Assembly (NCBI GenBank): GCA_945875845.1
Contig: CAMCMB010000079.1
Location: 1 to 33,269, forward strand
Reading direction: 5' to 3'
Length of the DNA: 33,269 bases
Origin: Pirellula staleyi DSM 6068
Lineage (GTDB): Bacteria > Planctomycetota > Planctomycetia > Pirellulales > Pirellulaceae
Notes under the pieces: generated by a model
The model's input: the letters and a program-made list of their open reading frames with translations, nothing else
Database searches by the model: none
What the model was told of the DNA's origin: nothing
In this document: piece by piece, positions 1-33,269 of the stretch
How positions within the stretch are numbered: position 1 is the stretch's first letter
Layout of the letters: each line of letters begins with the position of its first letter
Made by a program: the position numbers and the translations under genes

Positions 1-469
1 CAACAAAAAACGCCAAAGGAACTCAACGTTTCCAATGGCGTTAATGAAATCAAGATGCATGAACGGGATGGCATCCCCCATGCATCAGTCAGCAGCAGAG
101 CTCAAAGTATACCAACAGGCATAGAACGGACAATCTCATGGAGCGGAATAGGCAGTCGTCTTTCCACTACGCTCTACATGGGTTTTGTGGCGTGTTGCAT
201 CGAATGGTTCGTAGTTGGAACTTTACAGCCGAGCACTACCTTCATCCATATGAAGGGTGGCTAGTTCATGTCGTGAGACAGGAAACGAGCAGGGACTGGA
301 ATCGCAACCCAGTACGATGGCGAAGATCAAAATCAAATGTGCGGGCTACGTCCACCCTGACGACCCGTCACCTGCATAGCGTAATCATTCGGTCGACACC
401 ATCGGGCCCAATTGGTCAACATGCCAGTTGAGTAAGCTGACACCTAAACACCATACCGTACCGCATAAG
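1..469. other. Non-coding or unrecognised left end
   Basis: No open frame here looks like a protein I recognise; the frames at 55-264 and 138-431 have no ribosome binding site and no recognisable motif. I see no RNA gene. The stretch may be decayed sequence or the flank of the structured region that follows. Confidence 0.4.
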
Positions 470-1200
470 CAGCCAAAGGGGGCTATGCAGGGAAAGAGGG
501 GCGGTGTGCGACGACCCGGACGATAGGACCATGCCCCTTGAAATCCTATAGGCGGTCACCCCCAACGATACCTAGGGCGTACCATGCATTTCTGTTGCTG
601 TTTTTCGAGGGGGCCCTTGGCTAACCACTGGTTGAACCGGGGGGCCTGAGAAAATAGAGGGGTGACCACCTAGCGATACCACGGGCTACTTGCGTACGTT
701 TCCGCAAAACGAGAGCCCTAAACATGTGGCACCTTTTATTGATTGTTGGCAGGCGGATAGGTAGAATGGTCGGACTGCCCCCCATGCTTGCGGGTCCTTC
801 CGCCGGTCGAAACAGGGCCATGCGGGAGAATCAATCCCGGTTACGAGAGAGAAAGTCCGTCCAGTGTCCGGTGAATGAGCTGGGGGAAGTGGGGGCGGTC
901 TGCTTGCATGCCCCCATGCCCTTTTGGGTCCCTACTCAAGTTGCATTTCCCCCAATGCGATGGAACGTCCCGATTCTCTCACACATAGTTCCTAGTTCCG
1001 GCGGAATTGCTTTGGGGTCGGGGGCGGTCTGCTTGCATCCGTTCGTTGAGAGTCTTCTGCCTACCCACCCGTTCGTTTTTGTCCCCCATGGGGGACAATC
1101 TGCTTGCATCCGTTCGTTGAGAGCCTTCTGTCATCGGATTACAGAAGGACGACACTCTCGGCAAGGAGAGTGTTCCGAACCGTTCGGAACACCAGCATAA
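470..1200. other. Hairpin-rich, repeat-bearing non-coding region (possible structured RNA)
   Basis: The stretch is full of perfect pairings. GGTCACCCC at 554-562 pairs with GGGGTGACC at 659-667 and encloses a nested stem (612-620 with about 638-647) capped by AACC-ACT-GGTT at 624-634. Further downstream, 1081-1096 is a 16-bp palindrome, CCTTCTGT 1124-1131 pairs with ACAGAAGG 1141-1148, and ACACTCTC 1152-1159 pairs with GAGAGTGT 1166-1173. The last stem competes with an 11-bp arm palindrome at 1170-1192. No reading frame is convincing. I match it to no RNA family; the GTGCGAC at about 496 resembles a group II intron 5' end, but no domain 5 was found. Strand is not determined. Confidence 0.45.
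892..1132 (+). repeat. Three imperfect direct repeats with TCTGCTTGCAT core
   Basis: The core TCTGCTTGCAT occurs three times, near 898, 1028 and 1099, each preceded by a G-rich run. In the second and third copies the similarity continues through CCGTTCGTTGAGAG and CTTCTG, giving units of about 40 bases spaced about 71 bases apart. The nonamer TGCTTGCAT also occurs in the array before parA (near 22928), which may be chance. Confidence 0.6.
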
Positions 1201-1348
1201 AAAAGAGGGTCAGCCAATTGGCGGAACTCCGTTGAAGAGGCAGCTAAGACGATGAGCACATCCGAAAGGAGCGTGACAAGGGCAAAAGCTGTTAAGGACA
1301 AGGGAACGCCAGGGCTTGCCGACATGGTGCGCGATGGCAAGGATAGTG

Positions 1349-1365
1349 TTGTACACGGTGTACAA
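1349..1365. repeat. 17-bp palindrome
   Basis: TTGTACAC and GTGTACAA flank a single central base. The palindrome lies inside a doubtful small frame (1252-1491) and could be an operator or recombinase arm site near the attachment site. Confidence 0.4.
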
Positions 1366-1467
1366 GACGCTGAAAAACTAACCGGGAAAGGTCGGGCCAA
1401 AATCGGAAGAGTTCTTCCGGTCGATTCGATAGGTTCGTTGGCCGCAACCCGTCAGCCAACTACACAC

Positions 1468-1493
1468 TACTACACACTTGGAAAAGTGTAGTA
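1468..1493. repeat. Inverted repeat before the attachment site
   Basis: TACTACAC (1468-1475) and GTGTAGTA (1486-1493) form a perfect 8-bp stem with a 10-base loop. It may be a terminator or an accessory element of the attachment region downstream. Confidence 0.4.
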
Positions 1494-1606
1494 CGCGTTT
1501 TCCCTGCATTTTTCGGCATTTCAACGCAAGCCTTGCGATAGTCTGCAATGGTGCTAAACTGCTTAAAACACTGGGTTTTATGCGTTTTTCGTCGTTTCCC
1601 TGCCTT

Positions 1607-1650
1607 GCCTACGAAGCCGAAGGTTTCAGGTTCGACACCTGATGGGTGTA
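1607..1650 (+). other. Attachment-site half: 3' half of tRNA-Arg(ACG)
   Basis: The sequence threads exactly onto a tRNA from the anticodon loop to the discriminator. The parts are: loop CTACGAA (1609-1615, anticodon ACG), 3' anticodon strand GCCGA (1616-1620), variable loop AGGTT (1621-1625), T stem TCAGG/CCTGA with loop TTCGACA (1626-1642), acceptor strand TGGGTGT (1643-1649) and base A1650. Upstream there is no TCGGC strand, no D arm and no ACACCCA, so the 5' half is absent. Tyrosine integrases commonly use such 3' tRNA segments as att cores. One with its gene 180 bases downstream in the same direction is consistent with attP of an integrase element. Confidence 0.8.
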
Positions 1651-1829
1651 CTAAGTAAAACAAAGGGATTTTTGAATTTGGGCCTTTCCCAAAAATGCCC
1701 TTGGTACACAATTCGGTACAGAACCCAGACTTGGTACGTTTTGCTTCCCTCGCGGCATTCTGCTGCATATAGTTCTCAGCCAGTCCCTTCGGCTTGCATG
1801 GTGTGTATTCATGCTGAAGGAGATCATTC

Positions 1830-2968
1830 ATGGCTCGCTTACCCAAACCCTGGTATCGTCAAGACAGGTTAGCATGGTTCGTAACCATTGCGGGTGTTCG
1901 TCACAATCTCGGTCCAAACAAGAAAGCCGCATTCGATCAGTTCTACGAACTTATGCGGAAACCGGAAAAGAAAACCGTTTCAGCAAAAGCTTTTGCTGCT
2001 ATCGCAGACGCTTTTTTGGAATGGGTTCAAAAAAACAGGTCACTCGATACCTACGAGTGGTACCGCTATCGCCTGGAACGCTTTTGCCAGCGATATCCAG
2101 ACCTTGCAATCTACCAACTCAAGCCTTTTCACGTCCAACAATGGATAGATTCTTACGAAGCCCTTTCCAGAACATCCAAACGGAATTACGTACGCACGGT
2201 AAAGCGGTGCGTAAAATGGGCCAAACAACAAGGCTACACCGAACAGAATCCAGTTGAAGACCTCGAAGCGCCTGGAGCTGAATCGCGAGACCTTACAATC
2301 TCGACGGATGATTTTCGCGTACTCCTGACAAAAATTCCCGATGAGGCTATGCGTGAACTGTGCCTAGTTGCATTCGAAACGGGCTGCCGACCGCAAGAAA
2401 TCCTTGCGGTCGAAGCCAGACATTTTGAGTCAGAGAATGAACGCTGGGTATTTCCTGTCAAGGAAGCGAAAGGAAACGCATTGTCTACCTCTCCCAAGAC
2501 GCCCTGCGTATCTCAAAGAAGCTTGCGGCAACATACCCGACCGGTAGACTATTCCGAAACAGCAAAGGACAAGCATGGACTACCTCAGCCGTAAATTGTT
2601 CCTTCTGTCGGCTCCAGTATCGTACCGGCAAAGAAGCCATGCAGAATCAAGGAGTTAAGCTTGATGCTGCGATCCTCGAAGAAATCAAATTCGATGAGGA
2701 AACCATCGGCAAGAAGCTAAAAGATCTCACTCTCTCTCAACGGCGAAGACTAGCAAATCGTGCGTACGCAAGGTACTCCACCAAATACTCTCTGTATGCA
2801 CTTCGACACTCGTGGGCCACCAATGCACTCCGCTCGGGCATGGACGCATTGACTGTCGCAATCCTTATGGGGCACTCGGACCCTAGCACTCTAAGCAAGG
2901 TATATCAGCACCTAGCCCACAGCCCAGAACATATGCTTAAGCAAGCGAGAAAGGCATTGGGACAATAG
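1830..2968 (+). pseudogene. Tyrosine recombinase/phage-type integrase, frameshifted
   Basis: Two adjoining frames together make one integrase of about 379 residues. The first runs from the ATG at 1830 (preceded by AAGGAGATC) through an N-terminal core-binding domain to the first catalytic arginine in ETGCRPQEIL. The second frame reads IVYLSQDALRISKK onward and carries LRHSWAT (H-x-x-R), GHSDPST and the nucleophile region KVYQHL before a stop at 2968. Continuity is restored near 2470-2477 by adding one base to the A run, giving EAKGKRIVYL. This therefore looks like a single-base deletion in GGAAACGC. No classical slippery heptamer lies in frame, so programmed frameshifting is unlikely. It is either a true pseudogene or a sequencing error. 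It lies just downstream of the tRNA-Arg half-site, its presumed target. Confidence 0.85.
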
Positions 2969-3000
2969 ACCCAATTTCGATGTTGTGACGAAAAAGTAAA

Positions 3001-3033
3001 CGCCCCGGAAGGCGTCGATAGACTTCCGGGGCG
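3001..3033. terminator. Hairpin between convergent integrase and excisionase genes
   Basis: CGCCCCGGAAG (3001-3011) and CTTCCGGGGCG (3023-3033) are a perfect 11-bp inverted repeat with an 11-base loop. There is no long T run, but its place between convergent genes fits a bidirectional terminator. Confidence 0.6.
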
Positions 3034-3083
3034 ATGTCGCAAACCTTGCGGCCTGCATGGTGTACAGGTATTTCGACTAGCTG

Positions 3084-3332
3084 TTATTTCAGTCGAATGT
3101 GTTTGAGCGAGGTCTTAACTGAATGCGCCTTTGGAACCGGTGCCGACACACTCTGAATGCTTGCGTCAAGATATGTCGTTAGATCTTCTTCGCGGACGCG
3201 AATCGCGCCACACTTGCTACCAACCCGCATCGAAGTCAAAACCCCAACTTTGATGAGCGAATAGACGCTTGCAAGGGAAATACGGAGACGATCGGATACT
3301 TCCCGAACGGTGAGAAGTCTTGATGGACTCAT
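3084..3332 (-). CDS. Excisionase/AlpA-like helix-turn-helix protein
   Basis: This 82-residue protein opens with RLLTVREVSDRLRISLASVYSLIKVGVL, a winged helix-turn-helix of the MerR-like excisionase type (HTH_17). It is followed by a wing ending in IRVREEDLTTYL. I chose the ATG at 3332 because it overlaps the stop of the upstream gene as ATGA, the usual mark of translational coupling; a longer frame from 3392 exists but would overlap that gene by 64 bases. Such proteins bind attachment sites and steer integrase toward excision, or act as AlpA-type activators. With its neighbour it forms a tandem pair beside the broken integrase. Which of the two, if either, is the true recombination directionality factor cannot be told from sequence. 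Confidence 0.8.
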   Translation of the reverse strand: MSPSRLLTVREVSDRLRISLASVYSLIKVGVLTSMRVGSKCGAIRVREEDLTTYLDASIQSVSAPVPKAHSVKTSLKHIRLK

Positions 3333-3586
3333 GATCTCACCCTTCGTCCGCTTTGAACAGCGTTCGAAACAGGACAAGCTGCGGCGATCCAATTTCGTAT
3401 CTCTTCAATTCGCCAACGAACTGCATTTCCAATCCGAATAGGGGATGGGAGTTGCCCGGCACTACGAAGCCGCCAAAGTGTACGGATTGACACTTGCAGC
3501 ATCGAAGCGACTTCTTTTGCTGTTACCAATGTTGGCTCAAAATTATTCTTCACTTCATGGTTACACGTGCGAAGACATTGTGCCAC
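3329..3586 (-). CDS. Excisionase/AlpA-like helix-turn-helix protein (first of pair)
   Basis: This 85-residue protein contains LVTAKEVASMLQVSIRTLWRLRSAGQLPSPIRIG, a clear excisionase/AlpA helix-turn-helix, followed by AVRWRIEEIRNWIAA, the typical second half of this family. It ends in a basic tail, SGRRVRS. The stop overlaps the start of the next gene as ATGA, so the two are co-translated. The N-terminal dozen residues may not be coding; a GTG at 3553 is an alternative start. Its 5' end overlaps the doubtful rightward gene at 3445-3978 on the other strand. Confidence 0.75.
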   Translation of the reverse strand: MAQCLRTCNHEVKNNFEPTLVTAKEVASMLQVSIRTLWRLRSAGQLPSPIRIGNAVRWRIEEIRNWIAAACPVSNAVQSGRRVRS

Positions 3587-3978
3587 GCGGAAACAATATT
3601 GTGCTTTTCATGCTCGCCGAATGCCACGATGCTGAAGCAGACCACGGAATATCGACGATGAGTAAGCGTAAAAATCTAATTGGAAGTCTGCTATTGCAGA
3701 TCGCTCGACTTCTTGATCCCGATAATCGTAAACCGATTCGCGCGGTCTCATACGAAATTCACCCAGGAAACACGAAACGATTGCGGAGCATGGGTTTTCA
3801 GCCCGTTCGCAAGTGCACTGCATATGGAGACGTCCCCATTAATGTAGTTGTATTTGATCCGACGCGGCGTAGCTGGCTCGTACGGAATGCGATGCTGATT
3901 CTGGACGATTTCGTGTGGCGGATACGAACTGCCTTTGATGGTATGGAGCAATTAGAATCGACGATGGATGGTTGTTAA
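3445..3978 (+). CDS. Hypothetical protein, weakly GNAT-like
   Basis: The part from about residue 45 to the end looks protein-like. It runs NNIVLFMLAECHD, then KRKNLIGSLLLQIARLL, then IRAVSYEIHPGNTKRLRSMGFQPV. That order resembles the beta4, acyl-CoA loop, helix and N-x-x-x-x-x-x-x-GF endings of GCN5-type acetyltransferases, but the glycine-rich RGxGxG loop is degraded. I would not assign activity. The start is unsure: the first 142 bases overlap an excisionase-like gene on the opposite strand. ATG codons at 3529, 3610 and 3658 are alternatives, with 3658 having a GGA upstream. It could also be a gene remnant. Confidence 0.4.
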   Translation: MGVARHYEAAKVYGLTLAASKRLLLLLPMLAQNYSSLHGYTCEDIVPRGNNIVLFMLAECHDAEADHGISTMSKRKNLIGSLLLQIARLLDPDNRKPIRAVSYEIHPGNTKRLRSMGFQPVRKCTAYGDVPINVVVFDPTRRSWLVRNAMLILDDFVWRIRTAFDGMEQLESTMDGC

Positions 3979-4030
3979 GTGCCCATGGCCGCTCCACGAT
4001 GTTTCTGGTTATTTGGTGCCAATGTTGCGT

Positions 4031-4044
4031 GGGGCGAAGGCCCC
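4031..4044. terminator. Small GC hairpin between convergent genes
   Basis: GGGGC (4031-4035) and GCCCC (4040-4044) enclose the tetraloop GAAG. It lies between the converging ends of the 3445-3978 and 4057-4899 genes and may act as a weak terminator. Confidence 0.35.
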
Positions 4045-4056
4045 TAACTCGTTCGT

Positions 4057-4899
4057 CTAAGTGCCTATTTTGTGATTTGCAATCAAAGATTGTTGTGGAA
4101 CCGATTGGATTTCGTTGTGAAAAAAAGCGTCAATGAAGCGAAGAGCAAATTGGGCGGCAGTGTATTTGGCATACTCGCGGTAGTCATCGTTCTTGTTTTC
4201 GTCTGCGAAATCCGTAACGGATTTAATCACCGCTGCCCAAGTTGTTTGCTGATGGTTATTGGCTTTCAAGAAAGCATAGCTCTCCATGTCGACGGAAATC
4301 GTTTTGCGGTCAGCCTTAACGGCATCAGAAAATTTCCTCCGGTCTTTGACAACAAGATCAGAGCAAGCCATGGGGCCAATCTTGCATTGCAGCACAGTCT
4401 TTGCGCCAGGGAAGCCAAGTGGAATGGCGTTTTGAATGTGGGTTAGAGTTTGCGTCTTTCGAGCAAGGTGTTCAGCGATTGCCACGAGTTGGGGGTTGAC
4501 TGTCTCGACTCGCATCTCAGGGACAAGTTTACCGTTGACACTAGAGCCGTATTGAAAATGAAAGGCTTGGTCCGTAAACACTATGTCGCCGATCGCAAGC
4601 CCTTTTTCGCTGCGGCCGCCACAGGTTCCAATCATTAACGAGAGTTTGGGTTTACACTCGAGCAATGCCGTTGCGGTTGTAATGGCTGTTGGCGTCAGCC
4701 CCATAGAGTTTGCACTGACTGCGGCAATACGCAGTTTATTGCCGATTTTTCCAAAACGAAAAGTATTCCCACTTGCATATAGAACGGGTTTTGTCCAAGA
4801 CAAATTCATGTTCAGCAAATAGTCGAGTTCATCTGGGATCGCAGAAACTACCAAAATATCTACCGGAACATTGACGGGATCGATTTGAGCCATGGCCAT
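4057..4899 (-). CDS. Phosphorylase-superfamily (PNP/MTAN-fold) nucleosidase-like protein
   Basis: This 280-residue protein has the layout of the PNP_UDP_1 superfamily. It has an N-terminal strand DILVVSAIPDELDYLL, a central MIGTCGGRSEKGLAIGDIVF (phosphate or base pocket region), and VDMESYAFLKA, the Met-Glu-Ser motif that contacts ribose in MTA/SAH nucleosidases. It ends with VIKSVTDFADENKNDD followed by a helix. The family cleaves N-glycosidic bonds of nucleosides; some members are immune effectors that destroy adenine nucleotides. I chose the ATG at 4899 because it forms a TAATG overlap with the upstream XRE gene stop; a start at 4935 is possible. The two genes are a coupled operon, so the regulator probably senses or controls this enzyme. 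Substrate is unknown. Confidence 0.85.
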   Translation of the reverse strand: MAMAQIDPVNVPVDILVVSAIPDELDYLLNMNLSWTKPVLYASGNTFRFGKIGNKLRIAAVSANSMGLTPTAITTATALLECKPKLSLMIGTCGGRSEKGLAIGDIVFTDQAFHFQYGSSVNGKLVPEMRVETVNPQLVAIAEHLARKTQTLTHIQNAIPLGFPGAKTVLQCKIGPMACSDLVVKDRRKFSDAVKADRKTISVDMESYAFLKANNHQQTTWAAVIKSVTDFADENKNDDYREYAKYTAAQFALRFIDAFFHNEIQSVPQQSLIANHKIGT

Positions 4900-5507
4900 T
4901 AGTGTGGGTCCTTGGAAGTAGAAGAAAGACGGCATGCCATTGAATAAAGCAATCGAGAATCTTCGATTCGCAGGGTGCTAAAGATGTCCGCAAGCTTTTG
5001 AAGAATCTGCAAAGACTCATCATTAAGGCCAAACGAAACAGAAGATTCTGCATAGCCTTCGCAAAGTTCTTTTGCAGCAACGATATCCGCTAAGCGACTC
5101 AAATTTTCGCTCTCGTCCAAAAGCCAATGCAGTTGTTCGTGACAACGCCGTGGTAGAACTTTTTCTAGATCTTCACAGTAAGGTTGCAGTACTTTTGCAT
5201 TTGCGTGAATCCCATTAGCCATTCGCAAAAGGCGAGATCGGCTAAGGTCATAAGCTTTCCACGCGGTTTCTAGCGCCGTAGTGATCTGAATCCTGGGAGA
5301 TTCATGTATCAGGCTTTGCAACTCCGCTCCGTAAGCCGTTTTGAGTTTCTTGTAGGCTTCGAGGCTGAGCGGAGCTTTACCATGCTCGATTAGCGACCAC
5401 GTTGGCTGTGAGACCTTCGCAATCGCTGCTATATCCTTCTGCTTAATATTTCGTTTCTGACGAAACCGTCTTAGGATTTGGCCTACTTCTTCCTGCGACT
5501 TCCCCAT
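4899..5507 (-). CDS. XRE-family regulator with C-terminal helical domain
   Basis: Residues 5-60 are a Cro/C1-type helix-turn-helix: EEVGQILRRFRQKRNIKQKDIAAIAKVSQPTWSLIEHGKAPLSLEAYKKL. The remaining 140 residues look all-helical, resembling tetratricopeptide-like or sensor domains, with no motif I can name. The gene is read leftward from the ATG at 5507 and its TAA stop overlaps the start of the phosphorylase-like gene as TAATG. The upstream region is AT-rich and holds a small palindrome at 5520-5533 that could be its own operator. The pairing with a nucleosidase-like enzyme suggests a control-and-effector unit, which is inference. Confidence 0.85.
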   Translation of the reverse strand: MGKSQEEVGQILRRFRQKRNIKQKDIAAIAKVSQPTWSLIEHGKAPLSLEAYKKLKTAYGAELQSLIHESPRIQITTALETAWKAYDLSRSRLLRMANGIHANAKVLQPYCEDLEKVLPRRCHEQLHWLLDESENLSRLADIVAAKELCEGYAESSVSFGLNDESLQILQKLADIFSTLRIEDSRLLYSMACRLSSTSKDPH

Positions 5508-5519
5508 TTAATTAGTTCC

Positions 5520-5533
5520 TTAATACGCATTAA
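5520..5533. promoter_or_regulatory. Candidate operator of the XRE gene
   Basis: TTAAT and ATTAA flank ACGC, a 14-base imperfect palindrome 13 bases upstream of the XRE start codon in very AT-rich DNA. The position suits autorepression, as is usual for XRE regulators, but binding is only inferred. Confidence 0.4.
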
Positions 5534-5643
5534 ATAAATAATGAAAAAGTACCACCTTTCAATTATAGCTCGACCCAGATCACAAATCATCGTTTTGCAA
5601 GAAAAAAAACTGGACTTATCAAAGAAAAAATTTGCGCGATAAA

Positions 5644-5675
5644 CCACTTGTGCTAATGTGCTTTAGCACAAGTGG
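5644..5675. repeat. Perfect 13-bp inverted repeat with 6-bp spacer (recombination core-site candidate)
   Basis: CCACTTGTGCTAA (5644-5656) and TTAGCACAAGTGG (5663-5675) flank the asymmetric hexamer TGTGCT. Two 11-13 bp arms around a 6-8 bp spacer is the architecture of Xer/Cre-type core sites. It lies 32 bases upstream of an intact tyrosine recombinase. It could instead be an operator or a transcription hairpin; no T run follows. Confidence 0.6.
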
Positions 5676-5707
5676 AACCGAACGGATTTTAGAGCAGGAG
5701 GCAACGC

Positions 5708-6817
5708 ATGACCAAAGGCAAAAACAACGGAGCGAAAAACCATCGCACTCGCGAGGAGGCCCTTCAAGGTCCTCCAAACGCATTGGTACCGACAGTGGCC
5801 CGGAAACCCTCGGTCACACGACTGAGCACCGCTGACTTTGGGCAGGTGAGCTTGGTTGGCAAGCATGTCGGCGACCTTTTGGCCCAATGCCAAGCTAGCG
5901 AAGCGGCCGCTGCCATCATTCCTTGGTTCTGTGACGCCCTGCCCTCTGCGAAGTCGCGGAAAGACTACTACGCGGATATGTCTGCCTTCTTCCGAGCGAT
6001 GCAACAACAAGGCATTCATCCCTATCAAGTTTCCGGCGACCATGTGGCCATGTACAAGGAAGCCTTGCTCGAGCAAGGGCAGAAATCGTCAAGCGTAGCT
6101 CGCGCTCTTTCCGTCCTTCGTGGCACATATGAGCAGTTTGGAAAGAAAAACCTGGTGCCATGGGAGCGGGTCGGCGACATTCAAGGCGTGCAGTCTCCAC
6201 GTGTCACCAAAAACACGACGCCGAGTCTCAGCGAGGCCGAAGCTTGCAAGCTGCTCCACGCTCCCAATTTGGAAACCATCATAGGGATGCGTGACCATGC
6301 GATCCTCTTCACCTATTTCAAAACCGCTTGTCGTTGTGCGGCGGTCGCCAACGCCAAAATCGGCGATCTGGAACGCACCGATACCGATTGGTTTTTGGTG
6401 GTGACCGAAAAAGGCAAAAAGCAACGTCGCCAGCCACTCTTGGAAGCGGCGGCTCCCCTTCTCCAATGGGTCGAGAACTCGGGAATTGGATTTGCAGATC
6501 CAAAGTATCCGCTCTTTACGCCACTAGCCAACGATCGCAAAACTACGAAGCGGCGTGCGATGAGTCAGCAGTCGATTCTTGACGTCGTCAAGAAATATGC
6601 CCGCCAAGTCGGAATCCAGGTCGACCGCCAAGGAAGGCGGGGCGTTTGCACGCACTCGCTCCGGAAAACCGCCCTGAACAATGCTCTCGAGCATGGTGCA
6701 AAGGTCGAGGATGTTCAGCAATGGGCAGGTCATGCCGATCTTCGAACGACTCAGGAGTACATTGCCTACAAAGAAAAAGGTGCCGAGGAGGCTGCTAGGC
6801 GATGTCAAATACGATAG
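5708..6817 (+). CDS. Tyrosine recombinase (XerC/D-like)
   Basis: This 369-residue protein begins at an ATG preceded by AGGAGG. After a basic, low-complexity N-terminus (about 40 residues) comes a SAM-like core-binding domain (about 60-160). The catalytic domain shows TACRCAAVANAKIGDL (first Arg), the lysine hairpin VVTEKGKKQRRQPL, THSLRKTALNNAL (His-x-x-Arg), AGHADLRTTQEYIAYK with the second histidine position and the nucleophilic tyrosine. All catalytic positions appear intact, unlike the integrase at 1830. A perfect core-site-like repeat sits just upstream. Likely roles are multimer resolution of the plasmid or integration; the site supports the former slightly more. It is read away from the XRE gene. 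Confidence 0.9.
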   Translation: MTKGKNNGAKNHRTREEALQGPPNALVPTVARKPSVTRLSTADFGQVSLVGKHVGDLLAQCQASEAAAAIIPWFCDALPSAKSRKDYYADMSAFFRAMQQQGIHPYQVSGDHVAMYKEALLEQGQKSSSVARALSVLRGTYEQFGKKNLVPWERVGDIQGVQSPRVTKNTTPSLSEAEACKLLHAPNLETIIGMRDHAILFTYFKTACRCAAVANAKIGDLERTDTDWFLVVTEKGKKQRRQPLLEAAAPLLQWVENSGIGFADPKYPLFTPLANDRKTTKRRAMSQQSILDVVKKYARQVGIQVDRQGRRGVCTHSLRKTALNNALEHGAKVEDVQQWAGHADLRTTQEYIAYKEKGAEEAARRCQIR

Positions 6818-7381
6818 ACGAGTCATGGCGATGTTTGCTTAGACACCTCCTGCGGACCGCGACATCCGGGGCTTCGCTTCGCTCGGTGACTTGAGGTCAC
6901 GTCCCCCTACTCCCGCTGGTGCTACGGCCTCTTGTCCATCATCGGCCTAAATCGGATGCGGGGCGGTTCGTAGCAACGCCAAAGCCCGTTGCAACTCTCC
7001 GCTGCTCCCGCCTACTTCCCTTTGTGGCGAAAAACTTGCGGATTGAGACGCATTCGCGCTCACACCTTAAGTTCGCCTTTCAAGCAGTCCCGATTGAGTG
7101 CCTCGTTGGGCGCGGAAGGCATTTGCTTTCTTGAAAACAGGGGAGACCCCAGGGCCGTCAAGGCTCGGAGCCACGCGAGCCAATGCGGCTCCCTCCCCAT
7201 CTTCCGCGCTTCGTACCTTCGCTTGTGCAGACGGGTCCCCTCCTCATTCGCTCGGCCTTGACTGCCCTTCCCCCTAGGCCTTTGGCATTCGCCCCCCGGC
7301 TGTTTGAAAAACAGCGGGGCTGCTTCTCAGCAAGCAGACCAAAACCGCGTTCATTTCATTCACTTTGGGGAGAGTTTTATC
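6818..7381. other. Intergenic region with inverted repeats
   Basis: No gene is convincing in these 560 bases. They hold GTGAC-TTGAG-GTCAC near 6890, an imperfect 14-bp inverted repeat (AGGGCCGTCAAGGC 7151-7164 with GCCTTGACTGCCCT 7255-7268) and the strong hairpin at 7294-7319. The content looks like a leader or recombination region before ardC. Confidence 0.4.
7294..7319 (+). terminator. Strong hairpin in the ardC leader
   Basis: GCTGTTT (7299-7305) pairs with AAACAGC (7309-7315) around GAA, and CCCC/GGGG extends the stem past one bulged G. It precedes the ardC-like gene by about 60 bases, so it may terminate upstream transcription or shape the leader. Confidence 0.45.
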
Positions 7382-8347
7382 ATGTCGTCGACCGTTACCA
7401 CATCCGAGACCACGACCACCGCAACCAAACCCGCTCGAATCGATGTTTACGAGCGAGTAACCAACCGCATTATCGAACAGCTTGAACAGGGTGTTAGGCC
7501 TTGGATGAAGCCTTGGAACGCCGAGCATGCCGCTGGACGTATCACAAGACCGCTTCGCTTCAATGGCTTGCCTTACTCAGGCATCAATATCTTGATGCTA
7601 TGGGCCGAGGCAGAGGACAAGGGCTACTCTTGCCCATTGTGGCTCACCTTCAACCAGACCAAAGAGCTTGGGGGATTCGTCAAGAAAGGCGAACACGGTT
7701 CCACCGTTGTTTACGCTTCGACCTTCAAGAAGTCGGAAGCGGACGATAAAGGGGATTCAGTCGAGCGAGAAATCCCGTTCTTGAAGCAATACATCGTATT
7801 CAATGCCGAGCAATGCGAAGGCTTGCCCGAACATTACTACGCAACCAAAGAGCAACCCAATTCGACCATCGAACGGATTGAGCAAGCGGACCGGTTTTTT
7901 AAGAACTTGAACGCCGACATTCGCGAAGGAGGCGACAAGGCCTACTACACCATCACCCATGACTATATCCGCATGCCGTTTCTGGAGACGTTTCGCGATT
8001 CTGAAACCCATGCCGCAACCATGGCCCATGAGCTTTGCCACTGGACCCGACACCCAAAACGGCTTGATCGCGATTTAGGCCGCAAACGCTTTGGCGATGA
8101 AGGCTATGCCATGGAGGAGCTTGTAGCCGAACTTGGCTCCGCTTTCCTATGTGCAGATTTGAGCATCACGCCAGAACTTCGAGCGGACCACGCCGAATAT
8201 CTCGCAACTTGGCTGCATGTCTTGAAGAATGACAAGCGAGCCATCTTTACCGCCGCTTCCTACGCGTCGAAGGCAGTTGAATTCATGCACGGATTGCAGC
8301 CAAAAGATACCACCGTTTCCGATGTGTCAACCAAGGAAGGAAACTAG
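7382..8347 (+). CDS. ArdC-like antirestriction protein (ssDNA-binding plus zincin domain)
   Basis: This 321-residue protein starts at an ATG preceded by GGGGAGAG. Residues 20-145 match the ArdC N-terminal domain: DVYERVTNRIIEQLEQGVRPWMKPW, then NGLPYSGINILMLW and TFNQTKELGGFVKKGEHGSTVVY. This part binds single-stranded DNA in the family. Residues 165-290 are the polyvalent metallopeptidase-like domain with AHELCHWTRHPKRLDRDL (HExxH-type HELCH, 216-220) and the downstream glutamate in YAMEELVAELGSAFLC. ArdC proteins protect incoming plasmid DNA from restriction during conjugation. It is followed after 8 bases by a RadC-like gene, with which it probably forms an operon. An upstream in-frame ATG at 7304 has no good ribosome site. 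Confidence 0.9.
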   Translation: MSSTVTTSETTTTATKPARIDVYERVTNRIIEQLEQGVRPWMKPWNAEHAAGRITRPLRFNGLPYSGINILMLWAEAEDKGYSCPLWLTFNQTKELGGFVKKGEHGSTVVYASTFKKSEADDKGDSVEREIPFLKQYIVFNAEQCEGLPEHYYATKEQPNSTIERIEQADRFFKNLNADIREGGDKAYYTITHDYIRMPFLETFRDSETHAATMAHELCHWTRHPKRLDRDLGRKRFGDEGYAMEELVAELGSAFLCADLSITPELRADHAEYLATWLHVLKNDKRAIFTAASYASKAVEFMHGLQPKDTTVSDVSTKEGN

Positions 8348-8355
8348 GTGCAACC

Positions 8356-8787
8356 ATGATCGTAAAAGCCAAGATCACCGGAAAACTTGACAGCAACCAA
8401 AAGGTAGCGGACGCGCTTCGAACATGGCTCGCCGCTCAAAACATTGTCGACCAAGACAAGGAGCATTTTTGGGCAATCGGTTTAGATATCAAGCTGAAAG
8501 TGAAATACATCGAGGTTGTGACCATGGGAACACTAGACGCAAGTCTAGTGCATCCTCGCGAAGTGTTTCGCTTTGCCATCATGAACGGCGTATCTTCCAT
8601 CATCGTCGGACACAATCACCCGTCTGGCGATGTGTACCCGAGCAGTGAAGATCGAACCGTTACCAAACGACTCGCCGAGGCTGGCAGGCTGCTAGGCATA
8701 CCGCTCCATGATCACCTGATTATTGGAGAAGGCGAAGAGTTTTACAGCTTTGCCCAATCGATCCCGCAGGACTTGAAACAAGCCTGA
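8356..8787 (+). CDS. RadC-like JAB/MPN domain protein
   Basis: This 143-residue protein is almost only a JAB1/MPN+ fold of the RadC type. DIKLKVKYIEVVTMGTLDASLVHPREVFRFAI is followed by the metal-binding signature VGHNHPSGDVYPSSEDRTVTKRL and HDHLIIG. The N-terminal helix-hairpin-helix of chromosomal RadC is missing, as is normal for the copies found on plasmids and genomic islands. Zinc is presumably bound by the two histidines and the aspartate. The biochemical role is unsettled; plasmid copies often neighbour antirestriction genes, as here with ardC upstream. Confidence 0.9.
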   Translation: MIVKAKITGKLDSNQKVADALRTWLAAQNIVDQDKEHFWAIGLDIKLKVKYIEVVTMGTLDASLVHPREVFRFAIMNGVSSIIVGHNHPSGDVYPSSEDRTVTKRLAEAGRLLGIPLHDHLIIGEGEEFYSFAQSIPQDLKQA

Positions 8788-8800
8788 TCGAACGCCCCGA

Positions 8801-8842
8801 GCCAGTTCACGCAACTGGCCCCATTCTAACCGCCCGGCGGTT
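8801..8842. terminator. Two hairpins after the radC-like gene
   Basis: GCCAGTT (8801-8807) pairs with AACTGGC (8813-8819), and AACCGCC (8828-8834) with GGCGGTT (8836-8842). The tandem stems lie between the RadC-like and zinc-ribbon genes and may attenuate transcription. Confidence 0.45.
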
Positions 8843-8888
8843 CGCCGCTGGGCTTCTATACCATTACCGACACTTTTAGGCAACCATT

Positions 8889-9263
8889 ATGGACCCAACC
8901 ACCTGCTATATCACGATCCTTGAAGCAACCCGCGAATATGACTACGCACGAGCGAAAGAATACGCCTTGATCCTCAAAGGCTGGCTCGAATCGGGCGGAT
9001 TCTATCCGAAAGGCTTCGAGGTAAACGCAATTCTAGACACGCTCGGACGCATTTTACGCCCTGCATGCCATCCCGCCGCGCTTCGCTTCCCCTTCGTTAA
9101 CATCCAATGCTTCCATTGCGATGGAGGCAAAGACATCGAAAGCCTTGAACAGGCCATAGATGAGGGCTGGATCAAAATCGACCCTGAAACCGAACTCCCC
9201 AATTTTTCCCATATCGGACTTTGCCCCGAATGTCGGAGGAGGGAAGACGAAGACCACAACTAA
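8889..9263 (+). CDS. Hypothetical protein with two CxxC pairs
   Basis: This 124-residue protein has no family I can name. Its N-terminal half is helical (EATREYDYARAKEYALILKGWLESGG, then VNAILDTLGRILR). The second half contains CFHC and CPEC, separated by about 40 residues, which would suit a split zinc ribbon. It ends in an acidic tail. It follows the ardC/radC-like pair in the same direction and is closed by a good terminator hairpin, so it probably belongs to that transcription unit. Confidence 0.7.
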   Translation: MDPTTCYITILEATREYDYARAKEYALILKGWLESGGFYPKGFEVNAILDTLGRILRPACHPAALRFPFVNIQCFHCDGGKDIESLEQAIDEGWIKIDPETELPNFSHIGLCPECRRREDEDHN

Positions 9264-9291
9264 TCACCCATCGATTCTTGACAACTCGCAC

Positions 9292-9324
9292 CGACTGCCT
9301 GGAGCCTACAGGCAGTCGAATTTT
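9292..9324 (+). terminator. Rho-independent terminator
   Basis: CGACTGCCTG (9292-9301) and CAGGCAGTCG (9309-9318) form a perfect 10-bp stem with a 7-base loop, followed by AATTTT. It lies just after the stop at 9263 and closes the ardC unit. Confidence 0.75.
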
Positions 9325-9650
9325 CACGTCAAAATTTTCGGCGCTATCGCGCCGGTGTGTGGCATCCATGCCTGTGTTTCGCCCGACATCGTATCGGGCG
9401 ACAGTGTCGCGGGAAAAAATTATGAAGCGTAACAAGGTAGCGGCATTGAAATCAAGAAAGTTTCTGGGCAACATTTGAGAATCGACGAATCTCGTACCTT
9501 GGTCAACCTCCTTGATTCTCGGAGAGGTCAATTGGATGATTCAATTGGTCGTTCATCGCTTTGGCCCCCTGAGTGGAAGTTGTGGTAAACTCCACTGTAA
9601 GCCATAGCGAATTATTCAGTCCACGTTACTTTGAGAACACGTTTTTAGAA
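9325..9650. other. Intergenic region
   Basis: No gene is seen. A 7-bp stem, CGCCCGA (9380-9386) with TCGGGCG (9394-9400), and GAGAATC/GATTCTC near 9478/9513 are present. The remainder separates two convergent transcription units. Confidence 0.4.
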
Positions 9651-10997
9651 CTACCTGTCCCTGCTGTCCCTTCCATTTCCAAAATCGACAATTCGATCAT
9701 AAAGATACCGATACCTTAGCGGGCCGATGCCATTGCTGTTTACAACAACCTCTCTTCCCCAAAACCCTCCAATAATGAATGTGTCGGCACCAGCCCCGCC
9801 CGTTAATTCATCGCGCCCTACATCGCCGCTGATGTAGTCCTCTCCGTTATCGCCGCTCAAAAAGTCGTTTTGCTGCCCACCAAACAAGGTGTCGTTGCCG
9901 TCACCACCATAGATAGTATCATTACCGATCCGGCCATTGATGAAATCATTGCCAATATCACCCCATATTGTATCATTTCCTGCACCACCGTAGCAGGTGT
10001 CGTTTCCTCTGCCACAACGGATCTCTGCACCAACCGGACTGTTGATTTCAATGTAGTCGTCGCCTGCCATGGCTGAGATATACATGCTTTTCGGTCTTGT
10101 GCCCAGTATCGGGGTGCCGTTTAGTGTCACGGCCCCATTTGACAACTCATTTATGACAATGCGATCGTTGCCAAGTGTACCTGTGATTGACAGCTTTTTA
10201 GAACTCGCGTCGAAACTAAACGTCAATGCTCCCGTCTGGGCATGTGAAGAAAGCCCGGTTCCAATGACAAAAAATGGAGCGAATGCAATATTCCAGAATG
10301 AACTGCATTTGGTTCGTTCCCTGCGAAAACGGCAAACAACAGTCATTATCAATCCTCCGATGCACCAGATTGTGGTCGAAGTCGGTTCGGGAACAACGCC
10401 CGGGGGGCTTGGGGGAGCAGAAGTTTCGATTAGGTGAAAGTCATCCATCACATAGACCGTCGCCGATTCAGCGTATAATCTTAGTGTGAACAGGTCGTTT
10501 CCCGTTCCAAGTATGCTTCCGATTTGAAAGCTACCAAATAGCCTTTGGGGATTGGTGTAATTCGCAAAACTATGTTGAAAAAAAACTTCATTGTTCCAGA
10601 GTAAATCGTAGGCAATTGGGCCAGTGTCTCTCGCAAGAAGCGCTGAAACACCGTAGTACTGACCCGCAGTCGTTACAATGGATTGACTTAACTCGGCAGG
10701 TTTTGAGCTGGTCGCAACCGAATACGCAAAGTAGTTTCCACCGCTAAAAAGAGGATGAGGTTCATCGAATGGAGAAAAACCATTGATTGCCGAGACAACT
10801 CCAAATTCAGTTCCATTGACAGTCCAGCCTCCAAAATCTCCTGTTTCAAAGCCTGGATTTATGAACCCAGCGGCCACCATTGAGGGAAACGCGAAAATCG
10901 CAAGTAGAGCAGATGCCATGTACGATTTCAAAACGACAAGCTTGCTAAATTGATACGCGGTCCCGGTAAACACGTACGATGCTAGTTTTTTTTTCAT
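9651..10997 (-). CDS. Secreted PEP-CTERM protein fused to an RTX-like calcium-binding repeat domain
   Basis: This 448-residue protein has a signal-like N-terminus ending SMVAAG (about residue 43). A typical PEP-CTERM ectodomain follows (GFINPGFETGDFGGWTVNG). At 203-228 there is VVPEPTSTTIWCIGGL, a hydrophobic stretch and CRFRRER. This is a complete PEP-CTERM sorting signal, which is normally the end of a protein. The frame nevertheless continues with a second signal-like segment (FWNIAFAPFFVIGTGLSSHAQ, 234-254) and a domain of GGxGxDxU-type repeats (about 310-405: GRGNDT, GGAGNDT, GGDGNDT, GGAGADT), which bind calcium in RTX proteins. The layout looks like two secreted-protein genes joined by loss of a stop codon. 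An upstream start is unlikely; ATG 10997 fits. Function is unknown; surface or matrix roles are likely. Confidence 0.8.
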   Translation of the reverse strand: MKKKLASYVFTGTAYQFSKLVVLKSYMASALLAIFAFPSMVAAGFINPGFETGDFGGWTVNGTEFGVVSAINGFSPFDEPHPLFSGGNYFAYSVATSSKPAELSQSIVTTAGQYYGVSALLARDTGPIAYDLLWNNEVFFQHSFANYTNPQRLFGSFQIGSILGTGNDLFTLRLYAESATVYVMDDFHLIETSAPPSPPGVVPEPTSTTIWCIGGLIMTVVCRFRRERTKCSSFWNIAFAPFFVIGTGLSSHAQTGALTFSFDASSKKLSITGTLGNDRIVINELSNGAVTLNGTPILGTRPKSMYISAMAGDDYIEINSPVGAEIRCGRGNDTCYGGAGNDTIWGDIGNDFINGRIGNDTIYGGDGNDTLFGGQQNDFLSGDNGEDYISGDVGRDELTGGAGADTFIIGGFWGREVVVNSNGIGPLRYRYLYDRIVDFGNGRDSRDR

Positions 10998-11227
10998 TAT
11001 TTACTCAATTGTGAAGGTAGTAAACGATTCGATGATTAAGAATGTCGATATCTAAGTTCCTCCCAAACGAAAGATCCGAGCGGACACGTCTGGTAATGTG
11101 ATTTTTGCGAATGTAGATTTGATTTCTCCGAATGAAAGCAAAAACCATGTTGGGGCGTCGTGCCCCCTGGCATCGCCCACAAAATAGTCGCAGGCGATGC
11201 TTTGTGCTCAAACAGGGGACTCCCAGA

Positions 11228-11383
11228 CTAGAAGAGGTAGAAGACTGTACCAACGAGCCCCGAGAGAATGCAGGTTGCACCTAAGGTTGCTGTTCCGGCC
11301 GGTTCGCAACTTGACGCTCCGTATCCTACAGACCCTACCCCCGTTAAAGCCGAAACCCCCCAGCAGACTAATTCAAAATCCAT
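11228..11383 (-). CDS. Small hydrophobic peptide, 51 residues
   Basis: An ATG at 11383 preceded by AAAGGAAAG opens a 51-residue frame: MDFELVCWGVSALTGVGSV, then a glycine-, serine- and cysteine-rich middle with three further cysteines or near neighbours, ending in LSGLVGTVFYLF. Almost the whole length is apolar, so membrane insertion or a bacteriocin-like or signalling peptide are possible. I recognise no family. It lies alone, leftward, between the PEP-CTERM/RTX gene and the sigma-factor operon, and longer in-frame starts (to 11479) lack its good ribosome site. Confidence 0.5.
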   Translation of the reverse strand: MDFELVCWGVSALTGVGSVGYGASSCEPAGTATLGATCILSGLVGTVFYLF

Positions 11384-11399
11384 CGTTCTTTCCTTTAGC

Positions 11400-11928
11400 T
11401 TGAGACAATTCCAAGAAAAAGCGACAACAACAATTGTTGGCTCAGTACTTTGAGCGTTACGTGTTTGTCGATTTGACAAAAAAAATTTGCTTTTTCGTTA
11501 GATCCAGATTCCAAGCGACTTAAGGCGACGCAACTTCAGCGTTCATTTCAAATCCCCGGCACCAGACCGTTGATGCGTGGACTTGCGACTTTTCAAGAGT
11601 TACATGAATGAACGAAGCTATTGCCAAAGAAGGCATGCGAGGCTTGGTGACAAATGATCAGAGCGGCCAAATAGAGCCGTCCAAATTGCCCTTAAGTCCA
11701 AGCTTTAAAAAGTCAGGGTTCGCTTGGGAACGCCGGCAATTTGCGTATCGTGAGATTTTTCGGTAAATTTTCCGATTTTCTATCCAAAAAAGTCATCGTA
11801 GTACGCTTCAAAACTCGGCGGGGAAAGCAAGCGCGTATTTGTTGCAACCAAGAGTTGCCGAAATGCACACCAGAGTAGATCGCATTACACAAAACCAATT
11901 GAACCGATTTTTACCTGAGGACAACGTC
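11400..11928. other. Intergenic region before the sigma factor gene
   Basis: About 530 bases with no supported gene; small AT-rich stretches near 11470-11500 and 11755-11785 could hold promoters for the divergent peptide gene and the sigma factor operon. No clear hairpin terminator is seen. Confidence 0.35.
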
Positions 11929-12471
11929 ATGGAATTAAGTGAAGCTGAGCTAGAGGATTTAAAAAAATACGCAAAGAGTCTTGGATTGGAACGTTTCCAG
12001 GCTCGGTTTGGCCCAGGGGACGTCGTTGGTGCCGCAATGGCAGAAGCGAAGCGGCAATGGGATGCAGGCTACAGACCCGACAAACGGATGCCTTGGTATA
12101 AGTTCCAAGTTTTTCGAGCTGCTATTGTGCTTATTCGAGCTCACGACAATCAACGTAGGGGAGTCGATTGTGAAATCAAGGACATGGAAGAAAACCATTA
12201 CCTCGACTCCCCAAATTTGTTGGTAAATGCAATCACTGGACCTCTCACAACCGTTTTGCGGAAGGAACGTGATGACGCTCTTCAAGCTGCTCTGAGTAAC
12301 CTTGATGATAAAAGCCGCGCAATACTTTGGGATAATTGCGTTCTCGAAAAATCCTTCGAAGAAATTGCCTTTTCGCTTGGGATTACGAGAAGTGAGGTAC
12401 AGAGCATAAGGAAAAAGGCGGTGAATAGCCTTGCCGTTTACCTTAAGGAGAAGCCCCATGGTCGCAAATGA
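11929..12471 (+). CDS. ECF-like RNA polymerase sigma factor
   Basis: This 180-residue protein starts at the ATG at 11929, which has GAGG eight bases upstream; an upstream ATG at 11839 lacks a site. The N-terminal half (ELSEAELEDLKKYAKSLGL to FRAAIVLIRAHDNQRR) corresponds to sigma region 2. The C-terminal half (ALQAALSNLDDKSRAILWDNCVLEKSFEEIAFSLGITRSEVQSIRKKAVNSL) is a standard region 4 helix-turn-helix. The stop overlaps the start of a Ser/Thr kinase gene by 14 bases. Planctomycetes are rich in such sigma-kinase pairs. The kinase is the likely regulator, by phosphorylating the sigma factor or an anti-sigma component. Confidence 0.85.
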   Translation: MELSEAELEDLKKYAKSLGLERFQARFGPGDVVGAAMAEAKRQWDAGYRPDKRMPWYKFQVFRAAIVLIRAHDNQRRGVDCEIKDMEENHYLDSPNLLVNAITGPLTTVLRKERDDALQAALSNLDDKSRAILWDNCVLEKSFEEIAFSLGITRSEVQSIRKKAVNSLAVYLKEKPHGRK

Positions 12472-15400
12472 CGGTCTCGATGATGAAAAACTAGATTTTG
12501 CAATTGAAGAAGTAGAGAAAGTCGCCAAGCAAGGTATGGAACCAGATTGGCAACCATTGCTGCAGCAGTTTCCGTCCCACAGCGAATACATCAGGAATTA
12601 CTTTTATGTAAAGTCAGAGTTGTTGGGTTTGCTGCCCAACTTTGGCCCCAAGTACCATGTTCATCGTAAACTTGGAGGTGGCGGGTTCGGTGAGGTTTAC
12701 TTGGCAACCCATATCGAACTAAACCGCTATGTCGCCCTGAAGCGTGCAAATCCATGGGGTAGTGCGAAAGAGATCGAGATTGCTAAAGCTTCACTCGAAA
12801 ACGAACGCTCAAAGCTTGTTCAGATGCGGCATCCAAACATCGCAAAATTATTTGATGCGACAAAAGACCTCCTTGTCCTGGAGTACATAAATGGAAAGCC
12901 CATAACACAATTCTGTGACGCAAACTCTCTTGGAATACCCGAGCGACTTCAACTGTTTTTGGACGTTTGCCATGCGACTATGCATTTCCATCAACTTGGA
13001 ATCGTACACATGGACTTGACAGACTCAAACATATTGGTAGAGGAATCAATTGGATTGATCGGTGTCCCAAAGATAAACGATTTTGGTTTATCTACTCAAG
13101 TAAATGAGCCGCGAAAGGGTGAAGTCGCTGGAACCCAAGACCGCGTCCCTCCAGAATGGGTCAATGGTGGCGACCCAACAACATCCGGGGACATTTATCT
13201 TCTTGGACTTATCTTGTACGATTTGTTGGTTTCCTTCGGGTCAGACATCAGAAAATCCGCGACCTTCGCCAATTCTAAGCGTCCACTCCCAAGCGCCTTT
13301 CTTAATGATTTAATGGTTCGCGACCAAGAGTTCATCGCGGAGTGTCGCAATATTCCGTTGCACAAACTAAAAAGTAGCCTTAGATACGAACTCGATGGGG
13401 TTGTCAAGCGAGCGATAAACGAGAAACCGCAGGAACGATACGGAACGGTCAGTGACCTCGCGAAAGCAATCGAAAGTATTTTGAAAGGTGAACGCCTCCC
13501 GCCCAGCTTGTGCGAAAGAAACCTGAGTAACTTTTTTTACATCGTGAAGAAAACGTTTGCGACAAATTGTGTATCTATCGTCTTTTGTTCAATTTCGGTG
13601 ATTATTGCAAGTCTTTTCCTTTTCCTTTACGTTGTTTCCAAAGCTGACAATCTCGCTTCCGAAACTACTTATAGTCAACGATTCAAACAATCTAGTTTGA
13701 AACTGCTTGAAACGATGAGGCACTGCGGCCCCGAGGAGTTTTTGGTAAGAATCGGCGACTTAAATGGTTCCGAAAGCGCCCTAGTCGCTCGTGAGTTAAT
13801 TACACTCCAGTCGGAGTTCCCCGACGACAACGCGACTTCGATCAGACGAGATGCGATCATACGCACGGTAATTACAAAGCGACTATCGCCGGGCCATGGT
13901 CTAAAGCTTATTCTTGACTCTAATGTTCCAGAAGAGCTGTTCGTAATAAGTCCCTTTCTTACGAAAGGCGGAATGGATGATCGGCAAGCATTTCGAGCGA
14001 TGCTTAACGAAGATACTTCCTCTAGGAGAGTAGACGTTTCTCGCCCGCTGGGCACTGCCTTTTTACACTTGTCCCTCGAACTTTCTGAAACCATTCAGTC
14101 AAAATTTGAAAAAGTGTTCTCTCAGGAACTCAAAGAGTCTGCATCGCGTTTGTGTGATTCTTCAATTCAGGAACTCGACAAATGGTGTTCGATTTACAAA
14201 TCGCTCGGACCGAGTTTGGCTGACCATTTATTGGTAATCGCTCGCGACAATCAAGAAAGGCATTCACGCAGGTTCAAAGCGTCCGCCGCTTTAGCTAAAT
14301 TGCACTCAGACAAATACGATCAACTGGCAAAGTGGCTGTTAGAACTTTCGAGCGAAGTTGCGCTACCAATCATGGAACAAATAAAAAAGCAGAAAAATGC
14401 CTCAGCGTTTAAAGACGCGATTTGCCCACTGGAATTGCCAACCAACGATCTCTTGGCTGACAAGTACGTGATAGCGGCTATCGCATTAAACGCAATTGGA
14501 AACGATGAACTATTGTCGGCATGCTTATCCGGAAACGCTGGCGAATGTGCCAGATCACGCGCCATAGTAATGTGTCGGAAAATGGAAGTGCCGGTTAACG
14601 CTCTAATTGCCCGAACCGCATTCGAAAAAGACGACCATACACTTGCATCGCTAATTGAAGCAATCGGCACATATTCTCCGAGCGAGGCAGCAGTCAATAG
14701 GCATCAGGAGTTTCAGAATTTAGTGCAAACTGCGTACTTGTCGAATAGCTCGTCGCATGTTCATGCAGCTTGTATATGGGCAATGAAAGCCTGGGGATTC
14801 ACAATTCCACAAGTACCAATTTCACTCGTTGACGATATAAAGGATAAACAATGGTTTCGTAGCCCGTCGAACATGGACTTCCTCACTCTGAATTTTTCGC
14901 AAAAGACAGATTCTGAATTCACTTATCGAATTGCGGTAGGAACTCGAGAGGTAACCGTAGGGGATTTTTCGTTATTTCTTGAAGATAAACGGAAAACAAA
15001 AGAGCTGAAAGATTCCAAGCTTGGTCTTGACTTGGCAAAGGCGGAGATTAGCCCGACTGCGGATTGCCCTCGAAATTCCATAAGCTGGCATGCAGCGGCA
15101 GAGTTTTGCAATTGGCTTTCAAAGCGTGACGCAATTGATCCGACCGAATTTTGCTTTACTGTCCCATCATCGCTAGGAAATGAAACAAGCGATGTGTTGA
15201 CATTGCGAGAAAACGCCCACACATATAACGGTTACAGAATGCCGACTAAAGAAGAAGCAGAGTTTATCGCACGAGGTTTGCTGCCAACATTTTCGAGAAC
15301 GACCATACTTAAGGACGGAGAATTGCTGTTCCCTTGGGGATATGACTCAAAGCTTCTTAATGACTTCGCCATGACTGCAGAAAACTCAAAGGGTAGAACT

Positions 15401-15661
15401 TGGGCTGCAGGCTCAAGGTTGCCAAACAGTTTCGGTGCATTTGACACACTTGGAAGTCTTCTTGAATGGACCATTACCTTTGATGCTGGACGAACCTACG
15501 CATTTTGCAGCGGCGGAAACTATATAAATCAGCTCCCAATGCTTTTTGATCCAAAACCAGTTGCCGGGGGGAAGTTCGCTAGCACCAACTTCTATTATGG
15601 ACTGAGAGTTGTAAGAACGATATCTGACGGACCTAGGCAGATCATCGGTAAAGTTGATTGA
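12458..15661 (+). CDS. Transmembrane Ser/Thr kinase with C-terminal FGE-sulfatase domain
   Basis: This 1067-residue protein starts at ATG 12458 behind AAGGAG. Its order is: cytoplasmic kinase (66-340), transmembrane helix (about 371-393), an approximately 430-residue helical region without known motifs, and an FGE/sulfatase-modifying domain (about 830-1060; NSISWHAAAEFCNWLS, YRMPTKEEAEF, FPWGYDS, FGAFDTLGSLLEW, YYGLRVVRT). The kinase keeps the glycine loop GGGGFGEV (73-80), Lys95 in VALKRA, a candidate helix-C glutamate, and DFG (208-210). Its catalytic loop reads HMDLTDSN (184-191) instead of HRDLKPxN, so the Arg and the loop Lys are lost while Asp186 and Asn191 remain. That suggests weak or unusual kinase activity. 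The outer FGE domain may be the sensor. It is co-translated with the sigma factor. Confidence 0.9.
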   Translation: MVANDGLDDEKLDFAIEEVEKVAKQGMEPDWQPLLQQFPSHSEYIRNYFYVKSELLGLLPNFGPKYHVHRKLGGGGFGEVYLATHIELNRYVALKRANPWGSAKEIEIAKASLENERSKLVQMRHPNIAKLFDATKDLLVLEYINGKPITQFCDANSLGIPERLQLFLDVCHATMHFHQLGIVHMDLTDSNILVEESIGLIGVPKINDFGLSTQVNEPRKGEVAGTQDRVPPEWVNGGDPTTSGDIYLLGLILYDLLVSFGSDIRKSATFANSKRPLPSAFLNDLMVRDQEFIAECRNIPLHKLKSSLRYELDGVVKRAINEKPQERYGTVSDLAKAIESILKGERLPPSLCERNLSNFFYIVKKTFATNCVSIVFCSISVIIASLFLFLYVVSKADNLASETTYSQRFKQSSLKLLETMRHCGPEEFLVRIGDLNGSESALVARELITLQSEFPDDNATSIRRDAIIRTVITKRLSPGHGLKLILDSNVPEELFVISPFLTKGGMDDRQAFRAMLNEDTSSRRVDVSRPLGTAFLHLSLELSETIQSKFEKVFSQELKESASRLCDSSIQELDKWCSIYKSLGPSLADHLLVIARDNQERHSRRFKASAALAKLHSDKYDQLAKWLLELSSEVALPIMEQIKKQKNASAFKDAICPLELPTNDLLADKYVIAAIALNAIGNDELLSACLSGNAGECARSRAIVMCRKMEVPVNALIARTAFEKDDHTLASLIEAIGTYSPSEAAVNRHQEFQNLVQTAYLSNSSSHVHAACIWAMKAWGFTIPQVPISLVDDIKDKQWFRSPSNMDFLTLNFSQKTDSEFTYRIAVGTREVTVGDFSLFLEDKRKTKELKDSKLGLDLAKAEISPTADCPRNSISWHAAAEFCNWLSKRDAIDPTEFCFTVPSSLGNETSDVLTLRENAHTYNGYRMPTKEEAEFIARGLLPTFSRTTILKDGELLFPWGYDSKLLNDFAMTAENSKGRTWAAGSRLPNSFGAFDTLGSLLEWTITFDAGRTYAFCSGGNYINQLPMLFDPKPVAGGKFASTNFYYGLRVVRTISDGPRQIIGKVD

Positions 15662-15851
15662 ATTTGTGTGTGTTTATTGGTTAGATCCGAGTTGCCTGTG
15701 GACGAGCGACCTATTGTCGATTAGCGGGTCCGAGTTCTTTGCGTTTCTGCCAAATATTTTCCGGAGTGGGCCACAACGTTGGTCAGCATGAGGGGGCCAC
15801 TCAAGAAGCCACGATGGGCGTGGCTCCTTATTTGAAAGAAGGAGTTTCGTT
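15662..15851. other. Intergenic region with a hairpin
   Basis: No gene. AGCCACG (15807-15813) and CGTGGCT (15819-15825) form a 7-bp stem with a 5-base loop followed by CCTTATTT. It could terminate the kinase operon. Confidence 0.5.
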
Positions 15852-15998
15852 ATGACACAATCACGTACCAATCCATTCCTAACTCGTTATCCCGGTCCAT
15901 ATGCGATTCGGCCAAGCACTGAAATTTTTTTGCCCATGTGCACGTTCGGCCCTCAAACGGCGACGGATTGGGATGTCGCTGCAATCTACTTCACCTGA
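15852..15998 (+). CDS. Small hypothetical protein, 48 residues
   Basis: An ATG at 15852 with a strong AAGGAG eight bases upstream opens a frame of 48 residues beginning MTQSRTNPFLTRYPGPYAIR and ending DVAAIYFT. It has no recognisable motif. The strong ribosome site and the lack of any other use for it are the reasons for calling it. Its stop overlaps the end of the convergent gene at 15986-16390 by 13 bases. Confidence 0.4.
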   Translation: MTQSRTNPFLTRYPGPYAIRPSTEIFLPMCTFGPQTATDWDVAAIYFT

Positions 15999-16390
15999 AT
16001 ATCGTCAATGATGGTGGCATTGTTGGGGCCGCTCGCCGCGTCCCCAAATTCGGATTCGCGAATCCATGGCACTTTGTGCCGAACAATGCCGGCAAACAAG
16101 CTGATGTTGTCGCGGACCATGCTGTTCAAATGCTGCCCAATGATGCGAACCGTCTTTCCCCCAAAATACAACGTAATGCCTTCTGATGGATCAAACTCGG
16201 CTTTCTCAAGCCATGCATAGCCATAACAAGTGATGTTGCCATTGCGGTGCCGTAGCTCCAGCATGATCGCTCGGTCGCGAACTCCTCGAAGCCAACCAAA
16301 TGATTGGAGGTCCTCCAGTTCTTGGTCGTCCACCATCCGGGTTTGGTTTTCGGTCCGCCCAGTGAGGCGGTCTAATATGCTATCGCTCAT
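15986..16390 (-). CDS. Hypothetical protein encoded with the relaxase
   Basis: This 134-residue protein has no family I recognise. It opens with a helical acidic part (MSDSILDRLTGRTENQTRMVDDQELEDL) and then a beta-rich stretch (AIMLELRHRNGNITCYGYAWLEKAEFDPSEGITLYFGGKTVRIIG) suggesting a small beta-barrel. Its start overlaps the 3' end of the relaxase gene by 11 bases, so it is translated after it and probably serves plasmid transfer, for instance as a DNA-binding or relaxosome accessory. That role is inference. Confidence 0.65.
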   Translation of the reverse strand: MSDSILDRLTGRTENQTRMVDDQELEDLQSFGWLRGVRDRAIMLELRHRNGNITCYGYAWLEKAEFDPSEGITLYFGGKTVRIIGQHLNSMVRDNISLFAGIVRHKVPWIRESEFGDAASGPNNATIIDDIQVK

Positions 16391-19013
16391 AGGCTAGCTC
16401 CTTTTGATGTTGCCGTTCATTTTCTCGCGTGTGACTCGGTGCGTTTCTCCTGGCAATCTCCGATGCACGACGATTGCCATCCACAAACTCAGTGGCAGAG
16501 AGGCGTTCGTCGCTTGTCATAATCTCATGTCGCAACGCACTCTTATCATCCGTATATATGGTTGCCTGTTTGGATCCTCGCGACACAGAAACGTAGAACT
16601 GCTCACGTGATGACGCTCGGAAGGATTCACTCGATTGGCCAATGAACACCCGGTCTACCGATTTTCCTTGTGACGCATGCGACGTGACCACGTAGCCATG
16701 CGTCAAATGGCCATAATCATGAGCAATGGTCCAACCATTTTCGGCAAGAACAATATCGCCTTGCGGCGAGAATTGTTTGATTGTGTAGATTGATCCGTTA
16801 TTGAGCCGATGTGCTCCGTCGGCGGTGGAGCCGTTTTGGGTGATCCGAATTCTGTCACCCTCTGAAAATGCAATCTCCCGGCTATGAAACGCTTGGAACC
16901 GCTTCGCATGTTCCAACGGCAAGGCATCGGCCTCGGCCACTGCAATTCGGTCCCCGCGTTTGAATCCTTTGGCGTTTTGATGAAACACCAAAACATCGGA
17001 TGGTTCATAATTGACTCGGTCGCCGCGTTCCGCTTCCGTAAGCCCCGCCGTCTCTAAGGTCGTAAAGTGATGCTCCTCCTTGCCTAAGACCTTTTTAATG
17101 CGAAGCTTGTCGCGAATCTCCGATGTAATTCGATTCCCTTCGGCATGGGTGGGCGATACCACTATGGCTGATTGGCCTTTGGCAATCGCGGCCACATAGT
17201 CCGCAGACATTTGGATATAGCGTTCATTGCTAGGCAGCTCCTTGACCCAGCCCATCGCATCGAGTTGATTGAAACCGTCGGTGATCTTTTGTTCGCTAAG
17301 CAGCTTTACGGCAGCTTTGTAGGTCCCTTGCTGGCGTTTGATCTCCTTCACCTCCGCTGAGACGATGCCCGCTTCGGTTTCTAGCAGTTTGAGAACCGAA
17401 CCGCGTTCAACCGAGGCATGTTGCTGGCGGTCCCCCGACAGCAACAGCCTCGCATCGATTCGCTCCGCCAATTCGATGGCCTGTTTCATGGTTTTCGTGC
17501 CTAGCAAGCCTGCCTCGTCGATCCAAATCAACTGGCCGGCGGCTTTTTGCTGAAGCTCAGTATCCACCAATAGCCGCGAAACCGTATCCGCATTTTCAAA
17601 CCCTGCCTCCCGCAACACGCCGCGACTGGCGTCGGCGGACGGAGCAAATGCAAACACATGTGTGCCCGACCGTTCAATGGCTTCCGCCGCTTCTTGCATC
17701 AGTGTCGTTTTGCCAACCCCTGCTGCACCGCGAAGCAGAATCACCCGATCACGTGAGCCAACGATGTGGCGGACGGCTGACTTTTGTGCGTCGTTAAGCC
17801 ATTCGCGTGTGAACCCCTGTAGATTCGAGTTGATAGGCTTGCAAACACCACGTCCCCTTCGCGCAAATTCGATCACACGTTTTTCTTCCGCCAGCACTTC
17901 ACGGGTGGTAATCATCTTTCGTCCATCGCGATCGCCGTGAATGAACGGAATCGTAGCCGCCTGTTTGAGCACATCTTCAACCTTTGCCGCACCCACCGAA
18001 TGACGCAATGCCAATGCAAGAACCTGGCGTTCAGGAACCACCGATTGACGCTCAAACGCATGGCTGGTTGCATATTCAAGGCTTTTGGCTGCCGCCGAGC
18101 TATCGGCTGGCTCTGCGTCGCTGCCAAGCCGACGCTCCAACGATGCGATTTCCAAAAGCTCTGCGGGGCTCATGCGTGCCCGCCATTCGCTTTGCAATTC
18201 CGTAAAGCTCATGTCCTTTTGTTTGCGATTGCGAGTTTTGGCTCCTAGTTCCGCTTTTTGCTCGACATTGTCGATTCCTTTTTCGCGTGCCAGCTCTTCG
18301 ATCTCATTCGTACGCCTCGAGAATTTGCCGAGCGTCGCTTTGCCAATGCTTTGCAACTCCCAGCCCTTGGCCGTTCGCTCGATGGGCAGGCCTAGTTCGC
18401 TAAGCCGATGGGCAAACCTGGAATGGAACACCGCTTCGAAATAGGGTGCATCGCGTTTCAGATTGCGAAACTGGCCCGCTTTGTAGGCTTGTTCTTTTTT
18501 GTCCCATGTCGCGTTAAAAACTAGACAATGGGCATGCAAATGTGGATCCGGCAAACCATTAACAGGCCGTGCCGTAAAATGCACGAACTCACCCCACACC
18601 ATGTTCCCCGTTTGACGGTTCTCGTTCTTGCCGTCTTTGCGTACCCGAGTGCTCATTTCCGCTTCCATGTCGTGCATGGTGCCATCAACCGCATCCCGAA
18701 ACGCATCCAGAATGCGTTCGTCACGCGTCATCGAATACAGCAGCGAGACACTTTTGGGCACATGAAAGTTAAAATCATAGCCAATTGTGCGTTCCGCCTT
18801 ATGGCGAAGCGTCAGCGGTTCCCCATTGTTCGGATTCTTGTTGTCACACAGCGATTCCCAGTCCTTCTGCTCGACTTTCCCCGTCAAGCCAAGTCTGGCT
18901 GCTCCAAGTCCTCGCCAACGCCCCTCAAGCTCCTGCCCTTCCGAATAGTAGTCGGCAGTCGAGTAGTAGCTTTTCGCACCAGCGGCATGAGTGTTTTGAA
19001 TGATACGCAACAT
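16380..19013 (-). CDS. MobF-family conjugative relaxase-helicase (TrwC/TraI-like)
   Basis: This 877-residue protein has the MobF layout. Residues 1-300 are the TrwC relaxase: the tyrosine motifs SYYSTADYYS (15-24), DFNFHVPKSVSLLY, and the three-histidine metal motif PDPHLHAHCLVFN (155-167, His158, 160, 162). Residues about 405-700 form a RecD-like helicase, with LLRGAAGVGKTTLMQEA (Walker A at 429-437), LIWIDEAGLLG (Walker B) and LSGDRQQHASVERG. The end (THGYVVTSHASQGKSVDRVFIG) is the C-terminal UvrD-like motif. It nicks the transfer origin, stays bound through a tyrosine and unwinds the strand. Its start is at 19013 behind GAGG. The neighbouring non-coding stretch to the right is where the origin of transfer would be expected. 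Confidence 0.95.
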   Translation of the reverse strand: MLRIIQNTHAAGAKSYYSTADYYSEGQELEGRWRGLGAARLGLTGKVEQKDWESLCDNKNPNNGEPLTLRHKAERTIGYDFNFHVPKSVSLLYSMTRDERILDAFRDAVDGTMHDMEAEMSTRVRKDGKNENRQTGNMVWGEFVHFTARPVNGLPDPHLHAHCLVFNATWDKKEQAYKAGQFRNLKRDAPYFEAVFHSRFAHRLSELGLPIERTAKGWELQSIGKATLGKFSRRTNEIEELAREKGIDNVEQKAELGAKTRNRKQKDMSFTELQSEWRARMSPAELLEIASLERRLGSDAEPADSSAAAKSLEYATSHAFERQSVVPERQVLALALRHSVGAAKVEDVLKQAATIPFIHGDRDGRKMITTREVLAEEKRVIEFARRGRGVCKPINSNLQGFTREWLNDAQKSAVRHIVGSRDRVILLRGAAGVGKTTLMQEAAEAIERSGTHVFAFAPSADASRGVLREAGFENADTVSRLLVDTELQQKAAGQLIWIDEAGLLGTKTMKQAIELAERIDARLLLSGDRQQHASVERGSVLKLLETEAGIVSAEVKEIKRQQGTYKAAVKLLSEQKITDGFNQLDAMGWVKELPSNERYIQMSADYVAAIAKGQSAIVVSPTHAEGNRITSEIRDKLRIKKVLGKEEHHFTTLETAGLTEAERGDRVNYEPSDVLVFHQNAKGFKRGDRIAVAEADALPLEHAKRFQAFHSREIAFSEGDRIRITQNGSTADGAHRLNNGSIYTIKQFSPQGDIVLAENGWTIAHDYGHLTHGYVVTSHASQGKSVDRVFIGQSSESFRASSREQFYVSVSRGSKQATIYTDDKSALRHEIMTSDERLSATEFVDGNRRASEIARRNAPSHTRENERQHQKELAYER

Positions 19014-19362
19014 GCCTCATTCTATCCCACACATCATTGCATTTTCGTTAATGGCACTTGCTGGCATAGTGTGTCAATCCATGACAGCTCTGGGCAATGA
19101 CCACCGTATTGCTTTACCAAATGTCCAGTCGAAATGCGTCGACCTTGTAATCGGCAACACGATTCTTCCCGCTTATACACGCCTCATCGTGGTTTGGATT
19201 GGTAGCCTCGTTGCATTCCTTTGGAGTGTTGGTTGCATCCAATTCGCCTCGCTGGTTTGTGATTTTTCTCGCTGCTCAAAGCGGCCCCGTCGGGCGATTG
19301 TCAACCGAATTTCAAATGCCATCAGGATGAGCCATTTTGATGGCAGCAGCGGCAGTTGCTAG
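19012..19362 (+). CDS. Doubtful small membrane protein
   Basis: An ATG at 19012 overlaps the relaxase start on the other strand and opens 116 residues. Two hydrophobic segments (IIAFSLMALAGIVCQSM and RLIVVWIGSLVAFLWSVGCIQF) are followed by a basic tail, which would suit a two-helix membrane protein. There is no good ribosome site and the stretch overlaps the probable promoter and transfer-origin region, so it may not be real. Confidence 0.3.
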   Translation: MPHSIPHIIAFSLMALAGIVCQSMTALGNDHRIALPNVQSKCVDLVIGNTILPAYTRLIVVWIGSLVAFLWSVGCIQFASLVCDFSRCSKRPRRAIVNRISNAIRMSHFDGSSGSC

Positions 19363-19515
19363 AGTCACCTCTTGGTCGCCATTCGCAGTGACAGTGGTCA
19401 GGCGTGGTTTGCGATGTCCGCGTGATTCGCCATGCACTCGCCCCAGTTCTGTCAATGCTCTCAAGGCGGCACACCATGCAGCCATCATTACGGCGAAGCT
19501 AAAGCCGCCGTCGTG

Positions 19516-19574
19516 CTTTGCAACACTTAAATCGGTTCCCCCTAAAGGTCGCCCCCAATTTAAGTGTTGCAAAG
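19516..19574. repeat. Perfect 17-bp inverted repeat, candidate oriT element
   Basis: CTTTGCAACACTTAAAT (19516-19532) and ATTTAAGTGTTGCAAAG (19558-19574) are exact complements separated by 25 bases. They sit in the non-coding stretch just upstream of the MobF relaxase gene, where transfer origins usually lie. A terminator is less likely, since no T run follows the G-poor stem. No nick site can be named. Confidence 0.55.
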
Positions 19575-19620
19575 TAAATGCATAAACGCACACGCCTTGG
19601 CGGCTTTCAGTTGCTTGCCG

Positions 19621-19645
19621 TAAGGCCGCAATGGTTGTGGCCTTA
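19621..19645. repeat. 11-bp hairpin before the accessory operon
   Basis: TAAGGCCGCAA (19621-19631) pairs with TTGTGGCCTTA (19635-19645), with one G-U pair, around a three-base loop. It lies 24 bases before the first gene of the operon and could be a terminator of the opposite strand, a relaxase-binding arm or an attenuator. Confidence 0.5.
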
Positions 19646-19669
19646 AAACCAAATGAAGAAAGGTCTCTT

Positions 19670-19876
19670 ATGTCAAACGAATCAACAAGCACTTCCAAAA
19701 AACCAACGCTCTATGCCCACCATGTTCGCGAAACGGGCAACGGCAAGAGTTACTGGACTCGCATCGGTGCCGCATGGAGCAACAAAGATGGTGGCTTCAC
19801 CCTCCAGCTCGATTGCGTTCCGCTTGACGGTCGCATCGTCTGCACGCCGCCCAAAGAGGAGCAAGCGGAGAAGTAA
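19670..19876 (+). CDS. Small hypothetical plasmid protein
   Basis: This 68-residue protein starts at ATG 19670 behind GAAAGG. The core reads HHVRETGNGKSYWTRIGAAW, then SNKDGGFTLQLDCVPLDGRIV. That matches a common class of small proteins encoded by plasmids and integrative elements, but I cannot name its function. It is the first gene of an operon running to 22189. A 9-bp GC hairpin follows immediately. Confidence 0.7.
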   Translation: MSNESTSTSKKPTLYAHHVRETGNGKSYWTRIGAAWSNKDGGFTLQLDCVPLDGRIVCTPPKEEQAEK

Positions 19877-19891
19877 TCACCAAAAACCAAC

Positions 19892-19913
19892 GGGCGGGCA
19901 GTGATGCCCGCCC
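19892..19913 (+). terminator. Hairpin within the accessory operon
   Basis: GGGCGGGCA (19892-19900) and TGCCCGCCC (19905-19913) form a perfect 9-bp stem around GTGA. It lies between the first two genes, with no T run, and may attenuate transcription or stabilise an mRNA end. Confidence 0.5.
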
Positions 19914-19934
19914 ACATCGGAAAGGAATCACAAC

Positions 19935-20510
19935 ATGTCTACCAAACAACCAACAACTCCCAAGTTTCGTCTTGGCAAACTCATCATCACCGAAGCCGTG
20001 CAAGACAACATTGCACGCAACGAGTACTTCGCGGCTCTGGAGCGGCACATAGCAGATTCGGGCCATCGTAGCCCCCAAAGTCAGGAAGAGGACTTAGAAG
20101 CAATTGCCAATGGCAACGACATCATTTCCCTCTATGGAACTCACAACCGTAGATTCTTCATCATCACCAATGCTGATCGGTCACGGACAACCATCCGCAT
20201 GTATGACGACTATTTGGATTCATCACTCTTGCTGGGCGAAACGAACACACCTGAATTGAACGTCGCATTGGGAAAAATCGTGATCTCCTCCGAGGCAAGC
20301 AAGGAATTTAGCATCAAAGAGTTGTTCGATGCTCTGCAACGCCATGCTACCTGCGATTGGGGCACTATCCACGGCCAAGAACTGGACTGGAACGAGTTTG
20401 CAGCCAAATGGGGCGGCGAACTCCTTTCGCGATACGGAAAGTTCGACCGAGGCCTAGTCGTTATCACCGACAACAACGTGACCAACGTCTACACCAACAA
20501 CGAATATTAA
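19935..20510 (+). CDS. Hypothetical protein with tandem duplicated domain
   Basis: This 191-residue protein consists of two copies of one unit. The first (about 12-95) begins LGKLIITEAVQDNIARNEYFAALERHIAD and ends RFFIITNADRSRTTIRM. The second (about 111-187) begins LGKIVISSEASKEFSIKELFDALQRHATCDWG and ends GLVVITDNNVTNVY. Both share the pattern LGK-I/V-I, a helix ending in RH, ISLYG/LSRYG, and a final VITD or IITN strand. Single-domain relatives with DWG are common small proteins on plasmids, with no known activity. It starts at ATG 19935 behind AAAGGAATC. Confidence 0.7.
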   Translation: MSTKQPTTPKFRLGKLIITEAVQDNIARNEYFAALERHIADSGHRSPQSQEEDLEAIANGNDIISLYGTHNRRFFIITNADRSRTTIRMYDDYLDSSLLLGETNTPELNVALGKIVISSEASKEFSIKELFDALQRHATCDWGTIHGQELDWNEFAAKWGGELLSRYGKFDRGLVVITDNNVTNVYTNNEY

Positions 20511-20532
20511 TCACCAGAAAGGAATCAACATC

Positions 20533-20847
20533 ATGACTCAACGCATCCAGAACATCGTAGAGATCGCACGTCACCGCAACGGAATTTGCGGAGCCCCATT
20601 CCACGTCGTGCTATTCAACGACTCAGAACTTACCCATAGTTACAAACTCGGCATCGTCTTCGACTCACCTCACCATGTAGCCATTTTGGACTTCGAACGT
20701 CTTGTTCGCAGCAACATCGCCTTTGGCGAAAACAGCTATCGAGGTGACGTTTATGAAGCACCTTTGCGTGCTGCCATTGCCAAGCGAATGCAGCAACTGG
20801 AATCCAACCACCAGAATTCAGAAATTCGCGAAGGAGGCAAGCCATGA
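20533..20847 (+). CDS. Hypothetical protein
   Basis: This 104-residue protein begins at ATG 20533 behind GAAAGGAATC, the same ribosome site as its neighbour. It contains RHRNGICGAPFHVVLF, LGIVFDSPHHVAILDF and AFGENSYRGDVYEAPLR, and looks like a compact alpha-beta protein. I recognise no function. Its stop overlaps the methyltransferase start as ATGA, so the two are translationally coupled. This suggests it may assist or tune the methyltransferase. Confidence 0.7.
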   Translation: MTQRIQNIVEIARHRNGICGAPFHVVLFNDSELTHSYKLGIVFDSPHHVAILDFERLVRSNIAFGENSYRGDVYEAPLRAAIAKRMQQLESNHQNSEIREGGKP

Positions 20848-21575
20848 GCATCGTCAATCCGTTCTACGCACCCTATGCTTCACAACCTGTACCTTTGATG
20901 GCCAAACTACCGCGAGCACCCATCAATGGAAGTCCCGTCCCTGGGCTTACCAGCCTCTATCACAACGATGAGCCCGGTACATTCGGTGACCGTTCCTATC
21001 CCGGCAATTGTGGTGGCAATCTGATTTATGATTTGCTGCAATTCTTCAAGCCGAAGCATGTCTTCGATCCGATGAGCGGTAGCGGCACCTGTCGCGACGT
21101 TTGTCAGGCACTTGGCATTGAGCACTGGTCAAGCGACATTCATGACGGCTTCGACCTAAGCGATCCGCGAAACTTCTTCGGCGACAATGCACGATTGGAA
21201 CGCAGGATGTTTGACTTCGTGTGGATTCATCCTCCCTACTGGCGAATGAAGCTCTACGCGAGCAATCCCCAAGACCTGTCGCGTGCTCCAACGCTCGAGG
21301 ACTTCCTTGAACGCTACGCCCGAGTGATAGCTCATTGTGCCTATGTCCTGAAGCCAGGTGGCAAGCTTGCCATCCTAATGGGCGATTATAGCGACCGTGA
21401 TGCGGGTTTCGTCCCCCTCACCTATCACACCAAACGCCTTGCCTTCGAATCAGGACTGAATCAAGTCTGTACCGACATCATCAGGTTCAGCCATGGTGCC
21501 AGCAGTAGCCGCAAAGTCTACCGTTCGTCATTTATCCCTGGACTGCATGACGTTTGTGCAGTATTCACTAAGTAA
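20844..21575 (+). CDS. Orphan DNA methyltransferase-like protein
   Basis: This 243-residue protein has the order of an amino methyltransferase. SAM motif I is DPMSGSGTCRDVC (about 72-84), an acidic beta2 end follows in SSDIHDGFDL, motif IV is WIHPPYWRM, and the late strand is KPGGKLAILMGDY. The catalytic motif reads HPPY where DPPY or NPPY is usual in N4/N6-DNA methyltransferases. The first residue of that motif is therefore changed. The target-recognition part is short. No cognate nuclease is adjacent, so it is an orphan enzyme; it might mask the plasmid from restriction. It starts with ATG 20844 in an ATGA overlap with the previous gene. Confidence 0.8.
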   Translation: MSIVNPFYAPYASQPVPLMAKLPRAPINGSPVPGLTSLYHNDEPGTFGDRSYPGNCGGNLIYDLLQFFKPKHVFDPMSGSGTCRDVCQALGIEHWSSDIHDGFDLSDPRNFFGDNARLERRMFDFVWIHPPYWRMKLYASNPQDLSRAPTLEDFLERYARVIAHCAYVLKPGGKLAILMGDYSDRDAGFVPLTYHTKRLAFESGLNQVCTDIIRFSHGASSSRKVYRSSFIPGLHDVCAVFTK

Positions 21576-21596
21576 CCCATTGAAAGGACTCACAAT

Positions 21597-22004
21597 ATGT
21601 CACGCGTTGTTACCATCACAGCAGCCATCGAAATCGAGCTGCCCTACGAAACCATGCTGTACCAACTGCAAGAGGATCTCCCCTATCTGCTCCATGGCGG
21701 TCTGCGCAGCGAGTTGCCTAAAACGCCCTACAACGTCGCCGTTCTGGCGGTTGACGATGAACTTGGAATATTGACCAAGCCACTTGATGTGAAACGGCTA
21801 CTTGACCGGCAACGGCAAGTGGCCGTCATCTGGGAAGTCGACGATGTTCTGGTCCTTCGGCCCGAACTGACCGACGATCAAGCGTGGGAGGTACTGCAAG
21901 ACGCGTACGACTGCCACGATGCCGGTATCGGCCTCAATTGGGAGACCATCGAGGCCGCAGCCGAATCACTCTATGGCCCCGAACCGCAGGCATTATCGTC
22001 ATGA
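21597..22004 (+). CDS. Hypothetical protein
   Basis: This 135-residue protein starts at ATG 21597 behind GAAAGGA. It has an N-terminal helical part (IEIELPYETMLYQLQEDLPYLLHGG), a central VAVLAVDDELGILTKPLDVKRLLDR, then VAVIWEVDDVLVLRPELTDDQAWEVLQD. Acidic overall, with no metal or nucleotide motif I can name. The stop overlaps the next start as ATGA. It belongs to the accessory operon after the methyltransferase. Confidence 0.65.
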   Translation: MSRVVTITAAIEIELPYETMLYQLQEDLPYLLHGGLRSELPKTPYNVAVLAVDDELGILTKPLDVKRLLDRQRQVAVIWEVDDVLVLRPELTDDQAWEVLQDAYDCHDAGIGLNWETIEAAAESLYGPEPQALSS

Positions 22005-22189
22005 GCGTCTTAGACGATATTCTGGACGACCCGTTCCACGGGGCCGCATTTGCGGCCTATGTCGACGAGGCGGCACTTTCCGAAGGGCAGCCGTGTCCAG
22101 AACGGACGCGACTGCGTGCCTATCGGTATTTCGAAGAGGTACTGGCGGAAAACAACCGCCGCAAGGAGCTCAATCGAGAAGATGCTTGA
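22001..22189 (+). CDS. Small hypothetical protein
   Basis: This 62-residue protein starts at ATG 22001 in an ATGA overlap with the gene before it. It begins MSVLDDILDDPFHGAAFAAYVDE, continues with a helix RTRLRAYRYFEEVLAENNRR, and has no known motif. It is the last gene of the operon. The close coupling with the 21597 gene suggests the two products work together. Confidence 0.6.
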   Translation: MSVLDDILDDPFHGAAFAAYVDEAALSEGQPCPERTRLRAYRYFEEVLAENNRRKELNREDA

Positions 22190-22790
22190 ACGATTCAGAC
22201 AATCCTTATTTGCGCATGCGACGCGAAGGATCGCTTATCACGAGGAAGCCGTCGCATACCCATACCCCGAGACAATGAATGTGCTTTGTCGCTTGTCAGA
22301 TAACTCGAATCGAGTTATTCAGACAACCGACTTTCGCCGCTGCCTCCCTCGCCTATTGGCTTGCCGAGCGAATTCGGTACGAATCGCACGCAAGCCAGGC
22401 TCAACTGGTTGAAGCCTCCTGCCTTCATTTTTGCGGCGCTTTGCTCCATCCCAGGACTAAACTGACGAACTCCGTTTGATCACGCAACTCGCTTCGAGTT
22501 GGCAAGACAAACTTCGTCCGGCTGCATTATCTTTGCTTCGGCCTGATCAGCTATTGATGCTACGCACATACGCAGACAGCCCTCGCGGCTGGTCGCCATC
22601 GTGGCGACTTGGTCCCCGTTGACCCGATTGGGGTTCCGTGCTCGGCAATTAGTGCCGCCTATCCGTTCGCACTTGCATCCCAATCCCTGCCAACCGTGAC
22701 CAAATTTTGGTTGAATTGGCATCCATCCAGGCTGCCAATATCAGCGGTCGAGCCGACCCCTGAAAAAAGTCATTTTTATGACAGACGTCT
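22190..22790. other. Intergenic region
   Basis: No supported gene in 600 bases. It contains the decamer ATTCAGACAA twice (22192 and 22317), the 19-base palindrome at 22300-22318 and a CAACTCG/CGAGTTG stem near 22485. The function of this stretch is not visible. Confidence 0.4.
22300..22318. terminator. Near-perfect palindrome after the accessory operon
   Basis: ATAACTCGA (22300-22308) and TCGAGTTAT (22310-22318) flank a single base, so 9-bp arms form. It may mark the end of transcription or be a protein-binding site. Confidence 0.4.
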
Positions 22791-22792
22791 TC

Positions 22793-22832
22793 CCTAAGCA
22801 GTGCTTAGGTTCCGTTTTCACCGTGAAAACGG
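22793..22832. repeat. Two adjacent palindromes before the parA array
   Basis: CCTAAGCA/TGCTTAGG (22793-22809) and CCGTTTTCAC/GTGAAAACGG (22812-22832) each have a one-base centre. They lie 230-270 bases upstream of parA and next to the repeat array, which fits regulatory or partition-complex binding sites. Confidence 0.55.
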
Positions 22833-22839
22833 ATTGCTG

Positions 22840-23055
22840 GCTGTCATGCTGGCTTGCTTTCATGCCATCATGTCAGCAACCATGCAAGACGGTAAGTCAG
22901 CATGAAAGTCAACATGCAAGTTTGCATGATTGCTTGCATGAATTCATGCTTGTCAGTCAGTCATCTTGATTGAATGCACGCTTGTTTTCTTGCAAGCAGA
23001 CAGGCAATACATCATGCTTGAAATAATGCTTGCCAGCATGCCTGCAATCATGCTA
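22840..23055. repeat. Candidate centromere: array of CATGC/GCATG motifs
   Basis: In about 215 bases upstream of parA there are about eleven CATGC or GCATG pentamers or close variants, most within CATGCAAG, TTGCATGA, or CATGCTTG contexts. Density is far above the flanks. Partition centromeres often lie directly upstream of parA as short repeats bound by the small partner protein. Specific binding is inferred, not shown. Confidence 0.6.
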
Positions 23056-23065
23056 GGGTCGATTC

Positions 23066-23746
23066 ATGATCATCACTATTGCAAATTCAAAAGGCGGGGT
23101 AGGCAAGAGCACAATCGCTGTTCATTTGGCAGCCTGGCTCCATAAACACGGCCACCGTGTTACCTTAGCGGATTGCGATACCCAGCAATCATCATCGGAA
23201 TGGATTCGAGAAGCCGCACCGGATGTTCATACCATTCGACTGGACAATCCAAACGAAATTCTTAACGAGCTGCCAATCCTTGCGCAAGAAACCGATTTTG
23301 TAATTGCAGACGGTCCTGGAAGCCAAACAGAGACGAGCAGAGCCTTGTTGCTTCGCGCAGATCTCGGAATCGTCCCATGCAAAGCCAGCATGTTGGAGGT
23401 TCGGGCATTATCCAAAGCTACTGAGGTTCTTCGCCAATCGCAGGATATTCGCAATGGATTACCAAAGGCCGTAATCATCTTGAGCATGGTGGGCAAAAAC
23501 TATCGGTTGACCAAAGACATGAAGGACGCCGCAGCCGCGCTCAATTTGCCAATGACATCCAAGGCCATGGTTCTTCGGCAGATTTACGCTGACGCGCCAG
23601 GGCAGGGGCAGGTCGTTTGGAACATGGGGGCAAGAGCAAACGAGGCAGCAGTCGAGATTGATCGGCTCTTCCGCGAAATTTTGCCCGATGCTTGTGGAAC
23701 ACGGTCAAAAGTGACCATGAAACGAAAACAAGTCGTGAAAAGGTAA
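23066..23746 (+). CDS. parA: ParA-type partition ATPase
   Basis: This 226-residue protein is a ParA/MinD-type P-loop ATPase. ANSKGGVGKSTIAVHLA (Walker A with the signature lysine, 7-23) is followed by TLADCDTQQSS (A') and VIADGPG (B). The small size, and the lack of an N-terminal DNA-binding domain, is that of small plasmid ParA proteins. It segregates the replicon by interacting with a centromere-bound partner. The partner is probably the gene five bases downstream, and the centromere the repeat array upstream. Confidence 0.9.
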   Translation: MIITIANSKGGVGKSTIAVHLAAWLHKHGHRVTLADCDTQQSSSEWIREAAPDVHTIRLDNPNEILNELPILAQETDFVIADGPGSQTETSRALLLRADLGIVPCKASMLEVRALSKATEVLRQSQDIRNGLPKAVIILSMVGKNYRLTKDMKDAAAALNLPMTSKAMVLRQIYADAPGQGQVVWNMGARANEAAVEIDRLFREILPDACGTRSKVTMKRKQVVKR

Positions 23747-23751
23747 TTGAC

Positions 23752-24042
23752 ATGGTCGAACGTCGCTCACTTCTAGATGGCATCACAACTTCACCACCGC
23801 CAGTCGATCCAGATATTGAAAAGGCTTTTGTCTTCGGTGCCAAAGCGACTCCCGTCGATACGGTTCCAGCGCCCGTCGTCGCGCGCGCACCTCTGAGCAC
23901 GCGGATTCGAGCCGATTACGCAGCCGCGCTTAAAAAGGCGTCACTGGAACGTCAACTCAAGAACATCACACCAAATTCCTTGCAGAGCATCTTGGAAGAA
24001 GCGATTGAGCCGTGGCTCAAGCAGAATGGGTACTTGGGATAA
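23752..24042 (+). CDS. Small partition partner protein, ParB-like
   Basis: This 96-residue protein starts at ATG 23752, five bases after parA. Its first 50 residues are low-complexity (SPPPVDPDIEKAFVF, PVDTVPAPVVARAP), as in ParA-stimulating tails. The last 45 (TRIRADYAAALKKASLERQLKNITPNSLQSILEEAIEPWLKQ) look like a ribbon-helix-helix centromere-binding domain. This matches the small partner class of the ParA type Ib. An upstream in-frame ATG at 23692 would overlap parA. Confidence 0.75.
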   Translation: MVERRSLLDGITTSPPPVDPDIEKAFVFGAKATPVDTVPAPVVARAPLSTRIRADYAAALKKASLERQLKNITPNSLQSILEEAIEPWLKQNGYLG

Positions 24043-24292
24043 CTGTTTTTCAGTCTCATCTCGCAGTCCTGCCCTAGCAACTTGGCAATTCCCACTGAAA
24101 ACATACCGTCTCTAGCGAATTGACAGCAACTGCCATGGTTTGAGTGACTGGAACGAGTTAGAGTCAACAATTTTCTGGCTGGTATAATCGAATGACGACG
24201 TTAATACCCTAAACGAAATGCATAATTATTTTTGCGGCACAGGGATTCAAGATCCTACAAGAAATGCAACATTTGCCGCCGATGTACTACTA
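24043..24292. other. Intergenic region between convergent genes
   Basis: No gene. TGTTTTTCAGT (24043-24053) is nearly complementary to ACTGAAAACA near 24095, which may form a long-loop terminator. Confidence 0.35.
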
Positions 24293-27136
24293 TCAGTAGC
24301 CATACACTTCCTTGCGCCGCTTGAATGCCTTGGGGCTGCCTTCCAAGATTGTACAGACTAAGTCTTTGGTACTTGCTGTATCGATCGATCCACGGTCGCG
24401 AACTACTGCATACTCGCTAGCGCCGCGAAGTGGCACGATTAGTTCTGCGTCGCCCAATACGGCAATGTTTGCATTATGTGTAACTACTATAACCTGACGA
24501 TGCTCCTTGATGCTGCGAAGCGAACGTACGAGTGTCTTGTAGATGAACTCGCTGTCAAGATTATCTTCGGGTTGATCAATGATGAGTGGCGATTTGCTTT
24601 TTGAGAACAGGAGAATCGAAAGAAGGATCGATTGCTGCTGGCCGAGGGAAAGGTTGGCGAAGTCCTTGTGAAGGTAGCTCTTTTTTCCGTCTGTATCCGT
24701 GATTATCTTTGTGACTCTGATTTCTGGTCGATCCTGGAAATGACATCGTGAAATATCGCATTTGACTGGCCACTCGCAAAGGGTCTCGATGATTTCAGCC
24801 GCTTCTTGGGGCGAAAATACCCGATTGTTGTTGTCGTCCAGGAGAGCTTCTAAACGGGCTCGATCTTTCTTTTCGATGACATCGAGAAGTTCCATAGGTG
24901 AAATATTGGTTGCGATCAATTTGGCTTTCGGCACTTGGGATGTTCGCCAACCCATTCGAGATTTCACGAGTTCCTCCAATGCGGGTGAATACACACCCTC
25001 ATGGAACTTGATGTTCACGTTGTAATCAACCACTGTTGCCGCCAGATTCTTGTTCATCTGCACCGCAAACGCTTGTCGCGTGGTGAAGAGAAGGCTTCGA
25101 CGATTGCGCCGCTTGGCAATCAACTCTTTGCGGAGTCGGAACGCCGCCCCCCGCTTCGGTACGTTTTTTTGCAACTCGACGAGCTTTGCAGCGTAGTCGA
25201 TTGAATCTTTCGTGACCTTACGAATGAAGGCCATGTCGAGCTTGATGTTTTGCTTTTCGAGTTCCCGGCGCAGTTCTTCAATCCTGTTCTGTGTTTGCTG
25301 CTCTTTTGTCGTCCACTGCTTTAGGTTTTCGATAATTTTTGATGCGGTATTGCCGATCTTTTCATTGAGTTGTGTGGACAGCCCATCGATATCTTTGGCC
25401 AGCAGTTCGACCAATACCTTTACTTGGTCAAATTCGGCCTTGCCGACCGCGAGATTCGTACCATCGAGACCAACGAAAAGGTTTGTGAGTGCTTCACTTT
25501 TGAGTCCTTCCTTGATCGACGCGAGCAGATTGACCAGTTGATTCTTGAGGTTGTCTCGGAACTTTCGCTCCGTTGCGAGCTTCTGTTCGAGGTCGACGAG
25601 TTCACCCGCCTTCTGAGCCTTAAGTGTTGCGACCTGCTGGTCTGCGATTGTTTTGGCTTTCTCGATCGCAGCAATCTGGTTGATCGCAAGCGTAAGCTGC
25701 TCGATCACTGTTTGATTTGCGAGCAACTCCTCCCTTAAGATTTCATCTTCTGCGGCGAACTGAGATAAATCGAGGAAGCTGTCGAGGAACTCAAGCAAGA
25801 CTCCAGGGTCTTCGCCACAACGACGGATAGTTTGGGCGGTTTCTCCTTGGCCGTAGCTTTCGATCGCCACTCGAGTCGGTCCACCTTCGTCCATAGTGTT
25901 AATGACATCGTTTGACTTTGTGCGCGACAGATAGTGCAATTGGCCAACTTCGTCGGAATAGATAAGCGTAATGGCATCGGGCCATACATCGCAGTCGACG
26001 ACGGAATTCTCAATTGGATTGCCAGAAGCAACGCGGAGGGACTCCAACATCGTCGATTTACCAGCGCCCCGACCGCCGATGATGCATGTGAGGTTCTTGC
26101 TGAAATGAACTACCTGACCCGTCAGGAAACCTCCTTCAAGCTTCATACCGACGAAATGCGGGATCATCATCGGAATGAGATCTTCCAACCGTACGCGCGC
26201 CTCACAATCGAGTAGCGCAACTCGCAACGAGTCGAACGAAAGCGATTCCATTTTGAAGCGGGTAACTCGCCGATTGCCGTTTGCATTCCTACCGAGGGCA
26301 CCGAGCGTGTGTGCATCTGATGACATTACTTTGGCTAACTCTAGGTCAACTTCGTGCCCCAATTCTTGGCAGCGGAGAGCAACACAGTTTTTTCGGTCGG
26401 GATTGTCGTCCGAGTGCGAATACCAAGCGCTATTATCGATGTGCAGTATTTCGATGCCGAGCAAATTCTTGCAGTTAAAGATCTCTTGCTTGAAGGTGTC
26501 GAATTTCGGATGTGACTTCTCCAAGCCTGCATCCGACTCGATGTGAGCACAAATACCGAACCCTCCGAACTCCTCCGCGAACTTTAGGATCTGAGGAATT
26601 GTATTCGAGCACGCCTTCTTATCTGGCGTGATCGTCAGTTTGCCGTAGAAACCCTCGAGCTGTTCTGCAGAGGGGCAGTAAACAAGAAAGTGCCCTTGCT
26701 GAGTCGAGAGTTCGACGCCAGGCACGACTAGAAGCGGTTTACCTTCTGCGTGCTTAATTGCCTGTCGGACATTACCAATCACGTTGTGATCGGTGATCGA
26801 GATAACATCCAGTTTCTCCCTTATCGCCGTGTCTACGATTCCTTCTGGAGTCATTGTTGTGTCAGTCACGTCGTACGAACCCGAGACTCCAAATGAATGG
26901 ATATGCAAGTCGGCTCTACGAAACTGTGCTCCGTTAGAATTGGACATCATTTCCGTCAATACCATCATATTTTCCCGTGGGTTCGCAGTAAAATCGAGAT
27001 ATTCCAAGGCTATCCAATTGTGGTCAACACTTGATGTCCAAGGTAGTGGCAGCTCGATTAACCTAACTAGCACATTCTGGCATCTAATCCAGTTGTGGAT
27101 CGTGCCCAATTGATAAGACGCGACGGACATATCCAC
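24293..27136 (-). CDS. TrlF-family PHP-domain SMC-like ATPase
   Basis: This 947-residue protein joins a PHP metal-dependent phosphoesterase domain and a RecN/SMC-like ATPase. The PHP part has ADLHIHSFG (His78, His80), SITDHNVI (Asp116, His117), GVELS and SSDAH (272-276). The ATPase part has IIGGRGAGKSTMLESL (Walker A, 352-367), a long coiled coil (about 480-720), LSLGQQQSILLSIL (signature), LIIDQPEDNLDS (Walker B) and VVTHNAN. It resembles TrlF-type ATPases of defence islands, presumed to cleave nucleic acid when DNA ends or phage cues are sensed. Start is unsure: a GTG at 27136 opens the frame, while ATG 26950/26947 lies just before the PHP domain as in most relatives. Repeats at 27221-27261 lie upstream. 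Confidence 0.85.
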   Translation of the reverse strand: MDMSVASYQLGTIHNWIRCQNVLVRLIELPLPWTSSVDHNWIALEYLDFTANPRENMMVLTEMMSNSNGAQFRRADLHIHSFGVSGSYDVTDTTMTPEGIVDTAIREKLDVISITDHNVIGNVRQAIKHAEGKPLLVVPGVELSTQQGHFLVYCPSAEQLEGFYGKLTITPDKKACSNTIPQILKFAEEFGGFGICAHIESDAGLEKSHPKFDTFKQEIFNCKNLLGIEILHIDNSAWYSHSDDNPDRKNCVALRCQELGHEVDLELAKVMSSDAHTLGALGRNANGNRRVTRFKMESLSFDSLRVALLDCEARVRLEDLIPMMIPHFVGMKLEGGFLTGQVVHFSKNLTCIIGGRGAGKSTMLESLRVASGNPIENSVVDCDVWPDAITLIYSDEVGQLHYLSRTKSNDVINTMDEGGPTRVAIESYGQGETAQTIRRCGEDPGVLLEFLDSFLDLSQFAAEDEILREELLANQTVIEQLTLAINQIAAIEKAKTIADQQVATLKAQKAGELVDLEQKLATERKFRDNLKNQLVNLLASIKEGLKSEALTNLFVGLDGTNLAVGKAEFDQVKVLVELLAKDIDGLSTQLNEKIGNTASKIIENLKQWTTKEQQTQNRIEELRRELEKQNIKLDMAFIRKVTKDSIDYAAKLVELQKNVPKRGAAFRLRKELIAKRRNRRSLLFTTRQAFAVQMNKNLAATVVDYNVNIKFHEGVYSPALEELVKSRMGWRTSQVPKAKLIATNISPMELLDVIEKKDRARLEALLDDNNNRVFSPQEAAEIIETLCEWPVKCDISRCHFQDRPEIRVTKIITDTDGKKSYLHKDFANLSLGQQQSILLSILLFSKSKSPLIIDQPEDNLDSEFIYKTLVRSLRSIKEHRQVIVVTHNANIAVLGDAELIVPLRGASEYAVVRDRGSIDTASTKDLVCTILEGSPKAFKRRKEVYGY

Positions 27137-27220
27137 TGTCAGAGTTTACGCGGTCAAATTCATCTCCGCTGTGCCAATCATGTGTTGAACGGAAATACTT
27201 GTGACGGCTAACTCGCACCA

Positions 27221-27261
27221 GTTTGACACGCGTTTGACACGCTGGAGGTTACGGTGTCAAA
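27221..27261. promoter_or_regulatory. Tandem and inverted TTTGACAC repeats upstream of the TrlF gene
   Basis: GTTTGACACGC occurs twice in tandem (27221-27231, 27232-27242) and GTGTCAAA (27254-27261) is the inverse. They lie between the TrlF-like gene and the rep gene, so they may be an operator for the ATPase, or an iteron-like element of the replicon. Confidence 0.5.
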
Positions 27262-27289
27262 TTTGTTCGCAATTTTTGTGCGATAATTC

Positions 27290-28345
27290 CTATCGCGGCG
27301 TCCCACGTCGTTCAAACCATTTGCGGCAGAAGCCGATGAACGCTGCGTCGCGATTTCGGGGTTCTTCGGTCATCCATTCAAGCCACTCGCGCTCAAGATA
27401 GTAAATGTCCCATCCAGGGCAAGCGTCCTTTGCTGCTTCGTAAGTCATCGTGTTCAAATAGCCAATCTTGGCGTCATCGAACTTGGCTGGAACGATTCCC
27501 GCCGTACCACGGCTTCGGAAGACAATCATTTCGCCGTCATCCATTTCAATGGAATAGTCGGGGATGTGCTGGTGCAATTGGTCCTCTTCGACGATTTGGC
27601 CAATCAGCCGCCGAAACTCCTTAAGCGTTGAGGCAGAACCGCACTTCAACTGGAGTCGCTCAAGCGAGATCTTCCATTCGCTTTGCTTGCCGCAGTGTTT
27701 GCGAGCGATCTCGTAGATTCGTCGCTCCAACGGCTTCCGGAGGCGAAAATAGTCCCGATGCAGAGTCAGGACCTCGTTGTGCCGGATGGCATTGAACACC
27801 CAATCCGAGAGCTTGACTTCAACTTCCTGCATTCGGCCATCGCGGGTTTCGCGAACGATGGTAACTCGTTCAATGAGTCCAAAGTTGTCGAAAACCTCTT
27901 GGCCGCCAGTGGCGACGTTGGTACTAATGCGAGTACCAGCAAGTCGCTCGAAAGCCGCCTTGAGAGCCTCGTATCCTTGCCCGCTTGTCATTCGGTTCGT
28001 AGCTTTGAGCAGGTCATGTGCACGAAACCGCAAAACTTGCGATACTTGTTTTCCTTCATTAATCGAACCCATAAGTTGCGATATGCAGTAGATCAAAACG
28101 TCGCGATCGTGAACCGTTGCAAGGCCATCCGCCGAAGGTTTGATCACGACATAGTTAGCCCCATTTTCATACCGACGAATTCGGTGGTCTGGCTTCGTTG
28201 ACAGGGAGAAGATTGGATGCTCCATCGAAGCCATGTCGCCCTTTGGAACTGCGTCGAAGATATCGCAAACAAGGAAGTCTGGTGTTGGGTGCCGGTCAGG
28301 GAGTAGGGGGGATCGATCTTTGAATTGGGCTGCGATTTCGGTCAT
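27290..28345 (-). CDS. Plasmid replication initiator (RPA family)
   Basis: This 351-residue protein matches the replication initiator protein A family. Signatures are FSLSTKPDHRIRRYENGANYVVIKPSADGLATVHDRDVLIYCISQL, then SQVLRFRAHDLLKATNR, YEALKAAFERLAGTRI, and DWVFNAI..LTLHRDYFRLRKPLERRIYEIARKHCG. These form two winged-helix domains. The C-terminal FCRKWFERRG completes the family. It initiates replication by binding iterons, of which six lie immediately upstream of the ATG at 28345. A broken second copy of its 3' portion lies at 29037-29128. Confidence 0.9.
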   Translation of the reverse strand: MTEIAAQFKDRSPLLPDRHPTPDFLVCDIFDAVPKGDMASMEHPIFSLSTKPDHRIRRYENGANYVVIKPSADGLATVHDRDVLIYCISQLMGSINEGKQVSQVLRFRAHDLLKATNRMTSGQGYEALKAAFERLAGTRISTNVATGGQEVFDNFGLIERVTIVRETRDGRMQEVEVKLSDWVFNAIRHNEVLTLHRDYFRLRKPLERRIYEIARKHCGKQSEWKISLERLQLKCGSASTLKEFRRLIGQIVEEDQLHQHIPDYSIEMDDGEMIVFRSRGTAGIVPAKFDDAKIGYLNTMTYEAAKDACPGWDIYYLEREWLEWMTEEPRNRDAAFIGFCRKWFERRGTPR

Positions 28346-28356
28346 GACGGAGATAC

Positions 28357-28506
28357 TTCGTCATTTCACACACCGAGTCAAGCAGATTCGTCATTTCACA
28401 CACTGAAGTGTCCCGTTTCGACATATCACACACCAGCCACAATCTTCGATGGTTTACACACCGTTTTTCGATGGTTTACACACCAAGCTTCGATGGTTTA
28501 CACACC
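28357..28506. repeat. Six iterons of the replication origin
   Basis: Three units with TTCGTCATTTCACACACC or close variants start at 28357, 28387 and 28417, exactly 30 bases apart. Three TTCGATGGTTTACACACC units start at 28445, 28467 and 28489, exactly 22 bases apart. All share TTCG, eight mixed bases, then CACACC. They are in helical phase within each group and precede rep. This is a standard iteron origin. Confidence 0.9.
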
Positions 28507-28550
28507 GACCACTTCGAAAACGCCAAGCAATTCAAATGAATAGCGACGGC

Positions 28551-28622
28551 TATCCACAGCGTAACACTCTATTTAACAGAAGTATATAACACACGGACGA
28601 TGTAAGTGAAAGCTGTGGATAA
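28551..28622. other. Origin with DnaA boxes
   Basis: CTATCCACA (28550-28558) and the perfect inverted box TGTGGATAA (28614-28622) flank an AT-rich stretch (TAACACTCTATTTAACAG and TATATAACA). This is the probable opening region of the origin, next to the iterons. Confidence 0.75.
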
Positions 28623-28904
28623 GTCATCTCAACTCATTGCCTCATTCGTGCGGCAAGCAATGAGGTGCCTATTGGCCAGAAACACTTTTCCAAAAAGAAG
28701 ATTCAACGTGCCAGTGAACCAAGACACCAAGGCCGTTGAGTCGGCTAAAGGCAGCATCCTACACCAAGCCAATCAAGGCAAGCCTAAACAAACAGAGGGT
28801 TGGTTCCTCAACACACTCCATACTAGCCCGAGCAAGCGGAGAGGTTTCTAAGTGGCATGCAATAAAGAGGAGCGTATGGCAAAGACGTCGCCCAGCTAAC
28901 GAGA
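28623..28904. other. Non-coding remnant region
   Basis: No supported gene. The frame at 28606-28851 has no ribosome site or motif. Confidence 0.35.
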
Positions 28905-29012
28905 TATGGAGCCCGACTTGAACCGCCCCTGGTACACATGCCCCATTCTGGTCGTCCTATAGTGAGCATGATACCTTTGAGTATGAGTCAGCCCAATGTA
29001 GTGATCGAAGCG
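28905..29012 (-). pseudogene. Fragment of a REP-associated (Y1-like) transposase
   Basis: On the minus strand the frame reads YIGLTHTQRYHAHYRTTRMG and then HVYQGRFKSG. This is the segment of REP-associated tyrosine transposases that runs between the conserved helix and the QGRFK motif. Neither the N-terminal HxH motif nor the C-terminal end is present, so it is a short remnant. Such enzymes move or maintain short palindromic elements; no such elements were seen around it. Confidence 0.7.
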
Positions 29013-29036
29013 GCCCATTTCGCCGTCTTCACCTGG

Positions 29037-29128
29037 GCGTCCCCCGTCGCTCGAACCATTTGCGGCAAAAGCCAATGGCATTGAACACCCAATCCGATAA
29101 CTTGACTTCAACTTCCTGCATTCGTCCA
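29037..29128 (-). pseudogene. Internally deleted second copy of the rep gene
   Basis: Bases 29037-29077 match the 3' end of rep (27298-27338; FCRKWFERRG) with few changes. Bases 29075-29128 match an internal part of rep (27786-27838), so about 450 bases are missing between the two. The join lies at a short shared ATGG. It retains no function. Confidence 0.8.
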
Positions 29129-29159
29129 ATGCTAGACGAATCAATGGGTTACGGACCCT

Positions 29160-29194
29160 TATCCACAGCGTAACACTCTATTTAACAGAAGTAT
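29160..29194. repeat. Direct copy of the origin segment
   Basis: Thirty-five bases are identical to 28551-28585 (TATCCACAGC through AGAAGTAT), and 29159-29167 is the perfect DnaA box TTATCCACA. Together with the rep fragment it is the remnant of a second replication locus. Confidence 0.85.
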
Positions 29195-29343
29195 TTTGCA
29201 CACAGGCCAGCCTATCAATCGAACATAATCCGATCACCAAACTAGGTCCTTTTGTCTGAATGTGTCAGGACTCCTTGACCAGACCCTCAAACTACCTCTA
29301 TTTTAGAGCGGAATTCCATCACGCTCATCTCATAGGATCATCT

Positions 29344-30900
29344 GTGGCCAAGAAAAAAGCCTCTACCAACGAAGAACCACTCGAAAAGCAGCTCTGGAAA
29401 GCAGCAGACAAGCTTCGAAAGAACATCGATGCGGCTGAATACAAGCACGTGGTTCTCGGGCTCATCTTTCTGAAATACATCTCGGATTCGTTCGAAGAGT
29501 TGCATTCAAAATTAGCATCAGGGGACAGCGAATACGCTGGGGCCGATCCAGAAGACAAGGACGAATACAAAGGCGAAAACGTCTTCTTCGTTCCTACGCA
29601 AGCTCGATGGACGTATTTGTTGAGCCAAGCCAAACAACCGACCATCGGTAAGACGGTCGATGATGCAATGGATGCGATCGAAAAGGAAAACCCAATCCTC
29701 AAAGGCGTCCTACCCAAAGTCTTCGCTAGGCAAAACCTCGATCCAACCAGCTTAGGTGAACTCATTGACCTCGTGGGCAACATCGCCATGGGCGATGCCA
29801 AGGCTCGCAGTGCCGATGTGCTCGGCCATGTCTTCGAGTATTTTCTCGGTGAGTTTGCTCTCGCCGAAGGCAAACAAGGCGGTCAGTTCTATACGCCTCG
29901 TTCCATCGTGGAATTGCTCGTCGCGATGCTTGAACCCTACAAAGGTCGCGTGTTCGATCCATGCTGCGGCTCAGGCGGTATGTTCGTGCAAAGCGAGAAG
30001 TTCGTTGAGCAACATCAAGGTCGCGTCAATGATATCTCCATCTATGGGCAGGAAAGCAATCAGACCACATGGCGGCTGGCCAAGATGAATCTGGCCATTC
30101 GTGGTATCGATGCCTCGCAAGTCGCTTGGAACAACGAAGGCTCGTTTCTAAACGACGCTCACAAAGATCTCAAAGCTGACTTCATCATCGCCAATCCTCC
30201 GTTTAACGTCAGTGACTGGAGTGGCGAGCTACTTCGCAAAGACGGACGTTGGACCTATGGCGTGCCGCCAGTCGGAAGTGCCAACTTTGCATGGCTGCAA
30301 CACTTTGTGTTTCACTTGGCACCGACGGGGCGCGCGGGCGTGGTATTGTCCAAAGGTGCGTTGACAAGCAAGTCCAGTGGAGAAGGGGATATCCGCAAGG
30401 CGATGATCGCAGATGGGAATCTTATTGACTGCATCGTTAACCTACCTGCCAAGCTATTTCTGAATACACAAATCCCCGCAGCGCTTTGGTTCCTCAATCG
30501 TACTCGAAAAAGCAAACACCCACGAAAAACAGAGATCCTTTTTATTGATGCTCGCAATCTTGGGCATTTAATCAATCGCCGCACCAAAGAGTTGTCTGAG
30601 ACCGACATCGAGCAAATTGCTAAGACCTATCACGCGTGGCGCACGGGCGAGTCTGGCTACGAGGATGTGAAAGGCTTTTGCGCGTCAGTGCAAATCGAGC
30701 GAGTTGCCGAGCTTGATTATGTCCTGACGCCTGGTCGATACGTGGGCCTTCCCGACGAGGAAGACGATTTCGATTTTGCCGAACGCTTTGCAGCACTCAA
30801 AGCAGAGTTCGAAGCACAGCTTCAGGAGGAGGCGAAGCTCAATCAAGCCATAGCCGAGAACCTAGCCAAGGTGAAAATACCTGAGGGCAAGGAGCAATGA
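29344..30900 (+). CDS. hsdM: Type I restriction-modification DNA methyltransferase, HsdM
   Basis: This 518-residue protein starts at GTG 29344 ([13 protein letters not shown] seven bases upstream); a start at ATG 29260 would add 28 unmatched residues. The N-terminal helical domain [35 protein letters not shown] is the HsdM N-domain. SAM motif [13 protein letters not shown] (204-215), QGGQFYTP and the catalytic NPPFNVSDW (284-292) follow, and the tail ([19 protein letters not shown]) is a coiled coil. It methylates adenine at the sites chosen by HsdS. Its stop overlaps the next gene as ATGA. HsdR is not in the window. Confidence 0.95.
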
Positions 30901-32027
30901 GCGATATCGTCAAGACCGATGAATACCGACAATGGATCGTATCCATCAAGAGACGGATCCAGGCATCGCAAATCAAGGCCGCTATTGCCGTCAATCGCGA
31001 GCTTCTCGAGCTGTATTGGTTTATGGGGCAGCAGATAATCGAACGTCAGGAGTCTGCCAAATGGGGTGACGGATTCTTGGTTCAGATGAGTGACGACCTA
31101 CTAAAAGAATTCCCTGAAATGAAAGGATTTTCACATCGCAATCTGAAGTCGATTCGCCAATGGTTTCGGTTTTGGAATTCCGCGTTAGAAATTGGGAAAC
31201 AGCCTGCTGCCCAATTGCCTCCAAAAGGGAAACAACTTGTTTCCCAAACAGAAACAAAGCAGCCACTGCCGAATTCGCCGATAACTCCAATTGCGCCACA
31301 ACTTGTATCGCAAATTCCTTGGGGTCACAACATTCTGATAATTCAGAAGTTAAGCGATCCAAAAGATGCACTTTTTTACGTCCAAAGAACGATCGAAAAC
31401 AATTGGTCTCGAGCCGTTCTGACCCATCACATCGAATCCAACCTGCACTTGCGCGAAGGGAAGGCTATCAACAACTTTGCTGCGACATTGCCTGAGCCTG
31501 AGTCCGATTTGGCAAAGCAACTCCTTCGCGATCCGTATAACTTCGACTTTCTGACGTTAACGCAGCGACACAACGAACGCGAACTGGAAGACGGTCTCAT
31601 CGAGCACATCACCAAGTTCTTGTTGGAACTCGGAGCAGGCTTTGCTTATGTCGGCAGACAGTATCGCATCGTCGTCGATGAGGACGAATACTTCATCGAT
31701 CTGTTGTTCTATCATCTTCGACTGCATTGCTACGTCGTGATAGAGCTCAAGGTCGACAAGTTCAAACCTGAATACGCTGGCAAGCTGAACTTCTACGTCT
31801 CAGCAGTCGACAGCCAGATTCGAACCGAAGGCGACGCAGCCACGATCGGCATTTTGATCTGCAAGTCCAAGAGCGACATTAAGGTCGAGTACTCGCTTAG
31901 AGACCTAAACAAGCCAATAGGCGTAAGCGAGTATCAGATAACGCAGAACCTGCCGGAGCAATTGAAGTCTTCGCTACCAAGCATCGAGCAGATTGAAGCA
32001 CAGTTTTTCAGTGAGCAACAACAATGA
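30897..32027 (+). CDS. DUF1016 (YhcG-like) PD-(D/E)XK nuclease-like protein
   Basis: This 376-residue protein has an N-terminal DUF1016 domain ([21 protein letters not shown], then [17 protein letters not shown]). A variable middle (95-145) is rich in Q and P. Then comes [41 protein letters not shown]. At the C-terminus is a PD-(D/E)xK core, [27 protein letters not shown], with the D and E-x-K residues in place. Such genes often sit in type I operons between hsdM and hsdS, where their role is unsettled; nuclease activity is inferred. The start overlaps hsdM as ATGA and the stop overlaps hsdS. Confidence 0.9.
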
Positions 32028-33127
32028 TCGGAAATTGGACCGAAGTAACCTTACAAGCAATAGCCGATATTATTCCTGGATTCGCGTTCAAGGGAACAGA
32101 TTTTGGTGACCTCGGCGAGTTAGTCATCAAGATCAAGGACATTTCGCCGCCTATAATTGACACATCCGCTGCCAAACGAGTCGAACTTAAAAAGTATGCC
32201 GGAAAAAGTTTTGCAAAGTACCAAATTCAAAAAGGCGATTTTGCTATGGCAATGACAGGGGCAACTATCGGAAAAATTGGACGCTGTAACTCGAGAATCG
32301 TCGCTTACATAAATCAGCGAGTGGCGAAGATTTCGCCGAAGAAAAGCGTTGATCGTGACTTTGTATATCACGCACTACAAGTACCAGAATTCGAGCAATT
32401 CATCCAAAACAATATCGATAGCCATAGCGCACAGGAGAACATAAGCGGTAACAGCCTTGGACGTTTTCCAATACTGTTGCCAAACAAACTGTCAGAACAA
32501 CGCGCGATCGCATCTGTGCTCAGTAGCCTAGATGACAAGATCGACCTGCTCCATCGCCAAAACAAAACGCTCGAAGCCATGGCCGAAACCCTCTTCCGCC
32601 AGTGGTTTGTGGAGACTACTTGCAATTCTTGGGCAATCCAACCGCTAAGCGGTATAGCAGATTTCCTCAATGGGCTAGCATGTCAGAAATACCCGCCGAG
32701 TTGTCCGTCCGATTGCCTTCCGGTCCTTAAGATAAAGGAACTTACTTCTGGCATCAGCGAATCAAGTGACGTTGCATCAGCAAACGTTAAACCCGAGTAC
32801 GTTATTAACGGAGGCGATGTGATATTCTCATGGTCGGCTACTCTCCTCGTAAAGATTTGGGATGGTCCGACTTGTGTGTTGAATCAGCATTTGTTCAAAG
32901 TCACCTCCGCAGAGTTTCCGAAATGGTTTTTCTATCTTTGGTGCAAGCATCACCTCGAAGAATTCAAAGCAATATCAAGTGCTCATGCTACAACGATGGG
33001 TCATATAAAACGAAGTGATCTTGATGAGGCGATGGTCCGCATTCCGCCAAACTTAGAATTGAGGAAGATGAACGCTGTAATTGCGCCGATTATTGAAAAG
33101 ATCGAGAGCAATAATCGGCAACTGTGA
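32024..33127 (+). CDS. hsdS: Type I restriction-modification specificity subunit, HsdS
   Basis: This 367-residue protein starts at ATG 32024, overlapping the gene before it. The first target-recognition domain (WTEVTLQAIADIIPGFAFKG to NSLGRFPILLP) is followed by the conserved spacer helix SEQRAIASVLSSLDDKIDLLHRQNKTLEAMAETLFRQWFVE. The second domain (NSWAIQPLSGIADFLNGLACQ to LRKMNAVIAPIIEKIESNNRQL) ends at the stop. Relatives usually continue with a coiled tail; here translation ends exactly after NRQL, so the C-terminal helix is shortened by about 25-35 residues. This could be due to an insertion just after the gene. The subunit sets the DNA target of the methylase. Confidence 0.9.
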   Translation: MIGNWTEVTLQAIADIIPGFAFKGTDFGDLGELVIKIKDISPPIIDTSAAKRVELKKYAGKSFAKYQIQKGDFAMAMTGATIGKIGRCNSRIVAYINQRVAKISPKKSVDRDFVYHALQVPEFEQFIQNNIDSHSAQENISGNSLGRFPILLPNKLSEQRAIASVLSSLDDKIDLLHRQNKTLEAMAETLFRQWFVETTCNSWAIQPLSGIADFLNGLACQKYPPSCPSDCLPVLKIKELTSGISESSDVASANVKPEYVINGGDVIFSWSATLLVKIWDGPTCVLNQHLFKVTSAEFPKWFFYLWCKHHLEEFKAISSAHATTMGHIKRSDLDEAMVRIPPNLELRKMNAVIAPIIEKIESNNRQL

Positions 33128-33269
33128 CCGTCGTCTGAAAGGGAGCCATTTTCGGCGGCGCTTTGGGAGCCACTTTTGATACTTCCGTCGTGCGCCTTCT
33201 TCTTCCGCCGTTTTTCTTAATTTCCTACTTAGAAAAACGAGAGATATCTCGCAAGTATTCCTTCTTTGA
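33128..33269. mobile_element. Possible insertion sequence end
   Basis: GGGAGCCATTTT (33141-33152) and GGGAGCCACTTT (33165-33176) are repeated 24 bases apart directly after the truncated hsdS, as in the terminal repeats of some IS21-like elements. The window ends before a transposase can be seen. A CGAGAGATATCTCG palindrome lies near 33237. Confidence 0.45.

Follow-up and report, generated by a model that had tools for sequence, protein, structure and literature searches.

Islands that integrate at tRNA genes can recombine within the anticodon loop, where the incoming 3' half is exchanged with that of the chromosomal tRNA; the gene is rebuilt and the old half is displaced. Several islands may be stacked at one such gene. 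In the tandem arrays described in the available part of the Islander paper, a whole tRNA precedes a series of islands, and every island has an integrase and a displaced tRNA fragment of its own (PMC4383910). Islands at tRNA genes are recognised there by counting copies, with one displaced fragment per island, and a crossover centred on the anticodon is among the common subsites; a table in the same part lists 3919 islands and 125 tandems with at least two members (PMC4383910). Tandem tRNA-site arrays are a known minority among islands, and the junction between tandem islands is already a known kind of structure. The phrase 'tandem accretion' appears once in the accessible part of a review on integrative and mobilizable elements (IMEs) (PMC5704250), and among the titles and beginnings of abstracts listed, none matched tandem tRNA-Arg islands in planctomycetes.

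The window, that is, the whole stretch of DNA that was analysed (33,269 bp), is contig C79 at its full length in a planctomycete assembly of 7.0 Mb and 149 contigs. It carries the 3' half of a tRNA-Arg(ACG), which is very probably an att site inside an array in which two unrelated islands, A and B, stand in tandem at one chromosomal tRNA-Arg(ACG). As in the Islander tandems, one whole tRNA is accompanied by two strong halves, one displaced 3' fragment per island, and each island has an integrase of its own: integrase A on contig C104 lies 115 bp behind the whole tRNA, and the frame-broken integrase B, with its ATG at 1830, lies 180 bp past the half. Unlike in those tandems, island A has an integrase from a family that targets many types of tRNA, and a set of plasmid-type replication and partition genes is present in island B. 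Island B is like IMEs in having an integrase and a relaxase with no pore genes among the 32 window ORFs scanned, and differs from them in that it also has the plasmid-like RPA and ParA and that its tRNA-adjacent integrase is frame-broken. The RPA initiator is like those of RPA-type plasmids of Roseinatronobacter, Paracoccus and Tabrizicola, presumably alphaproteobacterial, which are its best matches (64.8-69.6% identical in the best 12 of 1179 matching plasmid records); unlike them, the gene here stands in what appears to be an integrated element of a planctomycete chromosome. The features of the window are as follows.

1..1606, no strand assigned: presumed to be the right-hand end of another element (island A), left of the junction, unlike the DNA left of the half on contig C42 and carrying A-type motifs.
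1460..1494, plus strand: A-type motif cluster, in which 35 bp hold two copies of CTACACACT and one of GTGTAGTAC; the same motifs stand at C104 18300-18317 and on contig C34.
1607..1650, plus strand: 3' half of tRNA-Arg(ACG), the probable junction att core between islands A and B, 45/46 identical to the C104 tRNA.
1703..1723, plus strand: B-type motif pair, made up of two copies of GGTACANAA at a distance of 12 bp; the sole other pair in the DNA scanned is at C42:4854-4874.
1830..2968, plus strand: integrase B, a tyrosine recombinase (Pfam) with its frame broken near 2480 (ORFs 1830-2594 and 2639-2968).
3084..3392, minus strand: small HTH_17 protein (Pfam HTH_17, E 2.1e-8), possibly an excisionase-type factor.
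5708..6817, plus strand: second tyrosine recombinase with an intact frame (Pfam Phage_integrase, E 8.7e-19).
7304..8787, plus strand: ArdC-type anti-restriction protein and RadC-like protein (Pfam).
16380..19013, minus strand: TrwC-type relaxase with helicase domains (Pfam TrwC, E 8.1e-68).
23066..23746, plus strand: ParA-type ATPase (Pfam CbiA/AAA_31).
27290..28345, minus strand: plasmid replication initiator RPA (Pfam RPA, E 6.9e-86).
29260..33127, plus strand: type I restriction-modification genes, namely hsdM, a YhcG-type nuclease and hsdS (Pfam), of which hsdS is interrupted by an insertion sequence (IS), with hsdR on C42.
33118..33122, plus strand: GCAAC, one copy of the target site duplication, whose second copy follows the IS at C42:153-157.
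33123..33269, plus strand: left end of the IS (147 bp), common to five other contig ends.

Window 1607-1652 is identical at 45 of 46 bases to the whole tRNA-Arg(ACG) at C104:18147-18221. The match begins within the 5' strand of the anticodon stem and ends just beyond the discriminator base. Its sole mismatch, C to A in the T loop, is private to the window copy. It either arrived with the attP of island B or drifted after displacement, the latter being possible because a displaced half is no longer part of a tRNA gene. The 30 bases preceding the half show, as judged by eye, no resemblance to a tRNA 5' half; ARAGORN detected no tRNA gene in the window, and Rfam, applied to the window and to stretches of C104, C42 and C9, matched the C104 tRNA alone. 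The original prediction had called a tRNA-Arg(ACG) half lacking a 5' half and had suggested a search for a complete tRNA-Arg(ACG) with the matching 3' half, and both are present in this genome. The second copy of the core that it proposed to look for is absent from the window contig, where a search with a 28-base core that tolerated up to 3 mismatches gave a single match (0 of 100 shuffles matched), and is found instead as a further half at the other end of the element, on C42. Strong copies of the core in the whole assembly are three, namely the window half, the whole tRNA on C104 and a bare half at C42:5014-5056 that is identical to the tRNA; one whole copy and two strong halves are the number that two stacked elements need.

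The window is linked to C42 through the IS. The left end of this IS is found on six contig ends including that of the window and its right end on two (C42 and C14), and it is the right end that opens C42 at positions 1-152. The same IS at the C69/C14 junction is flanked by TAAGT on both sides. The window closes with hsdM, the YhcG nuclease and hsdS, and hsdR follows at C42:227-3502, with the C42 tRNA half about 1.5 kb after it. Because the IS ends with their 5-bp GCAAC duplication and the succession from hsdM-hsdS to hsdR agree, the window continues into C42.

In the proposed order, the chromosome leads into the whole tRNA-Arg of C104, which is followed by integrase A with the rest of island A, the window half (1607-1650), island B, the C42 half (5014-5056), and again the chromosome. 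Island B would then consist of the broken integrase B and the rest of window 1651-33122, an IS, and C42:153-5013. With each integration in the anticodon loop, the incoming 3' half would make the tRNA gene whole again, and the old half would be displaced to the far side. Island B probably entered first and supplied the 3' half of the tRNA, and island A, with a different integrase for the same tRNA target, would have entered later at the rebuilt tRNA and pushed the half of island B inwards. Excision of island A by recombination between the C104 att site and the window half could still occur; excision of island B by its own tRNA-adjacent integrase is probably not possible, if the frame break is real.

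The start of island A is seen on C104, where integrase A stands directly behind the whole tRNA and is truncated by the contig end. The SDR and PfkB genes neighbouring this tRNA are conserved (97% and 96%) near tRNA-Arg in the related genome G024. A near-identical island start occurs on contig C34 (L005:18222-19387 on C104 versus L113:11674-12839 on C34, 96% DNA identity over 1,166 bp), where it stands behind a whole tRNA-Arg(TCG); the two integrases are 98.6% identical, and both tRNAs (ACG and TCG) are intact, each with its own 3' half. Contig breaks come in pairs: exactly 149 bp are common to C104 and C34, and likewise to C79 and C9, which is the pattern of a repeat with two copies; the first 149 bp of the window are identical to the end of C9, and positions 1-782 are 91% alike. 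The simplest reading is that the core of island A is one repeat, present twice and missing from the assembly, whose middle would join C104 to window base 1; no contig spanning these two points was found. Parts of window 1-1200 also recur on C9, C39 and C126.

Short motifs pair the island ends. On C104, the words CTACACACT and GTGTAGTAC make up a site that resembles a palindrome; it lies some 80-96 bp past the whole tRNA. In 247,041 bp of DNA scanned from the same genome, CTACACACTT has three occurrences (the window cluster, C104 at 18300-18317, and C34), the A-type words stand side by side only in the window, C104 and C34, and the B-type pair recurs only at the C42 position given above, left of the C42 half. 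As single words, CTACACACT is found on C133, GTGTAGTAC on C14 and GGTACANAA once more on C42 in the scanned DNA. The C104 island start is thus paired with the left of the window half, and the right of the window half with the left of the C42 half; cross pairs of A and B ends have only chance-level 8-base words in common. These tests were devised after the motifs had been seen, and they cover 247 kb of 7.0 Mb. The longest single words shared by island ends are weaker, modest evidence, as equal or longer ones arose in 1 of 300 base shuffles for A and 29 of 300 for B, and words of 10-13 bp are also common to unrelated ends. The A-type and B-type motifs are probably the arm-type integrase sites of islands A and B.

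Positions 1-1606 might instead come from a third element or from rearranged DNA and not from the C104 island. This is a variant in which the half is still an internal junction, so its probability overlaps with that of the array as drawn above, and it seems unlikely. In its favour are the unassembled middle of island A and the two ORFs scanned in this part (1-261 and 724-1200), which have no Pfam match at E 0.1. It would also fit the similar copy on C9, which shows no tRNA half: a tRNA-Arg(TCG) half is expected there, where the second copy of island A should end on the right, but the 40 kb of C9 examined contained no such half, nor did a search of the assembly at E 1e-3 find one. On the other hand, the A-type motif pairs common to the C104 island start and window 1460-1494, found otherwise only on C34 in the DNA scanned, argue against it, as does the equal 149-bp pattern of the breaks.

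The original prediction took the half to be the attP of an autonomous circular plasmid, with the argument that the left end of an integrated element should show a whole tRNA gene. That argument does not hold where the tRNA side has received a second island, and the free circle is now very improbable. The order of half tRNA and integrase fits such a plasmid, as do the genes for replication, partition and mobilization that were predicted on the element and identified by Pfam as RPA, ParA and the TrwC relaxase. However, the proposed check for a circular contig gave no overlap between the first and last 300 bases, and the right end of the contig passes through the IS, with its 5-bp duplication, into C42. 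Furthermore, BLASTN between the DNA left of the window half and the DNA left of the C42 half, at the right end of the element, finds only the 43-bp core in common; because these two flanks differ, an attP of island B is excluded. The assembly contains no further strong copy of the core that could be a separate attP. The window half also lacks like motifs on its two sides, unlike a tRNA-Arg half in the related genome G026 (L045:1823-1867, contig C177), which by eye is flanked on either side by GGTAGTAG-type motifs and is followed by an integrase; this arrangement suggests a real attP or a place where two like elements meet. A second half at the far end in a chromosomal contig, with chromosome genes to the left, had been named as the pattern of an attR: the second half is indeed present, on the chromosomal contig C42, but the DNA to the left of the window half resembles another island and not chromosome genes. 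What stands of the predicted plasmid able to integrate at tRNA-Arg is the set of plasmid-type genes and the tRNA-Arg target, now read in an integrated island. A half tRNA before an integrase is therefore insufficient for calling a plasmid attP, since stacking at the same tRNA gives the same picture; in draft assemblies, the pairing of end motifs and the target duplications of insertion sequences can settle the matter. An assembly chimera, in which the half is a false bridge between two unlinked sequences, is the least credible alternative. Short repeats such as this 43-46 bp core, present three times in the assembly, can be mis-joined, but the examined breaks share about 147-149 bp, far longer than the core, and the window copy has a private base.

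With the half in the window placed between two stacked islands, the half on C42 is most likely the original, displaced chromosomal 3' end, an attR, which is supported but not proven. It is read so because the following sequence resembles the native tRNA terminator of relatives: 27-61 bases past the half, it is similar, in register, to the same stretch behind the whole tRNA-Arg(ACG) in G005 (83% over 35 bp) and G020 (79% over 34 bp), and the match includes a terminator-like hairpin with a T run. Such a match was found in 2 of 21 loci of relatives and not in the other 19, the 21 being the 23 listed loci minus that of C104 itself and one cut at a contig end. In the same comparison, the bases after the C104 tRNA matched themselves and had one out-of-register match of 13 bases, and the bases after the window half matched only themselves. 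Synteny of genes was also considered as direct proof of a chromosomal right flank, and failed. C42 is collinear with contig C4 of G024 only from 10,982 to about 20,200, in pieces of 79-88% identity; C42:5057-10981 is not, and a different gene forms the right flank of the half in G024. The DUF1501 and CAAX genes are on another contig in G024 with other neighbours, and the porin adjoining the C42 half has no tRNA-Arg within the 20 kb examined in G009 or G011.

As it carries RPA, ParA and the TrwC relaxase, island B may have existed as a plasmid in the past, or may still do so. From its sequence context, the best reading is that it is integrated in the chromosome, and a free form was not seen in this assembly. 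The mobility genes of the window are the relaxase and the two tyrosine recombinases; genes for a conjugation pore or type IV secretion were found neither in 32 scanned ORFs of the 102 listed (at least 80 aa) nor in 3 ORFs of C42:1-5013. Candidate roles of the second tyrosine recombinase are a resolvase, part of a nested element, or a spare integrase. Type I restriction-modification genes and YhcG-type nucleases lie near this tRNA-Arg in three genomes (L036, L037 and the window), and they are perhaps a recurrent cargo next to this gene.

Integrase B has a SAM-like domain in its N-terminal part and Phage_integrase in its C-terminal part according to Pfam. The alignment of most relatives with the first piece stops at about residue 217, that of a few at residues 224-238, and many of the relatives have open frames of 400 aa or longer; the frame break may be due to decay or to a sequencing error. 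Integrase B has matches in 57 of 241 genomes. Relatives were also found in four named genomes, all of them planctomycetes, and the host is accordingly taken to be a planctomycete. Among the matches listed, 33 loci were compared (29 and 4 from two sources, with possible duplicates between them). A whole tRNA on the same strand lies 131-290 bp upstream of the integrase in 26 of these, 22 being tRNA-Arg, two Asp, one Asn and one Pro; the remaining 7 have no whole tRNA in the locus. The prediction that the half is an attachment core beside its integrase agrees with this predominance of tRNA-Arg (22 of 33 listed loci).

Integrase A belongs to a family with matches in 88 of 241 genomes. The present part of integrase A itself gave no Pfam match, and its relatives L043 and L046 match Phage_integrase. 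Thirty loci among the matches listed (L150-L179, that of C104 included) were taken as a sample, and 27 of them have a whole tRNA 115-160 bp upstream. The three others (L155, L162 and L178) have none, L155 being a half-tRNA locus at a contig edge. The tRNAs of these 27 loci cover ten amino acids (Arg, Val, Met, Gly, Pro, Cys, Ala, Lys, His and Phe), and the spacing range becomes 114-160 bp when L113 and L114 are counted as well. In the same genome as the window, a 58% relative is located behind tRNA-Pro(TGG). This target range is a more unusual lead than the tandem junction. It is conceivable, though doubtful, that members of the family switch their tRNA target with all else kept. If so, islands with integrase A would swap the 3' tRNA half that they carry, stacking would be made frequent by such switching, and the window junction would record one round of it. 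The nearly identical island starts of C104 and C34, behind tRNA-Arg ACG and TCG, are a possible case of target switching within one genome.

Halves of tRNA-Arg(ACG) are found in 5 of 27 genomes of the genus (G000, G016, G017, G024 and G026), which suggests that this gene collects islands in this planctomycete genus; in the present genome, two unlike integrases share it as target. In G026, an integrase follows the single whole tRNA-Arg(ACG), and there are three halves besides, no two of which have the same integrase. This genome was considered as a closed triple tandem with an integrase-less terminal half, which was rejected when an integrase was found behind that half too. In the genome of the window, a degenerate match to the core (39 bases, 82%) lies on contig C24. 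This piece (L008:8568-8608) corresponds to a tRNA-Arg 3' half at about 82-85% identity; the 19 kb examined around it contain no whole tRNA, and it is possibly an old att scar.
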